In this document: piece after piece, positions 1-64,000 of the stretch | Numbering within the stretch: the stretch's first letter is position 1 | Layout: each line of letters begins with the position of its first letter | Assembly: GCA_014360495.1 (NCBI GenBank) | Contig: JACIXR010000001.1 | Span: 310,001-374,000 of the forward strand | Direction of reading: 5' to 3' | From: a bacterium | GTDB taxonomy: Bacteria > Armatimonadota > JACIXR01 | DNA: 64,000 nucleotides | Made by a program: the position numbers and the translations under genes | Notes under the pieces: generated by a model | Told to the model about the DNA's origin: nothing | The model's database searches: none | What the model saw: the letters and a program-made list of their open reading frames with translations, nothing else

Positions 1-373
1 GAGTATTCAATGGGTCGGGCTCATCAACATCAACGGTTTTCCTCCCCTCCCTTGCCCTTATCAGCGCCTCCGGAAGCCTCCATCCCTTTCCCAGTCCAAG
101 GACAACATCCGCATCTATGCGGGAAAGATTATCTCTCCACCTTTGAGGCAGACAACCGACAACAGCAAGAAGTTTTCCCTTTCTTCTCGCCCTCCTTATC
201 TCTCTTAGAGCCTCCTTCACCGCCGGCTTTATGAAGGCGCAGGTATTTATCACTATCGCATCCGCTTCCTCTTCAGAGGAGAGAGAAAAGCCCTGCGTTA
301 GGAGGAAGGATAAAAGGCTCTCTGTATCCACCCTATTTTTGGGGCAACCCAAACTTACGAAGGCAACCTTCAC
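1..373 (-). CDS. rimO: RimO, ribosomal protein S12 methylthiotransferase (5' part, cut by window edge)
   Basis: RimO adds a methylthio group to an Asp of ribosomal protein S12, using radical SAM chemistry. Only the first 124 codons are in the window; the gene continues past base 1. The translation starts V-K-V-A-F-V-S-L-G-C-P-K-N-R-V-D-T-E: the SLGCPKN-VD block is the RimO form of the N-terminal UPF0004 (MTTase) domain, and its Cys is a ligand of the auxiliary cluster. Further domain cysteines are seen in INTCAF and VVGCLPQR. The radical SAM CxxxCxxC core lies outside the window. I chose the GTG at 373-371 because it overlaps the ftsK TAG stop by one base (TAGTG), which suggests translational coupling. 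The LGCPKN signature favours RimO over MiaB. Confidence 0.9.
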   Translation of the reverse strand, partial: MKVAFVSLGCPKNRVDTESLLSFLLTQGFSLSSEEEADAIVINTCAFIKPAVKEALREIRRARRKGKLLAVVGCLPQRWRDNLSRIDADVVLGLGKGWRLPEALIRAREGRKTVDVDEPDPLNT

Positions 374-2514
374 TATTCTTCTTCCCTTGAAGAGAACATC
401 TCCTCTACTTCTTCGGGAGTAACAAGGACCTCCCTCGGCTTCACCCCTTCCTGCGGTCCAACGATTCCCCTCTCCTCCATAAGCTCCATTAGGCGTGCTG
501 CCCGATTGTATCCTATCCTCATTTTCCTCTGCAACATAGAAGTTGATGCTTGTCCGAGCGTGGCGACGAGCCTAACCGCTTGCTCAAACAGTTCGTCATC
601 GCTCATCTCTTCCGCCCACATCTCGCCCAGCTCCACGGGCTTGGTCCATTCCGCAAGTGGTGTGGGCTCGCCTTGCTTGCGCCAGAAACCCGCAACTTTT
701 TCCATCTCCCTCTCGTTGATGAAGGGAGCCTGTATCCTGGTTGGTTTAGGGGAATCCAAGGGAGCGAAGAGCATATCTCCACTACCTATAAGCAGTTCCG
801 CTCCTCCCGTATCCAAAATTACCCTTGAATCTATTTGAGTTGAGACGGCGAAGGCTATACGGGAGGGGAAGTTAGCCTTTATCAAGCCCGTTATGATATC
901 AACGGAGGGACGCTGGGTGGCGACTACAAGATGGATTCCCGTTGCCCTTGCCAGCTGGGCTAAGCGACAAATCATCGCCTCAACTTGAGCCTTCTGCTTC
1001 GTCAACATTATATCCGCAAGCTCATCAACCACTATGACGAGATAGGGGAGCTTTTTCTCGGGGAAACGCTGATTATAACCTGCTATATTCCTCACCCCAG
1101 CCTCAGCAAATATATCATATCTCCTTTCCATCTCCCGCAAAGCCTTCTGCAAAACCATTATAACATCCGCCACTTCCTTCACCACAGGCTCCACAAGATG
1201 AGGTATCCCATCAAACAAAGTCAATTCAACCCTCTTTGGGTCAACTATTATCAATCTGAGTTCATCCGGGCTGAACTTGTATAGAAGGGAAGTTATAAAG
1301 GAAGAAAGAAAAACGCTCTTCCCTGAGCCAGTAGCTCCCCCAACGAGGAGGTGGGGCATTGCGGTAAGGTCGGCATAAATGGGTTGCCCAGCGACATCCA
1401 ATCCCAAGGGGAAGATAATCTTCGTGTGGTTTTTCCAGAACTCTTCCTTTTCCAAAAGCTCTCTAAGGAAAACCGTTCTTACCACCTTGTTAGGGACCTC
1501 TATTCCAATTGCGGATTTGTTGGGGATGGGCGCTTCCACCCTAACTGATTTTGCCGCTAACTCCATCGCCAAATTATCGGCAAGGCTGACTATTTTATGC
1601 ACTTTTATTCCCGGTGCCAGTCGGACCTCATAGCGAGTTACCGTGGGACCTCTTGATATCTCCACTACTTCCGCTTGAACCTTGAAATCAGCCAATGTGC
1701 GGGTTATTATGGCGATGTGTTCCTTTGCCTCGCTCTCAAGACGTCTCTCGGAGGGCTCCTTTGGTTTATTCAAGAGGTCAAGGGGTGGAAGCTGCCAAGG
1801 AGATTTATCCAGAGGCTTTATCTCTTCTTTCTCCTCCTCCATTTCCTTATCTTTCTTCCTCAGGAAGGAGAGAAGCTTCAGCTTTCCCAAGGAGGGCTCC
1901 TTTTTCTTCTCCTCCACCACCTCGGAGGGCTTGGGAGGGAGAGGAGCTGGCTTGATGGGACGAGGTGGGAGCTGGGGCTGCTCCTCCTTCTTTTTTAGTC
2001 TCTGGACTATTTCTCTTATGGGAGAGCCAATGACGAGAAGGATGCCTATGAGAGCAAGGGCGTAAAGAAAAATAAACGAACCATAGTAGCCGACTGATTT
2101 AAAGAAGATATAGGAGAAGAAAGCCCCGATGAATCCACCACCATCGCCTTTGCTTGCTGAGTTCCAAACATCGGCTATATGGGGTAGGTGGAGGAGAGCG
2201 AGTATGACGAGGAGAAGGAGGGAAACACCAAGAGCGGTGTTCTTCGTTTTGTGTTTCTCTAATCGGATGAGGATTGATATTCCTATAAAGAAGAGGATTA
2301 AGGGGAAGAGGAAGGAACCCTTCCCTAAAAGAAGGGAGAGATAATGGCAGGCTCTTGCCAGCAATCCTCCTTCCTTGAAGAGAAGGGCGAGGAGCACGAC
2401 CAATCCTAATGCGATAAGCGAGATCCCTATGACATCATATGTTAGGGGACTTAATTGTTTTCTCTCTTTCTCCTTGTGATTCCTTTTGTTATTCTTCCTC
2501 TTCTTTGCCTTCAT
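373..2514 (-). CDS. ftsK: FtsK/SpoIIIE-family DNA translocase
   Basis: Membrane-anchored hexameric motor that pumps chromosomal DNA through the division septum. The 713-aa protein has a basic N-terminus, about four hydrophobic segments between residues 25 and 165, a charged and Pro-rich linker (about 170-260), and then the RecA-like motor. Walker A GGATGSGKSV ends near residue 400, and Walker B VIVVDELADIM is near 495-505. The last 75 residues (from about 640) look like the winged-helix gamma domain that reads polar DNA motifs, with a CGYNRAARLME-like helix (here RIGYNRAARLME). The length is normal for bacterial FtsK with a short linker. It is the first gene of a unit with rimO, whose start overlaps its stop. 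A TTGACA/TAAAAT promoter sits directly upstream and there is no Shine-Dalgarno. Confidence 0.95.
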   Translation of the reverse strand: MKAKKRKNNKRNHKEKERKQLSPLTYDVIGISLIALGLVVLLALLFKEGGLLARACHYLSLLLGKGSFLFPLILFFIGISILIRLEKHKTKNTALGVSLLLLVILALLHLPHIADVWNSASKGDGGGFIGAFFSYIFFKSVGYYGSFIFLYALALIGILLVIGSPIREIVQRLKKKEEQPQLPPRPIKPAPLPPKPSEVVEEKKKEPSLGKLKLLSFLRKKDKEMEEEKEEIKPLDKSPWQLPPLDLLNKPKEPSERRLESEAKEHIAIITRTLADFKVQAEVVEISRGPTVTRYEVRLAPGIKVHKIVSLADNLAMELAAKSVRVEAPIPNKSAIGIEVPNKVVRTVFLRELLEKEEFWKNHTKIIFPLGLDVAGQPIYADLTAMPHLLVGGATGSGKSVFLSSFITSLLYKFSPDELRLIIVDPKRVELTLFDGIPHLVEPVVKEVADVIMVLQKALREMERRYDIFAEAGVRNIAGYNQRFPEKKLPYLVIVVDELADIMLTKQKAQVEAMICRLAQLARATGIHLVVATQRPSVDIITGLIKANFPSRIAFAVSTQIDSRVILDTGGAELLIGSGDMLFAPLDSPKPTRIQAPFINEREMEKVAGFWRKQGEPTPLAEWTKPVELGEMWAEEMSDDELFEQAVRLVATLGQASTSMLQRKMRIGYNRAARLMELMEERGIVGPQEGVKPREVLVTPEEVEEMFSSREEE

Positions 2515-2816
2515 CTTCAGGATTTAATTTTAACGATTTTTCAATTTATGTCAAAACTTCGGTTAGGCGGGAATTTTCTCAACCCCCCTTTTAAAAATTT
2601 TCACCACTATATCCCTGATCCAGTTCTCAACTTTCAAAATCATCATGTCTCCGCTCTACCATCAACCTTCACAACTATCTGGCAAGGGGTGGAAACAACC
2701 TTGACGGTAAAGAAAAACAACCCTGAAAAACGGGTAGCCAACATCCAAGAGGCGCTCTTTCATTGGGCTTATCTTATGAATATAGGTTTGACCCTTTAAA
2801 GAGTCTTCTTTTTATC
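2515..2816. other. Intergenic stretch between the UroD-like gene and ftsK
   Basis: About 300 bases without a convincing gene. It holds the ftsK promoter at its left end. The remainder (2570-2816) has open frames only by chance; a 114-codon plus-strand frame crosses the ftsK start and has no recognisable protein features. I see no terminator or repeat here. Confidence 0.5.
2527..2554 (-). promoter_or_regulatory. ftsK promoter (TTGACA-N16-TAAAAT)
   Basis: On the minus strand TTGACA (2554-2549) is followed after 16 nt by TAAAAT (2532-2527). The -10 box ends 12 nt before the ftsK ATG, so the predicted 5' leader is about 5 nt and holds no Shine-Dalgarno. Confidence 0.6.
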
Positions 2817-3899
2817 TTAAGCTAAAGCCTCGTCCAGCATTGTGAGGTAGTTCTCCAAGGGAATGTAGTTAGGGATTGAGTTCCCTGAGCCGACGGCGAA
2901 TCGCCCCAAAGAAGCGCATCTGTCAATCAGATTCCTAACATATTTTCTTAGCTCGGAAGGAGTAGCTGAAGCTAAAACATTGACATCCACTCCGCCAAGG
3001 GTCGCTATCCGCCTTCCATACCTCCTGTGAAATTCCCAAGCGGGAATTATCACATCCTCAAAGGAATGCTTCCCATCTATCTTCACATCCTCTATCAAAT
3101 CCTCAATTATCGCCTCCACATTTCCACAGCTATGAAGGAAATAGGGAATCCCCTTTGAATGCGCCATCTCGGCAAATCTCTTGTGCCAGGGGAGGACATA
3201 CCTTCTCAGATGGTCGGGATGAATTAGAGTCCCGCTCTTAAAGCCCATATCATCGCCCGGGAAAATCGCTATTATGTTGTCTATCTTCAATAGCTTCTCG
3301 TAATATTCCTCCATCAATTGCCCAAGCTTGTTCGCAACCGCTTCAACAAGCGCTGGGTCATCGTAAAGGGCGTAGGATAGACCCTCATAGGACATTATCC
3401 AGCTCAAATGCTCATAGATTCCACCGCTATGGGAAGCTATCAGTCCCATCCCTTCCGGAAGATGGGAGGCTATGTATTCATAGGGGAAGAAATCAACCAT
3501 ATCAAGAGTCGGCCAGCGGTAAGCTTCAAAATCCTCCCAACTCATTATCGCTCCTTGATGCTCATCCACCCAGGAGCGAATTCCCTGAGAGGCGGTATCA
3601 GGAGCGAATATGCGCCTCTCCTCAAAGGGATAACCTATCTCAAGCTTAACGAAATCATACCCCAATCTATACCAGAGCTCTATGTAGTTATCCCAAAAGG
3701 CGGACTGCTTCCCCCTATCATTTGGGTCATAGTCAACCCATTCCCTCCCAATCATCTCTTCCAAAATGACTTTAGCAATTGACCAATCTATGATGTATTC
3801 AACCAGGGGAGGCTTGTCCCTCCTCTCCTTTCCCAATAGATAATTGATGAAACCCTTCGCATCGGGCTTAGGATTATCCAAAGGAACGCGGAATCCCAT
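2817..3899 (-). CDS. Uroporphyrinogen decarboxylase-like (UroD/methyltransferase superfamily) protein
   Basis: 360-aa TIM-barrel protein of the URO-D/MtaA-CmuA superfamily. Members either decarboxylate uroporphyrinogen or move methyl groups to and from corrinoids. A metal-binding H-x-C motif is visible in YFLHSCGNVEAII (about residue 240), as in zinc-dependent MtaA/MtbA/CmuA methyltransferases. It is followed by GGVDVNVLASATP and, near the end, IPLENYLTMLDEA. The N-terminus lacks the classic HemE FPLFR-type substrate motif, so a haem biosynthesis role is unlikely; a substrate-specific methyltransferase is the better guess. The ATG lies 3 nt after the stop of the upstream Nudix gene and has an AGGAGG site. 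The metallophosphoesterase, Nudix and UroD-like genes form one minus-strand operon. A paralogue lies at 51571-52695. Confidence 0.75.
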   Translation of the reverse strand: MGFRVPLDNPKPDAKGFINYLLGKERRDKPPLVEYIIDWSIAKVILEEMIGREWVDYDPNDRGKQSAFWDNYIELWYRLGYDFVKLEIGYPFEERRIFAPDTASQGIRSWVDEHQGAIMSWEDFEAYRWPTLDMVDFFPYEYIASHLPEGMGLIASHSGGIYEHLSWIMSYEGLSYALYDDPALVEAVANKLGQLMEEYYEKLLKIDNIIAIFPGDDMGFKSGTLIHPDHLRRYVLPWHKRFAEMAHSKGIPYFLHSCGNVEAIIEDLIEDVKIDGKHSFEDVIIPAWEFHRRYGRRIATLGGVDVNVLASATPSELRKYVRNLIDRCASLGRFAVGSGNSIPNYIPLENYLTMLDEALA

Positions 3900-3902
3900 T
3901 TA

Positions 3903-4436
3903 TCATCCCTCCTTGATGAATGTATTGTAGAACAAAAGAGCGCTAACAGTTTTAGCGTCCTCTACTTCTCCCTTTTTCACCATCTCCAATGCCTCTTTTA
4001 GAGATAACTGGCAAACTTTTATCTCCTCATCCTCATCGGGCTTTCTTGCTCCCGCCCTCAAATCCTCGGCGAGAAATATATGAATGCACTCTGTTGAGTA
4101 GCCGGGAGCAAGATAGAGGGAAATCAGCCTCCTCCATTTCCCCGCAATGTAGCCTGTTTCCTCTTGCAATTCCCTCTTAGCACATTCAAGCGGTTCCTCA
4201 TTTGGAGAGAGGGTTCCTGCGGGAATCTCAAGGAGAATCTTCCCCGCAGGGAGGCGAAATTGACGAACGAAAATGATGTTTCCATCAGGCAAGATGGGCA
4301 GTATTGCCACCGCTCCCCTATGCTCTACTACTTCCCTCGTTGATATAACGCCGTTAGAGAGCTCCACCTTATCAACCCTAAATTTCAAAAGCCTCCCCTC
4401 AAAGATTATCTTCCTCTCTAAAACCTTCTCCTCCAT
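3903..4436 (-). CDS. Nudix hydrolase, ADP-ribose pyrophosphatase type
   Basis: Hydrolyses nucleoside diphosphates linked to another moiety; the closest pattern is ADP-ribose or ADP-sugar pyrophosphatase (NudF/YqkG-like). A perfect Nudix box G-x5-E-x7-REL-x2-EE-x-G is visible (from GTLSPNEEP through RELQEETGY). It is preceded by the RQFRLPAG segment and IPAGTL typical of this subgroup. I chose the ATG at 4436 (177 aa, MEEKVLERK), which overlaps the upstream stop as TGATG, over an upstream in-frame start at 4475. The longer version would lie inside the preceding gene and adds residues unlike the family. Middle gene of the metallophosphoesterase-Nudix-UroD operon. Confidence 0.88.
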   Translation of the reverse strand: MEEKVLERKIIFEGRLLKFRVDKVELSNGVISTREVVEHRGAVAILPILPDGNIIFVRQFRLPAGKILLEIPAGTLSPNEEPLECAKRELQEETGYIAGKWRRLISLYLAPGYSTECIHIFLAEDLRAGARKPDEDEEIKVCQLSLKEALEMVKKGEVEDAKTVSALLFYNTFIKEG

Positions 4437-5809
4437 CACTGATTCTCCACCTTCACGGGGTATTCCACCTTCCACAATCTCTTTCCGTCCTCTTTAACCC
4501 TTGAAACTGCATAAAAGGTAAGGGTATGATTTCCATCGGGAATTTTGGTTGTATCAAGCAAAACATCGTATGTCTTCCAGAAGATATTCTTTGCTGAGGG
4601 CTGAAGGAATATCAAGGGCGGCTTGTTATCCACCCTTATCGCTATCCCCTTTATGTTATCAGAGGGGTCAAATACCTTTATAGTTAATGAACTTTTCCCC
4701 TTTAGAACCGATTCCCTTATCAGATTTGCCACATCTACGGAATGTTTCTCCCCAACCCATTTATAACAGGATAGGACCTCGCCTTTGTCCGCGAGGATTA
4801 AACGGTAGCCACGGGGAGTGCCATCAAGATTGGGCTTTTCATCTCCCCACCAAGAGCCCGAAAGTGCTCCGGTGAGGATATTCAATATCCTTCCCAAAGG
4901 AAGTTGGACATTTGAATGCTCGTGCCCGGAAAAGACCACCTTGACTTGGGGATTTTGATTAATAATCGCCAAAAAGCGAAGGAATTTATCACATTCAAAG
5001 GGTGGCTGATGAGTGAAGATTATGGTTGGCTTATCCTTAGCTAGGGATAAATCCTTCTCCAACCAATTCAATTGCTCATCATCAAATCCAGATTTCTTAT
5101 TAGTTGTGGCTTCAAGCATAACGAAATGCCAACCAGAATAATTGAAGGAATAATAAACTGGTCCCAAAAATTCTTTAAAAGCTCCCCTATCGTAAAGACG
5201 GGATGTTGGTGGAATGCTCAAAGGATGTTCGTGATTTCCCGGCAAATTGAAGAGAGGAGGCTTAAGATTCCTCATCAATTTTAGATAAAGCTGATAGTAT
5301 TTAATGACATCTTCTTCGGTTTGCAAGGGATTGGCATCCATAACCAGGTCTCCAGTGGCAACAACAAACTCCGGTCTCAATTCATTAGCTTCCTGAACGA
5401 ATTTCCCAACATCCCTATAGCAAACCTCGGAAAAAGTGGAATGTATATCAGTCACTTGAATAATGAAAAGGGGCGTTTTTTCGTTTACTTTATGAAGGGG
5501 AAAATTGATATTTTGGGAATCATCTGAGAGCTTGACTTTTCGCCAGAATTTATAAGTGAAATAACCTGATGGGAAAGATACGAAGATTATCGGCTCATCT
5601 TCACTGGATTGAATCAAATAATGTCCTCTTTGGTCAGTTAAGATGATTTGTCTACCATCGCTAACCGGGACTTTTGCTAATCCTTTTTCTCCTTCATCCA
5701 AAACCTCGTTGTTATTGACATCAAAGAAAACTATACCCTCTATTTTTCTATCTGCAAATCCAAAGGAAGAAACAAAGAAGAATAAAAAGAGAAAAACAAT
5801 TTTTTTCAT
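4436..5809 (-). CDS. Secreted calcineurin-like metallophosphoesterase
   Basis: Predicted exported two-metal phosphoesterase. MKKIVFLFLFFFVSSFGFA is a clear signal peptide. Next comes a small beta domain of the kind seen before secreted phosphoesterases (EGIVFFDVNNNEVLDEGEKG, with an Asp/Asn-rich loop). The catalytic domain shows all five motifs in order: TDIHS, GDLVMD, GNHEH, FTHQPP and SGHEHSN. A C-terminal Ig-like beta domain follows (about residues 360-457). The first in-frame codon of the open frame is a TTG at 5824, but the ATG at 5809 has GGAGGTG at the right distance and starts the signal peptide exactly. The substrate cannot be told from sequence. It heads the operon with the Nudix and UroD-like genes. 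Confidence 0.85.
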   Translation of the reverse strand: MKKIVFLFLFFFVSSFGFADRKIEGIVFFDVNNNEVLDEGEKGLAKVPVSDGRQIILTDQRGHYLIQSSEDEPIIFVSFPSGYFTYKFWRKVKLSDDSQNINFPLHKVNEKTPLFIIQVTDIHSTFSEVCYRDVGKFVQEANELRPEFVVATGDLVMDANPLQTEEDVIKYYQLYLKLMRNLKPPLFNLPGNHEHPLSIPPTSRLYDRGAFKEFLGPVYYSFNYSGWHFVMLEATTNKKSGFDDEQLNWLEKDLSLAKDKPTIIFTHQPPFECDKFLRFLAIINQNPQVKVVFSGHEHSNVQLPLGRILNILTGALSGSWWGDEKPNLDGTPRGYRLILADKGEVLSCYKWVGEKHSVDVANLIRESVLKGKSSLTIKVFDPSDNIKGIAIRVDNKPPLIFLQPSAKNIFWKTYDVLLDTTKIPDGNHTLTFYAVSRVKEDGKRLWKVEYPVKVENQ

Positions 5810-5824
5810 AAGCTTCACCTCCAA

Positions 5825-6163
5825 AAAATCTTACACCTTAAGTGAAAATAATTCAAGAAAAAATACATATATAAAATATAGCTGTAGTGATTGGTATGTA
5901 AGTTATGTAAATTTTTTTAAAGTTAGTGATAGAATGAATAAGCTAAAATAAAAATAAAAAATTTATTTTGATATTGATAATTGAAAAAGAATATTTTACT
6001 CCAGTGGAATTTCTTAATCTTTTAAATTCCTTTTAGATTCTTGCAAAAATTTATTTTATTTATCTGTAATTTATAGGAAGTGAAATTGTAGATAAAATGT
6101 AACTAAATGTTAGTTTGGTAAACAAAAATGAGGACAACATGGGTTGTAAATAATTTATTTACA
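5825..6163. other. Very AT-rich intergenic region beside dnaA with terminal palindrome
   Basis: Non-coding stretch whose GC content falls to 12-30 percent line by line (only 7 of 60 bases are G or C in 5941-6000), far below the neighbouring genes. It ends in a 19-bp palindrome with 9-nt arms, TGTAAATAATTTATTTACA (6145-6163), which abuts the dnaA stop codon. Position and composition would fit a DNA-unwinding element or origin, but I see no TTATCCACA-type DnaA box. The palindrome could also be part of a terminator. Confidence 0.4.
5828..5856 (-). promoter_or_regulatory. Promoter of the metallophosphoesterase operon (TTGAAT-N17-TAAGAT)
   Basis: On the minus strand TTGAAT (5856-5851), a 17-nt spacer and TAAGAT (5833-5828) lie just upstream of the GGAGGTG site (5822-5816). 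The expected start of transcription falls at the edge of the Shine-Dalgarno, so the leader would be very short. Confidence 0.5.
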
Positions 6164-7537
6164 TTATGATTCTTTGCTGGGAAGGAGCTTGCTCGTGATA
6201 TCTTGAACCAACTTCGCCAACTCTTTATCCCTTTGCAATTCTTCCTTGATCTTATTATACCCGCTTATCACGGCGGGATGGGTTCTGCCAAGCGCCCTTG
6301 CTATTTCGGTTATGGGTGCGGAAGTGAGCTCCCGGCAAAGGTACATGCATATCTGGCGAGGTTGCGCTACCTTTTTGTCCTTTCTTTTCCCCCTGATAAG
6401 TCGCTGAGATATATTGAAATGCCTGCATACAGCTTTCACGACATCCTCTATTGTCAAATTTATCTGTTTTCTGCCGATGTAATCAACGAGGAGCTCCTCT
6501 GCCAAGGGCAGTGTTAGCTGGGTGCCATTAATTGATGTCCACGCCATAAGCTTGGCAAGGGCACCCTCTAAATCCCTGATATTCGTCTTTATCTCCCTCG
6601 CTACATAAAGCAATATCTCGGGAGATATGTTGAAGTTTTCCTGCTCTGCTTTCTTCTGAAGAATGGCGAGCCTCAGTTCAAGGTCGGGAGGTGATATGCC
6701 CATAACGGGTCCGTGTTTTAAGCGGGAGAGTATACGGGGATGGAGTGGGGCGAGCTCTTCCGGCGGTCTATCCGAGCAGATGATTATCTGCTTGCCCGTT
6801 TCATAAAGGGTGTTGAAGGTATGGAAGAATTCCTCTGTCGTTCTCTCCTTATCCGCGATGAACTGGATGTCGTCAACGAGCCAAACATCTATGTTCCTGT
6901 ATTTCTCCCTGAAGGCAGACATCCTCCCGTTCTTGATTGCCTCAACATATTCAAATGTGAAGTATTCGGCGGGAACATAGACTACCTCCATTTCGGAGGA
7001 TTCAAGGAGGGCATTGCCGACTGCTTGGATAAGATGGGTCTTACCGAGCCCGACTCCTCCGTGGATGAAGAGGGGATTGTAGGTTTTCCTCCCTGGTCTC
7101 TCTGATACATCCTTCGCCGCCGCATAGGCTAACCTGTTTGATTGACCGACAACGAAGTTCTCAAATGTATAGTTCTCGTTGAGGGAGAGACCGAAGGGAG
7201 GTTTGCGTTTCTTTGCTGTCTTTTTCCTCTCTCTCTTTTGAGGAGGCACGACATGGATTTCTATTTTCACTTGGTGCCCAGTGAATTTGGAGGCTGTTTC
7301 CTCAAGAAGGGAGAGATAATGCTTCTCAATCCATTCCTTGGCGAAGCGAGCGGACACAGTGAAGATGAACCTATCAATGCCAAGGGTCACGGGCTTCAGC
7401 TGGCTGAGCCAAAGGTCCCGTGATGAATCGGGGTCTTGCGCGATAAGGTACTGGGAGATTATCTCCCATTTATCCTTATCGGGCAGAAGATTGAACTTAT
7501 CTCCAAAATCCAAATTTAACTGGTCTTTAGCCCCCAT
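6164..7537 (-). CDS. dnaA: Chromosomal replication initiator DnaA
   Basis: AAA+ initiator that opens oriC. The 457-aa protein has an N-terminal DnaB/DiaA-interaction domain (1-95), a short basic linker (100-115) and an AAA+ core with Walker A GGVGLGKTHL (160-169) and Walker B WLVDDIQF (219-226). Domain IV is a C-terminal helix-turn-helix domain. The canonical GGRDHTTV recognition motif is replaced by GRTHPAV (417-423) and appears one residue shorter; the Asp and Thr that contact the DnaA box in E. coli are Thr and Pro here. The rest of domain IV (VAQPRQICMYLCRELT) is standard. The ATG at 7537 has GGAG 10 nt upstream. Unusually, dnaN is not next to it. Confidence 0.96.
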   Translation of the reverse strand: MGAKDQLNLDFGDKFNLLPDKDKWEIISQYLIAQDPDSSRDLWLSQLKPVTLGIDRFIFTVSARFAKEWIEKHYLSLLEETASKFTGHQVKIEIHVVPPQKRERKKTAKKRKPPFGLSLNENYTFENFVVGQSNRLAYAAAKDVSERPGRKTYNPLFIHGGVGLGKTHLIQAVGNALLESSEMEVVYVPAEYFTFEYVEAIKNGRMSAFREKYRNIDVWLVDDIQFIADKERTTEEFFHTFNTLYETGKQIIICSDRPPEELAPLHPRILSRLKHGPVMGISPPDLELRLAILQKKAEQENFNISPEILLYVAREIKTNIRDLEGALAKLMAWTSINGTQLTLPLAEELLVDYIGRKQINLTIEDVVKAVCRHFNISQRLIRGKRKDKKVAQPRQICMYLCRELTSAPITEIARALGRTHPAVISGYNKIKEELQRDKELAKLVQDITSKLLPSKES

Positions 7538-7698
7538 AGATATATGCTCCAGGGATAGGGTGAGGAAATAAGAAGCCTTGCCTATTTATAGATTACAAAT
7601 TCGCCTTTGGGAGGTCAAGAGAGGAGATTTGGGAAAAAAATATTTTAATCTTTTGCTATTTCGCTATTTCTTAAATATTCTGCTTTTTTTAAATAATT

Positions 7699-8631
7699 TC
7701 AAAAATATCCCAGAAGCTCTGAAACCATTTCCCTTGTTGGTGCTCCTTCCATAGGTCCCTTCTTTGTTATGGAGAGACCCGCGACGATGTTGGCGAAACG
7801 TAAGAGCTTGGGAAGCTCCATCCCCTCAATCATCCCAACCGCTAAGGCGCCAGCGAAGCAATCTCCCGCTCCCGTGGGGTCAACAACATCTACCTTTATC
7901 GCGGGGCTATGAATTCTCCCCTCCGGTGTAAAGGCGATACAGCCATACTCTCCTTGCTTCAAAATCACGAGCATTTTATCTGCGAGGGATTCGCAAGCTG
8001 AGAACGGCTCTTGAATTCCCGTAAGCATAGAGACCTCTTCACCCGAGGGAAGAAGCACATCGCAAATCTCCATTATGGGCTTGACTATCTCCCTTATCTC
8101 CTCAATGGATAGGAGCTGGGGGCGAATATTTGGGTCAAAGAAGACCTTCCCTCCTTTCTCTTTAACTATTTTTGCTGATTTAATGCAGGCATTTCGCATT
8201 TTCTCGCTTACGGAAAGGGATGAGCCGCAGATGTGGATGATTTCAGTTTGCGAGAGGTAATCCTCTAATATGTCTTCGGTAGATATGGAATCCGCAGCGG
8301 TGTTTGGGATGTGGAAGATGAAATCGCGGGAGCCGTCTTGAAAATAAGCTACGAAGGCGCAGGCGGTGGATTTATATGGGATTATCTTGAGGTGGGAGGT
8401 ATCAACGCCGTCCAGTTTGAGGCGTTGGTAGCAGAGATGCCCGAATGGGTCATCGCCCACCGCTCCTATGAAGCCGACATCTCCGCCGAGGCGAGCGGCG
8501 GCATCGGCGAAGATAGCGGGAGCACCCGAGGGGAAAGGACCGACGAAATCGGCGGGAGTGCCCAAGGGCACGCCGATATCCTTCCTCATAATTTCAACCA
8601 AGATTTCGCCTAAGGATACTATTTTGGGCAT
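7699..8631 (-). CDS. PfkB-family carbohydrate kinase
   Basis: ATP-dependent sugar kinase of the ribokinase fold (310 aa). The N-terminal SLGEILVEI and GPFPSGAPAIFADAAARLGG segments form the substrate side, with the second glycine-rich signature at the beginning. The C-terminal PfkB signature VVDPTGAGDCFAGAL contains the anion-hole GAGD and the catalytic Asp. The pattern fits fructo-, tagatose- or 2-keto-3-deoxygluconate kinases; the exact sugar cannot be assigned. It is a single minus-strand gene with its own promoter 9 nt upstream and no Shine-Dalgarno. Glycosidase relatives elsewhere in the window make a sugar-catabolic role plausible. Confidence 0.85.
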   Translation of the reverse strand: MPKIVSLGEILVEIMRKDIGVPLGTPADFVGPFPSGAPAIFADAAARLGGDVGFIGAVGDDPFGHLCYQRLKLDGVDTSHLKIIPYKSTACAFVAYFQDGSRDFIFHIPNTAADSISTEDILEDYLSQTEIIHICGSSLSVSEKMRNACIKSAKIVKEKGGKVFFDPNIRPQLLSIEEIREIVKPIMEICDVLLPSGEEVSMLTGIQEPFSACESLADKMLVILKQGEYGCIAFTPEGRIHSPAIKVDVVDPTGAGDCFAGALAVGMIEGMELPKLLRFANIVAGLSITKKGPMEGAPTREMVSELLGYF

Positions 8632-8640
8632 TTGATAGAA

Positions 8641-8669
8641 ATTTTAAAAATAGGGAAAGCCCTTTGCAA
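8641..8669 (-). promoter_or_regulatory. PfkB kinase promoter (TTGCAA-N17-TAAAAT)
   Basis: TTGCAA (8669-8664) and TAAAAT (8646-8641) are 17 nt apart on the minus strand. The -10 box ends 9 nt before the ATG and no Shine-Dalgarno is present, so the mRNA should be leaderless or nearly so. Confidence 0.6.
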
Positions 8670-8773
8670 ATAGAAAAGGAGACAAAAAGCAGATGACTAC
8701 CAATGAATAATTTCAAAAAGATATTGGGATATATAGATAAGAGGAGAGATTTGAAAGGAGAAGATATAGTTAA

Positions 8774-9170
8774 GTTAAAGATATACAAAGACGCAGGTTA
8801 TAACCCCGCAGCGCTCCGACCTCTCTCAAGAAGACATAAAATCCAAGAAAAAGAAACTGGGATATAAGAGTGATACAATTATAAAAGGATAGAAGAATAG
8901 ATGTTGTCTCAAGATTTGGTTATCCCCCTTCCCTCTGGGGTGTGTTCAAACGGATAACGGGAGTGAGTTCGCGGGAGAATTTGAAGATTTTCTCAGGAAT
9001 AAGGGTATTATCCATTTCTACACTCATCCAAAGAGACCGCAAGAGAGCGGCTATGTAGAGTGATTCCAGAGAACTATCCAAGAATATTTCATAGATGTAT
9101 ACCCGCTGGACTCAACGGATATAGATGAATTTAATAACCAGAGGAGTCTCAAATGTTATGGAATTATACA
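8774..9170 (+). pseudogene. Decayed rve-type transposase (IS3/IS481-like)
   Basis: Fragments of an integrase-fold transposase in several frames. 8790-8850 reads KDAGYNPAALRPLSRR, like the linker after the N-terminal helix-turn-helix. 8913-8930 reads DVVSRFGYP. From 8944 the frame VQTDNGSEFAGEF carries the second catalytic Asp, followed by HPKRPQESGYVE with the catalytic Glu. An in-frame TGA (9061-9063) interrupts VE-FQRTIQ. After IDEFNN a deletion joins the frame to the extreme 3' end of the gene (9146-9170, copy A of the dispersed block). It is inactive through the stop, frameshifts and deletions. It lies between the PfkB gene and the ATP synthase operon and ends just before the latter's promoter. 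Confidence 0.8.
9146..9170 (+). repeat. Transposase 3'-end block, copy A
   Basis: GTCTCAAATGTTATGG followed by AATTATACA, shared with copies at 25359-25415, 30783-30837 and (minus) 55715-55769. In this copy it is still attached to transposase coding remnants. It ends 5 nt before the -35 box of the ATP synthase promoter. Confidence 0.75.
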
Positions 9171-9175
9171 TACCA

Positions 9176-9203
9176 TTGAAATGTTTAGGCGATATTTTAT
9201 AAT
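9176..9203 (+). promoter_or_regulatory. ATP synthase operon promoter (TTGAAA-N16-TATAAT)
   Basis: TTGAAA (9176-9181), a 16-nt spacer and a perfect TATAAT (9198-9203). The -10 box ends 9 nt before the TTG start at 9213 with no Shine-Dalgarno, so translation of the first gene would begin within a few bases of the 5' end. The whole element lies directly after the transposase remnant. Confidence 0.7.
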
Positions 9204-9212
9204 ATTTCTAAA

Positions 9213-9446
9213 TTGGAACAAAAGAACGGCAAAAAGGAAAACAAAAAAGGCTCACCTTGGCAGGAATTCGCCCAATATGGCTCGCTGGGGATGACAATGG
9301 TGATTTCAACTGTTGGTGGGTATTTCTTTGGTTATTGGCTTGATAAAAAGCTTGGCACTTCTCCCTATCTCTCACTCGTCGGGCTTTTCCTCGGAATATC
9401 CGCAGGCTTCTATCAGCTTTATAAAATAGCTAAAAGGGTGGAATGA
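9213..9446 (+). CDS. AtpZ/AtpI-family protein, first gene of the ATP synthase operon
   Basis: 77-aa membrane protein. It has a polar Lys/Asn-rich N-terminus, then FAQYGSLGMTMVISTVGGYFFGYWLD with a glycine-rich first TM helix, and a second TM helix (LSLVGLFLGISAGFYQLY). This is the two-helix AtpZ/AtpI pattern of small proteins that precede atpB in many operons and are implicated in c-ring assembly or Mg2+/Ca2+ transport. The only early start is the TTG at 9213; the first in-frame ATG lies inside the first TM helix. Its stop overlaps the next start as ATGA. Confidence 0.75.
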   Translation: MEQKNGKKENKKGSPWQEFAQYGSLGMTMVISTVGGYFFGYWLDKKLGTSPYLSLVGLFLGISAGFYQLYKIAKRVE

Positions 9447-9784
9447 ACGAAAAAGAAAAGAGGTTTTACCTGTTCTCTTCCCTCCTTTTATGTATCCTAC
9501 CAGCCATCTCCTATCCATTCGGTTTTCCCCTCTCTTTGGGATTCCTTCTCGGAATAGCCACTGGGATGTTCGTCTTTTCCTATTTCCATTTCCTTGTTAA
9601 TTTCCTTTTTAAAAAAGGTAAGGGAACCTATCTTTGGCTGAGCCTCATCCCTCGCCTTGCCTTTCTCGGTGTCATAGCTTTCCTCCTGGGAATCTACCAA
9701 AGCCTAATCTCACCCTTGACTTTTACCGTCGGCTTTGCTATTATAACATTCGTCATTCTCTTCTCCCATTTCAAAGAGGATTAA
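9443..9784 (+). CDS. ATP synthase subunit I-like four-helix membrane protein
   Basis: 113-aa hydrophobic protein with four predicted TM segments (about 8-28, 30-55, 65-87 and 90-108). By length, topology and position between the AtpZ-like gene and atpB it matches the ATP synthase I (AtpI/UncI) group, thought to help c-ring assembly. Sequence conservation in this group is weak, so the call rests mostly on context. It starts inside the ATGA overlap with the preceding gene. Confidence 0.6.
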   Translation: MNEKEKRFYLFSSLLLCILPAISYPFGFPLSLGFLLGIATGMFVFSYFHFLVNFLFKKGKGTYLWLSLIPRLAFLGVIAFLLGIYQSLISPLTFTVGFAIITFVILFSHFKED

Positions 9785-9789
9785 GCCCT

Positions 9790-10536
9790 ATGGAAAGAGA
9801 ACATTCGCTCGTCTTCGCTCTTTTAAGCAGATATTTTCATCTGCCCCAATGGGCAGACACGGCGATTATGGCGGGCATCGCTATTTTCCTCATACTTATT
9901 GTCGTCCTCCTTGCCACTCGTCGCCTTTCCCTTTTCTCCCCTTCTCGCTTGCAGGCTGGCTTAGAACTCGGCGTCTCCGCTGTGGAGAACTTCGTAAAAG
10001 AAAATTTGAGAAAAGAAGAGGCAGAATTTTTTGCTCCATTTCTTGCCTCCCTCTTCATCTATATCCTCATTCTCAATCTCTTGAGCGTAATACCGGGCTT
10101 TATCCCACCCACAATGGATTTGAATACAACAATTGCGCTGGCGATAACCTCTTTCGTAGCTGTTCAGTATAGCGGAGTGCGAAGAATGGGATTTGTAGGT
10201 TATCTTAAGCACATATCTGAATGGGAGCTCTTCTCCCACATCCCTTTCTACTTCATCCCCCTTGCTCTACTTGGTGCTCTCTTCTTTATGATAATCCATC
10301 TCATAGGGGAGTTCGCGAAGCCCTTCTCCCTGGCAATCCGACTTTTCGCCAATATGTATGGGGAAGAGACGATGGTTTTGACATTCGTGATCCTATCGCC
10401 TATCCTCTTCCGCTTCATTGCCCTTCCTCTCCATTTCCCCTTCGTCCTTTTCCATATGTTTATCGGCTTCCTTCAAGCTTATATTTTCACGGTTTTAACC
10501 ACGATTTATATATCAATTGCAACAACAGAAGAGTAA
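9790..10536 (+). CDS. atpB: ATP synthase Fo subunit a
   Basis: Ion-channel stator subunit of the Fo motor (248 aa). The essential helix is visible as GEFAKPFSLAIRLFANMYGEE, with the invariant Arg facing the c-ring, followed by the C-terminal helix ending QAYIFTVLTTIYIS. MDLNTTIALAI and the YSGVRRMGFVGYLKH loop are also typical. I chose the ATG at 9790 because it follows the preceding stop by a few bases and begins at the expected N-terminus (MEREHSLVFAL). A longer open frame from 9634 would overlap the previous gene by 150 bases and adds non-family residues. Confidence 0.93.
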   Translation: MEREHSLVFALLSRYFHLPQWADTAIMAGIAIFLILIVVLLATRRLSLFSPSRLQAGLELGVSAVENFVKENLRKEEAEFFAPFLASLFIYILILNLLSVIPGFIPPTMDLNTTIALAITSFVAVQYSGVRRMGFVGYLKHISEWELFSHIPFYFIPLALLGALFFMIIHLIGEFAKPFSLAIRLFANMYGEETMVLTFVILSPILFRFIALPLHFPFVLFHMFIGFLQAYIFTVLTTIYISIATTEE

Positions 10537-10551
10537 GGAGGTGCAAGTGTT

Positions 10552-10821
10552 ATGGATTATTTCACCGTGGTAGCTTTAGGAGCAGCCTTTGCCCTTCCGC
10601 TTGCTGTTTTATCAGCAGCTTACGCTCAAGGGAAAGCAATAGAAAAAGCCCTTGAGGCGATAGCTCGCCAACCAGAGGCGGCGGGTCCGATAAGGACGAC
10701 TCTTATAATAGGTCTCGCCCTCATTGAGTCGCTCGTTCTCTATGTTTTGGTTATGGCTATGGCTTTCATCGCTCCCAAAATGCCGACTTTCCAGCAGATG
10801 TTGGAATACATCAAAAGATAA
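10552..10821 (+). CDS. atpE: ATP synthase Fo subunit c
   Basis: Hairpin subunit of the rotor ring (89 aa) with two TM helices joined by the ARQPEA loop. The ion carboxylate is Glu in GLALIESLVLYVL. By gapless alignment on the ARQPEA loop to Na+-type c-subunits (as I remember the Ilyobacter tartaricus sequence), Gln (AYAQGKA), Glu-Ser (IES) and the Tyr five residues after the Glu match Q32, E65, S66 and Y70. T67 is Leu. The first helix has Ala/Leu instead of the usual GxGxGxG repeat. TAAGGAGGTGCAAGTGTT precedes the ATG, a strong site expected for the most-needed subunit. The C-terminal tail (APKMPTFQQMLEYIKR) is slightly longer than average. Confidence 0.95.
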   Translation: MDYFTVVALGAAFALPLAVLSAAYAQGKAIEKALEAIARQPEAAGPIRTTLIIGLALIESLVLYVLVMAMAFIAPKMPTFQQMLEYIKR

Positions 10822-10824
10822 TAA

Positions 10825-11346
10825 ATGGAAACTCTTGGGCTGAATATTCACAATATAATCGTTCAAATATTCGGCTTTATCGTCGTGTTTCTCGTCTTGC
10901 GAAAGTTCCTTTTCGCTCCCCTTCGTCAAGTAGCGGAGGCTAGAAGAAGGGAAATAGCAAGCCAGTTATCTACCTTGGAGAGGGAGAAAAGGGAAGTGGA
11001 AGAGCTGAAAAGGGATTTGGAAGCTCGTCTACAGGTTATATATGAGGAAAGACAAGAAATACTACAAAAGGAAAGGGAGAATGCAAGGCAAATCGCACAG
11101 GAGATACTGGAATCCGCGAGGGCGGAGGCGCAGAGGATAAGGGAAAAAGCAAGGCGGGATATGGAATTGGAAAGAGAGAAAATGTTGATAGGCATGAGGG
11201 AAATGATAGCCGATTTGGTAATAACGGCGATGGAAAGGGCGCTCCGTTCCACTTTGGATGAGGTAAAGCAAAGGGAATTGATTTCAAAGCTCCTGGAGGA
11301 AATAGAGAATGAGGATAGCAAGGAGATACGCAGAAGCATTTCTTGA
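10825..11346 (+). CDS. atpF: ATP synthase Fo subunit b
   Basis: Peripheral-stalk subunit (173 aa): one N-terminal TM helix (NIIVQIFGFIVVFLVLRKF) with the conserved FAP-L-V-EARR-EI junction, then a long charged coiled coil from about residue 40 to the C-terminus. Length is normal for b. It follows atpE by 3 bases, and its last 38 bases overlap the start of atpH. Confidence 0.93.
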   Translation: METLGLNIHNIIVQIFGFIVVFLVLRKFLFAPLRQVAEARRREIASQLSTLEREKREVEELKRDLEARLQVIYEERQEILQKERENARQIAQEILESARAEAQRIREKARRDMELEREKMLIGMREMIADLVITAMERALRSTLDEVKQRELISKLLEEIENEDSKEIRRSIS

Positions 11347-11836
11347 GACCGCCTCGGAAGAGGACTTGGCGAATTTACTTGATGCGGTAGAGAGGCTGAA
11401 GAAGGGGAAGACCCTCTTCTACCTCTCACTTCCTTCCTTCGGCATTCAGCAGAAGGAGGAATTCCTTTTGAGCTTCCTACCTTCCCTCAGCGAAAATACA
11501 AGACGCTTCCTTTTTCTTCTCTTGAGCAAGAGGAGGATTTCCCTTCTCCCCGAGATTGGGGAAGAACTTATAAGGCTCAAGAGGGAAAAAGAGGGAATAG
11601 CCCTGGCGCTCGTTCGCTCCCCCATACCTTTACTTTCCGAGGAAAGGGAACTTCTTCGAAAGATTTTGGAGAATAAATTCGCCAAGAGGATAATCTTGGA
11701 AGAAGAGATAGACCCTTCCTTAATAGGCGGATTCACAGTAGAAGTAGAGGGAAATATGATAGATGCGAGTTTAAAGGGTTTCCTTATCAGGCTGAGGGAA
11801 AAGATTATCTCAAGGGGTGAAAGCAGATGGGCATAA
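11309..11836 (+). CDS. atpH: ATP synthase F1 subunit delta (OSCP-like)
   Basis: Connects the peripheral stalk to F1 (175 aa). The N-terminus [13 protein letters not shown] is the standard ARRYA-AL start of delta, and the C-terminal [20 protein letters not shown] matches the conserved -DPSLIGG- segment. The ATG lies 38 bases inside atpF, an unusually deep overlap, but no later start would preserve the N-terminal domain. It overlaps atpA by 10 bases. Confidence 0.92.
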
Positions 11837-13333
11837 GACCGGAAGAGGTAACAAATATACTGAAAGAATTGATAGAGAAAGCTGATATTGAGAGCGAGAT
11901 AAGGAATGTGGGGATAGTGACAGAGGTAGGTGATGGAGTAGCGAGGGTTTGGGGGTTAAGTGAAGTTATGTATGGTGAATTGGTGGAGTTTCCCAATGGT
12001 GTTTTCGGATTGGCGCTTTCATTGGAGGAGGATTCGGTGGGATGTGTTCTCTTGGGACCTGATAGGGAAGTCAAGGAAGGAGATAGGGCGAAAACGACTG
12101 GGAGGGTAGTTGAGGTGCCCGTTGGTGAGGAGCTTCTTGGGAGGGTTATAAATCCCTTGGGTCAACCGCTTGATGGGCAAGGACCGATTCCCTATAAGAA
12201 GACGCGCCCGATAGAAGTCCTGGCTCCTAGCGTCGTTGACCGCAGACCCGTCTGCGAGCCACTTCAGACTGGCTTGAAGGTTATAGATGCTCTCATCCCC
12301 ATAGGAAGAGGGCAAAGGGAACTTATAATAGGAGACCGCCAAACTGGAAAGACAGCCATATGCATAGACACGATAATCAATCAAAAGGACGAAGGGGTTT
12401 ACTGCATATATGTTGCGATTGGGCAGAAGGCATCAACCGTCGCTCAGGTTATAGCGAAGTTAAAGGAGTTCGGTGCTATGGACTACACGATTGTTGTAGT
12501 GGCTGAGGCTGACGACCCAGCTCCCCTCCAATATATAGCTCCCTACGCCGGCTGTGCCATAGGCGAGGAGTTCCGCGATACGGGCAAACACGCCCTTGTT
12601 ATCTATGACGATTTAACGAAACACGCATGGGCTTATAGGGAGATGTCCCTCCTTCTGCGCCGTCCACCGGGAAGGGAAGCCTATCCCGGCGACATCTTCT
12701 ATCTTCATTCCCGTCTTTTGGAGAGGGCGGCGAAGCTCTCCGATGAGCTCGGAGGTGGTTCCCTGACCGCCCTTCCAATCGTGGAAACCCAGCTTGGCGA
12801 TATCTCAGCTTATATTCCCACCAACCTAATCTCCATCACCGATGGGCAAATCTATCTGGAGAGCGACCTCTTTTACGCAGGGATAAGACCGGCAGTGAAT
12901 GTTGGCTTATCGGTTTCCCGTGTGGGAGGAGCGGCACAGATTAAGGCTATGAAGCAGGTCGCTGGTCAGCTCAGGCTTCAGCTTGCCCAATATAGGGAGC
13001 TGCAAGCCTTTACCCAATTCTCAGCCGAGCTTGACAAGGCAACCCAGCTTCAATTGGCAAGGGGCGATAAGCTCGTTCAATTGCTCAAACAACCCCAATA
13101 TAAGCCGATGCCGGTTGAGGAACAGGTTATGGTGCTCTATGTGGGCACAAGAAACTATCTTGACGATATACCAACCGAGGCAGTTGAACGATTCGCGGAG
13201 GAATTCCTTTCATTTATGAGGGAACATTACCCCCATATCGGAGCGACGATAAAGAAGGAAAAGGAGATTTCCCCTCAATTAGAGGAAGAGCTGAAGAAGG
13301 CAATTAACCATTTCAAGGAGGTATTTCAAATAG

Positions 13334-13356
<23 letters not shown>
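11827..13356 (+). CDS. atpA: ATP synthase F1 subunit alpha
   Basis: Non-catalytic nucleotide-binding subunit (509 aa, normal length). N-terminal beta-barrel with [18 protein letters not shown]-loop GDRQTGKTA, and the alpha signature [17 protein letters not shown]. The N-terminal helix ([19 protein letters not shown]) is complete. It lies between atpH and atpG, overlapping both. Confidence 0.97.
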
Positions 13357-15581
<2,225 letters not shown>

Positions 15582-15582
15582 G

Positions 15583-15831
15583 ATGGCGAAGCAGTTTGAA
15601 TTGGAGATACTCACTCCCAACGAAAGGATTTTCAATGGAAAGGTTTCCTCCCTTGTGATGCCAGCGGAGGAAGGATATTGGGGTGTATTAGCTGGTCACA
15701 TACCGAGCATAGCCAAGTTGAGAGAGGGCAAAGTAAGGGCGAGGATAAACGAAGAGGAGAAGGAATGGATGATAAAGGGCGGATATGCTTGGGTGGAAAG
15801 GGAAAAGACAGTTCTGCTTGTGGAATTGTAG
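15583..15831 (+). CDS. atpC: ATP synthase F1 subunit epsilon, N-terminal domain only
   Basis: 82-aa epsilon, against about 130-140 for the common form. It contains the full N-terminal beta-sandwich (LEILTPNERIFNGKVSSLVMPAEEGYWGVLAGHIPSIAKLREG) that sits on gamma and the c-ring. It stops right after its last strand, so the C-terminal helical hairpin that inhibits ATP hydrolysis is absent. No C-domain residues are visible in other frames after the stop, so this looks like a natural short form (as in Chlorobium) rather than a frameshift. Last gene of the ATP synthase operon. Confidence 0.92.
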   Translation: MAKQFELEILTPNERIFNGKVSSLVMPAEEGYWGVLAGHIPSIAKLREGKVRARINEEEKEWMIKGGYAWVEREKTVLLVEL

Positions 15832-16062
15832 AGAAATGGATTCGGAATAAAACAAGTCGCAATATTTCTGTGGAAAAGTACGACGATGATTTGATGGATA
15901 AGCTTTTAGATAGGGTAGATATGGCTGATTACGACATACATATATCGCAAGCAAGACACAACGAGGAGGTAGCTAAAAAACATATATCGGTTGAAACTTT
16001 AAATTTGAGCTGGGTATCAGAATATAATATCTTCCTCCGAGATAAGATGAAGATAGTTTAAA
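15832..16062 (+). other. Region after atpC with an unassigned small open frame
   Basis: The frame running through 15678-16061 stays open past atpC. From the ATG at 15895 it would give a 55-aa acidic peptide (MDKLLDRVDMADYDIHIS...). It has no Shine-Dalgarno and no similarity I recognise. It could be a small gene, a decayed gene or chance. No terminator hairpin is visible after atpC. Confidence 0.25.
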
Positions 16063-16092
16063 TTGTCAAAACATTCAACGCATCCTTATACT
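16063..16092 (+). promoter_or_regulatory. Promoter of the first DUF6785 gene (TTGTCA-N18-TATACT)
   Basis: TTGTCA (16063-16068), an 18-nt spacer and TATACT (16087-16092). Exactly 7 nt separate the -10 box from the ATG at 16100, so the A of the start codon is the likely first transcribed base: a leaderless mRNA. Confidence 0.65.
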
Positions 16093-16099
16093 TTTATTT

Positions 16100-18211
16100 A
16101 TGGAGAAGATTACATCAAGAGCGATTATAATCGGGAGCATATGCGTCGCTATCCTCTCCTTTGCTGTTCCATATTCTGACCTTCTCCTCAACGGAACCTG
16201 GATAGCCTGCTCTCACCTCGCCATCGGTCCCATTCTGCTTTTCTTCCCGCTCGTCGCCCTCATAAATTATTTCCTCCGCAAATTCAAATCCTCCACCAAC
16301 ATCTTTATACTCTCCTTTATCGCTCTTATAGGTATCTCCCTTTCCCACCTATTGCTTCGCCACTTAGGAATAATAAGCATTTTAGTTCCCTCTATCCTTT
16401 TCATATCCCTTTTCCTCTGGGCTTACCGCAAATTCGTTAGGAAAGAAATCATACTTCCTCTATCCCAATCAGAGCTCATTTTAATCTACTCTATGATGCT
16501 CGTTGGGACGGGTATTCCCTCCTTCGGGCTAACCGCTTATCTCGTCCCTACCCTTATTGGAGGAAACTACTTCGCCAGCCCCGAGAACAAATGGCGGATA
16601 CTTTTCTACAAATATATACCCAAATGGCTTGTCCCCTGGGACCCTAAGGGTTCGGAGAAACAACCAGTATCGGTTGCTTTTTATGAGGGGCTTCATTACG
16701 GCGAGCCCATCCCCTGGAGGGAATGGGTGATTCCTCTTTTAGCTTGGACGGTCTTCGCTCTTCTTCTCTTCTTCATGATGATTTGCCTTGCCTCAATCCT
16801 CAGAAGGCAATGGGTTGAGGGAGAGAAATTAATCTTCCCCCTCGTCCAAGTTCCTTTGGAGATGGCGAGAGAGGATGGGGGAATTATCAATCCTTTCTTC
16901 CGCAACAAACTTATGTGGCTCGGCTTCGCCATCCCCTTCATCATTCACACGATAAATGCTTTCCATTATTATTTCCCCTATATCCCCCAGATTACCTTAC
17001 AAACGAACCTCAACCAATACTTCCCCAACCCTCCTTGGAATCAGATAGGAATCTTTGAGATTTGGGTGCATTTCTCGGTAATTGGTTTATCCTTCATCAT
17101 TGCCTCCGACCTCGCCTTCAGCCTTTGGTTCTTCTTCCTCCTATTTAAAGTAGAAGCTGCCATTGCTGCCTCCTTCGGTATGAAAATGGACTATGTCTTC
17201 ACCTATCCCGTGCAGGTCTTCGCTGCCTACCAAATGCTTGGAGCTTTCATCGTCCTCACATTCCATATGTTGTGGACGGCTCGCCATTACATCAGGGATG
17301 TTTTATTGAAGGCATTCACGAACAGGGGTTCAATAGACGATAGCCGAGAGCCTATGCCATATAGATTGGCTGTTTGGGGATTCATTATCTCGGGAGCATT
17401 GCTCGTTGCTTGGTGTGGCTATGCGGGAATGAACATATTCGTGGCGATAGTTGTTCTTGTCCTTTTCGTCTTCTTCATAATGCTCCCCCTCACTCGCTTC
17501 GTATCGGAGGGAGGGCTTCTCTTTATTCAGGCACCCTTTCAGCCCACGGAAATAATAAACTCCTTTGCTCGCTCGGATATTTTAGGTGGAAAGAATCTCA
17601 CAATACTCGCTTTCATTCAGCGAATATTTATGTTTGACCTGCGTGCTTCCCTTTTGCCCAGCGTTATGGACGCATTCAAGATATCGGATAGCACCCGTTA
17701 TGCGAAGCGCCACTTTCTTTTAGCTTTGATTTTAGCGATTTTGATAGCTATAGGAGGTTCATATATAAGCGAATTATGGATGATTTACAGAAGGGGTGGT
17801 GTTAGTATGTCCCCCTGGTTTTTAATCGCGGCGCCTCAACAGCCCTTCCAATTCCTCGCCTCCGCATTGCAAAATCCCGTTCATCCCGACTGGCGGGCAG
17901 GGACATTCTTAGGAGTGGGCTTAGCCATAGCGATTTTCCTCACTCAGATGAGGCTCCGCTTCACTTGGTGGCCGCTTCATCCCCTTGGCTATGCGATGGG
18001 ACCTTCCTGGCCGATGATTCAGCTTTGGTTCTCAATAATGATTGGCTGGTTTATAAAGCTCTTCATTTTGAAAGCGGGAGGTATGAAAGCGTTCAACAGA
18101 GCCCGCCCCTTCTTTTTGGGGATGATATTGGGCGAGTTCGTTGTGGGAGGTATTTGGATTATTATAGATGGAATCACCGGGGTTCAAGGGCATAGGATAT
18201 TTTTGACTTGA
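16100..18211 (+). CDS. DUF6785/DUF6784-type polytopic membrane protein
   Basis: 703-aa protein with a dozen or more hydrophobic segments along its length. Landmarks shared with the paralogue at 30878-32785 include ENKWRILFY, IPKWLVPWDPKG, FYEGLHYGEPIPWREW, LTRFVSEGGLLFIQ, and the C-terminal WWPLHPLGYAMGPSWP followed by RPFFLGMILGEF. I recognise this as the DUF6785/DUF6784 family known from Armatimonadota and Planctomycetes-type genomes. The function is unknown; transporter-like topology suggests a permease, but no motif proves it. It is separated from atpC by 268 bases and has its own leaderless promoter, so it is probably not part of the ATP synthase operon. Confidence 0.75.
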   Translation: MEKITSRAIIIGSICVAILSFAVPYSDLLLNGTWIACSHLAIGPILLFFPLVALINYFLRKFKSSTNIFILSFIALIGISLSHLLLRHLGIISILVPSILFISLFLWAYRKFVRKEIILPLSQSELILIYSMMLVGTGIPSFGLTAYLVPTLIGGNYFASPENKWRILFYKYIPKWLVPWDPKGSEKQPVSVAFYEGLHYGEPIPWREWVIPLLAWTVFALLLFFMMICLASILRRQWVEGEKLIFPLVQVPLEMAREDGGIINPFFRNKLMWLGFAIPFIIHTINAFHYYFPYIPQITLQTNLNQYFPNPPWNQIGIFEIWVHFSVIGLSFIIASDLAFSLWFFFLLFKVEAAIAASFGMKMDYVFTYPVQVFAAYQMLGAFIVLTFHMLWTARHYIRDVLLKAFTNRGSIDDSREPMPYRLAVWGFIISGALLVAWCGYAGMNIFVAIVVLVLFVFFIMLPLTRFVSEGGLLFIQAPFQPTEIINSFARSDILGGKNLTILAFIQRIFMFDLRASLLPSVMDAFKISDSTRYAKRHFLLALILAILIAIGGSYISELWMIYRRGGVSMSPWFLIAAPQQPFQFLASALQNPVHPDWRAGTFLGVGLAIAIFLTQMRLRFTWWPLHPLGYAMGPSWPMIQLWFSIMIGWFIKLFILKAGGMKAFNRARPFFLGMILGEFVVGGIWIIIDGITGVQGHRIFLT

Positions 18212-18741
18212 TAAAGTGTGGGAATGATTTTGGAAAGATTTTTGGATACGCCTCGAAATCTAAAAATCTCTTAGAGAAAGTCAAAAACTCAACATTGCTT
18301 GTTATGTGTAGATATTGGGATATAAAAAGAATGAATGACCAGAGCTATTTAAAAGCTTATAATCGATTTCTCCCAAATTTGGATAAAAAAGGGAAAATAC
18401 ATTAGGCTCCCTTGGGTAGCCCACACAACTTCTATTCTTTTTAAATTGCGACCCCGCCTTCAACGGGACCGCGATTAAAGAAATGTAGCTTCACGCTTTG
18501 CAATAAAAAGATATCCCTTCTAACCTTATGGTATAGAATTTTAAGAAATATTGACATTCAATTTAAGAGGTAATAAAATCAAGATAAAATAAGATTCCAG
18601 GTGGAACAAGATGCTGGTGCAATTTTTAAATGATTGGAGAATATTTTCCCTTTTAAAGGGAAAGTCTCTAGCTCTATCCTTCCGAATCTTAATTTTGGGG
18701 TTTAACGAACAAAAATCCAAAAAGAAAGGAGGTGAAAAGGG
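18212..18741. other. Intergenic region with prepilin promoter and long 5' leader
   Basis: 530 bases without a convincing gene. 18416-18520 contains an imperfect hairpin (GCGACCCCG against CGGGACCGC). The promoter at 18551-18579 would give a leader of about 155 nt that includes a small hairpin (TTTCCC/GGGAAA, near 18645-18663) before the AAAGGAGGTG site. A 65-codon frame from a TTG at 18208 shows no gene-like features. Confidence 0.4.
18551..18579 (+). promoter_or_regulatory. Prepilin promoter (TTGACA-N17-TAAAAT)
   Basis: A consensus -35 TTGACA (18551-18556) is spaced 17 nt from TAAAAT (18574-18579). It lies about 160 bases before the prepilin ATG at 18742, leaving a long structured leader, unlike the leaderless genes nearby. 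Confidence 0.6.
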
Positions 18742-19422
18742 ATGAAAAAGGGAGGATTTACACTCATTGAGCTATTGGTCGTCATAGCTATCATCGCCAT
18801 TCTGGCGGCGATTCTGTTCCCAGTGTTCTCCCGTGCAAGAGAGCAAGCTAGGAAGGCTGCTTGTACAAGCAATTTGAAGCAAATCGCTCAAGCATTCCAG
18901 ATGTACGCCCAAGATTGGGACGAACATTTCCCCTGCACACCCTACTGGAAGTGTGGTTGGGCCCAAGGAGCAATAAATAGCCGATGGTATCTGCTGATTT
19001 TCCCTTATGTGAAAAATCAGCAGATATTCATTTGCCCCTCTGGGAAGTCCGCTGGCGGATGGGATATTCCACCTGGATGGGAAAGGATATCTTATGGTAT
19101 GGGAAAGATAGCGCATTGCGGCGGGGACTGGAGCCGTTATGAGGAGATAGGAAACAGCCTGGCGGAATATCAGCAACCTTCCCAGAGCATTCTCGTTTGC
19201 GACTCTACTCACGATGGCGATGGGGCAAGCAGATGGGAGAAAATCGCTTTCAGCGGTGGAGGTTGCGGTGCTGGATGCAATCCCCGGACTGAAAACGATG
19301 CTCGTCACAGCGGTGGCGCCAACATAGCTTTCGTTGATGGGCATGTAAAGTGGATGAGTGCCTACCAGATTAGGGATGCTTGGAATGTCACGCTCTTCCG
19401 CGGTCGTTGGGCAGGAGATTAA
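18742..19422 (+). CDS. H-X9-DG (DUF1559-like) type II/IV prepilin-like protein
   Basis: 226-aa pseudopilin. After the short leader MKKGG the cleavage/methylation motif is [25 protein letters not shown], with Glu5. It is followed by the [18 protein letters not shown] segment common in these proteins. The C-terminal H-X9-DG motif is present ([16 protein letters not shown]). Such proteins are numerous in Planctomycetes, Lentisphaerae and Armatimonadota, and are probably major or minor subunits of a T2SS/T4P-like filament. AAAGGAGGTG precedes the ATG, and a strong terminator follows 13 bases after the stop. Paralogue at 60694-61518. Confidence 0.88.
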
Positions 19423-19435
19423 AAAGTGCTAAAAT

Positions 19436-19462
19436 GGGAGGGGCGACGAAGTCGCCCCTCCC
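19436..19462. terminator. Bidirectional terminator between prepilin and rpoZ
   Basis: Perfect 12-bp GC-rich stem GGGAGGGGCGAC/GTCGCCCCTCCC with a 3-nt loop. It sits between the convergent ends of the prepilin (plus) and rpoZ (minus) genes. The minus-strand side is followed by ATTTTAGC and further Ts. Confidence 0.8.
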
Positions 19463-19469
19463 AAAAAAT

Positions 19470-19751
19470 CTATTTCTGCCTACCTACTAAAATTAAGCCC
19501 TCAAGTATTTCTAGAAAGGCGATGGTTAGCTTTTTATGTCGCAAAACCTCCTCAAATGAGCGGAAGGAGGTCCCCCATTCTTCGTTCATTTTCTCCACCG
19601 TTCCGAATCGCTTCTGTAAGTAGGGAACAGTTATCATTGGAGGTGCTCCCTTCTCCAACTGCTTAGCTCTTCTTGCTGCTACTAAAGTGAGAATATAGAC
19701 ATTGGGGAATTTCTTCAGAAGCTTATCAGCTCTTGGGAAAAGCAAGGACAA
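19470..19751 (-). CDS. rpoZ: RNA polymerase omega subunit
   Basis: 93-aa protein. The KFPNVYILTLVAARRAKQLEKGA segment matches the omega core (D/K-F-Y-L-VLVAA-RARQL--GA), and a longer C-terminal tail follows. Omega promotes assembly of the beta-prime subunit. The start is a TTG at 19751 with GGGAGGTGATT 9 nt upstream; a second TTG two codons later is also possible. It stands alone rather than next to gmk or dfp, as is common elsewhere. Confidence 0.75.
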   Translation of the reverse strand: MSLLFPRADKLLKKFPNVYILTLVAARRAKQLEKGAPPMITVPYLQKRFGTVEKMNEEWGTSFRSFEEVLRHKKLTIAFLEILEGLILVGRQK

Positions 19752-19899
19752 GGAGAATCACCTCCCTTTTATGAACTCTCTCCGAATTCTAATTTTAGCA
19801 AATTTTAAAACAAAAACAAATTTGGGTAGATAACCCAAATTGATATTGCGAGGAGCCAATAGACACCGCTACTTCTTTTGTATTTCATAAAATATTAAA

Positions 19900-21117
19900 T
19901 TAATGCTTCAACTTCGCACCGCCACGCACGCAGCGGACGAGGTTCTTTATGCGAACTACATCTCCCTGAGGTCCTTTCCCAAATGGATAAGCGGATGGGT
20001 CGCCTTTCTTTGGGTCGCTCCTCTGACATCCCGCTCCATGGACATCTAAAAGCTCATAGCTATTTAAAAAGGGATTCCACATCCAGCCCAGTCCCCTCCC
20101 AAAAGCTATATATACCGCGCTTCCACCTGAACCAACTCTCATATGGGTCGTGCTCGTCCAATAATAGGGGTAATCTACTTCCCCTCTTTCATTGATTATC
20201 TTCGTGCATTCAAAGAAGGGTTCAATTGCTGGAGAATTGGTCGTATCGGGAGAGCGGGTGTAGTCAACTATGCTTTGTAGCTCCTTGGCATTCGGGAGAC
20301 GCCAATCATCGTAGCCGGCTAACTTCAAATTCTCCGCATAGGAAAGGGCTTCCTCCCATGTCATCCCTCTACCGCTATCCTTTTTCTGCCACATCAAACC
20401 CGTCGCTAAGTCCGTAACTGTCCCGTCTCCATTGTCAATAAAGCGATTCTTTCCGTATTTGGGGTTTCCTCTCACATAACGGACGAAGAATTTCATCTTC
20501 TTTGGATAGCATTTTATTCTCCCATCGGCGAAGTTGACGCCGAATACCCCCTCCTCTCCCCACATAATCCTCCCAACATATGTTGTGCTACTCACATATT
20601 GAGCGTCTATTATCCGCTCACCCTTGCTTGGGTCACCATAACGAAAGACGAAATATCTCGTATCTAAGAATGGCTTCAATTGGAAGGTATCTTTGGTAAG
20701 AGGGTTGGGGTCGGTTCCGGAGAAGAGAATGAGGGAATAGAGTTCCTTTATAGAGGGAAGCCTCCAATCTTTGTAACCTCCCGTTCGGCATTCCTTTGCT
20801 CCTTTAACCGCCTCTTCATAGGTTTTCTTCTCCCCTGGGTCTTTCTGCCACATTAGACCAGTGACGAGGTCGGTTATCGTGCCATCGCTGTTGTCCTTGT
20901 AGCGAGGTTGATTGCCGATGTATTGAGCATCTTGACCAAAAAATGGCTCGCCTTTCTTTGGGCAATAAATCTCAAACCATTCGTTGAAGCATTTATCCTG
21001 CGCGGTATCAACGATTGGATATGTTAGAGAAGAGCTTTTGGATGAAAGGGGAAAGGATGTGAAGAGGAAAAAGGAGACACAGAAACTGAGAGCGAATCGG
21101 GATAGAAATTTGTTCAT
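19900..21117 (-). CDS. Secreted protein with two DUF1566 (Lcl C-terminal-like) domains
   Basis: 405-aa exported protein. MNKFLSRFALSFCVSFFLF starts a signal peptide. Two related domains follow, each opening with DN-DGT-TDL-TGLMWQK and continuing with A--YA--L--GGYDDWRLP--KEL (first near residues 75-140, second near 225-290). DUF1566 domains are related to the C-terminal domain of Legionella Lcl and to formylglycine-generating-like folds; the exact role is unknown. Cys residues near CFNEWFEIYCPKKG suggest a disulfide at the N-terminus. I chose the ATG at 21117, not an upstream start at 21177, because it begins the signal peptide and lies 10 nt after a good -10 box. Confidence 0.75.
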   Translation of the reverse strand: MNKFLSRFALSFCVSFFLFTSFPLSSKSSSLTYPIVDTAQDKCFNEWFEIYCPKKGEPFFGQDAQYIGNQPRYKDNSDGTITDLVTGLMWQKDPGEKKTYEEAVKGAKECRTGGYKDWRLPSIKELYSLILFSGTDPNPLTKDTFQLKPFLDTRYFVFRYGDPSKGERIIDAQYVSSTTYVGRIMWGEEGVFGVNFADGRIKCYPKKMKFFVRYVRGNPKYGKNRFIDNGDGTVTDLATGLMWQKKDSGRGMTWEEALSYAENLKLAGYDDWRLPNAKELQSIVDYTRSPDTTNSPAIEPFFECTKIINERGEVDYPYYWTSTTHMRVGSGGSAVYIAFGRGLGWMWNPFLNSYELLDVHGAGCQRSDPKKGDPSAYPFGKGPQGDVVRIKNLVRCVRGGAKLKH

Positions 21118-21127
21118 GATTAATTTA

Positions 21128-21156
21128 AGTATATTTAACGAATAACAACTTGCCAA
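21128..21156 (-). promoter_or_regulatory. DUF1566 gene promoter (TTGGCA-N17-TATACT)
   Basis: On the minus strand TTGGCA (21156-21151), a 17-nt spacer and TATACT (21133-21128). Ten bases separate the -10 box from the ATG, with no Shine-Dalgarno, so the mRNA is predicted to be almost leaderless. It occupies the divergent intergenic region shared with the secreted glycosidase-like gene. Confidence 0.6.
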
Positions 21157-21227
21157 ACTTGAAGGTATGCTTAACATTCTTAACTCATTTGCCTTTGCCT
21201 ATTAAGATAATATCAGGAGGCGAGAAT

Positions 21228-24200
21228 ATGCGTTTGTTTTTCCTGCTATTGGTCTGCGGATTGCTTCTTTCTGCCGATTTCTATCGTTTGCCAATAGCCC
21301 CTCAACCACCCCAAATTGACGGCTATGTGGAGGAGAAAGAATGGCAATCCGCTGTTAAATTTGACGGCTTCTCCTACAACGGCATCCTTGAGCCGAGAAG
21401 AGTTATCGGCTATATAACCGCGACTGAGGATAAAATCTTCTGTGCCGTTCTCTCCGAACTGCCCAAGAAGGGCAAAATCCTCTCCGAAATCAAGGGGAAT
21501 ATAGAGAAAATCGTTTTTGATGACGCGGTTGAAGTTTGGATTGACCCAAATCCCGAAGAGGGAAACGGCGTAGTATATCAGATGCTCTGCAATTCCTTGG
21601 GCTATGTCTATTATCTCGCCCATCCCAAGGGAGAAGTTCCCACTCAGGCTTATTATGGGTGGAAGGGGAATTTCAAAATCGCCAATGGCTTTCATAATGG
21701 ATTCTGGCACTGCGAGATTGAGATTCCCATTGATAGCATCGCAAAAACCAGGAAGGCAAGTGAAGGAATTTGGGCGATTAATCTCTGCCGGGATTTCAAA
21801 CAGCCCTGGGCTTGGTCTTGTTTAGGAAACGATTGCTATAACCCCCAAAAGGATATCATCTTCATATTCAACAAAGATGACTGTATTATCGCAAAATTCA
21901 ACCACAACTCTGAGCCAATTTGGGGGGAAATCAATTGTTCGTTGGATATCCAAAATCCAACCCAGAACTCGCTTGCTTTACGGGCTAAGATTTCTTTGAA
22001 GAGGGACTCTCAAGAGGATGTGAAGGAGGAAGTGATTAGCTTGGCTCCGGGAGATAAGAATAGCATTGCAATCACCGTAAAAGATACATCTTCCGAGAAG
22101 TTTCGCCTAAGCGTCCTCGTTTCCTCTCCCGATGAGAAGAAAATCTACTACTCAAGAAGCTATCAATGGCAAAGGGCGAAAAGCGAGGAGAAGTGGACGA
22201 CTGTTGCGGAGAAAGCGAAGCCCCCCATAGATTTCCTCTTTGCCTATTATCCCTATCTTAATAAGATGAGAATCCTCGCCGATATAACTGCTCTTCCGCA
22301 GGAAGCAAAATTGAAAGCATTGAGATTCCAAATCAAAGAAGATAAGCCAAACGGCAAAACTGTTAAAGAGATAAGTATGAACGCTGAGGAATTCAAGGAC
22401 GGGAAATGCGAGAAGACCTTTGACCTTCCACCTCTTTCCGGGAAATACATAATATCAGCCAAAGCTGATGGAGAGGACATTCCCTCAGGCGAGATAGCGA
22501 AGGGATTTGAGAGGAAGGTTTTCCCCGAGTGGGAGCACAAGAATTTCGGCAAGAGCAGGAAGGTTTATCCACCCTTCACTCCGATAAAAGTAGATGGGCG
22601 AAAGATTTTCACTGTTATGAAGGAATATGAAATCAATGATTGGGGACTTTTATCCTCTGTTAAGACAGAGGACCAGGAATGGAGGATAAAGAAAGAACTC
22701 TTGGCTTCCCCAATGACCTATAGGGCTGTCATAGAGGGGAGGGAATTCTCTCCCGCCAAAAGAGAATTTGCCTTCAAGGAAAAGGCGGAGGATAGAGTAG
22801 TGATGACATCAACCTTTACACTTGGGGATTTGAAGGCAGAGGCAACATCCACCCTGGATTACGATGGAACTTTGAGGGTTGATTTAACCCTCTTTCCCAC
22901 TAAGAGCAGGATAGATTCCCTCATCTTGGAGATTCCCTTAAGGGACGATTTGGCTAAGCTGATGCACGCTATGGCGGATGGCATAAGGGATGTTATCTTG
23001 AGCGATTATGTTCCAGAGGGGCAGGGCGTTGTTTGGGATGCAACTAAATTGATGAGTTCCAGCTTCCCTCCCAACTTCTGCACTTACATTTTCCTTGGCA
23101 ATCCCACGAGGGGAATCTGCTGGTTTGCTGAAAACGATAGAGGCTGGAGTTGGGACATCCAAAAGCCGAACCTCCAGCTGGTAAGGGATGGGAATGTTCT
23201 GAAACTGCAGGTGAATTTGGTGAACAAGCCGATAGTCATTGAGAAGCCGAGAACCATAACATTTGGGATATTGGCTGCTCCCGTGAAGCCGAGGCTTGCA
23301 GGCTGGCGCTATAGATGGTTCAAGGAGAAGTTCCATCTTTTAGGCACGGATATAAACTGGTTTGCCTTGGGGGATTGTGGCTCTGTGTATCCCGCGGGAA
23401 AGGATATGTATCTCTGGCAGAAGTTAGCCGAGGGAAACAAGAGGGAGCTATCAGAGCAAGAGATTGAGGAAGTAATTCAGAGAGGGAAGAAATATTTTGA
23501 ACCCTATGGCAGGGTGGATGCCTTCGCTGCTCATGTTCGCTACAACTTGAGGGCACATTGTGGGGCGACAATGGTCTTCTACTACAATCGTTCCTCCTAC
23601 CCAGCTTGCGAGGAATTTCAAACCTTTATGGATGAGTGGTGCCTAAACGATTACAATCCCCATCGTGGGGAGGATGCAATTTACGAAATTCAAATCGTTC
23701 CTTCCGAATCCTACATAGACTATGCTCTATATTGGTTCGGCAAGTCATTTGAGATAGCTAATAACAAGGGAGTTTATCATGATAACTATTTCTTCATTCC
23801 CAGTTTCAACAGGATGATGACGGGAGCATACGAGAAGGAAGATGGAACCATTATGCCCTCCACTGGCGTTTGGCAATTGAGGGAATTGCAGAAGCGGATA
23901 TTTACATTTATGAACGAGAGGGGAATGGAGCCCATAGTGATGGTTCATAATACGAGCACACAAATCCTTCCCCTTTACTCCTTCGCCACGGTTCAATACG
24001 ATTGGGAGTGGCATTATTCTGAGGGCGATGTGCAGAATAGGTTTCCAAGAAAATACATCCTCCTTGTATCCACGGGAGAATTAGCTGGTACTTGGCCAGT
24101 CCTTTTGAGCGACCACGGTCCACAGGATAGCGACCCCTGGATTCAGAAAACATACATAGCAGTTACACTTGTCCATGACCTCCTGGGTCCAGTCGCGGTA

Positions 24201-24566
24201 TGGGTGCCTGAGTTAGGCAAGCTTTGGCAGACTTACAGGGAGCCCTTCTTGAAGCTGGCGGAAGAGAAAGGGATGGTTGCTTATAGGTATTGGGATGAGA
24301 AGCCACAGCCAATCTATGCAGATAACCCCGATTTGCCGGGCATAGTTTATTCCCTCCCGGGCAAGGAAGCTCTCTATGCGATAACCTCCTATTCATCTAA
24401 GGATGAGGAAGCCGTCGTTCATATAAAGCCGGCTGTCCTTGGATTCAAAAATTATAGGGTCATAGATATAGATACAGGAGAGGAACTGGAGGTGGAAAAT
24501 GATACGGTGAGGTTCAGCTTGAAGAAGCACGATTTGAAGGTCTTCCGCATTTTGCCAGCTGGTTAG
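21228..24566 (+). CDS. Secreted CBM9-like plus DUF6067/GH123-like glycosidase relative
   Basis: 1112-aa exported protein. Signal peptide MRLFFLLLVCGLLLSADF is followed by a CBM9-like carbohydrate-binding domain (about 25-210; opens QIDGYVEEKEW and has FDDAVEVWIDPN). A beta-rich middle follows, then a large C-terminal region (about 470-1110) with tracts typical of DUF6067/GH123-like proteins: WFAENDRGWSWD, GILAAPVKP, and Trp/Tyr/Asp-rich barrel segments such as YHDNYFF and YDWEWHYSEGD. It probably acts on polysaccharides outside the cytoplasm; I cannot assign catalytic residues with certainty. The ATG at 21228 has AGGAGGCGAG upstream. The next gene starts 5 bases after the stop. Confidence 0.65.
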   Translation: MRLFFLLLVCGLLLSADFYRLPIAPQPPQIDGYVEEKEWQSAVKFDGFSYNGILEPRRVIGYITATEDKIFCAVLSELPKKGKILSEIKGNIEKIVFDDAVEVWIDPNPEEGNGVVYQMLCNSLGYVYYLAHPKGEVPTQAYYGWKGNFKIANGFHNGFWHCEIEIPIDSIAKTRKASEGIWAINLCRDFKQPWAWSCLGNDCYNPQKDIIFIFNKDDCIIAKFNHNSEPIWGEINCSLDIQNPTQNSLALRAKISLKRDSQEDVKEEVISLAPGDKNSIAITVKDTSSEKFRLSVLVSSPDEKKIYYSRSYQWQRAKSEEKWTTVAEKAKPPIDFLFAYYPYLNKMRILADITALPQEAKLKALRFQIKEDKPNGKTVKEISMNAEEFKDGKCEKTFDLPPLSGKYIISAKADGEDIPSGEIAKGFERKVFPEWEHKNFGKSRKVYPPFTPIKVDGRKIFTVMKEYEINDWGLLSSVKTEDQEWRIKKELLASPMTYRAVIEGREFSPAKREFAFKEKAEDRVVMTSTFTLGDLKAEATSTLDYDGTLRVDLTLFPTKSRIDSLILEIPLRDDLAKLMHAMADGIRDVILSDYVPEGQGVVWDATKLMSSSFPPNFCTYIFLGNPTRGICWFAENDRGWSWDIQKPNLQLVRDGNVLKLQVNLVNKPIVIEKPRTITFGILAAPVKPRLAGWRYRWFKEKFHLLGTDINWFALGDCGSVYPAGKDMYLWQKLAEGNKRELSEQEIEEVIQRGKKYFEPYGRVDAFAAHVRYNLRAHCGATMVFYYNRSSYPACEEFQTFMDEWCLNDYNPHRGEDAIYEIQIVPSESYIDYALYWFGKSFEIANNKGVYHDNYFFIPSFNRMMTGAYEKEDGTIMPSTGVWQLRELQKRIFTFMNERGMEPIVMVHNTSTQILPLYSFATVQYDWEWHYSEGDVQNRFPRKYILLVSTGELAGTWPVLLSDHGPQDSDPWIQKTYIAVTLVHDLLGPVAVWVPELGKLWQTYREPFLKLAEEKGMVAYRYWDEKPQPIYADNPDLPGIVYSLPGKEALYAITSYSSKDEEAVVHIKPAVLGFKNYRVIDIDTGEELEVENDTVRFSLKKHDLKVFRILPAG

Positions 24567-24571
24567 GGGAT

Positions 24572-25342
24572 ATGAGGATAGCGAAATTGTTGATTTTAAG
24601 CCTCTTTGTTTCCCCTCTTTTCTCGGATATCCTTCCCGAGGGGTGGGAGAAATTCGTTATCTATTACAACGATTTTGAAAAAGATGGGAAAGCGAGAATT
24701 AATCCTTTGAAGATTGAGGAGATTTTCTCTACCGATTCCTTGGCAAACGGTCTATTGGGGAAGGGATATTTGTGCGCAGAGGGGAAGGGTTTAACATTGC
24801 GTTCCTTTCAACTCTCTCCCCATAGGTCGCTCACGATATCAATTTGGTGGGCTCTAAAGAAGGAGCACAAGCCGGGTGCAGGCTTCGTTATTTTTTCCTT
24901 AAATGGGAAGGGGTTTATCTCCTGCTTCGTGAGGGGAGGTGGTGGCGACCCCTGGTGCGCTCTAACGAAACCAGCGGGCGTCTTTCAGGTTTACTATTTC
25001 CCTGGAATTCAAAACATAAACGGCATATATGATTTTGATATTATGAGGACACTTGATTTGAGAGGCGGGGTTTGGCATAACACCATAGTTTCCTTCTCGT
25101 GCGGAAGGGAAGTGAAAGTTTATCAGGATGGCAGGAGAGTGGGGCGATGGATTTTGACACGTTGTTTAAGGGAGGACGATGGGATAAATTCCCTTACACT
25201 TGCCCCGTATGGGGAGGCTATGTTCTTTGACGAGGTTTTGATTATACGGGGAGTTTTGAGAGAAGATGAAGTGAAGAATTACTATTTGAAGCTCAAAGGA
25301 TTGAAGGATATATTTGGTGATTGGAGCAATTTGGGTAAATGA
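24572..25342 (+). CDS. Secreted LamG/concanavalin-like jellyroll protein
   Basis: 256-aa exported protein: signal peptide MRIAKLLILSLFVSPLFS, then a single beta-jellyroll of the LamG type. Visible landmarks are FEKDGKA near the start, SLTISIWWALKKEH, WHNTIVSFSCGREVKVYQDGRRVG, and the closing FFDEVLIIRGVLREDEVKNYY. Such domains bind glycans. It is tightly linked to the preceding CBM9/DUF6067-like gene and is probably translated from the same mRNA, so they likely act on the same substrate. Confidence 0.7.
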   Translation: MRIAKLLILSLFVSPLFSDILPEGWEKFVIYYNDFEKDGKARINPLKIEEIFSTDSLANGLLGKGYLCAEGKGLTLRSFQLSPHRSLTISIWWALKKEHKPGAGFVIFSLNGKGFISCFVRGGGGDPWCALTKPAGVFQVYYFPGIQNINGIYDFDIMRTLDLRGGVWHNTIVSFSCGREVKVYQDGRRVGRWILTRCLREDDGINSLTLAPYGEAMFFDEVLIIRGVLREDEVKNYYLKLKGLKDIFGDWSNLGK

Positions 25343-25358
25343 CTTAATAATTTAACAT

Positions 25359-25415
25359 AGTCAAGCAATACGGGAAGGCTCTTGGGTGTGCTTCAAATGT
25401 TATGGAAATATACAA
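25359..25415 (+). repeat. Transposase 3'-end block, copy B
   Basis: AGTCAAGCAATACGGGAAGG followed, after a small indel, by TTCAAATGTTATGGAAATAT and ACAA. Same block as at 9146, 30783 and (minus) 55715. Translated, intact copies read VKQYGKSPKVSQMLWNYT, a typical integrase-fold transposase C-terminus. This copy ends 5 nt before the -35 of the L10 promoter. Confidence 0.7.
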
Positions 25416-25420
25416 TTGAT

Positions 25421-25449
25421 TTGTCATTTCTTAAAATTATGTGTATTAT
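25421..25449 (+). promoter_or_regulatory. rplJ-rplL promoter (TTGTCA-N17-TATTAT)
   Basis: TTGTCA (25421-25426), a 17-nt spacer and TATTAT (25444-25449). The predicted start near 25456 coincides with the beginning of the conserved L10 leader structure. Confidence 0.65.
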
Positions 25450-25457
25450 TTAAATAA

Positions 25458-25590
25458 CGGCTGTAGAAAGTAGGTTGCTTCCCTAAAGGGAAGCTAAAAG
25501 GTGCATAAAGCACCTGCCTGCCGAGGCCAAGCGCGTTGAATCTGGACCCCAAAAGGTCCCCGCTTAACCTCGGCGGGGACCTTTAATTTT
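25458..25590 (+). ncRNA. Ribosomal protein L10 leader (autoregulatory mRNA element)
   Basis: Upstream of rplJ lies the L10-binding leader. The hallmark CCTGCCGAGGCCAAGCGCG (25515-25533) follows two short hairpins, GCTTCCCTAAAGGGAAGC and GGTGCATAAAGCACC. In this element L10(L12)4 binds its own mRNA and represses the operon. The leader ends in an attenuator-like hairpin just before the rplJ Shine-Dalgarno. Confidence 0.85.
25555..25590 (+). terminator. Attenuator hairpin in the L10 leader
   Basis: GGTCCCCGC/GCGGGGACC (25555-25563 with 25573-25581) is followed by TTTAATTTT. It ends just before the GGAGG of rplJ. An upstream GGACCCC (25544-25550) could pair with the first arm and form an anti-terminator. 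Confidence 0.65.
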
Positions 25591-25608
25591 GTAAAGGAGG
25601 TTTAAGAT

Positions 25609-26148
25609 ATGGCTAACATAACGAGAGAGAAGAAGGAACAGATAATAGAAGAGCTTTATAATCTCTGGCTTAACTGCCCGGGAGTTATCTTTACTACCTT
25701 TATGGGCATTGATGCCAATAGTATGTCGGAGCTTAGGAGAAGAGTCAGGGAGATGGGAGGAAGGATAAAGGTTGCCAAGCATACCCTAATAAGGCTTACC
25801 GCAAGGAGATTGTTTGGCGAGGATTTTGAGCTCGATTCTCTCTTCCAGAACTCCCCTACAGCGCTTGTCTTCCTTCCCCCTGACTTCCCCACTTTCTTAC
25901 AGGGATTCAATCGTTTAACGAGGGAATTTGAGCAAGTGAAGATAAAGGGGAGTATTATTGAGGGGCATAAGTTCAATGCAGAGCAGACCATTGCCCTTGC
26001 TAACCTTCCCTCTCGTGAGGTCCTTCTCGCCCAAGTCACAGCTGCCATTGCCTCTCCCATTACCTCTCTCGTTTATACTTTGCAAACCATACTTGCCCGC
26101 CTTGTGTGGGCATTAGAAGCGATAATAAAAGCAAAAGGAGGTGAATAA
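25609..26148 (+). CDS. rplJ: Ribosomal protein L10
   Basis: 179-aa stalk base protein that anchors L7/L12 dimers to 23S rRNA and represses its own operon. N-terminal RNA-binding domain with [16 protein letters not shown], the [14 protein letters not shown] segment and a C-terminal helix for L12 binding ([26 protein letters not shown]). AAAGGAGG precedes the ATG. Confidence 0.95.
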
Positions 26149-26150
26149 AA

Positions 26151-26540
26151 TTGACGAAGGAGGAAATAATTGAGGCGATAAAGAAGATGAGCGTTTTGGA
26201 GCTCAACGAGCTTGTGAAGGCGCTGCAGGAAGAGTTCGGTGTCAGTGCCATTCCCGCAGTCGCAGCTGCCCCCGCTGCTGCTCCCGCAGGAACTGCCGTT
26301 GCTGAGGCTCCTCCTGAGGAGGAAGAGAAGACCACCTTTGATGTAATCCTGAAAGAAGTTGGTGAGAAGAAGATTCAGGTCATCAAGGTGGTGAGAGAGC
26401 TTACGAATCTCGGGCTTAAGGAAGCCAAGGACCTCGTTGAATCTGCTCCCTCTAAGGTGAAAGAAGGGGTCTCAAAGCAGGAAGCCGAGGAAGCGAAGAA
26501 GAAGCTGGAGGAGCAGGGCGCCGTTGTAGAGATAGTTTAA
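26151..26540 (+). CDS. rplL: Ribosomal protein L7/L12
   Basis: 129-aa stalk protein that recruits translation factors. N-terminal dimerisation helices ([29 protein letters not shown]), an Ala/Pro-rich hinge ([20 protein letters not shown]) and the globular CTD with [31 protein letters not shown]. Start is TTG at 26151 with AAAAGGAGGTG upstream. It follows rplJ by 2 bases. Confidence 0.96.
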
Positions 26541-26548
26541 ATTCCTCA

Positions 26549-26575
26549 GTGGGGAGGGCTATCAGCCCTCCCCAC
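26549..26575 (+). terminator. Hairpin after rplL
   Basis: Perfect 12-bp stem GTGGGGAGGGCT/AGCCCTCCCCAC with a 3-nt loop, 9 bases after the rplL stop and just before dut. No T-run follows, so termination may be partial, allowing some dut expression. Confidence 0.6.
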
Positions 26576-26588
26576 TTCCCACAATTAA

Positions 26589-27020
26589 ATGAAAATTAAA
26601 ATAGAACGCCTCCCTTACGCAAAGGATATCCCTCTTCCCTCTTACATCACCCCTCATTCCTCCGGAATGGACCTGCGTTCCGCTGTTGATTGTGTTTTAC
26701 AAAAAGGCGAGATAAAGATAGTCCCCTGTGGATTTAAAATAGCAATCCCACCTGGCTATGAAGGGCAGATAAGGGCGCGGAGTGGTTTATCAGCGAGGGG
26801 GATAATCGTCCCCAATGCGCCAGGAACAATAGATGCTGATTATAGGGGAGAGGTTAAAGTTATTCTCGCTAATATAGGAAGGGAAGATTTTCAGATAAGG
26901 AGAGGGGATAGAATAGCCCAGCTTGTGATTGCCCCTGTAATTCGGGTGGAATTAGAAGAGGGAATGCTTGATGAGACGGAGAGGGGAGAGGGTGGATTTG
27001 GACACAGTGGCTTGGCATAA
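26589..27020 (+). CDS. dut: dUTP diphosphatase (trimeric dUTPase)
   Basis: 143-aa enzyme hydrolysing dUTP to dUMP. Conserved motifs are visible: SGMDLRSA (motif 1), RSGLSARGIIVPNAPGTIDADYRGEV (motifs 2 and 3, with the catalytic Asp in IDADYRG), GDRIAQLVI (motif 4) and GEGGFGHSG (motif 5, the flexible lid). It lies behind the rplL hairpin with no obvious Shine-Dalgarno. With the thymidylate-synthase-like gene at 62482 it would serve dTMP synthesis. Confidence 0.95.
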   Translation: MKIKIERLPYAKDIPLPSYITPHSSGMDLRSAVDCVLQKGEIKIVPCGFKIAIPPGYEGQIRARSGLSARGIIVPNAPGTIDADYRGEVKVILANIGREDFQIRRGDRIAQLVIAPVIRVELEEGMLDETERGEGGFGHSGLA

Positions 27021-27106
27021 AGGCAAACACCCCATTCCTAAATTTCCCCTTAATAGATTATAGGAATTCTCTCCCCAAAATATCTCATTAAAATTTAAGA
27101 CTGACT

Positions 27107-27127
27107 GATAAATTTATCTCGTATAAA
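27107..27127 (+). promoter_or_regulatory. Palindrome and -10 box before the TonB-dependent receptor
   Basis: A 12-bp palindrome GATAAATTTATC (27107-27118) lies 3 nt before TATAAA (27122-27127), in the -35/-10 spacer. No clear -35 is seen. It could be an operator for a repressor (metal-dependent control is common for such receptors), but this is only an inference. Confidence 0.35.
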
Positions 27128-27160
27128 ATTTTAGGAAAATTACGAGGGAGGTTAGGAAAG

Positions 27161-27222
27161 ATGAAGAAAGCGTTGCATCTTTTAGTTTTGCTTTTGGCTT
27201 TGCCTTTTCGCAAGAAGAGGTT
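27161..27222 (+). other. Out-of-frame signal-peptide start of the TonB-dependent receptor
   Basis: GGGAGGTTAGGAAAG is followed by an ATG at 27161. That frame reads MKKALHLLVLLLALPF, a convincing signal peptide start, but then goes on RKKRL and stops at TGA. The receptor frame passes through the same bases as FAFSQEEVM. One extra T in GGCTTTGCC would restore MKKALHLLVLLLAFAFSQEEVMIG. This is either a real one-base deletion, a sequencing error or a slippage site. Confidence 0.7.
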
Positions 27223-29088
27223 ATGATAGGAGTGGAGGAGATACCGGAAATCGCCGTGGCGATTGAGGTGGAAGCGGAGAAGGAGAAACCCGCTAAGGTC
27301 GACGAGGTCCCCTTGGAAAAAATAGAGAAAATGGTCAATCTCCGCTGCGTTCCAGAGGTTCTCAAGCGTCTTCCCGGAACGGAAACTTATTATGGACCTG
27401 GTCTCGGCGCATCTATGCCCGTCGTTAGGGGAAACGATTCCAAATGGACGCAGGTTCTCCTCGAGGGAGCCATTCTTTCTCCCATCGGTAGACCATTTAT
27501 GCTGAATATGATGCCCCTAACCGCGATAGAGAGCATTGAGGTAATTAAGGGACCTGCTCCTCCCCAATATCCAGGCTCAACTATAGGTGGATTGGTCCTC
27601 CTAAAGATGAAGAGCGGAGATAAATATCCCGGTTCGGGAGCGAAGTTAACCCTTGGCTCATATGATAGGCAGACATATGAGCTGTGGAGCGGTGGAGGAA
27701 GCGAGGAAAAAAACTATTTCTTTGCTCTAAACAAGGAATTCTATACCGGATGGGAACCCCATCAGAAAAAGAACTTCACCGAAGCGTCTTTAAAGCTGAA
27801 TTTCTCGCCTGGGGAGAAATCCAAGCTCGCAATAGTGGGGACATCTCTAACGGGCATCCTTTGGGGATTGAAGCAGAAGGGTCCCAATCCCGCTAAGAAG
27901 TGGCTTCCCGAGTGGACGATAGACCATAGGGCGCTTGCCTCAATCACTTACAGCAAACAAGTTAGCGAGAAATCAGATTATTTCCTGAGGTTTGTCCCCT
28001 TCTCATTTTCAGGCGAGCAGAAGATACAAACTTACCCCGATGGACCTGCCCTTATGCCTTGGCGATATGCTCTATGGAAAGCAGAGTATCAATATAACCT
28101 TCGCCCCACTTCCAATTCAGTCTGGGTGTTTGGTCTAGGCTACCAGAAAGATACTTTAAGGTCTCCCGGGCAAATTACCTATAAAGACATTATCAACACA
28201 TACGGAGGTAGCATCCCTGCTTCCCTTTGGAAGAAGCATGACCTCACCTATAATTGGGCTTTCGTTCAGAATACCTTTACCCCCTCTGAGGGAAGGGCTT
28301 ATACTTTCGCTCTTCGCTACGACAATGCCGACCCTGGCAAGACGATATATTCTCCCTTCCTCAGCGCCCACTTCTCGCTTAACCCAACAAGCAGGATGAG
28401 GTTAGCTATAACAAAAAATAGGAGATTCGCTGACCTCCACGAGCTTTATGGAGAGGGGGTATTCAAGGGTAATACAGACCTTAGACCGGAAACGGGATGG
28501 ACATACCAGCTCGATTGGGAAAAAAGAATAGCGAATTCCTCCAAGCTTGACCTCACTATTTATCACACCAAGCTTGATAATGTGATAGGTGCCGACGCAA
28601 GCACGAATAACCAATATATGAATATTGGCAGGGCGAGGTTAAGGGGCATTGAACTGCGATATGAAAAGGAGATGCCCAGCGGGCTTTGGTGGGCGAGCTA
28701 TACTTATCTTGATGCGAAGGACCTCGTGAACAATAGGGACTTGGTGATTATTTTCCGAACTGCCTCTCCTAAAAATATGTTTAAAACGGGGTTCAGCTGG
28801 AAGGGCAATAACGGGATGAGCTACGATTTAGAGCTATTAGCCTATGGACCGAGGAAGACCGATGTTGATAAGCCCACAGAAGTTAAACAGGACCCTTGGA
28901 AAGGCGTAGTGATTCCAACGCAGGTCGGTGGCTATGCTATAGTCAATTTCAAGATAAAGAAAAGCGTGGGGAAGGATGGAGAGCTTGCTTTCTCCGTTGA
29001 GAATCTGTTTGACAAGGAATACCAAGACCTTCTCTTCTATCCAGCTCCCGGCAGATGGATAAACTTAAGCTACAGCAAGAAATTCTAA
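27223..29088 (+). CDS. TonB-dependent outer-membrane receptor
   Basis: Outer-membrane transporter driven by the TonB system (621 aa from the first in-frame ATG). The N-terminal plug is visible: IEKMVNLRCVPEVLKRLPG, MPVVRGNDSKWTQVLLEGA, and IESIEVIKGPAPPQYPGSTIGGLV (about residues 35-130). The rest is a beta-barrel with alternating aromatic strands. FSVENLFDKEYQDLLFYPAPGRWINLSYSKKF closes the protein with the terminal Phe typical of outer-membrane proteins. The annotated frame lacks a signal peptide; the true start is probably the out-of-frame ATG at 27161. No ligand can be inferred. It converges with the GT2 gene, 4 bases away. Its presence indicates a diderm cell envelope. Confidence 0.85.
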   Translation: MIGVEEIPEIAVAIEVEAEKEKPAKVDEVPLEKIEKMVNLRCVPEVLKRLPGTETYYGPGLGASMPVVRGNDSKWTQVLLEGAILSPIGRPFMLNMMPLTAIESIEVIKGPAPPQYPGSTIGGLVLLKMKSGDKYPGSGAKLTLGSYDRQTYELWSGGGSEEKNYFFALNKEFYTGWEPHQKKNFTEASLKLNFSPGEKSKLAIVGTSLTGILWGLKQKGPNPAKKWLPEWTIDHRALASITYSKQVSEKSDYFLRFVPFSFSGEQKIQTYPDGPALMPWRYALWKAEYQYNLRPTSNSVWVFGLGYQKDTLRSPGQITYKDIINTYGGSIPASLWKKHDLTYNWAFVQNTFTPSEGRAYTFALRYDNADPGKTIYSPFLSAHFSLNPTSRMRLAITKNRRFADLHELYGEGVFKGNTDLRPETGWTYQLDWEKRIANSSKLDLTIYHTKLDNVIGADASTNNQYMNIGRARLRGIELRYEKEMPSGLWWASYTYLDAKDLVNNRDLVIIFRTASPKNMFKTGFSWKGNNGMSYDLELLAYGPRKTDVDKPTEVKQDPWKGVVIPTQVGGYAIVNFKIKKSVGKDGELAFSVENLFDKEYQDLLFYPAPGRWINLSYSKKF

Positions 29089-29092
29089 AGCC

Positions 29093-30259
29093 TCATCTGG
29101 TGATAAAGCCGTGAGGCGTTTTCGTTTCCGCCCAGCTCCTTATCGTGAAGGAGCGAAGGAAGGATATCAGCCAGTGAAAAGAGAAAAGGAAGAAAGCGGG
29201 AAGATAAAGGATATCCTTTAGCTCTTTCTGGCGAATCGCTCTGTAAACAAAAAATGTATACATCGCTATTAAAGAGATGAGCCAGAGATAAACGGAGGGA
29301 AACCAGAATGTTATTCCCAAGCCGAGTTTTTGGAAGGGGTAATAAAGGGCGGTGATAAGGGCGCAGAGATACCAGGGAAAGTAAAAGAAGGGAGAGAGCA
29401 TATATATAATATCAAAGAGGGGGAAGGGTTGAAACATTCGTTTTCTCAAAATTTTGAAGTGTCCTTTAATCCACCGAGCTCGCTGGATTATCAGGGATGA
29501 CCAATAAGGAGGCTTCTCATCGTAGCATTCAACATCAGGTGCATATACGACCTTAATCCCTCTTTGAGTTAACTTACAGTAAAGGTCGAAGTCCTCTATC
29601 AGCTCGTTTTCCCATCCGCCAACTTCCTCCAAAATTTTCCTTCTTATGACCACCCCTGTCCCTCCTATTGTGCAGGAAAGCCCGAGCGCCATCCTCCCTT
29701 CCCAGAAGGGCATGCCGAAGAGGTCGTACTCTAATTGCTGACATTTCGTTAAGAGGTTGAAATTAGCGTTCTTCGTCAGCAACCTCGCTTGGATAGCTTG
29801 GATTTTCTCGTTGGAGAAATAGCCGATGATTCTTTGAAGGAAGTGAGGTGGGACCCTGTTATCAGCATCCATTTGGACGATTATCTCTCCCTTGCAATGC
29901 TTTAATCCCTCATTTAAAGCGAGCGCCTTCCCTGCTTCTTTTGTCTTTAGCTCTATGACCTTTAGGCGTTCATCTTTAAATAAACTTGCGACCTCAAAAG
30001 TTCTATCTGAGCAATTATGGCAGATGACGACTAATTGAAATTTTGTATAAGTTTGTTTAAGAAAATCGCTCAAAATATCTGAGATGACTCGTTCTTCGTT
30101 GTGGGCGGGGATGAGGATTGAGATGAGCGGGGAGTAGGAGGGTGAATTTTTGTTTGTTGCTCTTTTATAAGCAAGGCTGGAAAGCAGGATGAAGAGCCAG
30201 GTGAAGGAGATGGCGAGCATAAAGATTGTGGCGGGAATAGTTAGGAAGGACAGGTCCAT
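29093..30259 (-). CDS. Membrane glycosyltransferase, family 2
   Basis: 388-aa inverting glycosyltransferase. One N-terminal TM helix is followed by a GT-A domain with PAHNEERVISD, the DxD metal-binding MDADNR, GGTGVVIRR, the catalytic ED in ELIEDFDLYCK, and the QxxRW motif (QRARWIKGH). Three or more TM helices close the protein. The QxxRW motif marks processive enzymes such as cellulose, hyaluronan or poly-GlcNAc synthases, so it may make an exopolysaccharide. It is preceded after 6 bases by a small membrane protein in the same transcript. Confidence 0.88.
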   Translation of the reverse strand: MDLSFLTIPATIFMLAISFTWLFILLSSLAYKRATNKNSPSYSPLISILIPAHNEERVISDILSDFLKQTYTKFQLVVICHNCSDRTFEVASLFKDERLKVIELKTKEAGKALALNEGLKHCKGEIIVQMDADNRVPPHFLQRIIGYFSNEKIQAIQARLLTKNANFNLLTKCQQLEYDLFGMPFWEGRMALGLSCTIGGTGVVIRRKILEEVGGWENELIEDFDLYCKLTQRGIKVVYAPDVECYDEKPPYWSSLIIQRARWIKGHFKILRKRMFQPFPLFDIIYMLSPFFYFPWYLCALITALYYPFQKLGLGITFWFPSVYLWLISLIAMYTFFVYRAIRQKELKDILYLPAFFLFSFHWLISFLRSFTIRSWAETKTPHGFITR

Positions 30260-30265
30260 GGTCTA

Positions 30266-30553
30266 TCAAGCGGGGAGCGGCGGAGCAGAGGGAAGGAAAC
30301 CCAGGGAGAAGGTGAGGACTAATAGGACGAAGAGTGCACAGATGATGACGAGGAGGAAGAAGAGGAAATCTTTGGTTTTCTCTATCCCCAGGAGGGAGAG
30401 GAAAGTAGTGGAGTTTCCTCTTTCATATTTAAAAATTAGGGCGGTGAAGAGGAAAATAAGGAGGATAAGCGAAAGTAGAAGTAGGGGGTAAAGTATTAGG
30501 GGTGGATAGGGAAGCAAAAAATAAATAAAATTTCGCTTCGCTATTTTTTCCAT
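30266..30553 (-). CDS. Small membrane protein linked to the GT2 glycosyltransferase
   Basis: 95-aa protein with two strong TM segments (about residues 15-40 and 60-85) and a short polar loop (KYERGNSTTFLSLLGIEKTKD). It resembles no family I can name. It is the first gene of a two-gene unit with the GT2 enzyme and could be a partner subunit or assembly factor. I set the start at the ATG 30553 because the longer reading from 30592 begins inside the -35 box of a good promoter. Confidence 0.5.
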   Translation of the reverse strand: MEKIAKRNFIYFLLPYPPLILYPLLLLSLILLIFLFTALIFKYERGNSTTFLSLLGIEKTKDFLFFLLVIICALFVLLVLTFSLGFLPSAPPLPA

Positions 30554-30563
30554 ATTTCCAAAA

Positions 30564-30592
30564 ATAATAATATGGATGAGGTAAATGGTCAA
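30564..30592 (-). promoter_or_regulatory. Promoter of the GT2 unit (TTGACC-N17-TATTAT)
   Basis: On the minus strand TTGACC (30592-30587), a 17-nt spacer and TATTAT (30569-30564). The -10 box ends 10 nt before the ATG at 30553; no Shine-Dalgarno is present. Confidence 0.6.
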
Positions 30593-30718
30593 ACTTTTAT
30601 TTGGTTTTAAGAAGGGATTGATTTATATGGATTAAGGGTTATTACCTTCTAAAGAGCTCTTAGGGATGAAAAAATCTCCTGTATTGGCAATCTCACAAAC
30701 AAATAATCAATAAATAAG

Positions 30719-30837
30719 GGAGTAGAAGAGGCAAAGGAAGCTTTCGGCGTTTCCAAATGGAGCTTCTTCTTTGGGGTTTATAGTCAAGCAATATGGGAAA
30801 TCTCCTAAGGTGTCTCAAATGTTATGGAATTATACAA
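30719..30837 (+). mobile_element. Internally deleted transposase remnant with 3'-end block, copy C
   Basis: 30719-30765 reads GVEEAKEAFGVSKWSFF, the N-terminal helix-turn-helix type sequence of an integrase-fold transposase. It is fused almost directly to the C-terminal block (30783-30837: VKQYGKSPKVSQMLWNYT). Everything between has been lost, so the element is a non-coding relic. It abuts the promoter of the second DUF6785 gene. Confidence 0.65.
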
Positions 30838-30861
30838 ATTCGTGGAATTGCGAAGGGTTCT

Positions 30862-30870
30862 TGGTATAAT
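30862..30870 (+). promoter_or_regulatory. Extended -10 promoter of the second DUF6785 gene
   Basis: TGGTATAAT (30862-30870) is a perfect extended -10 element (TGnTATAAT), which would make up for the lack of a clear -35. Seven bases separate it from the ATG at 30878: a leaderless mRNA is predicted. Confidence 0.6.
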
Positions 30871-30877
30871 ATTTTTA

Positions 30878-32785
30878 ATGTTCAAAAAAGCGATATTATT
30901 GGGTATCCCTCTTTCCGTTCTCGTCTGCCTGGTGGTTTCCTTCGCCGAGCTCGTCGTGAGCAGGGGTGGCAGTATGGAAGGGGTTCTCCTCGGCGGCTCT
31001 CACCTTCCCGCTGGCGCCATTGCCTTCCTCCTCCTTCTCCTCGCTTTCAACGCAATCTGGAGAAAATTAAGAAACAGGATCCTCCTATCCAGCCGCGAAC
31101 TTTTGATAATTTATGTTATGCTTATTGTCGCTGCCCTGCTTTCCTCATTTGGTTTGGGTGAGCAACTCATCCCTAATCTCGCAGGCGTGAATTACTTCGC
31201 TACCCCGGAGAATAAATGGAGGGAGCTTTTCTTCTCCCATATCCCTCGCTGGCTCGTCCCCTGGGACCCAAATGGACCGGAAAAGCAGAAGATTGTGAGG
31301 GATTTTTACGAAGGGCTTCATTATGGAGAACCAATCCCCTGGAAAGCTTGGCTTATCCCCCTCATATCCTGGAGCGTCTTCGCACTACTCCTCTTATCTG
31401 CCATGTTCTTTATGGCTAAGCTCATAAGAAAGCAATGGATAGAAGTGGAACGTCTAACTTTCCCCTTGCTTCAACTCCCATTGGAAATGTGCAGGGAAGA
31501 GACATCAAGAAGTTTTTTTAAGAACAAGCTGATGTGGATTGGCTTTTCTCTCCCCTTCATATACCATTCCATAAACGGTCTTCACAAGTTTATGCCCTAC
31601 ATCCCGGAACTCCCGGTAATCTATAATCTAAATCAGCATTTCCAAACCCGCCCTTGGTCGGATTTATTCGTGATTTATCTCGTCGTTTCCTTCTCGGTAG
31701 TAGCGATTGGTTTCCTTCTGCCCTCCGATATTTCCTTCAGCTTCTGGTTTTTCTTTCTATTCTTCCGCACGCAGGAACTTTTCGCCTCAATGTTCGGGGC
31801 AACCTTGGACAATATGCCCGTCTATCCTGCTCGCTTCTTCGTAGGTTATCAATCAACGGGAGCCTGCGTCGTGGTTGCAATTTATATGATTTATTTGATG
31901 AAAAGACAGATAAAGTCAGCCTTTCGCAATTCCCCTCAATATGTCATTGGGCTTTTGGTTTCTATTTTACTTATGATTATCTGGATGTGGCTGGCGGGAA
32001 TGAATGTTCTGGTTGCGGGAGCCGTTATAATCTCCTTCCTCGTTTTCATAGTCCTCGTATTATCTCGTTGTGTCTCGGAAGTGGGATTATTGATGATTCA
32101 GGGTTTATTCCGCCCCATAGATATCATCGCCCTCACTATGCCTCGTGCCTCACTCGGAGCTGGCAATCTCGCTATTATGTCTCTAATGGATGGAGCTTTT
32201 ATGAGAGATGTGCGAGGAATTTTGCTTCCCACCTTTATGGATGGATTCAAGATAAGCGATGTAACTCAAACAGAAGAAAAGAACTTCCACATTGCCTTTT
32301 TAGTCGGCATTCCCATTGTGATGGCAACAGTCTTGCCTCTACAACTCTGGATTATCTATAGACACGGCGGAGTAACCCTCAATAACTGGTTTCTTCTCTC
32401 CAATCCCCAGCTTTATTTCCAGCAAAGCGCTTCAATCCTCTCGGCGGGCTCTCCTACCTACGATGTTCGTGCCCCAATTTTCTTCGTAATCGGTGGATTC
32501 TTCGCCCTTTTCCTCTATATGATGAGGACGAGATACTGGTGGTGGCCCTTTCATCCATTGGGTTACGCAATGGGAGCAACTTGGCCAGTAATTGTTTATT
32601 GGTTCCCCCTTTTCATAGGCTGGTTCATAAAAGTATTCGTCAACAAATATGGAGGATTGAAACTTTTTGTTCAGGCAAGACCTTTCTTCTTGGGGATGAT
32701 ATTGGGAGAGTTCGCAACTGCTCTTTTATGGGCATCAATCTGCTCCCTTGTGGGCGTTCCCGCTCCTTACATTCCCCTCTGCTAA
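30878..32785 (+). CDS. DUF6785/DUF6784-type polytopic membrane protein (second paralogue)
   Basis: 635-aa multi-TM protein parallel to 16100-18211 over its whole length. Shared landmarks are NYFATPENKWRELFF, IPRWLVPWDPNGPEKQK, FYEGLHYGEPIPWKAW, LSRCVSEVGLLMIQ, WWWPFHPLGYAMGATWP and ARPFFLGMILGEFA. The ATG at 30878 is preferred to an earlier one at 30824 because the earlier start lies within the transposase relic and before the TATAAT box. The last 4 bases overlap the convergent sialidase-like gene. Function unknown; transport is likely from the topology. Confidence 0.75.
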   Translation: MFKKAILLGIPLSVLVCLVVSFAELVVSRGGSMEGVLLGGSHLPAGAIAFLLLLLAFNAIWRKLRNRILLSSRELLIIYVMLIVAALLSSFGLGEQLIPNLAGVNYFATPENKWRELFFSHIPRWLVPWDPNGPEKQKIVRDFYEGLHYGEPIPWKAWLIPLISWSVFALLLLSAMFFMAKLIRKQWIEVERLTFPLLQLPLEMCREETSRSFFKNKLMWIGFSLPFIYHSINGLHKFMPYIPELPVIYNLNQHFQTRPWSDLFVIYLVVSFSVVAIGFLLPSDISFSFWFFFLFFRTQELFASMFGATLDNMPVYPARFFVGYQSTGACVVVAIYMIYLMKRQIKSAFRNSPQYVIGLLVSILLMIIWMWLAGMNVLVAGAVIISFLVFIVLVLSRCVSEVGLLMIQGLFRPIDIIALTMPRASLGAGNLAIMSLMDGAFMRDVRGILLPTFMDGFKISDVTQTEEKNFHIAFLVGIPIVMATVLPLQLWIIYRHGGVTLNNWFLLSNPQLYFQQSASILSAGSPTYDVRAPIFFVIGGFFALFLYMMRTRYWWWPFHPLGYAMGATWPVIVYWFPLFIGWFIKVFVNKYGGLKLFVQARPFFLGMILGEFATALLWASICSLVGVPAPYIPLC

Positions 32786-33726
32786 TCCACACGAAAAACG
32801 CAGCGCTTTATCGCAACTCTCCTATATGTATAGGTTAGATGAATGTAGCCATCCCTGGTTTGGAGGAGGCAGGGATAAGAGAATTCTCCTTCCTCGCTTT
32901 CAACATCAATTAAAATCTCCCAGTTTTCTCCGTCTTCTGAATATGCAAGGGTAAGGGGTGTTCTTTTGGTCGCGGAATTATTGAAGGCGAGAAGTATCCC
33001 GCCATCCTTTAGGGAGATTGCGTCTATGCCGCTATTGGGATTTGGGAGAGCGATTGGCTTGGGGGAACTCCAATTTCTTCCCCAGTCCTCTGAGCGGGAC
33101 ATCCAAATGTTTTGCCCCTCCGAACCACATCGCATATAGGCGAGAAGCACACCCGCGGAGAGCTCAATTACAGCTGGTTGGATAATCCCCACTTGTGCAA
33201 CGAGCTTATGGGTGGGAAACCAGCTTTTCCCTTTATCTTCTGATATGAGGAAAAAGGATGTCCAATCCCGCTCATCATACATTGGCAGGATTATATCCCC
33301 ATTTGAGAGTATTATGGGTTTATTTCGGGTCATCCAGCCAAGCTCTTCCTGAAGGATTATCGGTTGCTCCCAGCTCTTTCCTCCATCAAAAGAGAGTTGA
33401 TATTTCACCTTGCAGGTATCCCATCCTTTCCCGAACATCGTTACGAAAAAGAGCCAAAGAGTATTTTGCTCGTCAAGGAAGAGGACGGGATTCCCCTCCG
33501 GGAGGTTAGGCGTATCGGCTATTACCCTTGCTTGCGACCAGTTATCCTTTTGTTCATCAAATTGGCTTGCGAGGATGGCACTATCGGAGCTTCCCTCATA
33601 TGCACCCGCATAGAAAGCGCAGAGGAGATTGCCATTGGGAAGCTCCGCAAGAGTTGAGGCGTGGCAGGAGGGAAACCTCCCGTTAGCCTGAAAAGGAAAA
33701 TCTTCTTTAAGGAGAGAGATTTTCAT
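32782..33726 (-). CDS. BNR-repeat sialidase/neuraminidase-like protein
   Basis: 314-aa six-bladed propeller candidate. Four Asp-box (BNR) motifs are visible: SFDGGKSW, SEDKGKSW, SEDWGRNW and a degenerate SEDGENW. FPSCHASTLAELPNGNLLCAFYAG resembles the start of exo-sialidase-like domains common in Planctomycetes and Armatimonadota. There is no signal peptide, so it is probably cytoplasmic, or exported some other way. Catalytic Arg triad members are possible (TRNKPII, MRCGSEG), but I cannot confirm sialidase activity. It converges with the DUF6785 gene with a 4-base overlap. Confidence 0.75.
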   Translation of the reverse strand: MKISLLKEDFPFQANGRFPSCHASTLAELPNGNLLCAFYAGAYEGSSDSAILASQFDEQKDNWSQARVIADTPNLPEGNPVLFLDEQNTLWLFFVTMFGKGWDTCKVKYQLSFDGGKSWEQPIILQEELGWMTRNKPIILSNGDIILPMYDERDWTSFFLISEDKGKSWFPTHKLVAQVGIIQPAVIELSAGVLLAYMRCGSEGQNIWMSRSEDWGRNWSSPKPIALPNPNSGIDAISLKDGGILLAFNNSATKRTPLTLAYSEDGENWEILIDVESEEGEFSYPCLLQTRDGYIHLTYTYRRVAIKRCVFRVD

Positions 33727-33760
33727 TTTTAGTTGAGAACCCGTTATTTTTAAGGAAATT

Positions 33761-33785
33761 GGCGGGCTCCCTTCGGGAGCCCGCC
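33761..33785 (-). terminator. Terminator of the pseudopilin/propeller operon
   Basis: Perfect 11-bp stem GGCGGGCTCCC/GGGAGCCCGCC with a 3-nt loop, 8 bases past the stop of the giant gene; AATTTCC and further A/T follow on the minus strand. Confidence 0.7.
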
Positions 33786-33793
33786 ATTCCTTC

Positions 33794-36700
33794 TTATCTC
33801 CAGAAGGGAGAGGAGAAGGTCTCGTAATAGATTGACGCCATTACCTCCTTAGACGATGTCCAAGAAAGCCATATCTTATCCATATATGGACCAGGTAGAT
33901 AATTCCCATACGCCGATAGCTGGCTCTCGTTTGTGATGTTATCTATCGGCACCATCCTCTCCGGATTGAGAACAGTCTCCTCCTCCAGAAGAGGCACAAC
34001 CTGCTGATTATTGAAGAGAAGCGTTATCGTCCTCCCCTCATCCTCAGGAGCGAAGTAAATTATCCCTGTTAAGGGGTCCATAGGATACCACTCATAGGCG
34101 CCTCCCGCCACCTTAACCCAAATCGTCCCCTTTGCATCCATAAATGCGGTTGAACCGTATGCACTCTGAGGAGGAATAAGCGAGAGAGCCCTCACCCTTA
34201 TCGCTTTGTGGAAGAGAGTGACCTGTCCTTGTGCTAAGGGAGAATGACTTCTCCGCCAGAAGAGATGGATTCTATCCCTGTTTAGGTATGTCGTTTGAGG
34301 ACTACGGGGGTCTCTTTGACCTTGCCAACCGGGGTCTCCAACGGGTGGATGAAGCTTATTTATGGAGCTCTCAACGACAGCGAACGGCTGAGCGTCGGTT
34401 AGAGGGGAGTTTGTGAGACAGAGAACGCGAGGACTGTATTCAGCAATTACATCTCCAGAGAAGGGCTGCTGGAATGTTATTACGCCGGCGACGGTATCCA
34501 TCCAAATCTTTCCGAGCTGAGCATCATCAACATACCATTTCTGCTTATCGGTATCCCATCGCCAACCCGTTATCTCTCTTCCATTTGCCCAAATGCGAGG
34601 TGCTAAATTGGGGTCATCTCTTGTTGTGAGCCAGTAGATATGCTTTGACCAATAAATCGTTCCTGTCTCGTTCCTCTGAAGAACTTCGCTATAAACTCTC
34701 GGGAAAGCAAGCATCTGCCCAGATAAGGTGAGAGAACCTGTATTAGCATTATAGTTCAAGGGATAGCGAGAGAGGAGAATCTCCATATTCCCTCTTGTGT
34801 TTAGGAAGCCAGCATAGATGAGCTCCAAAACTGGAGTTGGTTGACCGTTAACATTCATAATTCGCCAGAGAGGGAAGGGGTCCTTTGCGTATGATACCTC
34901 AGCGGGAAGGCTAACTCTCCTATCCCTCTGCCAGGAGTTAATATCCATTGCGTTGGGATTGCTGTTGTAGAAGATTTGCCAGCTGCCTTTACTACCTGAG
35001 AACCAGAGGAGAAGCGCCCAAGGGGTTGAAGTTGGAGTATAATTAGCGGGTATTATCGTGAGGCGAGGTGAATTCTTATAGCCAGCGTCGGCGCCAATCT
35101 GATATGGAGTGATGCCATCGGGCGAATAGAAGATTCTGCCATCCCAGACTTGGCTGTTTTGGCGGAAAGCCCATCCTCGCCAGAAGAGATGCAATCCGGT
35201 CGCATCGCTGAACCACGAAGGCTCAGTATGCTTGATGTAAATGGGTGGGTCTGTGTTGGGGTCGCCAGTGGGATTGCCGATAGGGGGGAAGAGCAGTGTG
35301 TTGTCGGAGCTCGCAACAACTGTGGCTGGGTTAGTATCCCAATTGGGGCGGTTATTCTGCAAATCATCGTATATGTGGATATCGGGCCATTCAGCTGACG
35401 GAACCGATGGAATCGCGTTTACAACCGGCGTTGCGATTAGCTTGGTCATCAATAGGCTCCAAGTATTGAGGTTTGCATCATCTCTGCGGGAAAGGGCGAG
35501 GTAAACATCGCCAAGACCGGTTTGCGTGGTCATCCGTGCTATTGCTGGCCATTGAAGGACTTGTGCCAATAGGTCAGGTTTGTGGAAGGCAACGATGGCT
35601 TCAGAAACCTCTACCTTCAAGACGGGATTGCTCATTGCCTCGGGCTCAATAGATGTCCCAGTATAAGGGTCTCTCTGTAGCACGAGGTCGTTGTTCAAAT
35701 CCTCGTAGATGTGAAGAGTGGAGGAGTAAACGCCGACAGGCTGAGCAGTGGGAACGAAGGCAAGGGTGGTTGTGAATTGAGCGGAAGTGGGTTGAGAGGA
35801 ATCGGGAGGAGCTTTTCTGATCATTCCGGGGCTTCCCGCTGTGCTGTAGATTGCGGGGAATTGATTGTAATCTACATTCGTGAGAATTAAAGTACGGGAG
35901 AGGAAGACGGAGGGGTCGGTGCTATCGCTTATCATATGCTCCCTATCGGCTCTTAGATAGAGGAGATTGATATTTCCCGTATTGCGAACAGTGAAGGTTT
36001 TAGTGGGAAGGGGAGTTGCAGCACTGGGGAAAGTTCCGTGAGGAAGCTTGCCGAAATCTATCACCGATTCATCAACTGTTAGGCTTGGGGTTGGAGGAAC
36101 GACGACTCTCAGGACTAGATTCCTATAAGCTTCTTCTTGGAAGTTTACGGGTGTTCCTGAGTTGGGGTCCCACACATAGGGAGCTCCCCAATATGGGCTT
36201 GAGAAGCTGCAGACGCCTGTGTTCCTTTGACCGCGGTAATTATCCCAGAAAATTCTCAACATAAATGTTCTATCTATAAGACTGGCGTTTTCTTGATGGT
36301 CTCGGTTCCATGTGCGGTAGCCAAGGGGTGGGTTGGGATTGGGGACCCAAAATCCGTTTTGGGCGTCCCAGACATAGCCGTCAGCGGGAGGTTGATAAAT
36401 CGGTATATGGACATAGATATCAATATCACGATATTGCCCAGCGGGAATGCTGATATCGCCCTGCGTGAGGTCAACTCCGTCTCCCGTTACCGCTCTCACC
36501 CTGCTTCCCGGGATATCCGGATAATCTGCGTCCGTCTCATCGGGAAGGGAATGTGGAATAATCGTTATATTCCCATTCATCCTCTTTATATCGGGCGATT
36601 CAACACGGATATGATTTAGCTCTATCTTGGAATCATTGTAGATGCGAACGGTGATGCGCGCGGATGTTTGATTATGCTGGACATCGCCGAAATCGCAGAA

Positions 36701-39700
36701 GAAGGCTGGTATCCAGTGGCTCGGATTAGCCATATCAGGATTCTGTGTATTATAAACCCAGTTGCCATTTCCGGATGGCAATTCGGAATTAACTGCTGGT
36801 GTTGTTCCTACAATTTCCACCCTTATAGGATTATTTATTATGAAGTGAGACCTTTGCCCCATAGCATTTTGAGAGTATATCAACATCCTGTTAGCGGCAT
36901 TCCCTCCAATTGTAATTCTCGCTGTGGCTGACCAGAGAAATTCAAGCCTTGCTCTCCATCCTGTCCCTTCAGCGCCGAGCGGAGTTCCATAGGGGAAGAA
37001 AGGCGCCGCTGTGGGGGTATTACTCCTCGGTCTCAAATGTATATGCCCTGTTGCTCGCTTATAGCCGGGATGGTCTGGGTCGTCCTCTATGGTAAGCTGG
37101 TGAACAGCATTGAAGTAGCCAGCGGGGAGGCTATTTTGAAGGGAAAATTCAACGCCAGTTGTATCAGATGGAAGATAGATGACCTTCAAGAAAACCCTGT
37201 CTCCCCATTCATAGCGCTGATTAAGCAAATTCACCGTCTCGGTAGAGTTATCCACCTTATAAGCGGTTAAGGGGGAGGTGGGCAAAGGATTGAAGTTGGA
37301 ATCCGTAATATATAGGGTCGGGCTTATTGGCATCATTACGACCTCAACCGCAGTCTGATTGCTCGGTATATCCCATAGATAGGCAGTGTTATAAATCCAA
37401 GTCCCTATTTGAGTTCCTGGAATGACCCTCACAGTTAAGGTAAGATAGAGGAATTGCCCTGGTTCTAAAACGGGGAGATACCAGAGAAGCGCATTGCCAG
37501 CAGTAGATACGGGGAGAGGTGTAACGCTTACATAGGTTGTGTGGGGGTCAATTGGGTCATAGACCCAAAGGTCGTAAAGGGGAATTGAGCCTTGATTGCC
37601 AACCACGATTGTATAAGTTATCGTCCCATTAGGCAAAACTTGGTTTCTATCGGCATATTTTTCTATAAGGGGAGCATAACCGCCAATCGTTGTTAATATG
37701 GCATATAGATAGTTATCTTTGGAACCAACATATACCGTCATATCTGAGCCTAGCGCTGGGGAGGAAATTACCTCGTTTTGAGGAGCGGTGAATGACCATT
37801 GCTGTGCTCCGCTCTGCACCCAATAGGCGTTGACTTTGTTGTCCTTCGTCCCCACATAGATTAAACCATTAGCACCTATCGCGGGTGAGGAGATTATCGG
37901 CGTTCCCGCTGAGACAGTTGCTTGCCAAAGGAGAGTCCCGTCGCTCTTTATCGCATACAGATTTCCGTTGTCGGCACCCACTATTATTATGCGGTCATCA
38001 GGAGAAGGAGGATTTTGGGGAGTTGACGAAGGATACCAAACTGCGGGCGAAGAATTTATAGGGCTTCCTATGGGATAAGCCCAATTCTGCGACCCATCTG
38101 GATTAAGCTCGTAGATATTTCCGTCCCGGGAAGCAACATAGATGAAGTAAGTTGCTGGGTCGGGAGCTTGGGAAGGATTGAGGACGCTTGGCCAGAAGAT
38201 GGCGGGAGTTGTCGTGATTGGCAGAGGAGGAGTCTGAGCTGCACCTTGAGTAGCGAATATCCATTTCAGCGTCCCATCGGGATTGATGGCGTGGAGATTT
38301 CCATCGCCTGCTCCTATCAAAATCGTTCCATCGGGGGCGACAGCGGGAGATGGAAGTATCTCGGCATCTGGAGGGACCGCTACGCCGGTTGAATATTGCC
38401 AAGCGAGGCTACCATTTGGATAGAAGGCATAAACATTGCCGTTATCAGCTGAGACAACGACTACCCCCTTACCGAAAACTGGCGAAGACCATTGCACGGG
38501 AGCACCCAAGCTGTATTGCCAAGATAAAGTAGGAGGTTGAGGATTCATTGGGGTATAATTATCCTTCAAGCAGTAGAAGTTTCCATTTGAATCGCCGAAG
38601 TAAATGTTCCCTTGGTCGTCAACTGCGGGGCTGGAGACTATTTGAGAGGGGTTATTGGGGTCAGCTATCCATCTCCATCTCAAATTGCCATTCCAATCTA
38701 AAGAATAGAGATAGCCATCGTTTGAGCCAACATAAATGACATCCACCCAGGCGGTATATGTTTCTCCCGTCTCTTCATCGGTTGCCTCTATCTGCTGCCT
38801 TCTAATCGCTGGGGAGGAATTTACCTGTCCACCGGTTTGGTAAGACCATTTGAGGCTGGCGGAATCGGAGCCCTGATACCTGCTCCTTCCCGTCCTTGTT
38901 CCCTCGTAATGGAACATTGGCCAGACATCGCCAGGATTGATAATGCTTATCACCGCTTTAACGCTATCAACCTTCGTTGCATTATCTATATCTCGTGCAT
39001 TCAAAATCACTTCATAAATTCCTGTTTGAACCCCGGTGGGGACACTGACCTGAAGGGTGTAATTCGCAGAACCTCCCCTTGGGATAGGAAACATAGGAGT
39101 CCAAGGCAAAGTATTGCCATCAAGGCTTACAATCCACCCAGTTGGCGCAGTGGCGGTGAATTGGAAGAAATCAAATGAAGGCCCCGGGAATTGAGGAATA
39201 TCTTCGTTTTGCAAAACGATGTTGAATTGAAGAACTGCGCCTCCCTCAGCTCCTACAGTTTTGCTACCACCTTCCCCTGTTCCGAGCAATCCATAGATAT
39301 TATCCCCATTGTCATCAATTATAAGGTCTGCATGGACTATTCCCGGAACATAGACCTGAGCGGTTATGCTATCTACCTTATAACTTTTTTGAGGGTCGGT
39401 TGATATAGCATCCAGGATGACATTGTAAACTCCTGCCGGTGTCCCCGCGGGAACGGAGACCTCTAGTGTATAATTAGCCGAACTTCCCGCAGGAACGGTT
39501 GGTGTTGTCCAAGGGAGTGTATGTGAATTTGCTCCGTCATTCAGTGTTATAGTCCAGCCAGGTGGAGCAGAGGCTAACGATATCTGGAAAGCTTCGTCCG
39601 TAGTATCCTCGTTCTGCAAAGTTATGGCGAAGGCAGCGGTTGTGCCCGGGTCAGCTTGTTTATTAGCCGTCCCTCCTGCTCCGGAACCGGCTGCCCCGTA

Positions 39701-41380
39701 AACATCTTCCCCATTACCCTCTATTATCAAATCAACACGGGGAACAACGATATTTGCCTTCACGCTATCAACTTTTATATCTGGTAGCCTCTGTGATTGG
39801 GCATCTATTATTATGCTCGTTGTTCCACCTTTCGCATCAGCGGGAATATCAACTTGCAGTGTATAAGTAGCTGAGCCATTGCCGGGTATTTGAGGTGTAG
39901 TATAGGGAGAGCTATTGCCGTCCAATCTCGCTGACCATCCGCTTGGCGTATTCCAAGTGATTTGGAATGTATCGGGCTCGTTATCCTCGTTTTGCAGTGT
40001 TATCTGGAACTGAAGGGAAGTCCCTGGCGCACCCTCCTTCGTTGCCTCACCGCCCGCTCCCGTTCCCAGCGCTCCATAAACATCCTCGCCGTTATTTTCA
40101 ATCAGTAGGTCGCATTTAGCGGTTATGACATTTATTGTCGCTGTCACGCTATCGCCGTGTTGGGTGTCGTGAACAGGCTCTAATGAATTGGCAAGCAATT
40201 TGACACTATAAGTGCCAGCGGTTGCCGATGTCGGCACAAAGACTTTCAATGTATAGTCTGCTGAGCCGTTCGCGGGAATGGTTGGCGTAGTCCAGGTGCC
40301 AGTAGGAGGATAAAGCTGATGGTCTGTTCCATCATTTATATAGACTTGCCAATCAGTGCTGGGCGGGAAGCCGGAAAGTGAGAATTGGAAGTTCGCATCG
40401 GTTGATGACTCATTTTGCAGAGTTATGTTGAAAGAGACATAAACTCCCGGCGAGCCATTCCTCTGTGAAGAGCCTCCCTGCCCTCCACCACTGGGGTCAT
40501 ATATGTTATCTCCATCGTTGTCTATCACAAGGTCGGTTTGTATGTTTGTGACTTGGAAAGTTATTTTTATGCTATCTACTTTCTCCGTATTAGTTAGAGA
40601 TTGGCAATCCATTATAACTTCATAGCTACCAACTGAGGCATCATTTGGAACTTCCACTTGTATGTAGTAATTTGCCGAGCCACCTGCGGGAACTTGAGGG
40701 GTGGGCTGCCAAGGGGAATCATTCCCCTCAACCGTAATATCCCAACCCTGGGGAGTGTTCCAGGAAATGCGGAAGGAATCAGCATTTGCATCCTCATTTT
40801 GCAGGACAAGACCGAGGGAAATCCTATCGCCCGGAGCGACCATCCTCGTTATGCTTCCACCGGCTCCTGAACCAAGAGAACCATAAATGTTATCCCCATC
40901 GCCTTCTATGATTAAATCCAAATGTGGCGCAACCGTGATATCCACCCGCACGCTATCCACTTTATCTGGTCTATTGATATTCTGCGATTGAGCGTCAATG
41001 ATTATGCTCGTGGTTCCTTGCGAGGCGGTTAATGGTATACTAACCTCCAAAGTATAAGTTGCCGAACCATTTGGCGGGATAAACTCCGTTGAGAATGGTG
41101 AACTGTTTCCATTTATTGTAACAGTCCAGTCAGTTGGGGTATTCCAGCTGAGAGTGAACCTATCCCCCATAAAGTCCTCGTTTTGCAGAAGGATTGTGAA
41201 CTGCAGCATGGAACCTGGACCAGCCTCCGCGCTTGCTTGTCCACCTGCTCCTGAACCAAGTGAACCATAGACATTGTCTCCGTCATTATTTATTATCAAA
41301 TCCACATGATATTGTTGGGCTAATCCAGGTAAACTACAGAAGGCAATGAATAGGAATAATAAGATGTATTTTCTCATCAT
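33794..41380 (-). CDS. Giant secreted protein: six-fold repeat, PQQ-type beta-propeller, DUF11-like domain
   Basis: About 2528 aa with signal peptide RKYILLFLFIAFCSLPGLAQ. Residues 28-818 are six tandem repeats of 126-141 residues, each opening D-L-I-I-x-x-x-G-D/E-D/N-x-Y-G and closing K-V-D-S-x-x-x-x-I-x-V. Next is a seven- or eight-bladed PQQ-type propeller (about 820-1240) with blades such as VIYVGSNDGYLYSLD and GNIYFGDSNGNFYCL. A DUF11-like beta domain follows (TYTIVVGNQGSIPLYDLWVYDP), then about 1200 residues of further beta-rich sequence. Last gene of the operon; the ATG is coupled to the upstream stop (ATGTGATGATG), with AAAGGAGG upstream. The propeller at the end of a minor-pseudopilin operon recalls PilY1. 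A role as pilus-tip adhesin or sensor is inferred. Confidence 0.75.
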   Translation of the reverse strand: MMRKYILLFLFIAFCSLPGLAQQYHVDLIINNDGDNVYGSLGSGAGGQASAEAGPGSMLQFTILLQNEDFMGDRFTLSWNTPTDWTVTINGNSSPFSTEFIPPNGSATYTLEVSIPLTASQGTTSIIIDAQSQNINRPDKVDSVRVDITVAPHLDLIIEGDGDNIYGSLGSGAGGSITRMVAPGDRISLGLVLQNEDANADSFRISWNTPQGWDITVEGNDSPWQPTPQVPAGGSANYYIQVEVPNDASVGSYEVIMDCQSLTNTEKVDSIKITFQVTNIQTDLVIDNDGDNIYDPSGGGQGGSSQRNGSPGVYVSFNITLQNESSTDANFQFSLSGFPPSTDWQVYINDGTDHQLYPPTGTWTTPTIPANGSADYTLKVFVPTSATAGTYSVKLLANSLEPVHDTQHGDSVTATINVITAKCDLLIENNGEDVYGALGTGAGGEATKEGAPGTSLQFQITLQNEDNEPDTFQITWNTPSGWSARLDGNSSPYTTPQIPGNGSATYTLQVDIPADAKGGTTSIIIDAQSQRLPDIKVDSVKANIVVPRVDLIIEGNGEDVYGAAGSGAGGTANKQADPGTTAAFAITLQNEDTTDEAFQISLASAPPGWTITLNDGANSHTLPWTTPTVPAGSSANYTLEVSVPAGTPAGVYNVILDAISTDPQKSYKVDSITAQVYVPGIVHADLIIDDNGDNIYGLLGTGEGGSKTVGAEGGAVLQFNIVLQNEDIPQFPGPSFDFFQFTATAPTGWIVSLDGNTLPWTPMFPIPRGGSANYTLQVSVPTGVQTGIYEVILNARDIDNATKVDSVKAVISIINPGDVWPMFHYEGTRTGRSRYQGSDSASLKWSYQTGGQVNSSPAIRRQQIEATDEETGETYTAWVDVIYVGSNDGYLYSLDWNGNLRWRWIADPNNPSQIVSSPAVDDQGNIYFGDSNGNFYCLKDNYTPMNPQPPTLSWQYSLGAPVQWSSPVFGKGVVVVSADNGNVYAFYPNGSLAWQYSTGVAVPPDAEILPSPAVAPDGTILIGAGDGNLHAINPDGTLKWIFATQGAAQTPPLPITTTPAIFWPSVLNPSQAPDPATYFIYVASRDGNIYELNPDGSQNWAYPIGSPINSSPAVWYPSSTPQNPPSPDDRIIIVGADNGNLYAIKSDGTLLWQATVSAGTPIISSPAIGANGLIYVGTKDNKVNAYWVQSGAQQWSFTAPQNEVISSPALGSDMTVYVGSKDNYLYAILTTIGGYAPLIEKYADRNQVLPNGTITYTIVVGNQGSIPLYDLWVYDPIDPHTTYVSVTPLPVSTAGNALLWYLPVLEPGQFLYLTLTVRVIPGTQIGTWIYNTAYLWDIPSNQTAVEVVMMPISPTLYITDSNFNPLPTSPLTAYKVDNSTETVNLLNQRYEWGDRVFLKVIYLPSDTTGVEFSLQNSLPAGYFNAVHQLTIEDDPDHPGYKRATGHIHLRPRSNTPTAAPFFPYGTPLGAEGTGWRARLEFLWSATARITIGGNAANRMLIYSQNAMGQRSHFIINNPIRVEIVGTTPAVNSELPSGNGNWVYNTQNPDMANPSHWIPAFFCDFGDVQHNQTSARITVRIYNDSKIELNHIRVESPDIKRMNGNITIIPHSLPDETDADYPDIPGSRVRAVTGDGVDLTQGDISIPAGQYRDIDIYVHIPIYQPPADGYVWDAQNGFWVPNPNPPLGYRTWNRDHQENASLIDRTFMLRIFWDNYRGQRNTGVCSFSSPYWGAPYVWDPNSGTPVNFQEEAYRNLVLRVVVPPTPSLTVDESVIDFGKLPHGTFPSAATPLPTKTFTVRNTGNINLLYLRADREHMISDSTDPSVFLSRTLILTNVDYNQFPAIYSTAGSPGMIRKAPPDSSQPTSAQFTTTLAFVPTAQPVGVYSSTLHIYEDLNNDLVLQRDPYTGTSIEPEAMSNPVLKVEVSEAIVAFHKPDLLAQVLQWPAIARMTTQTGLGDVYLALSRRDDANLNTWSLLMTKLIATPVVNAIPSVPSAEWPDIHIYDDLQNNRPNWDTNPATVVASSDNTLLFPPIGNPTGDPNTDPPIYIKHTEPSWFSDATGLHLFWRGWAFRQNSQVWDGRIFYSPDGITPYQIGADAGYKNSPRLTIIPANYTPTSTPWALLLWFSGSKGSWQIFYNSNPNAMDINSWQRDRRVSLPAEVSYAKDPFPLWRIMNVNGQPTPVLELIYAGFLNTRGNMEILLSRYPLNYNANTGSLTLSGQMLAFPRVYSEVLQRNETGTIYWSKHIYWLTTRDDPNLAPRIWANGREITGWRWDTDKQKWYVDDAQLGKIWMDTVAGVITFQQPFSGDVIAEYSPRVLCLTNSPLTDAQPFAVVESSINKLHPPVGDPGWQGQRDPRSPQTTYLNRDRIHLFWRRSHSPLAQGQVTLFHKAIRVRALSLIPPQSAYGSTAFMDAKGTIWVKVAGGAYEWYPMDPLTGIIYFAPEDEGRTITLLFNNQQVVPLLEEETVLNPERMVPIDNITNESQLSAYGNYLPGPYMDKIWLSWTSSKEVMASIYYETFSSPFWR
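38930..41302 (-). repeat. Six tandem ~130-residue repeats in the giant protein
   Basis: Six consecutive units of 128, 128, 141, 126, 135 and 133 residues. Each has DLII-x-GD(N/D), YGxLGxGxGG, a PG turn, LQNED, a WNTP-GW segment, a proline-initiated P-GSAxYTLxV strand pair and a final KVDS. The Asp/Asn/Gly-rich opening (for example DNDGDNIY) looks like a Ca2+-binding loop. The units are diverged at DNA level, so this is an old duplication. Confidence 0.85.
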
Positions 41381-44300
41381 CACATCACCCCTCCTTTGAG
41401 GGTATCTATGAAGATTGGTTGGCGAAGCCGATAATATCTGCGAATAGCTTCAAATCCCGCTGTGCGCTGCTTCTCCTGCGGCTCAGCCATTTCAACCAGA
41501 GCCCAACGCATTGTGCGGTCTTCCCTGACCATTATCACCTCGCTTGCCGAGGGATGGGCAAGGGCGATTACATATTCTCCCGTCGCCAGCATCTTAGCAT
41601 CTGTGGGGAGGAAGAAGCGTTCATCTATCGGAACGAAGCTCGTATGCCTCTGAGCTGGTGCCGTCAGCAGCCAATCTCCGGCGAGATAGCACCAGCGAAG
41701 CTCAAGGGGAGTATCGGGTGGAATGGGAGGTGAAGCGGGGTCAAATACAGCGTTTGGCAAAGCTAACTTGAAGACCCCAACAATGGGAGGAAGAGGTTCC
41801 TGCCCAGCTGGAGTTATCGGTATTAAAGTCCCAGTGACAAGGAGCTCTTCAGTCCCTATAAAAGGATGATAAGCTATTGTTAGAGAATTTATGGCGGAAA
41901 ACTTGTAGAGTTTATTGGGCAAACTGGGAGTGGTTGGAAGGAGATTGAATGTGTCCTGGACTTTCGTGAAGGAGTAGACTATACCCATTGAGGAGGGATA
42001 TGGCTCATTTTCGTAGGCTCTATTGAGCATAACGATTGAAGCTCCGGGCTCCTCCTTCACTATCTTATGCACTTGGCTAACCGGGTCGAACTCCACCTGT
42101 AGGGCGTGATTTGATAAGACAGCCCAAGCTCGCCAAATTGCTCCCGCCTGAGGATGGTTGGGGTCCTGTATAGTCTCTATTGGATATAGCTTCGTGAACC
42201 TGTATTTCTTTCCCTCCCTCTGCGTCCTCGTTGCCCAGACAATTGAGCGGTTTATCCACTGTCTGCTATTGGCATCCCATTCCTCTAATAGATTAATAAT
42301 GCGGAAGTTATCGGGGTCAGCAACGAGGGTGAAGTAGCGAGTTATCGTTGTGTTAAGTGTCGTTATTACATATGTCCAGCGGTAGGCGTCGGAGACCAGC
42401 CCGAACTTACTGCTCTCCCAAGGCGCGAGCATATTATAGCTATCCTGGAAATTAGCCCATCCGAAATCCGCCACTTCCCAATCTACCCTTCCTCCTCTGC
42501 CCGTTATTATCAAGCGATTGTTCCCGCTATCACCTATGAGGAAGGAATTGGCTCCCAGCTGCCTTATGAACTGAGGGAAACTGAGAGGCTGTTTAGTTTC
42601 AATTCCCTGCTGGGTCGTCCAGACAACGGAATCAAGCGACCAATGGAGCTCACCGCTTGCCCTTCCCGCGGAATCAACCTTCCCGAAATCAACCTCCGTC
42701 TCAGCCACGCCTTTCCCATCCGCCACGAGGAAGAGGGGTTGTTGAAGGGCGAGGATGGCATTGTAGAAGGTTAAAAGAAGAACCCTGTTCGCCCCGCTGA
42801 TGTTTGTGATAGTCCCTATCTGCTGGGAGGCGAGAATCCCTCCTGGGAAGGGTTTTTGAACATAAATAACGGGTGGGTTGGGCGGAGGAATTTGCAGTGC
42901 TTCCTCATCAAAGGCAAAGGAGTTGATTGTCTCATAGGTACTGCCATCCGCTATATCAGTCACGGGAATTCTGACTCCTATCCTCCCTATCCTTGAATCT
43001 GCTTGGAGGGCGTAGAGCTTGCTTGCCCCTCCAACATAAAGGGCTTCGCTGAAGAGAGTGGGAGCTGAATTATTAGTAAGAGGGGTAGCCCCATCCAGGT
43101 CCACTTTTCTCCACCAAACGAGATTGGAGGGAACGACGAAGCAGTTCGGCGAACCCGCATATCCATTCACCCATCCTCCTCCCGCCTGTATCGGATAGGT
43201 ATCGCTTATCAGCCAATATTCGCTTATCCTGTTTCTATTTATATCGCTGTATTCTATTTTCAATAGGTAAGCCGTTCCCGTATCCTGGGCAATCATTGCT
43301 ATATTGCTGTTGAAGAAGAGTTCACCTGTGCGGGCGTTGAAATCATAGCGAGGTGGGAAGGGAGTTGGAGGCAAGGCTATATTAATCCCGAGCCTGGTTG
43401 CGATTTGCTGAGCTCCGGAGTCCGTTATATCAACATATCTTGCGAAGGGGAGCGAGCCCTCCAATATCTGGTTATGAATCCGAGCTCGGAAAGTTGGATG
43501 GAGCGAGAAGGCGAAGACTGCATCGGGAACAGCCACATATACGAGGTCGTGTTCATAGGAAACGGCAGGGCTGAACTGTGATGGTAGAGGATTGCGTCCC
43601 GTGTTGTAGCGCCAGGAGGGGAAGGTTGAGCGCCAATATGTTGAGTAAACCCACCCTTCGCTCGTCGTGAATATAACCTGATTGTCGGGAGTGAAGATTA
43701 TGGAGGAATTTGGGATTCCCTGCGTCAACATTTGTCCTCTTGACTCAAACTGTCCAGTTTGCCTATTCCAAACGAGATATTGGATGCTTCCCTGGTCCGA
43801 TGGGCTCCTTGTCCCAACCACAATCCTTTCTTTATTGGGGTCCTCCGCAGCTGCTACGGTCACCGCAGTTGTTATTGATGTTACATTTGCAAGCTGTAAG
43901 GGAACACCTATATTGTTTCCCGTGCTTGGGTCCAGGCAATAAATCTCGGCACCGGCGGGAACGAATAGCAATCCTCTTGCCAGCGCGGGCGAGCCAGAAA
44001 TAGGACTTGCAAGCGCCCTTGTCCAGATTGGCGTGGGATTATAGGGATTTGCTGGATAAAGAGGGAGGCAAAAGAGGCGATTTCCCATGGGCACTATGGC
44101 AACTTCTATCGTCTGCGCCCCATCCCAAATTGTTGTAATAAGGGGAGACTTTGGACCCACCATGGCGGGGATATTCGTTGAATATTGCCACAGCAAATCA
44201 TAAGGAAGGATGGGATTGAAATTATTCTGCACTCCATCATCGTAATTGCCATCGTTATCAATATCCCTATATGGGTCAGCGTCAAAGGCATAAACGACTC

Positions 44301-45408
44301 CACCATCGGAAACCGCCACAACTATCCCATTCCAAATCACGGGAGAATAGACGGTAAAGTTATCCTGAGCGAACTCCCATTTCGCATCAAGGGGAGGATT
44401 TATCTCCTCATAGGAAATAGCGCCTCGCCTATTGTCCTTTCTAAATGAAGACCAGTTATTTGCCAATAGTATCATATTCCATACGAACTTTATGTCCTCT
44501 GAATGGGCATTCTGGATGTTCTCCCCCGCATAGGGACCGCTGTTCTGCCCTGAGGATGTTGACCTTCCACCGCAGGGGTCGTTTATATCGCATCCCGTAT
44601 CGCCGGAGGTCGCGATTATCAATCCCGCACCAAACTGCCCCGCCGCAATATACGGCTTATCCATTCTTCCGCTCGCGTAATTCAGAACGACTGGCTGAAG
44701 GGTGCCAGGGTCATAAACGGAGATATAGTAATTACCCACATTCTTATCCCCCAAATGAGAGATTTCGTCATAAGTTAATTGGAAAGGATAGCTGAGCAAG
44801 GGATGATAGGGGTCAACGACGACAGCGGTTCCAGCTGGTCCATCGTTGGCGAACTGCAGAGGAGTGATGAAGTTATTATCCGCAATGCGGAAGCCGGAGC
44901 AATCATCTATCCATAGGCGTCCGCCAGAATCAACGAACCTCCTCAGCTTCTCCAAATCCTGCGGGGTGAAAGTCGTGAAGCGGTGGTTCGTTATGAAGAC
45001 GAGGTCGAATTGGAGAAGGTCCTCAACGCTAACCTCTGATAACAGAACTTCCCAATAGCAAGCCATATTCTTTGTCACCGGCTGACCAACATAGTAGGGA
45101 TTCAATGGGTCCCTTCTATCTCTATAATTCCATCTATAGGCTATCTCGGGGGAAACAGTCTTTGGAGCGAGAGGATTGATAAGCTCCCAGCCATAGGGCT
45201 TCAAATCCTCCCTTTGGTCCAAAACATAGAAAACATAGGGGTCGCTATTCTCAGGCGGGCTATTGGGGTCGTTGGGATTGTATTTAGCGGAATCAACGAG
45301 GAGATTACATACCTTGAATACCCTTTTTGTCGCGGAGTAAGTGAATTGCCCAGCTATTGCGGGAAGTAGAAAAGCGATAAGAGAAATAAGGATTGCTATT
45401 TTACGCAT
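41380..45408 (-). CDS. Large secreted protein: DUF4159-like domain plus PQQ-type propeller
   Basis: 1342-aa exported protein; signal peptide MRKIAILISLIAFLLPAIAG. Residues about 120-330 resemble DUF4159: FDLVFITNHRFTTFTPQDLEKL followed by RRFVDSGGRLWIDDCSG, the flavodoxin-like fold of that family. From about residue 350 PQQ-type propeller blades appear (PVIWNGIVVAVSDGGVVYAFD, ALARGLLFVPAGAEIYCLD, YEHDLVYVAVPDAVFAF). Later segments form a second beta-rich region with LLVTGTLIPITP and GEYVIALAHPSASEVIMV. Fifth gene of the operon; its TGA overlaps the next start. With the following giant it is the best candidate for the PilY1-like partner of the pseudopilins. Confidence 0.7.
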   Translation of the reverse strand: MRKIAILISLIAFLLPAIAGQFTYSATKRVFKVCNLLVDSAKYNPNDPNSPPENSDPYVFYVLDQREDLKPYGWELINPLAPKTVSPEIAYRWNYRDRRDPLNPYYVGQPVTKNMACYWEVLLSEVSVEDLLQFDLVFITNHRFTTFTPQDLEKLRRFVDSGGRLWIDDCSGFRIADNNFITPLQFANDGPAGTAVVVDPYHPLLSYPFQLTYDEISHLGDKNVGNYYISVYDPGTLQPVVLNYASGRMDKPYIAAGQFGAGLIIATSGDTGCDINDPCGGRSTSSGQNSGPYAGENIQNAHSEDIKFVWNMILLANNWSSFRKDNRRGAISYEEINPPLDAKWEFAQDNFTVYSPVIWNGIVVAVSDGGVVYAFDADPYRDIDNDGNYDDGVQNNFNPILPYDLLWQYSTNIPAMVGPKSPLITTIWDGAQTIEVAIVPMGNRLFCLPLYPANPYNPTPIWTRALASPISGSPALARGLLFVPAGAEIYCLDPSTGNNIGVPLQLANVTSITTAVTVAAAEDPNKERIVVGTRSPSDQGSIQYLVWNRQTGQFESRGQMLTQGIPNSSIIFTPDNQVIFTTSEGWVYSTYWRSTFPSWRYNTGRNPLPSQFSPAVSYEHDLVYVAVPDAVFAFSLHPTFRARIHNQILEGSLPFARYVDITDSGAQQIATRLGINIALPPTPFPPRYDFNARTGELFFNSNIAMIAQDTGTAYLLKIEYSDINRNRISEYWLISDTYPIQAGGGWVNGYAGSPNCFVVPSNLVWWRKVDLDGATPLTNNSAPTLFSEALYVGGASKLYALQADSRIGRIGVRIPVTDIADGSTYETINSFAFDEEALQIPPPNPPVIYVQKPFPGGILASQQIGTITNISGANRVLLLTFYNAILALQQPLFLVADGKGVAETEVDFGKVDSAGRASGELHWSLDSVVWTTQQGIETKQPLSFPQFIRQLGANSFLIGDSGNNRLIITGRGGRVDWEVADFGWANFQDSYNMLAPWESSKFGLVSDAYRWTYVITTLNTTITRYFTLVADPDNFRIINLLEEWDANSRQWINRSIVWATRTQREGKKYRFTKLYPIETIQDPNHPQAGAIWRAWAVLSNHALQVEFDPVSQVHKIVKEEPGASIVMLNRAYENEPYPSSMGIVYSFTKVQDTFNLLPTTPSLPNKLYKFSAINSLTIAYHPFIGTEELLVTGTLIPITPAGQEPLPPIVGVFKLALPNAVFDPASPPIPPDTPLELRWCYLAGDWLLTAPAQRHTSFVPIDERFFLPTDAKMLATGEYVIALAHPSASEVIMVREDRTMRWALVEMAEPQEKQRTAGFEAIRRYYRLRQPIFIDTLKGGVM

Positions 45409-45419
45409 ATTTCATCACC

Positions 45420-47645
45420 TCACCTTGGGACCTCGCCTGCGTAGAAATAAGAGGGACTGACGGGGAGGTGGGGGAGATTGGGAAGATTTTCCTCCCCTGG
45501 GCGTGGCGAATTCATAACAAGGGCGGGGTCCCAGCGGATTGTAACTATGCCCGGATTCATTTTGCTCGTCCACTCGGTTACATCGTAAGTCCCCGCTGGC
45601 CAGTTCTCCGCTATCGCTCCGTTTATCAAAATAGTCCAATTGAGTGGGGTTCCTGTCTCAAGCTTCCATTCCCCGGGAGGCGGTATGACGAAGAAGGGAC
45701 CATTTTGGGCATAGAGGAGGGCGGAGATATTGAGTGTAAGGGGCTCTACCCAATTGCCGCCTATCCAAGCATCATAAGTAGATAAGGGATTGAGCTGAAG
45801 CCAGATTCCCCCGATTGCTGTGGGGAGATTGGGAGGAGCAGTCCAATAAAGGTTGTTAAGGCTTACAATCTCATAATTGGGTGCGACGGTGCGAGGGCTA
45901 AATGTGCCTGCGAATTGCCAATTCCTCATCTGAGTATTGTAAACCCAGACATCTACGAAGCAATAGCCCGGTATGCCCCCGGTAGCGGTGGTGATGCGAA
46001 GATAGATTGAATCGGGTGAAAAACCAGTCGTTGTTGGTGGATTATAGGATGTATAAATTCCCGAATAGAAGGAAGTGAGGAAGTATTCTCCGTGATGAAG
46101 ATGCCAGTGGAAGGGTGGTTGACCATTGAGGTTATCAGATTCCACAGCAGCGGTCGTCGTCAAGGAGGGAAGACCAGCGGGAATCTGGCTTGTATTCACG
46201 CAAATTGCGTCCGCTGCGAGAAGCGCTATAGCGCTTCCATCATTAGCTCTCTCATCCCAAGGCGTGCCCAACATCCCCTCAATGTAAATCGTTCCATTTG
46301 AGACAACAGTCAATGCCTCGTTGGGGGCAAGCCTTCCTTTTATCCTTATATTCCCCTCCGCAAATATCACCGGCCTATAATCCCTTAACCAGTATATTCT
46401 CGTATAAGTGCCATCTGGGAAAGCCCTATCGTGGCGAACAACGGTTATGCAGGTCGTTATGGGATTCGCTTGATTATCCTGATAAGGGCGGGGCTCAAGG
46501 AATATCTCCACTCCCGGCGGCACATAGACGCTTCCCGCCCAAGAGGAAGGGCTCTGCCTCCTCAGCCAATCCAAACGAAGGTTCTCAATGTTATGCCTGT
46601 ATTGGATATCAGAGAAGTTGTTTATATATATTCCACCCCCATCCCTCGTGAGAGACACATATCTCTGCCTATCTATTGAAGGTGCCTCCGCATAGGTGAT
46701 AGCTCTCGGCAACCCATTCACATCCGGCCTATCAAATATTCCATCCCGATAAAAACCACCAAGAGTGGAGAAGTTGGGGTCATTGCTTGGAAGGACGAAC
46801 TGGGGAGGTTGCGTTCCTATCTGCAATTGAACCTGCGCGGGAATTTCAGCAGGGCTTTCTTGATGGATTATCTCCCCAGCTATCTCCACCCTCTCAAGCT
46901 GATGCACAAAGCCATCCCATTTCTGCTGAAGCAAAGCTATATAGACATCAACAATGTTTGTGTCATCATCCCCTACCCAGCGGAGGTTTCCATTTATCCT
47001 CACACCTCCCTCTATATACATTCGCCAATTCGGAGCCCCCAAGCGGATATACTCTTCCCTCCTGCTCCTATTCGTCACGAAGCGAGCGTAATCGGTTATA
47101 TATATTGGCTTATAGGCAATTAAAACCCTCTTATAAGGGGTATAGACGGCTGGGTCTATAGAGGTTGGGTCGAAATTAGGGTCCTCCCATCTTATCCCCT
47201 CCGCATTCCCCGGTCTCCCTATACTCTCTATCTTTATGAAGGAGGAAAGAGGGTCATCTGACCGATATTTATAGGTTACCCTAAGGAGAAATCGTCCGTC
47301 TCCCATATTGAAGCGAACGAAAGCCCCCTTCCCATCGGGACCGCCCAGTTTGAGATAATCAAAGTCGGGGTCGTATTGCTGATAAATTAGGTATCGCGGG
47401 TCGTTCGGGTCAAAGGGATAGGGAGGGGCGGAGCGAGGACGCCACCAAGAGCCTTCCTCGCTTTGGGTGAGCATCTTATTAGCATATTCTATTCCAGCTT
47501 GGGCGAGGGCATAAGCCTTCGCCGTGCTTTCCTCATACCTCGTTCTCATGAAGAGCCTGTTAATGATGCCTATATAGACGGCAGCGAACATCGTCAGAAT
47601 GAAGAGAACGCCAATAGCTATTATCAAAGCTTGTCCTTTCCTCAT
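45420..47645 (-). CDS. PilX/GspK-like pseudopilin
   Basis: 741-aa protein with an N-terminal pseudopilin helix (MRKGQALIIAIGVLFILTMFAAVYIG) and the following RTRYEESTAKAYALAQAGIEYANKML, the pattern of PilX and GspK minor pilins. Like GspK it has no Glu5. The very large C-terminal part is beta-rich and probably forms the tip domain; it includes FVRFNMGDGRFLLRVTYKY and MLGTPWDERANDGSAIALLAADAI. The usual PilX is only about 200 aa, so this is a giant form. Fourth gene of the operon, 2 bases after the PilW-like gene. Confidence 0.75.
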   Translation of the reverse strand: MRKGQALIIAIGVLFILTMFAAVYIGIINRLFMRTRYEESTAKAYALAQAGIEYANKMLTQSEEGSWWRPRSAPPYPFDPNDPRYLIYQQYDPDFDYLKLGGPDGKGAFVRFNMGDGRFLLRVTYKYRSDDPLSSFIKIESIGRPGNAEGIRWEDPNFDPTSIDPAVYTPYKRVLIAYKPIYITDYARFVTNRSRREEYIRLGAPNWRMYIEGGVRINGNLRWVGDDDTNIVDVYIALLQQKWDGFVHQLERVEIAGEIIHQESPAEIPAQVQLQIGTQPPQFVLPSNDPNFSTLGGFYRDGIFDRPDVNGLPRAITYAEAPSIDRQRYVSLTRDGGGIYINNFSDIQYRHNIENLRLDWLRRQSPSSWAGSVYVPPGVEIFLEPRPYQDNQANPITTCITVVRHDRAFPDGTYTRIYWLRDYRPVIFAEGNIRIKGRLAPNEALTVVSNGTIYIEGMLGTPWDERANDGSAIALLAADAICVNTSQIPAGLPSLTTTAAVESDNLNGQPPFHWHLHHGEYFLTSFYSGIYTSYNPPTTTGFSPDSIYLRITTATGGIPGYCFVDVWVYNTQMRNWQFAGTFSPRTVAPNYEIVSLNNLYWTAPPNLPTAIGGIWLQLNPLSTYDAWIGGNWVEPLTLNISALLYAQNGPFFVIPPPGEWKLETGTPLNWTILINGAIAENWPAGTYDVTEWTSKMNPGIVTIRWDPALVMNSPRPGEENLPNLPHLPVSPSYFYAGEVPR

Positions 47646-47647
47646 CG

Positions 47648-49174
47648 CTATCGCCTCACATTCTCCACCTTGATTGTATGGACAATCCAGAAAGGATACT
47701 TCCTTTCAGGAGTGAAAGCCTTCTCGCTTCCTATCGCCACCATTATCTCCTGACAAGAGGGATAATGAACCCACACCAAATCTCCCCTCTGCAGAGTCGT
47801 CCAATAATAAGTTACCTCTATCACATCCCCTTGAAGAGGAGGGTTTTGAGGATTGAAAGTGATTATTGCTTTATCATAATCAATTGTATACTCATAAAGC
47901 CTATTCCCTGAAACATCAACATAAGTTTGCGGATTTACATCCACCCTCTTGCAGGTCACCCCATTTACTTTCACGACCTCGGAACGAAGGAGGAGATAAG
48001 CATTGGGAATGGGTTGATTGGAGACGGGGTCAGAGGGAGCGGGGATGGAATAGGTATAGCTTATTCCATCCGCTGGTATGGTCCTCTGCGCCCAGAAAGC
48101 GAAGTTCACCATTCCTCTGCGGGAATCCCAGGTGAGATATCTCTGCAGGACATCAGCCCAAGGAGAGGCGGGATTGGATGGGTCAGTTATCCAGGAATCG
48201 TAATCGTATATCCAGGTTCCGCTTCCTCCATCCCAATGCATAACAACTACATGAGGCCAATCTGAATAGGGATTGGGATAAATCTGCTTCAATAATTGCG
48301 TGTTGTCGTTTTGTATTCCCGCCCAAAGTCCGAGGCTGGCGATATAAGTATAGGAGCCTGAGGGAGCGGAGAGGACTTCTTGAACGAAGCGAGGGAGGAA
48401 GGATAGGAGGGGAGTGAAATGATAAACGCCGTTCGCATCCTGCCAGACATCAACCACATCCAAGTCGGGTGGAGTAAGGGAAACGGCGTTTTTCTTCCAA
48501 TGATACATATATGTCTTCCCGTCGGGGGCAGTGTTTAAATCATAAAAGAAGTCCTGGTTTCTCCAATTAGCGAACCTCGGGTCATTGGGATTGAATTCTA
48601 CCTTGTAGAGAGTGAAGAGATTGTAGGCTGAGCCAATCCGAAGCTCCACATTCTCATACGGTCTGACAGCTGTATAATCCTTTAGATTATCATCCCATAC
48701 CCCCGGCTCTCTCAATCCGATGAAGAAGCGAGTAATCGTTGATTTCGAAGTGAGGGGACGATGGAGGCGGAGATGGAGAGTTGATTGGTCGCTGTTCCCG
48801 CAATTGGGACAGGTATAAGGAGGAGACGGCTCAAAAGTTGGATAAGGGGTAACGCTTCCACAAATTTCGCAATAAAGTTCTTTCATTGGTAAAACAAGGT
48901 CAAGCTTCGCATACGGTGCCCAGATGTAGTTCCCCTGTGGGTCTATGCCAATAACTATGGGGGAGGAAGGGTCAAAGGCATTGATAGCCGTGGGAACTTC
49001 CTTTTTAAATCTCTCTGCTAAATCCTTCGCCGCATCCTGCAGGGCAACGTACATATTTGCCTCTCTTATTGACCTCAAAGAAGATGATACGGGAATGAAG
49101 AGAATGCCCAAGAGCACGACGAAGATGGCAATCGCGGTTAGAAGCTCTATCAAGGTAAAGCCCTTCTTCCTCAT
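47648..49174 (-). CDS. PilW-like pseudopilin with a zinc-ribbon-like insert
   Basis: 508-aa pseudopilin. Leader MRKKG precedes FTLIELLTAIAIFVVLLGILF, with Glu5; SLRSIREANMYVALQDAAKDLAERF continues the long N-terminal helix. At about residues 98-127 a CxxC...CxxC pattern (ELYCEICGS and YTCPNCGNS) is inserted, a zinc-ribbon-like knuckle unexpected in an exported pilin. The remaining beta-rich C-terminal domain is far larger than in known PilW. Third gene of the operon. Confidence 0.75.
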   Translation of the reverse strand: MRKKGFTLIELLTAIAIFVVLLGILFIPVSSSLRSIREANMYVALQDAAKDLAERFKKEVPTAINAFDPSSPIVIGIDPQGNYIWAPYAKLDLVLPMKELYCEICGSVTPYPTFEPSPPYTCPNCGNSDQSTLHLRLHRPLTSKSTITRFFIGLREPGVWDDNLKDYTAVRPYENVELRIGSAYNLFTLYKVEFNPNDPRFANWRNQDFFYDLNTAPDGKTYMYHWKKNAVSLTPPDLDVVDVWQDANGVYHFTPLLSFLPRFVQEVLSAPSGSYTYIASLGLWAGIQNDNTQLLKQIYPNPYSDWPHVVVMHWDGGSGTWIYDYDSWITDPSNPASPWADVLQRYLTWDSRRGMVNFAFWAQRTIPADGISYTYSIPAPSDPVSNQPIPNAYLLLRSEVVKVNGVTCKRVDVNPQTYVDVSGNRLYEYTIDYDKAIITFNPQNPPLQGDVIEVTYYWTTLQRGDLVWVHYPSCQEIMVAIGSEKAFTPERKYPFWIVHTIKVENVRR

Positions 49175-49178
49175 CTTC

Positions 49179-50693
49179 TCACCTCCCCGATGTAAGGACC
49201 GTATCCAAATCTAGCTTTCGCCAGCGCTCCGCCGGCGTCTTCCAAGCCACCCGCACCTTCAAAGATGCCCCCACAACCTTTATAACGCTCAAAACCGGTT
49301 GTCCCTTCAATTCCACTATGTAATCGTAGGCAGGGTCTTGGTCATCTATCCCCGCCCCAGTTTCGGGAACCCTCGTTATCGTTCCCCACTCACCGACCAC
49401 CTTTTGGGGATTATTGGGGTCGCCAAACCAGTAATCCACAAGGACTGTCTTCCCCTTCTCGCAGGGAGTGAAATATAAGCACCATCGTCCTGTTTGTGGG
49501 TTTAGGGTCAATTGATATTCCCGCCAACTTATAGAGAGATTGGGTGCCAATCTATAATTTGTTGCGGCTTTTTGGATGGAGAGAGGAAAATCCTTGCTTG
49601 GACGATAGAATATCTTCACCCTCTTGCCCGCATCGTTGGGATAATTGAAAGTTAGAACGCCATCCTTGCCAACCACAACTCTATCAGGAGGATTGCAAGG
49701 AGGATTCGCTCTCTCATCAAATATAACCTCACCAGTTGTCGCATCAAGGATAAGAATACCCGGGTAGGTTGGGTCTAATTCGTGGAGGTTGGCGAAAGTG
49801 AGGCGTGTATCCGCGGGAAGTGTGAAGGGCAACTGCCTCGTTTCCCTCAATATTCGCCAATCCATGACTTGATAGTCCACCCTTGCACTCCTAATGAACC
49901 TGCGAGAGAGGGGATTGAGTGCAACCAATCCCCTGTAAAAATCCAAAATCTTGAACTCATAGGGGTTATCGCTGAAGTTATTCGCTCCGATGTTCAACAA
50001 TGTAATCGCCACCGTCTCGCTGAACCAATCAACGGGATGTCCAAGGAGGCATCCCTGGGGATGGTCAGTAGCGTAGGGAGAATTAGCGGGCACATAAAGG
50101 ATTTCATCTACTACATCGTGAGCCTTTCCCTGAGCATCCCTATATGTGTAATCAACTTTAAACCAGCGGTCAAAGGGCTGAGGGGCGAAGGCGATCAAGC
50201 CTGTGTCGTAATCTATAAGATATTGATTAGCTTGAAGGTATGCTATGTCGTCGGGGAGGCTTGGGTCTCCCTCCGCCCTTTCCAAGGGGGTGGAATAGAC
50301 AACGATTCCCCAGTTGGGGTCAGCGGGAGCGAAGCGAAGGAGGTAATAAGAAGCCCAGCCTGCCTCTCCACCCGTTGGAGCAGGAATGGAGAAAGGCTCA
50401 CCGTAGATGAGGCGGAAAAGGTCTGGGTCGGCGTCGTCGGGATTGGCTGTAAGGAGAATTTCGCCGGGAACCTGGGGGTTGGTAGCCGCTATAGCGTCAG
50501 GCAGGTCTCCCGGATTGGCTATCAAGGAGGAAAGTTGGGTTTTAGCTAAGGAGGAAGCCAAAGTGACTTGCTCTCCGTATCTTATCCCCTTCATACCTCC
50601 GGGGAAGACTCGCAGGACATAGACCATCCCCACAACAAAAACCGCTATGGCAACGAGCATCTCAAGTAAGGTAACGCCCTTTCTTCTCATCAT
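49179..50693 (-). CDS. PilV/GspI-like pseudopilin
   Basis: 504-aa pseudopilin. The short leader MMRRKG is followed by VTLLEMLVAIAVFVVGMVYVLRVFPGGM, with Glu5 and the AI-F pattern of PilV/GspI. SLAKTQLSSLIANPGDLPDAI follows. As in its neighbours the C-terminal domain is unusually large and beta-rich. The ATG overlaps the upstream stop (ATGA), with GAGGAG upstream. Second gene of the operon. Confidence 0.75.
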   Translation of the reverse strand: MMRRKGVTLLEMLVAIAVFVVGMVYVLRVFPGGMKGIRYGEQVTLASSLAKTQLSSLIANPGDLPDAIAATNPQVPGEILLTANPDDADPDLFRLIYGEPFSIPAPTGGEAGWASYYLLRFAPADPNWGIVVYSTPLERAEGDPSLPDDIAYLQANQYLIDYDTGLIAFAPQPFDRWFKVDYTYRDAQGKAHDVVDEILYVPANSPYATDHPQGCLLGHPVDWFSETVAITLLNIGANNFSDNPYEFKILDFYRGLVALNPLSRRFIRSARVDYQVMDWRILRETRQLPFTLPADTRLTFANLHELDPTYPGILILDATTGEVIFDERANPPCNPPDRVVVGKDGVLTFNYPNDAGKRVKIFYRPSKDFPLSIQKAATNYRLAPNLSISWREYQLTLNPQTGRWCLYFTPCEKGKTVLVDYWFGDPNNPQKVVGEWGTITRVPETGAGIDDQDPAYDYIVELKGQPVLSVIKVVGASLKVRVAWKTPAERWRKLDLDTVLTSGR

Positions 50694-51439
50694 CTCCTCC
50701 TCGGTTCAATGAGCCAGGGGGCATATAGCCCCGTTGACTGGTCAACTATCATCAGCTCGCTCGTCTCCCTCACCTCGGTATGACCATCCAAGAAGAGAAC
50801 GATATCCTTGCTTCCCGGGCGAGGCAATCCGTTGTCATCCAAATCCCTATGAGAATAACACCAAGTTATGACCGTGGAATTCAAAGGCTCCTTTGCGTAG
50901 AGCTGTTTGTTGAAGTTAGTGTCATTGGAATCTTGCGTCCGCACTCTCATATAAGTGGAAACGCCCAAAAGAGGGTCAATTGAGACATAATCAAAATAAT
51001 AGGGGTCAAGGTAATAAGCCCCGTTGTTCTCAACGATGGGTTTATCGTGCTGGATATTCGCCGGGCAGTGAAACTCGCTTGCAAAGATTGGATATCTTCC
51101 CTTTCGCGAGATAATCCTTCTCGCCTCATCTGGGTCGTTTAAGGGTAATCCAGAATAACCGTAAGCAACCAAATTCACCAACTCGTCGCTGTGTAAAGCC
51201 AAGAGTCCCAAATCAACAACCTGACCACTCTGCAGAGTAATTTTAGCCTCGGGATATGTGCCAGTATCAAGATAAAACATCCTCAAGGCATGGTAAATCT
51301 TTTGCAGATTCGCCACGCATTGTTGTTTATACACGGATTCCCTAAGCCCTTTAAAAACGGGCAGAAGAATGGCGCTGAGCAAGGCGATTATGCCCAGCAC
51401 AACAAGCATCTCAACGAGAGTAAACCCTCTCTTTTTCAT
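50690..51439 (-). CDS. GspG/FimU-like pseudopilin
   Basis: 249-aa pseudopilin and first gene of the operon. MKKRG is followed by FTLVEMLVVLGIIALLSAILLPVF (Glu5). VYKQQCVANLQKIYHALRMFYLDTGTYP matches the GspG pattern of a fixed glycine/tyrosine turn after the long helix. Near the end FLDGHTEVR resembles the DG motif of H-X9-DG prepilins. The ATG at 51439 has TGGAGGAACGAAG upstream; the longer reading from 51478 adds a leader without pilin features. Confidence 0.8.
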   Translation of the reverse strand: MKKRGFTLVEMLVVLGIIALLSAILLPVFKGLRESVYKQQCVANLQKIYHALRMFYLDTGTYPEAKITLQSGQVVDLGLLALHSDELVNLVAYGYSGLPLNDPDEARRIISRKGRYPIFASEFHCPANIQHDKPIVENNGAYYLDPYYFDYVSIDPLLGVSTYMRVRTQDSNDTNFNKQLYAKEPLNSTVITWCYSHRDLDDNGLPRPGSKDIVLFLDGHTEVRETSELMIVDQSTGLYAPWLIEPRRR

Positions 51440-51570
51440 CTTCGTTCCTCCATATATTTTGACATAATTATCCCTCAAAATGTTCCCAAACGCAATATCT
51501 TGCTACTTCTTTTTTATTTTACATTGCCTAACTTTACATTCTCTTTAAAAATTTTATAGGAGGTGTTCTT

Positions 51571-52695
51571 ATGAACGCAAGAGAAAGATTTTTGAGGACT
51601 ATAGCCTTCCAACCAGTCGACCGCTATCCTTATTTTGAGCTGGGCATCTGGGGACAGACCTATGAGAGATGGCTTCAAGAGGGCTTGAAGGAGGAGGAAT
51701 TGGCTGGTGATTGGTTCAGGGGTGAGCCCAAGTTCGCTATGCTTGATAAAAGGGACTTCATTCCTTTGGATATGGGTCCTATCCCCGGCTTCGACCAAAT
51801 CATTGAAGAAGATGAAAGATATATAATCTTCATTGATAGATGGGGACAGAAGCATAGAGCTTTGAAGGAGGGAACGGTTAGAGGAACTCGCCTCTGTATG
51901 GATACCTATATGGATTTCTTCGTGAAAAAGAGGGAAGATTTCCTGGAATTCAAAAAGCGTTTCAACCCCAAGGACCCCAACCGCTACCCAAGGAATTGGG
52001 AGGAATTGAAGAGGAAATGGCAAAATAGGGACTATCCCCTATATCTCACCGAGAATTGCGGATTCGCTGGGCTTTATTGGAATTTGCGCCAGATGATGGG
52101 AACGGAAAATCTTTCCTATGCCTTTTATGACCAGCCCAATCTAATCCACGAAATTCTTGATTGGATGGTTGAGTTCTTCATCCAAACAACGGAGAAGGCG
52201 TTGACCGAATTGGAGATAGATGCCTTCACCTTCAACGAAGACTTCGCCTTCAAAAACGGACCCCTGATTTCCCCAAGGATTTACAAGGAGTTCTTCCTTC
52301 CCCGACATAAAGCAATATCCGAATATCTGAGGAAACATGGTGTTAAAGTGATCGAGTTGGACAGCGATGGGAACACTGAGCCCCTGATTCCCCTTTTGAT
52401 AGAGGCGGGGATAAATTGTCATTGGCCTTTGGAGTCAGCTGCTGGTATGGACCCAGTGAAATTGAGGAAGGAATATGGGAAGGATTTAGCCTTTATGGGA
52501 GGAATTGATAAGAGGGAATTGGCAAAGGATAAAAGGGCTATAGAAGAAGAGCTGAGGAGGAAGGTGTTGCCCATTTTAGAAAGCGGAGGCTATGTACCGA
52601 CGGTTGACCACACTGTTCCTCCAGAGGTTCCCTTGGAGAATTTTCTCTATTATCTTGAGCTGAAGAGAAGGATAGCCGAGAAGGGAGCGATTTAG
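51571..52695 (+). CDS. Uroporphyrinogen decarboxylase-like protein, metal motif altered
   Basis: 374-aa URO-D superfamily protein, paralogous to 2817-3899. N-terminal MNARERFLRTIAFQPVDRYPYFELGIW, central FTFNEDFAFKNGPLISPRIYKEFF, and late GGIDKRELAK and PPEVPLENFLYYLEL are shared landmarks. The zinc-type H-S-C-G-N of the first paralogue is D-S-D-G-N here (VIELDSDGNTEPL), so metal ligands are exchanged for acids and the chemistry may differ. GGAGGTGTTCTT precedes the ATG. It is divergent from the pseudopilin operon, with about 130 bases between. Confidence 0.75.
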   Translation: MNARERFLRTIAFQPVDRYPYFELGIWGQTYERWLQEGLKEEELAGDWFRGEPKFAMLDKRDFIPLDMGPIPGFDQIIEEDERYIIFIDRWGQKHRALKEGTVRGTRLCMDTYMDFFVKKREDFLEFKKRFNPKDPNRYPRNWEELKRKWQNRDYPLYLTENCGFAGLYWNLRQMMGTENLSYAFYDQPNLIHEILDWMVEFFIQTTEKALTELEIDAFTFNEDFAFKNGPLISPRIYKEFFLPRHKAISEYLRKHGVKVIELDSDGNTEPLIPLLIEAGINCHWPLESAAGMDPVKLRKEYGKDLAFMGGIDKRELAKDKRAIEEELRRKVLPILESGGYVPTVDHTVPPEVPLENFLYYLELKRRIAEKGAI

Positions 52696-52705
52696 AAAAA
52701 CTAAT

Positions 52706-52770
52706 AGGTCGCAATGACAGAGATGGCTTCGTCCCTTTGCTCCTCTCTGTGCCAAAAGGCTTCGCTTTTC
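52706..52770. repeat. Degenerate dispersed palindromic repeat (GTCATTGCGA-type)
   Basis: GTCGCAATGACAGAGATGGC, TTCGTCCCTTTGCTCC and later GGCTTCGCTTTTCGCATT resemble the dispersed GTCATTGCGAGGAGCGAAGC-type repeats found in many bacterial genomes. It lies between convergent genes. Confidence 0.4.
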
Positions 52771-52795
52771 GCATTAAAAAGCTTATATCTGTCTT

Positions 52796-55492
52796 CTAAA
52801 CTTGCCTTCTCTTCTCCCTAATCCTTCCTATTAACTTATCAAGCTCTATCAAGAAGAAAATAGTGGAGGAAACAACTACGCATAGGAGAAGTTGATTTAA
52901 ATCAAGTGGAAGGGTTTTGAAGAATTTCTGCAATATGGGAATATAAATTACGCTGAGTTGTAAAATCACTGTTGATAAAACAGCGAGTATCAATGAAGGA
53001 TTGGAGAAAAAGCCGATTGTGAAAACGGAATGTTTTTCCGACCTTATAGCCAAGACATTTGCCATCTGGAAAAATGCGAGTGTGGTGAAGGCAATCGTTC
53101 TCGCAAGCTCAAGGCTTTCCCTTGAGAAATAATGGAATAGAAGAAGCGTGCAGACGCTCATCCACAATCCACCAAGGAATATATGGCGTGCCATTCCACC
53201 GGAGAAGATGCTCTCCTTCGGGTCTCTTGGCGGGCGCTTCATCACCTCGGGCTCGGGCGGCTCAACCCCCAATGCTATCGCCGGCAAGCCATCAGTTAGG
53301 AGGTTTATCCAAAGGATTTGGATTGGCAAAACGGGAAGTGGGAAATTCAATATAATGGAGAAAAAGAGGGTGAGGACTTCTCCGAAATTGGTGGTTAAGA
53401 TATAGCGAATGAACTTCCTTATGTTATCATAAATCATCCTTCCTTCCTTTACAGCGGACACTATTGTTGCGAAGTTATCGTCCAATAAAATCATATCCGC
53501 TGTTTCCTTTGCAACATCTGTTCCCGTTATCCCCATCGCCACCCCTATATCAGCCTCCTTTAAAGCAGGAGCATCGTTCACGCCGTCGCCAGTTGTTGCG
53601 GTTATATAGCCATCTTCCTTCAAAAGCCTCACTATCCTCAGCTTCTCCTCGGGGGAAACTCTCGCGAAGACCTTCGTTGAGAGGAGCCGTTCCTTCAGTT
53701 CCTCATCGCTCATCTTCTCCAAATCTCTGCCGGTTAACACATCGGAGCCGTTTTGTTGCAAGCCTATCCCCTTAGCTATTGCCGAAGCGGTTGCTGGCTG
53801 GTCTCCCGTTATCATTATCGGCTCTATACCCGCTTCTCTGCAAATCCTTATCGCCTCGGGTGCCTCGGGACGAGCTGGGTCAACTATCCCCACAAAGCCC
53901 AAATATATCAGCTCTTTCTCTATCTCCTCAGCGCTAAATGAGGGAAGCTCGCCTTCTTTTATCTCCTTGTAGGCAACGCCCAAAATCCTTATTCCCTTAC
54001 TTGCGAATTCCTCGCTTAACTTCAGTATCTCCTGCCTTTTCTCCTCGTTAAGCTCAACAATCTTTCCCTGCTCATAAATCCTGTTAGAAATGGAGAGTAT
54101 CCCTTCCAAAGCTCCCTTGACGAAAACTATATAGCCCTCGGGTGTCTTATGGATTGTGCTCATCCTTTTACGCCGTGAATCAAAGGAGATTTCCCCTATT
54201 CTGGGAAGCTGTTTCTCCAAATCCTCCTTCAAAAACCCTCCCTTCCCAGAAGCGGAAAGCAACGCTCCCTCAGTTGGGTCGCCTATCACCCGCCACCCAT
54301 CTTTATTCTTCACTAAATGGGCATCGTTGCAGAGAGCGATTGCCTTCAAAAGAAGCTGTAGATGCTCATCGGAAGAAGGGGAGATTTCCTCGCCATTTAG
54401 AAGAAACTTTCCTTCAGGGGCATATCCGGTTCCGGTCACCTTAACTATCTTATCATTAATATGGATGATCTCAAGGAACATTTTGTTTTGGGTAAGAGTG
54501 CCAGTTTTATCCGAGCAGATGTGGGTGACGCAACCGAGGGTTTCTACAGCGCTCAATTTTCTCACAAGTGCATTTCTCCTCGCCATCCTCCTCGCGCCCA
54601 GGGCAAGGGAGATTGTTATAACTATAGGCAATCCCTCTGGAATAGCGGCAACTGCGAGGCTAACAGCGGTGAGAAACATAAGGCGAGGTGGTTTTCCCTC
54701 CAAGACGCCCAAGATGAGGATGAGGGCACAGATAGAGAGAGCTCCGATAGCGAGCCATTTCCCCACTTGCTCCATTTTCTCCTGAAGGGGTGTTTTCCTC
54801 TCCTCGCTCTCTTGGATAAGCTTGGTTATCTTCCCCATTTCGGTCTGCATTCCTGTATTGAAAACCACCGCCTTCCCATGCCCCGATGTGATTATCGTTC
54901 CGCTGAAAACTAGGTTGGAGCGTTCGGTTAGGGGAACACTTTCATCTGGAATCGGCTCGGCGTTTTTCTCAACTGGCAGGGATTCACCTGAGAGGGAGGA
55001 TTCGTCAACTTGGAGATTGATTGCTTCTATCAATCTAGCATCTGCGGGAACTATCATTCCTGTTTCAAGGAGGATGATGTCGCCGGGGACGATTTGTGTT
55101 GAAGGGATTTCCTTTATTTGTCCATCCCTGAGCACCCTCGCAAAGGGAGTAGCCATTCTCTTTAAGGCTTGGACGGCTTTCTCCGCCCTATACTCTTGGA
55201 TGAAGCCCATCAGGGCGTTGAGGATGAGGACAGCCATTATGACGGTGAAATCGGTTATTTCACCTGTCGCGAGGGAGATTACAGCGGCGGCGAGGAGGAC
55301 TATAATGAGCAGGTCGGCGAATTGGCGGAGGAAAATCAAAAGGGGATGGCGATGTCTCTCCTCCTTTAGCTCATTTGGACCATAAAGGAGGAGTCTTCTT
55401 TGCGCTTCCCCCTCCGTTAGCCCCGCCTCTTCGTCAGTTTGCAATAGATTGAGGACTTCCTCTTTTGAGAGTTGATAAATCTCTTTTTGCAT
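52796..55492 (-). CDS. Ca2+-type P-type ATPase
   Basis: 898-aa cation pump of the P-IIA group (PacL/SERCA/PMR1-like). Phosphorylation motif CSDKTGTLT with Asp328; SGES dephosphorylation loop near 168-171; PEGLP in TM4 (285-289); hinge TGDGVNDAPALKEADIG; and TM6 WINLLTDGLPAIALGVEPPE. PEGLP with the N-x-x-T-D of TM6 favours Ca2+ over other metals. N-terminal actuator part and all TM helices are complete. It stands alone on the minus strand, downstream of the two tRNA genes. Confidence 0.9.
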   Translation of the reverse strand: MQKEIYQLSKEEVLNLLQTDEEAGLTEGEAQRRLLLYGPNELKEERHRHPLLIFLRQFADLLIIVLLAAAVISLATGEITDFTVIMAVLILNALMGFIQEYRAEKAVQALKRMATPFARVLRDGQIKEIPSTQIVPGDIILLETGMIVPADARLIEAINLQVDESSLSGESLPVEKNAEPIPDESVPLTERSNLVFSGTIITSGHGKAVVFNTGMQTEMGKITKLIQESEERKTPLQEKMEQVGKWLAIGALSICALILILGVLEGKPPRLMFLTAVSLAVAAIPEGLPIVITISLALGARRMARRNALVRKLSAVETLGCVTHICSDKTGTLTQNKMFLEIIHINDKIVKVTGTGYAPEGKFLLNGEEISPSSDEHLQLLLKAIALCNDAHLVKNKDGWRVIGDPTEGALLSASGKGGFLKEDLEKQLPRIGEISFDSRRKRMSTIHKTPEGYIVFVKGALEGILSISNRIYEQGKIVELNEEKRQEILKLSEEFASKGIRILGVAYKEIKEGELPSFSAEEIEKELIYLGFVGIVDPARPEAPEAIRICREAGIEPIMITGDQPATASAIAKGIGLQQNGSDVLTGRDLEKMSDEELKERLLSTKVFARVSPEEKLRIVRLLKEDGYITATTGDGVNDAPALKEADIGVAMGITGTDVAKETADMILLDDNFATIVSAVKEGRMIYDNIRKFIRYILTTNFGEVLTLFFSIILNFPLPVLPIQILWINLLTDGLPAIALGVEPPEPEVMKRPPRDPKESIFSGGMARHIFLGGLWMSVCTLLLFHYFSRESLELARTIAFTTLAFFQMANVLAIRSEKHSVFTIGFFSNPSLILAVLSTVILQLSVIYIPILQKFFKTLPLDLNQLLLCVVVSSTIFFLIELDKLIGRIREKRRQV

Positions 55493-55503
55493 TTGGGATT
55501 AGG

Positions 55504-55580
55504 TGGTGGGCCGAGCAGGATTCGAACCCGCGACCAAGGGATTAAGAGTCCCCTGCTCTACCGGACTGAGCTATCGGCCC
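55504..55580 (-). tRNA. tRNA-Lys (CTT)
   Basis: Cloverleaf on the minus strand starting GGGCCGATAGCTCAG and ending CGGCCCACCA, with encoded CCA. The anticodon loop CTCTTAA gives CTT for AAG codons. The T-arm GCGGGTTCGAATCCTGC is standard. Confidence 0.93.
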
Positions 55581-55588
55581 GAACCGAA

Positions 55589-55666
55589 TGGCGCGCCCAG
55601 CAGGATTCGAACCCGCAACCCGCTGCTTAGAAGGCAGCCGCTCTATCCTGGTTGAGCTATGGGCGC
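55589..55666 (-). tRNA. tRNA-Arg (TCT)
   Basis: Cloverleaf on the minus strand starting GCGCCCATAGCTCAACC and ending TGGGCGCGCCA, with encoded CCA. The anticodon loop CTTCTAA gives TCT for AGA codons. It is 8 bases upstream of tRNA-Lys and both are probably made from one promoter. Confidence 0.93.
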
Positions 55667-55679
55667 TTCCGCTAAACTT

Positions 55680-55708
55680 ATTATAACTTTCCTTCCTCTA
55701 ATAGTCAA
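55680..55708 (-). promoter_or_regulatory. tRNA-Arg/Lys promoter (TTGACT-N17-TATAAT)
   Basis: On the minus strand TTGACT (55708-55703), a 17-nt spacer and TATAAT (55685-55680). The predicted start is about 7 bases before the tRNA-Arg 5' end. Confidence 0.75.
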
Positions 55709-55714
55709 CCAAAG

Positions 55715-55769
55715 TTGTATAATTCCCTGACATTTTAGCTCCTTGTAAGACTTCCCATATTGATTGACT
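55715..55769 (-). repeat. Transposase 3'-end block, copy D
   Basis: Minus strand AGTCAATCAATATGGGAAG and, further on, AGGGAATTATACAA match copies A to C. It ends 6 bases before the tRNA -35 box. No other transposase sequence is visible beside it. Confidence 0.65.
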
Positions 55770-55786
55770 ACCAACTCGGTCGGGAA

Positions 55787-56908
55787 TTATTTATAATCCA
55801 ATGGAGATAAAATATGGATATTACCTACTCGGACATTAGTCAAGCCCGTTGCCCTTGCTTTTTCCAAACATCTCTCAGCGTGCTGGCGGGAAGTTGTGGG
55901 AAGGTCCCTCATCTGAAAACAGGGATAGAAAGCGAGAAGGGCGAAGGGTATGTTTCTATCCAATGAAGCGATAAATCTCGCTATGCCCTCAACCTCCTCC
56001 TCATCCACATATCCCGGAACGAGAAGAGTGCTGGCAACGAGGAAGGGAGGGTCGGGACGCCTCTTGATATATCTTGCAAGAAAGGCGAAATTCTCAAATA
56101 CCCTATCCCTCGCCTGTGTGCCGGTTAGGGCGAAATAGACTTCATCTGTCCAAGCCTTTATATCTATCTTTATACATCCTCCGCTCATTAGTGATAGCTC
56201 TGCCATCTCCTCCAGCTTTTCTTTTGACATACTCCCGTTCGTCTCCCAACAGATTCTCAAGATTTTCCCCTTCCTTTCCCTCAACGCTAATTCCGAGGAT
56301 TTTATCGCGAATTCAAGCTGGGGTGTGGGGTCACCACCGAAGAAGCAAATGCAGGATACCCTTTCCTTTACATCCTCAACGAGTTCCTCAGCGCGTCTCT
56401 TTCTATCAAGTGTTCTATAATGCCAATTTTGGCAGAAAAGACAATTGAAACTACAGGCGCCGAAGAATACAGCGAGATTGTAGTAGCCAATCTCCGCCTT
56501 CGGCGAATAAGAATAGCGAGGATAGCCGCTTCCACTACATCCGGGACAAACCCAATCCGCAACGCAATTTGTGGGAAGAGGGTCCTTATACCACTCAACG
56601 ATTGCTTCATCGCCAGCCAAAGGAACGACCTTTTCATCTCTTGCTATTCTCGCTCCGCAAACTCCCATTTCTCCTTCCTTTAAATAACATTTATTCGCAC
56701 ACAATCCGCAAGCGATATTGCCTTCTTTCCGAGGAAAAGGTGGGATTTTGAAAAGGGAGCGAATATCGTTATGTCTCTTTAAAATTTGGTTTCGGAGTTC
56801 GGGATATGAGAGAAGGCAATCACGACAAGCTCCTATAGCCTCAGAGAAGATTTTCTCCTTTCCACAAACAGGGCAGATGGAAGTTCTAAATGACTTATTT
56901 CTCTTCAT
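55787..56908 (-). CDS. Radical SAM protein, PflA/AmmeMemoRadiSam-like
   Basis: 373-aa iron-sulfur protein. The radical SAM cluster motif is GACSFNCLFCQNW (CxxxCxxC), followed by FFGGDPTPQ and ICWETNGSM. An N-terminal Cys-rich part has CPVCGKE...CRDC and then CGLCANKCYLKEGEMGVCG, with further CVADWVCPGC, suggesting zinc or extra Fe-S sites. This is the pattern of PflA-like and AmmeMemoRadiSam radical SAM proteins; the substrate is unknown. It has no Shine-Dalgarno; a TAAAAT box (56922-56917) ends 8 bases before the ATG, again pointing to a leaderless mRNA. Confidence 0.82.
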   Translation of the reverse strand: MKRNKSFRTSICPVCGKEKIFSEAIGACRDCLLSYPELRNQILKRHNDIRSLFKIPPFPRKEGNIACGLCANKCYLKEGEMGVCGARIARDEKVVPLAGDEAIVEWYKDPLPTNCVADWVCPGCSGSGYPRYSYSPKAEIGYYNLAVFFGACSFNCLFCQNWHYRTLDRKRRAEELVEDVKERVSCICFFGGDPTPQLEFAIKSSELALRERKGKILRICWETNGSMSKEKLEEMAELSLMSGGCIKIDIKAWTDEVYFALTGTQARDRVFENFAFLARYIKRRPDPPFLVASTLLVPGYVDEEEVEGIARFIASLDRNIPFALLAFYPCFQMRDLPTTSRQHAERCLEKARATGLTNVRVGNIHILSPLDYK

Positions 56909-57010
56909 TATAAAATATTTTACTTTGATTCTCGCTTCAATTAAAGAGCCCGATTGAAACGAGGCGAGGTGTTAATTCCCTCCGCATTAAGGACCCAGAG
57001 AAGGCAGTAG

Positions 57011-57053
57011 TGGCAATCTCATAAGAATCGTTTCGTTCCTCGCAAGCAATTAA
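57011..57053. repeat. Degenerate dispersed repeat with CGTTTCGTTCCTCGCAA core
   Basis: GGCAATCTCATAAGAATCG then TTTCGTTCCTCGCAAGC resembles the reverse of the GTCATTGCGAGGAACGAAGC-type repeat. A shorter similar piece GGCAATCTCA occurs at 30686-30695. Confidence 0.35.
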
Positions 57054-57067
57054 AAAATCATTTCTAC

Positions 57068-57089
57068 TAAACCCTACAGGGTTTATAAT
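57068..57089 (+). promoter_or_regulatory. Palindromic operator candidate overlapping -10 TATAAT
   Basis: TAAACCCTACAGGGTTTA (57068-57085; perfect 8-bp arms around AC) runs into TATAAT (57084-57089), the -10 box before the GH140-like gene. A repressor bound here would block RNA polymerase. No good -35 is visible. Confidence 0.5.
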
Positions 57090-57112
57090 AAAACCATAAG
57101 GAGGCGATTGCT

Positions 57113-58708
57113 ATGTTATTTGGGAGGCAAAATTGCCCAATTGAGATTACTTTTGAGTCAGCCCATTCCTATCCTGACCCCTTCAATGATGTTGAACTGG
57201 ATGTCGTATTCACCGACCCAGATGGAGAAGAGCAAAAAGTTCCTGCCTTCTGGGCGGGAGAAAATTGCTGGAAAGTTCGCTATTCCTCACCCAAACTCGG
57301 TCCTCATAAGTGGCGTTCAATTTGCTCCGACCAAACCAATACGGATTTACATAATCGACAAGGCTCCCTTGAAATTCTCCCTTATGATGGCGAAAACCCT
57401 CTCCTCAAGCATGGGCGTCTGCAAAGAAGCCCTAACAATAAATTCCTCCAACATCTTGATGGGACCCCCTTCTTCTGGCTCGCTGACACCTGGTGGATGG
57501 GGCTCTGCAAGAGGCTTAGCTTTCCCTCCGATTTCTCCCTTTTAGTTGCGGACAGAGTTAAAAAAGGGTTTACCGTCATCCAAATAGTCGCCGGACTATA
57601 TCCCGATATGCCCGCCTTTGATGAGAGAGGGGCTAACGAAGCGGGTTTCCCCTGGGAGCAAGGGTTCAGCCGTATCAATCCCCACTATTTTGATATGGCT
57701 GACCTCCGCATCAATTATCTTGTTAAGAAGGGACTAGTTCCCTGCATTGTTGGTTGCTGGGGCTATTATCTCCCCTGGCTTGGGATTGAGAAAATGAAGA
57801 ACCACTGGCGAAATCTCGTTGCCCGCTATGGCGCCTATCCCGTGGTTTGGTGTTTGGCGGGAGAGGGGATAATGCCCTATTATCTCTCAACGGAACCGCA
57901 GAAGGAAAGCGAATTTCAGAAAAAGGGCTGGACAGAATTAGCTCGCTATTTAAGGGAGATAGACCCTTACCATCATCCTATAACAATCCATCCAACCGAT
58001 TCCGCTCGCAATCAATTGGAAGACCCTTCACTTCTGGATATTGATATGCTTCAAACGGGACATAGTGATAGATGGAGCATTCCGAATACTATCCGTCTCT
58101 TAACCACATCCTATAATTCAAGCCCGAAACTTCCCTTGATAAATGGTGAGGTATGTTATGAGGGAATTGGTGAAGCTTGCCGGCAAGAAGTGCAGAGATT
58201 TATGTTCTGGGTTTCGTTCCTCTCGGGCGCCTGTGGACATACTTATGGGGCAAATGGGATATGGCAAGTGAACACGAAAGAGAAGCCCTTCGGTCCCTCT
58301 CCTCATGGGATGAATTGGGGAAACACGCCTTGGGAAGTCGCTTATCAGCTTCCGGGCTCTTATCAACTGGGATTGGCTAAATCTTTTCTTATGAGATACG
58401 AATGGTGGAGATTTGAGCCTCACCAGGATTGGGTTGAACCAGCGGGAACGGCAGAAAATTGGAACGCAGCTTATGCCGGTGGAATTGAAGGTGAAGTGAG
58501 GATAATCTTCTTGCCGAGCGGGGTGTGGGGGATAAAGGTGAAGAAATTGGAAAAGGATAGAAAATATCGCGCTTTCCTCTTCAATCCCACGAATGGAGAG
58601 GAGCTGGCAATAGGGGAAGCTAAAGGCGACGAAAATGGAGAATGGCGTGTTCCTGGTCCCACTCCAATCTTCCAGGATTGGGTATTGGTTTTAGAGAGAG
58701 TGAAATAG
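57113..58708 (+). CDS. DUF5060/DUF4038 glycosidase-like protein (GH140 apiosidase relatives)
   Basis: 531-aa protein with an N-terminal DUF5060-like beta domain (ITFESAHSYPDPFNDVELDVVF, about 1-95), a DUF4038 TIM barrel (about 100-430; FFWLADTWWMGLCKRLSF, VVWCLAGEG, NGEVCYEGIG) and a C-terminal collagen-binding-like beta domain (about 440-531). GH140 enzymes cleave apiose linkages in pectin; here VVWCLAGEG carries a likely catalytic Glu, and NGEVCYEG the second acid. No signal peptide is seen, so the substrate would be an imported oligosaccharide. AGGAGGCGATTGCT precedes the ATG, with the palindrome/-10 pair just upstream. Confidence 0.75.
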   Translation: MLFGRQNCPIEITFESAHSYPDPFNDVELDVVFTDPDGEEQKVPAFWAGENCWKVRYSSPKLGPHKWRSICSDQTNTDLHNRQGSLEILPYDGENPLLKHGRLQRSPNNKFLQHLDGTPFFWLADTWWMGLCKRLSFPSDFSLLVADRVKKGFTVIQIVAGLYPDMPAFDERGANEAGFPWEQGFSRINPHYFDMADLRINYLVKKGLVPCIVGCWGYYLPWLGIEKMKNHWRNLVARYGAYPVVWCLAGEGIMPYYLSTEPQKESEFQKKGWTELARYLREIDPYHHPITIHPTDSARNQLEDPSLLDIDMLQTGHSDRWSIPNTIRLLTTSYNSSPKLPLINGEVCYEGIGEACRQEVQRFMFWVSFLSGACGHTYGANGIWQVNTKEKPFGPSPHGMNWGNTPWEVAYQLPGSYQLGLAKSFLMRYEWWRFEPHQDWVEPAGTAENWNAAYAGGIEGEVRIIFLPSGVWGIKVKKLEKDRKYRAFLFNPTNGEELAIGEAKGDENGEWRVPGPTPIFQDWVLVLERVK

Positions 58709-58716
58709 AGAAACCT

Positions 58717-60207
58717 TTATTCTTCTTTTTCAAAACCTATTCCGGGACCAAGCGGGACTACGGGAGGAAGACCCTTAGTCGCTTGGACGGAAAGATATTT
58801 ATACACGAGCTCTATCTTGCCCTCCGCTGGCACTTTAACCGTCCAGAAGAGCTTGTTTGTGGGGTTGAGGGCATCCGAGGAAATAAGCGTCACCTTCGCT
58901 TGAGGCGTGGTGGAAAGAACCTCTCCGACAACCGTCCTGCTCACTTCAACTTCCGCTTCCTTTTTGGAGAAATTCTTAAGCTCCAATTTACCTCTTATCT
59001 CCCTTTTAACATAGGTCATTTCCTGTTTCTGGTCCTTAATTATCTCTCTGCCCAACTCCGTTTCCTCCACCTTCCCTTCCAACTCGCCAGCCAAGCCGAG
59101 ATTGATCCTTCCCTCCCCACCTGCGGGAATGAGTGTTAGGCGGTCCTGCCCTAAGGGATTGCCCTGTTCAACTACCAAAATGCTTCCCGGAACGAGAGGA
59201 ACCCCGCTCTTATTAGTGAAAGATAGGATGCGGGATATTCGCCCTGCATCCGCATCCCAGCTGAAGATATGCTTATAGGGGATAGATGTGTAGAAGATGG
59301 TAACCGCCCCCGCCTCCCCTTTCTTTAATGAGAAACCCTCCTTCTTATATAAATAAAGAGTGGACAGTTCCTCACCTTCAAGGGAGATGGGCGGTGGCGC
59401 AGCGCCATATCCTCCGTATCCAGCCGCTTTTTCCTCTGCCTTAACCCCAGCGGGCATCTGCATTGCCCTCATCCCACCATCAGTGAAAACCATCAAGCTT
59501 CGTGTTATAAGGGGGTCTATCATACCTCTCCATGGGAAATTGGGCATACCAACAGCGAAATAGCAGGTGATGTTCTCCCAATCCTCCGTGTTGTTAACAA
59601 CCGTGGCTCGTAGGGAGAGCATAGCCTCCTTCTCGTTAGTTATATAAATTAAGTAGTTTGGCTCCCAGGCGAGACCTGATTGAAGATAGCTTAAGGCAAT
59701 GCCAACCTTTTCATTTTCCTCTATTCCGCCCACCTTTAGCTTTAGAGGATAGCCGACCAAAATGACTTTCTTCACCTTATCGGGTTTAATAGCGAATATC
59801 TGCCCCTTCTCTCCTTCAAGTAGTATCAGGTCGGGTAGGATATGGCTTAATTTCCCCTCGGAGACCACCCCCTCGGTAGTTTCAATCTTCAATCTTTCCC
59901 CTATTTTCCCCTTCAATGAAGCGAGAAGCTGGGATGTGTCCTTGAAATCAATTGTGTTTTCCTGGGGATTGATAATTGTATCGGGGTAGGCGTTTTTCTG
60001 TTTAAGGTAAATCCAGAGGGAGCCCGCGCTCGCTTGAGGGAGATAGTCAATGGATATATAGCCGTTTTCCAGCTGCCCTTCGCCCTCCCGAACAGCGTAA
60101 GCGAAACCGTTGCTGTAGATGATTAAGGAAGTCAGTTTCGTCTTCATAACACCAATCTGGGCTAATGAAATTAAGCCAAGGAACAAAAAAGGGAAAAACC
60201 TCTTCAT
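58717..60207 (-). CDS. Secreted DUF4139-like protein
   Basis: 496-aa exported protein; signal peptide MKRFFPFLFLGLISLAQIG. The central GLAWEPNYLIYITNEKEAMLSLRATVVNNTEDWENIT is the DUF4139 pattern of a beta-sandwich found in secreted proteins of unknown function. The C-terminal part continues with ELKNFSKKEAEVEVSRTVVGEV and NKLFWTVKVPAEGKIELVYKY. GAGGTGATATTGA precedes the ATG. It converges with the GH140-like gene, 8 bases apart. Confidence 0.7.
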   Translation of the reverse strand: MKRFFPFLFLGLISLAQIGVMKTKLTSLIIYSNGFAYAVREGEGQLENGYISIDYLPQASAGSLWIYLKQKNAYPDTIINPQENTIDFKDTSQLLASLKGKIGERLKIETTEGVVSEGKLSHILPDLILLEGEKGQIFAIKPDKVKKVILVGYPLKLKVGGIEENEKVGIALSYLQSGLAWEPNYLIYITNEKEAMLSLRATVVNNTEDWENITCYFAVGMPNFPWRGMIDPLITRSLMVFTDGGMRAMQMPAGVKAEEKAAGYGGYGAAPPPISLEGEELSTLYLYKKEGFSLKKGEAGAVTIFYTSIPYKHIFSWDADAGRISRILSFTNKSGVPLVPGSILVVEQGNPLGQDRLTLIPAGGEGRINLGLAGELEGKVEETELGREIIKDQKQEMTYVKREIRGKLELKNFSKKEAEVEVSRTVVGEVLSTTPQAKVTLISSDALNPTNKLFWTVKVPAEGKIELVYKYLSVQATKGLPPVVPLGPGIGFEKEE

Positions 60208-60339
60208 TCAATATCACCTCAGAAGTTAGACGAGTTGAAAAGGAGAAAAGTTTCCCTCAAGAAAGATACCTTGCCCTTTTGGGCAATTTCCAAAAAACCT
60301 CCTCTCCCTACAAGGGAATTTAAAAACAAAATTCTTCCT

Positions 60340-60370
60340 GGGGAGGGAAGAATACGATTCTTCCCTCCCC
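60340..60370 (-). terminator. Terminator of the prepilin/one-TM protein unit
   Basis: Perfect 14-bp stem GGGGAGGGAAGAAT/ATTCTTCCCTCCCC with a 3-nt loop. On the minus strand it is followed by AGGAAGAATTTTGTTTTT. It lies in the 218-base space between the small protein and the DUF4139 gene. Confidence 0.75.
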
Positions 60371-60425
60371 TTGAATTCGAGCTTTTTGAACGCTATTTAC
60401 CGCTTGTTTTGGAGCCTAGCTGCGT

Positions 60426-60665
60426 CTATTGTCCCGCTGGTTGAGCCGGCGTTTGGGGTCCCGCTGGACCCTTCATCATTCCGCCAGGCATCCCCTTTGC
60501 CCCTCCAGGCATATTCCCCATATACTTTTGCATCATCTGCCCAGGGGGAGGGACCTTGGGGGCGGGCTTGTGGGTGGTTCTCCAGTAGACGAAGAATATA
60601 ATAGCCAGCACCACGATGATAACTATCACCGTGACCGCTGGGCTCACCTGTTTTTTCGCGGCCAT
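60426..60665 (-). CDS. One-TM protein with Gly/Met/Pro-rich tail (copy 1)
   Basis: 79-aa protein: short basic N-terminus MAAKKQVSPAV, one TM helix (VIVIIVVLAIIFFVYW, about 12-28) and a low-complexity tail with MPGG, GMPGGMMKGPAG and PQTPAQPAGQ. It belongs to no family I recognise. The last 72 bases are identical to those of the gene at 62039-62278. AAAGGAGGTAAAGTTA precedes the ATG; it follows the prepilin by 28 bases and probably shares its mRNA. Confidence 0.7.
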   Translation of the reverse strand: MAAKKQVSPAVTVIVIIVVLAIIFFVYWRTTHKPAPKVPPPGQMMQKYMGNMPGGAKGMPGGMMKGPAGPQTPAQPAGQ

Positions 60666-60693
60666 TAACTTTACCTCCTTTCTTTAAAAAATT

Positions 60694-61518
60694 TCACTTA
60701 TATGTTCTCCACAGATAGAAGGGGTCGCCAGGTTTGTAGTTATATGTTGTCCTAAGCCACTTCACATGACCGTCAACGAATAAGACTACGCCTCCGTCGC
60801 TATGGCGCCTAAACCCCTTGAGGGACTGGTTTCCAGCGGGATATACGCAACCGCACCAGCCCACACCGGAATCCTCGGGGTCAAAGCATTGTCCAACAGT
60901 CGGCTCCGTTGAGGCGGGGTTAGGCCAGCAGGGTAGTCTTCCCACGACAACACAGTTGCTGTCCATGACGGCGATTGTCTCAGCGGGGGCGGTTATAGCG
61001 GCAAGGGATGTGCCCATTCCGAGCTCTCCTCTATCGCCTGGTCCAAAGCAGCCCCTCGTTCCTCCGGCGTTCTGAGAGGAGAAAGCCGTCCAGTTCATTC
61101 CATAACCACCCCAGAACCGATGATAGGAGTCGCCGAGATTGGCGCACATAGCGAAAGGTCCCTCACCGGAGTTTGGGTCACCAAATACAGCTGTTCCTCG
61201 CCAGGCAGCGGGATTGCTTGGGCATTTGAAGATCGCCAGGTTCTTCACATAAGGGTGTATTAGCCACATCCACCAGTCCCTAGCTTGCTGGCCTTGGTAC
61301 CAAGTTTGAATGGACATCGGCACCCATTTCTCGTCCCAGTCTTGGGCATACATCTGCATAGCGGTTCCTATCTGCTTTAGATTGGATACACAAGCTGCCT
61401 TTCTTGCCGCTTCCCTTGCTCTTGAGAAAACGGGGAAGAGAATCGCAGCCAGAATGGCTATGATAGCTATGACCACTAACAATTCAATCAAGGTAAAACC
61501 TCTTCCCCTCTTTGACAT
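60694..61518 (-). CDS. H-X9-DG (DUF1559-like) prepilin-like protein, second copy
   Basis: 274-aa pseudopilin. Start MSKRGRG with [25 protein letters not shown] (Glu5), then [19 protein letters not shown], as in the paralogue at 18742. C-terminal [20 protein letters not shown] is the H-X9-DG motif. Several Cys occur in the globular domain ([25 protein letters not shown]), probably disulfides. I chose the ATG 61518 with GGAGGTGCTTAAAAGT upstream over a longer frame from 61638. Forms a unit with the one-TM protein downstream. Confidence 0.88.
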
Positions 61519-62038
61519 ACTTTTAAGCACCTCCATTTTATGGTTTAATTTTGCCCCTATCTTTGTTTTCCGGGTTTTCCGGCGAGGGAGAAGAGGGGCT
61601 CGCTTCTCCCTCCTTTCTAAACACTTGCTTGGCACCACCTCTTCTCGTCTTTATTCATAAAAGAAGGAGCTCCAAACCTTTGTGTGGCTTGGAGCTCCCT
61701 TAAGTCCTTGTGGAAAAACAGGAAGATTTTAGTAGAAGAGAGGAATAATTTTTCCTCTTTCAGAAAAAGCAATTTAATTAGAGGACTCAGAAGGTGCATA
61801 AGCATTTTGGGGCACCCGCTATTTTATTCTTTTTATAGTTTAATACAATAAAGCCAATTCAGTCAATAGTTTTTTAATTTTCTGTGTCCGATTTTCACTT
61901 CTATTTCGTCCCGATATCACCCCGCTTCCTTGAACCTCTCTAAAACAGAGAAGGTAGGAGGGGTTGTTCAGCATAAACCCCTCCTACCTTCCGCTACTTT
62001 TTCACTCGCTAACGGAGTAACTTGAAACTATCCTACAA
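61519..62038. other. 520-base intergenic region with three hairpins
   Basis: Contains the hairpins GAGGGAGAAG/CTTCTCCCTC (61584-61612) and GGAGCTCCAA/TTGGAGCTCC (61666-61698), both in the path of a transcript reading toward the prepilin. It also holds a probable terminator, AAGGTAGGAGGGGTT/AACCCCTCCTACCTT (61951-61990), for the copy 2 gene. TTGACT on the minus strand at 61866-61861 could be the -35 of a prepilin promoter. No gene is visible. Confidence 0.5.
61951..61990 (-). terminator. Terminator of one-TM protein copy 2
   Basis: 15-bp perfect stem AAGGTAGGAGGGGTT/AACCCCTCCTACCTT around a 10-nt loop, about 49 bases after the stop of the copy 2 gene. Confidence 0.6.
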
Positions 62039-62278
62039 CTATTGTCCCGCTGGTTGAGCCGGCGTTTGGGGTCCCGCTGGACCCTTCATCATTCCGCCAG
62101 GCATCCCCTTCATACCGCCTGGCATATTCATACCTCCCTTTCCCGGCATCATAGGCGTGGGAGGACGGGATGCAGCGGGCTTGTGGGTCGTCCACCAGTA
62201 GACGGCGAAGATGATAGCCAGGACGATGATGATGACTATCACCGCCACCGCAGGACTCACAGACTTTTGCGTTGCCAT
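62039..62278 (-). CDS. One-TM protein with Gly/Met/Pro-rich tail (copy 2)
   Basis: 79-aa twin of 60426-60665: MATQKSVSPAV, TM helix VIVIIIVLAIIFAVYW, then a tail with GGMNMPGGMKGMPGG ending GPQTPAQPAGQ. The 72-bp 3' end is identical to copy 1, while the TM and N-terminal parts differ at many bases. Its own terminator follows. AAAGGAGGCAGGCAT precedes the ATG. Function unknown; being beside an H-X9-DG prepilin suggests an envelope role. Confidence 0.7.
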   Translation of the reverse strand: MATQKSVSPAVAVIVIIIVLAIIFAVYWWTTHKPAASRPPTPMMPGKGGMNMPGGMKGMPGGMMKGPAGPQTPAQPAGQ

Positions 62279-62481
62279 ATGCCTGCCTCCTTTCTAAAAG
62301 TTTGTTTAATGATAAGCTGAGCGGGGAAATAAGTCAATACTAATTTAAAAATAGGACCATAGGGTGCATTGCTTCGCTATCTCTCTCCATAACAAAGGGT
62401 CTCTTCGTTTTTACCGAGGATAAAAACGATTTTCAAACTTCTCAGTATGATATAAAATTTTCTTGAAAAGGAGGTGATATT

Positions 62482-63318
62482 TTGCCCGCTGATATACCAG
62501 TTCTGACCGCCAGGGGCAGGACGCTTCCCGAAGCCTGGGAAAACTCTATCCTTGCCGTCTGGAATGAGGGTATAAGGATAAAAACGGAATACGATAAGCC
62601 CGATGACCCCCCTAGCCGAGATTGCACTATGGTAATCATCATTGAGCAACCACTTGCTGAGCCACGCATCCACCGCTGTTTCCCCGGTGGTTTGGAGGAC
62701 TTAGAGATATATAGGCTTGAGGTCGTTGAAGGCGTCCACGATTACTGGATTGACCCTGAGGAGGGGAAATGGACCTACACCTACCACGAACGTCTCTTTT
62801 CCTATTCAGTGGGCGAGGAGAAGATAGACCAAATCGCCTATATTATAGATAAGCTCTCCAAAGTTCCCTATTCCCGCAGAGCCCAAGCAATCACATGGAA
62901 ACCCCACCTTGACCCCAAAACAGATGACCCTCCCTGCCTGCAGAGAATCTGGTGCAGATTAGCTGAAGAAGATGGCAAACTCTACCTCAATATGAATACC
63001 CACTGGCGCAGCAGAGACGCGTTCAAAGCAGCCTTTATGAACATCTTCGCCCTAACTGACCTGCAAAGATTGATTGCGGAAAAAATCGGAGAGAGGATAG
63101 GGAAGAAAGTGTTTGTGGGAAGATATGTGGATATATCCGATTCCTACCATATCTACGGTTCATATTTCAAGGAAATAGAGGGTTTCCTCAAGACTTTGGA
63201 GCAGAGAACATTTGAGGAACGAACCTGGACAACGGATTTTGCTCAACCTTTCTTTGAGCTGGGGAGGAGGAGGATTGAGGAGGAGAGGAAAACCGGGATA
63301 AAAGGGAGGTTTGTTTGA
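62482..63318 (+). CDS. Thymidylate synthase-like protein
   Basis: 278-aa protein. The central stretch PPCLQRIWCRL, then YLNMNTHWRSRDAFKAAFMNIFALTDLQRLIAEKIG, matches the ThyA core: the active-site Cys of the PC segment, RS-D phosphate/dUMP contacts and the FN-I segment. VGRYVDISDSYHIYGSYF matches the D-H-Y region. In ThyA the Cys is normally followed by His (PCH); here it is Leu (PCL). It may be a divergent ThyA or a related dUMP/dCMP-modifying enzyme. The start is a TTG at 62482 with AAAAGGAGGTGATATT upstream. It is followed by tldD after 1 base. Confidence 0.7.
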   Translation: MPADIPVLTARGRTLPEAWENSILAVWNEGIRIKTEYDKPDDPPSRDCTMVIIIEQPLAEPRIHRCFPGGLEDLEIYRLEVVEGVHDYWIDPEEGKWTYTYHERLFSYSVGEEKIDQIAYIIDKLSKVPYSRRAQAITWKPHLDPKTDDPPCLQRIWCRLAEEDGKLYLNMNTHWRSRDAFKAAFMNIFALTDLQRLIAEKIGERIGKKVFVGRYVDISDSYHIYGSYFKEIEGFLKTLEQRTFEERTWTTDFAQPFFELGRRRIEEERKTGIKGRFV

Positions 63319-63319
63319 T

Positions 63320-64000
63320 ATGAAGGAAATATTGATGAAAGCAATTGAAAGGGCTCTTGAGGAAGGTGCCTCCTTCGCCGATGGCAGAATAGTGAGGAGG
63401 AAATCGGAGGAAATCTATGTTAAAAACGGCAGACCAGAGAGAATAGAGATTCAGGAAGAAGTGGGATTGGGGTTGAGGGTTATTTGGAAGGGGGCGCTTG
63501 GCTTTGCCTCAACCAACGAACTTAACCCCGAGTCCGCAAGGGAGACAGCCGATATGGCGATTCAAATGGCGAAGGGAGCCCATAATGCGGGGCATATGGA
63601 TGTTAATCTATCGGAGGAGGAGCCGGGAAAAGGAAGCTTCAAGTTCCCCTATGAGAAAGACCCATTTGATATCCCTCTCCCCGATAAAGTTGACTTTCTC
63701 TTGGAATGCGACCGCCTGATGAATGTCTCCGATAAAATAAAGGTGCGGGAGAGCATTCTCCACTCGTTGAAAGAGGAGAAGCTCTTTGCCTCAAGCGAAG
63801 GAGGGGATATTGAGCAGATAATCACCCTCTGTGGAGGTGGAATCTCCGCAACGGCGGTGGAGGGGAATGAAAGCCAGCAGCGTTCCTATCCCGCTTTAGG
63901 TGGGAATTACGCTCAGACGGGATGGGAATTCGTTGATAGCCTCGACCTCCCAGCGAATGCAGAGAGAATAGCGAAGGAGGCTGAGGAACTCCTCAATGCT
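63320..64000 (+). CDS. tldD: TldD/PmbA-family metalloprotease (5' part, cut by window edge)
   Basis: The 227 codons present read MKEILMKAIERALEEGASFADGR, then VKNGRPERIEIQEEVGLGLRVIWKGALGFAST, the standard TldD/PmbA N-terminus. The zinc-binding HEXXXH motif and C-terminal half lie beyond the window. TldD works with TldE on modified peptides and on CcdA-like substrates. TldD rather than TldE is suggested by the N-terminal wording but is not certain. The ATG is 1 base after the stop of the thymidylate-synthase-like gene. Confidence 0.8.
   Translation, partial: MKEILMKAIERALEEGASFADGRIVRRKSEEIYVKNGRPERIEIQEEVGLGLRVIWKGALGFASTNELNPESARETADMAIQMAKGAHNAGHMDVNLSEEEPGKGSFKFPYEKDPFDIPLPDKVDFLLECDRLMNVSDKIKVRESILHSLKEEKLFASSEGGDIEQIITLCGGGISATAVEGNESQQRSYPALGGNYAQTGWEFVDSLDLPANAERIAKEAEELLNA

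Follow-up and report, generated by a model that had tools for sequence, protein, structure and literature searches.

The window analysed here is a 64-kb stretch of DNA (contig C1, 310001–374000) that carries a dnaA gene on its reverse strand. The features discussed below are as follows.

6164–7537, reverse strand: dnaA, chromosomal replication initiator, 457 amino acids (TIGR00362 and Pfam domains)
7570–7618, reverse strand: probable dnaA promoter, with TTGACC (7613–7618), 17 bases, TAATCT (7590–7595) and then TAGGCAAGGCTTCTT (7570–7584); compared across three congeners, hexamers assigned by eye
6248–6451, reverse strand: domain IV, the DnaA-box-binding helix-turn-helix, residues 363–430 (PF08299, 82.8 bits; superposes on 3pvp)
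6380–6382, reverse strand: Lys386, aligned with E. coli Arg399, the minor-groove reader (column alignment)
6269–6289, reverse strand: altered motif G-R-T-H-P-A-V, residues 417–423, E. coli 431–437 (translation and column table)
6230–6280, reverse strand: recognition helix, residues 420–436, with Pro421 second (AlphaFold2 model)
5825–6163, no strand assigned: AT-rich region 3' of dnaA with a near-box, TTATCTACA, at 6087–6095 on the reverse strand (sequence inspection)

The gene is a full-length, single-copy and genuine dnaA. Its product scored 483 bits against TIGR00362 in a profile search (cut-off 343.9; residues 24–451), and domains I, III (AAA+) and IV were each recovered above cut-off (PF11638, PF00308 and PF08299). 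The AAA+ motif GxGxGKTHL is intact, and the orthologues in both congeners, G001 and G002, are 79–80% identical to the window protein. A family search of the own genome (2.55 Mb in 18 contigs, 97.2% complete) returned one PF08299 match, dnaA itself, and on this count a second dnaA was rejected. In a single-contig 3.44-Mb relative from the phylum, the dnaA match (G023:C1:1351943–1352970) is split over two overlapping frames by a frameshift, either real or a sequencing error.

The original prediction was that the most conserved part of domain IV reads GRTHPAV, with Asp-His-Thr changed to Thr-His-Pro and one Gly lost. Translation confirmed the motif as residues 417–423. Its codons lie at 6269–6289 on the reverse strand and not, as had been proposed, at 6290–6340, which encodes residues 400–416, the helix preceding the motif. 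The alignment, read in E. coli numbering, showed that the exchange of Asp433 for Thr and of Thr435 for Pro is real and that His434 is kept. Further changes are Thr436 to Ala, His439 to Ser and Pro423 to Thr; Arg432 is retained along with His434, and position 438 carries an Ile that is common elsewhere. PMC5043019 places the base-specific contacts of DnaA at residues 399, 423, 432–435 and 438–439, among which positions 423, 433, 435 and 439 differ in the window DnaA. Both congeners have the motif GKTHPAV, and the helix of the genus reads R/K-T-H-P-A in place of R-D-H-T/S-T; position 399 is Lys in the window DnaA, Arg in G001 and Lys in G002. We took Asp433 and His434 with Thr or Ser at 435 as the mark of canonical specificity, and the window DnaA has Thr, His and Pro at these places instead. 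In E. coli, helix 434–451 reads TnCACA, Arg399 reads TTA and the T435M mutant is defective in box binding (PMC5742627).

We evaluated the effect of these changes on the fold with an AlphaFold2 model (mean pLDDT 90, pTM 0.61, 44 aligned sequences), in which the recognition helix begins at His420 and Pro421 is its second residue, in the first turn. A helix can accommodate proline in its first turn. A structure search aligned the modelled domain IV with the M. tuberculosis DnaA-DBD/box complex 3pvp (Z 18.3; 1.4 Å over 95 residues). E. coli 1j1v did not appear among the matches listed, which does not count against a likeness to it. The model suggests that the DNA-binding fold is kept and that the helix is changed in its reading residues, not broken.

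We surveyed other DnaAs at the same columns. A search for relatives took in 61 genomes, of which 55 gave a DnaA match, and domain IV was read in 54 of the 55: three from the genus (own included) and 51 from other members of the phylum, the contig of G054 ending before domain IV. A further 64 DnaAs, mostly from named other phyla with a few records lacking a phylum name, came from 80 loci, 16 of which were dropped to leave those with a frame carrying Walker-type and PRQ[I/V] motifs. The Gly predicted to be lost is indeed absent, as all three members of the genus have a gap opposite E. coli position 430. The gap is not special, however, since it recurs in 13 of the 51 relatives and in M. tuberculosis. 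Asp occupies position 433 in 39 of the 51 relatives and 59 of the 64 others; it is lost in 12 relatives, including G045 (Asn), and two relatives have Thr. At position 435, every one of the 51 relatives carries Ser, Thr or Ala, and the 64 others all carry one of Thr, Ser, Ala and Gly. Pro435 is present in 3/3 members of the genus, 0/51 other phylum DnaAs and 0/64 further DnaAs, and it is present in T. maritima. The genus has Ser or Thr at 439, as do none of the relatives and one of the 64, and Thr at 423, as do three and one, respectively. The phylum-wide alignment that the prediction called for thus puts the missing Gly within normal variation and leaves Pro435 confined, among the relatives read, to the genus. 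The Thr-His-Pro helix, used as bait on 291 phylum genomes, found matches in 172; in 30 loci read from these matches (some from genomes already counted), His-Pro occurred in the three congeners and in none outside the genus. No paper on the DnaA of this lineage was apparent from titles or abstract openings among the matches listed. Another unusual recognition helix was seen in G006, G020 and G044 (L097, L152 and L100), where Tyr replaces the otherwise invariant His434 to give R-D-Y-T-T.

Two DnaAs with the same gap helped to separate the Gly from the other changes. Domain IV of M. tuberculosis DnaA (3pvp/3pvv, box-bound) shares the fold and the missing Gly, and it has Lys at the Arg399 position like the window DnaA; unlike the window DnaA, it retains both R-D-H-T-T and Pro423, and the box that it binds with high affinity is TTGTCCACA (PMC4285127). 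The DnaA of G012 (L090), from the same phylum, also lacks the Gly, yet its helix retains K-D-H-T, and nine TTWTNCACA boxes, mostly TTTTCCACA, are packed into about 280 bp of the stretch from its dnaA to a frame judged by eye to resemble dnaN. Loss of the Gly was therefore rejected as the cause of an altered specificity.

The closest likeness to the altered motif is in Thermotoga maritima, whose DnaA (2z4r/2z4s) has N-R-S-H-P-V-V at this place. The two proteins share R-x-H-P at E. coli 432–435, one Gly fewer, a small hydrophobic residue at 436 and the absence of Asp433 and His439. They differ at 423 (Arg in T. maritima, Thr in the window DnaA), 439 (Asp and Ser) and 431 (Asn and Gly). The T. 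maritima DnaA box is ACCTACCAC (PMC10316083), and its origin is described in PMC4285127 as the one analysed origin more than two mismatches from TTATCCACA. In a 46-row tree of the AAA+ domain, the genus fell inside a 22-row phylum clade (99/97) with T. maritima outside, although long branches (T. maritima and A. aeolicus) called for caution; once A. aeolicus was left out, the genus stayed in a phylum clade that excluded T. maritima (97/96), which sat on a long branch. The window domain IV scored 54.6 bits against M. tuberculosis, 52.8 against B. subtilis and 27.8 against T. maritima. An AU test did not reject a joint clade of the genus and T. maritima (p 0.302), and for this reason we call it probable, and no more than that, that the His-Pro helix arose independently in the two lineages by convergence.

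These comparisons suggest that box recognition by the window DnaA is probably altered. We consider it fairly likely that this is a normal, single-copy DnaA with a changed domain IV helix, one that no longer prefers TTATCCACA and reads another box. A proline in the first helix turn would be structurally harmless, yet it would remove the Thr435 contact, and the loss of Asp433 and His439 would remove further major-groove contacts. With the contacts at 435, 433 and 439 thus predicted to be gone, the protein would have lost its preference for TnCACA, the 3' half of TTATCCACA, and would bind another box, possibly with a CCAC-like core kept as in T. maritima; assembly, ATP use and unwinding would be otherwise standard. 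The proposal that the initiator recognises a different box thus gains from Pro435, which is restricted to the genus among relatives and shared with a species whose box is non-canonical, and from the lack of a canonical cluster among the 80 TTATNCACA sites of the assembly. Against it, no alternative box or origin was found, and the protein still has His434, Arg432 and, at 399, a basic residue. Loss of Asp433 alone does not imply a new box, because G045, with Asn, has five near-canonical boxes beside dnaA. The two reasons first offered for a changed box, the lost Gly and the boxless flanks, both fail: G012 has its boxes without the Gly, and empty flanks are weak evidence because dnaA lies only at a shallow skew dip and, of 27 relatives whose helices differ, 20 likewise lack three boxes within 300 bp beside dnaA.

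The helix could instead vary within tolerance, with TTATCCACA-type boxes still in use at an origin where they are few, degenerate, widely spaced or hidden in an assembly gap. We regard this explanation as unlikely, though it is the most serious competitor. The residues kept at 434, 432 and 399 speak for it, as do the relatives that combine a missing Gly or an Asn433 with canonical or near-canonical boxes, the incomplete 18-contig assembly, and Fimbriimonas, a named Armatimonadetes genome reported to have few, scattered TTATCCACA sites and a jagged skew (PMC4072686). It has to contend with Pro435, found in no other DnaA read except that of T. maritima, and with the binding defect of E. coli T435M (PMC5742627).

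Searches for canonical boxes bear on both explanations. Exact TTATCCACA was absent from the 64-kb window, where one-mismatch sites numbered 35 against 13.4 expected by shuffling and were dispersed. The flanks, predicted to hold no TTATCCACA-like box, are nearly free of them, the exception being TTATCTACA in the intergenic stretch 3' of dnaA (5825–6163), where inspection showed no repeated box. In G001, dnaA and the next frame lie only 35 bp apart. None of the three dnaA loci of the genus has more than one box in 300 bp. Among the 27 non-genus phylum loci (L085–L111), at least three boxes with no more than one mismatch were present in 300 bp beside dnaA in seven and fewer in 20, and the latter count favours tolerance of the helix change. 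So does the number of TTATNCACA sites in the assembly, 80 compared with 33 for a reversed control. All 80 were listed, however, and no three lie within 500 bp of each other anywhere in the assembly; the canonical cluster that would contradict a changed specificity if it lay at the true origin was not seen among them. No cluster was found among the 100 TTWTNCACA sites listed out of 157 in the own genome; TTTTNCACA sites were covered up to C7:106652, and on C9 and C13 those with at most one mismatch from TTATCCACA. No 300-bp stretch of contigs C1, C9 and C13, which together span about 594 kb, held more than two boxes of at most one mismatch. We take the excess of TTATNCACA and of one-mismatch sites, provisionally, for effects of sequence composition. 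A direct-pair pattern, TTATNCACAN{1,30}TTATNCACA, matched once in five genomes, at C5:230049–230078, and this pair falls within an open frame judged by eye to encode a glycosyltransferase-like protein. The pattern would miss the G012 cluster and so has no positive control, which makes the full listing of 80 sites the better test. Other close TTATNCACA pairs are at C6:168080/168332, in 126-bp repeats, and C7:129566/129956.

The shared R-x-H-P arrangement raises the possibility that the window DnaA binds the T. maritima box, ACCTACCAC, and a common origin of both helices would be compatible with the AU result. We consider this quite improbable. Exact ACCTACCAC was present at 10 scattered sites in the own genome, fewer than the 23 of the reversed control, and formed no cluster, inexact boxes being sought on three contigs. 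The three congeners together have 43 sites with a single close pair, inside a G001 frame that reads like clpX by eye. Three spaced CCAC cores occurred 39 times in the own genome and 33 times in the reversed control, not a clear excess over background, and the residues at 423 and 439 differ between the two proteins.

We attempted to locate the origin and a box of another sequence. Cumulative GC skew on C1 climbs from 0 to +7,713 over 403 kb. Around dnaA (C1:316 kb) it falls a little, its value being 6,287 at 300 kb and 5,518 at 320 kb; this is a shallow local dip and no major minimum. A family search located dnaN on C9, beside a frame that reads like recF by eye, and dnaA lies elsewhere. The origin is probably not at dnaA, although the local dip leaves some room for it. 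The rpmH locus, also found by family search, shows a local skew dip in 20-kb pieces, and the whole contigs have no clear V. No box cluster was seen beside dnaA, dnaN-recF or rpmH-rnpA-yidC-jag in the three congeners (rnpA, yidC and jag, like recF, named by eye).

The original prediction had also pointed to a repeated 9-mer other than the canonical box at origin candidates. We scanned contigs C1, C9 and C13 and other stretches, and no alternative box was found. Exact repeats (at least three in 400 bp) were sought in pieces of two congeners and, in the own genome, over about 327 kb; inexact repeats (at most one mismatch, at least five in 400 bp) were sought on the three contigs. Outside the strongest, repeat-rich stretches, nothing resembled the 13-copy cluster of the L090 control, the hits being checked against gene boundaries in part. 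We take the strongest hits, in these repeat-rich stretches, to be coding sequence, as we do a repeat at C1:221 kb. Among the controls for the inexact scan, the boxes of L092 were missed, L095 gave four copies and L102 six, and the scan can therefore miss an origin. ParB (TIGR00180), used as an origin marker, had no match in G000, G001 or G002, nor in the T. maritima control.

That the window gene is a paralogue or decaying copy of dnaA, with the true initiator elsewhere, draws on its distance from dnaN and from the main skew minimum of its contig and is extremely improbable, being largely refuted by the single PF08299 match and opposed by the intact domains and AAA+ motif, the 79–80% identical orthologues and a conserved promoter sequence.

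Returning to a genuine initiator with a changed helix, we propose tentatively, and with somewhat more doubt than belief, that a His-Pro helix has altered box specificity on two or more independent occasions, and that the box of the genus, being neither TTATCCACA nor ACCTACCAC, represents a further class of origin code. The DnaA box is among the most conserved protein-DNA codes in bacteria. A second lineage with a T. maritima-like helix change would allow the residue-to-base code of DnaA to be put to the test, and comparing two boxes and two helices would show which bases are fixed by Asp433 and Thr435. Such a lineage would also offer part of the reason why origin finders that seek TTATCCACA may fail on such genomes.

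Two further observations were made at the loci compared. The element TAGGCAAGGCTTCTT is identical in the three congeners amid diverged flanks (window 7570–7584, reverse strand; G001:C11:34023–34037; G002:C5:6051–6065). Counts at two mismatches or fewer were 14, 8 and 15 in the three congeners against 9, 7 and 13 for controls and gave no sign of a dispersed box. The element lies directly after the dnaA -10 hexamer and is a possible regulator site or leader element. Beside rpmH, six Ser/Arg tRNA genes with a small frame between them are conserved in 3/3 congeners (L153, 9188–10015; L154, 9047–9871; L155, 9286–10120).
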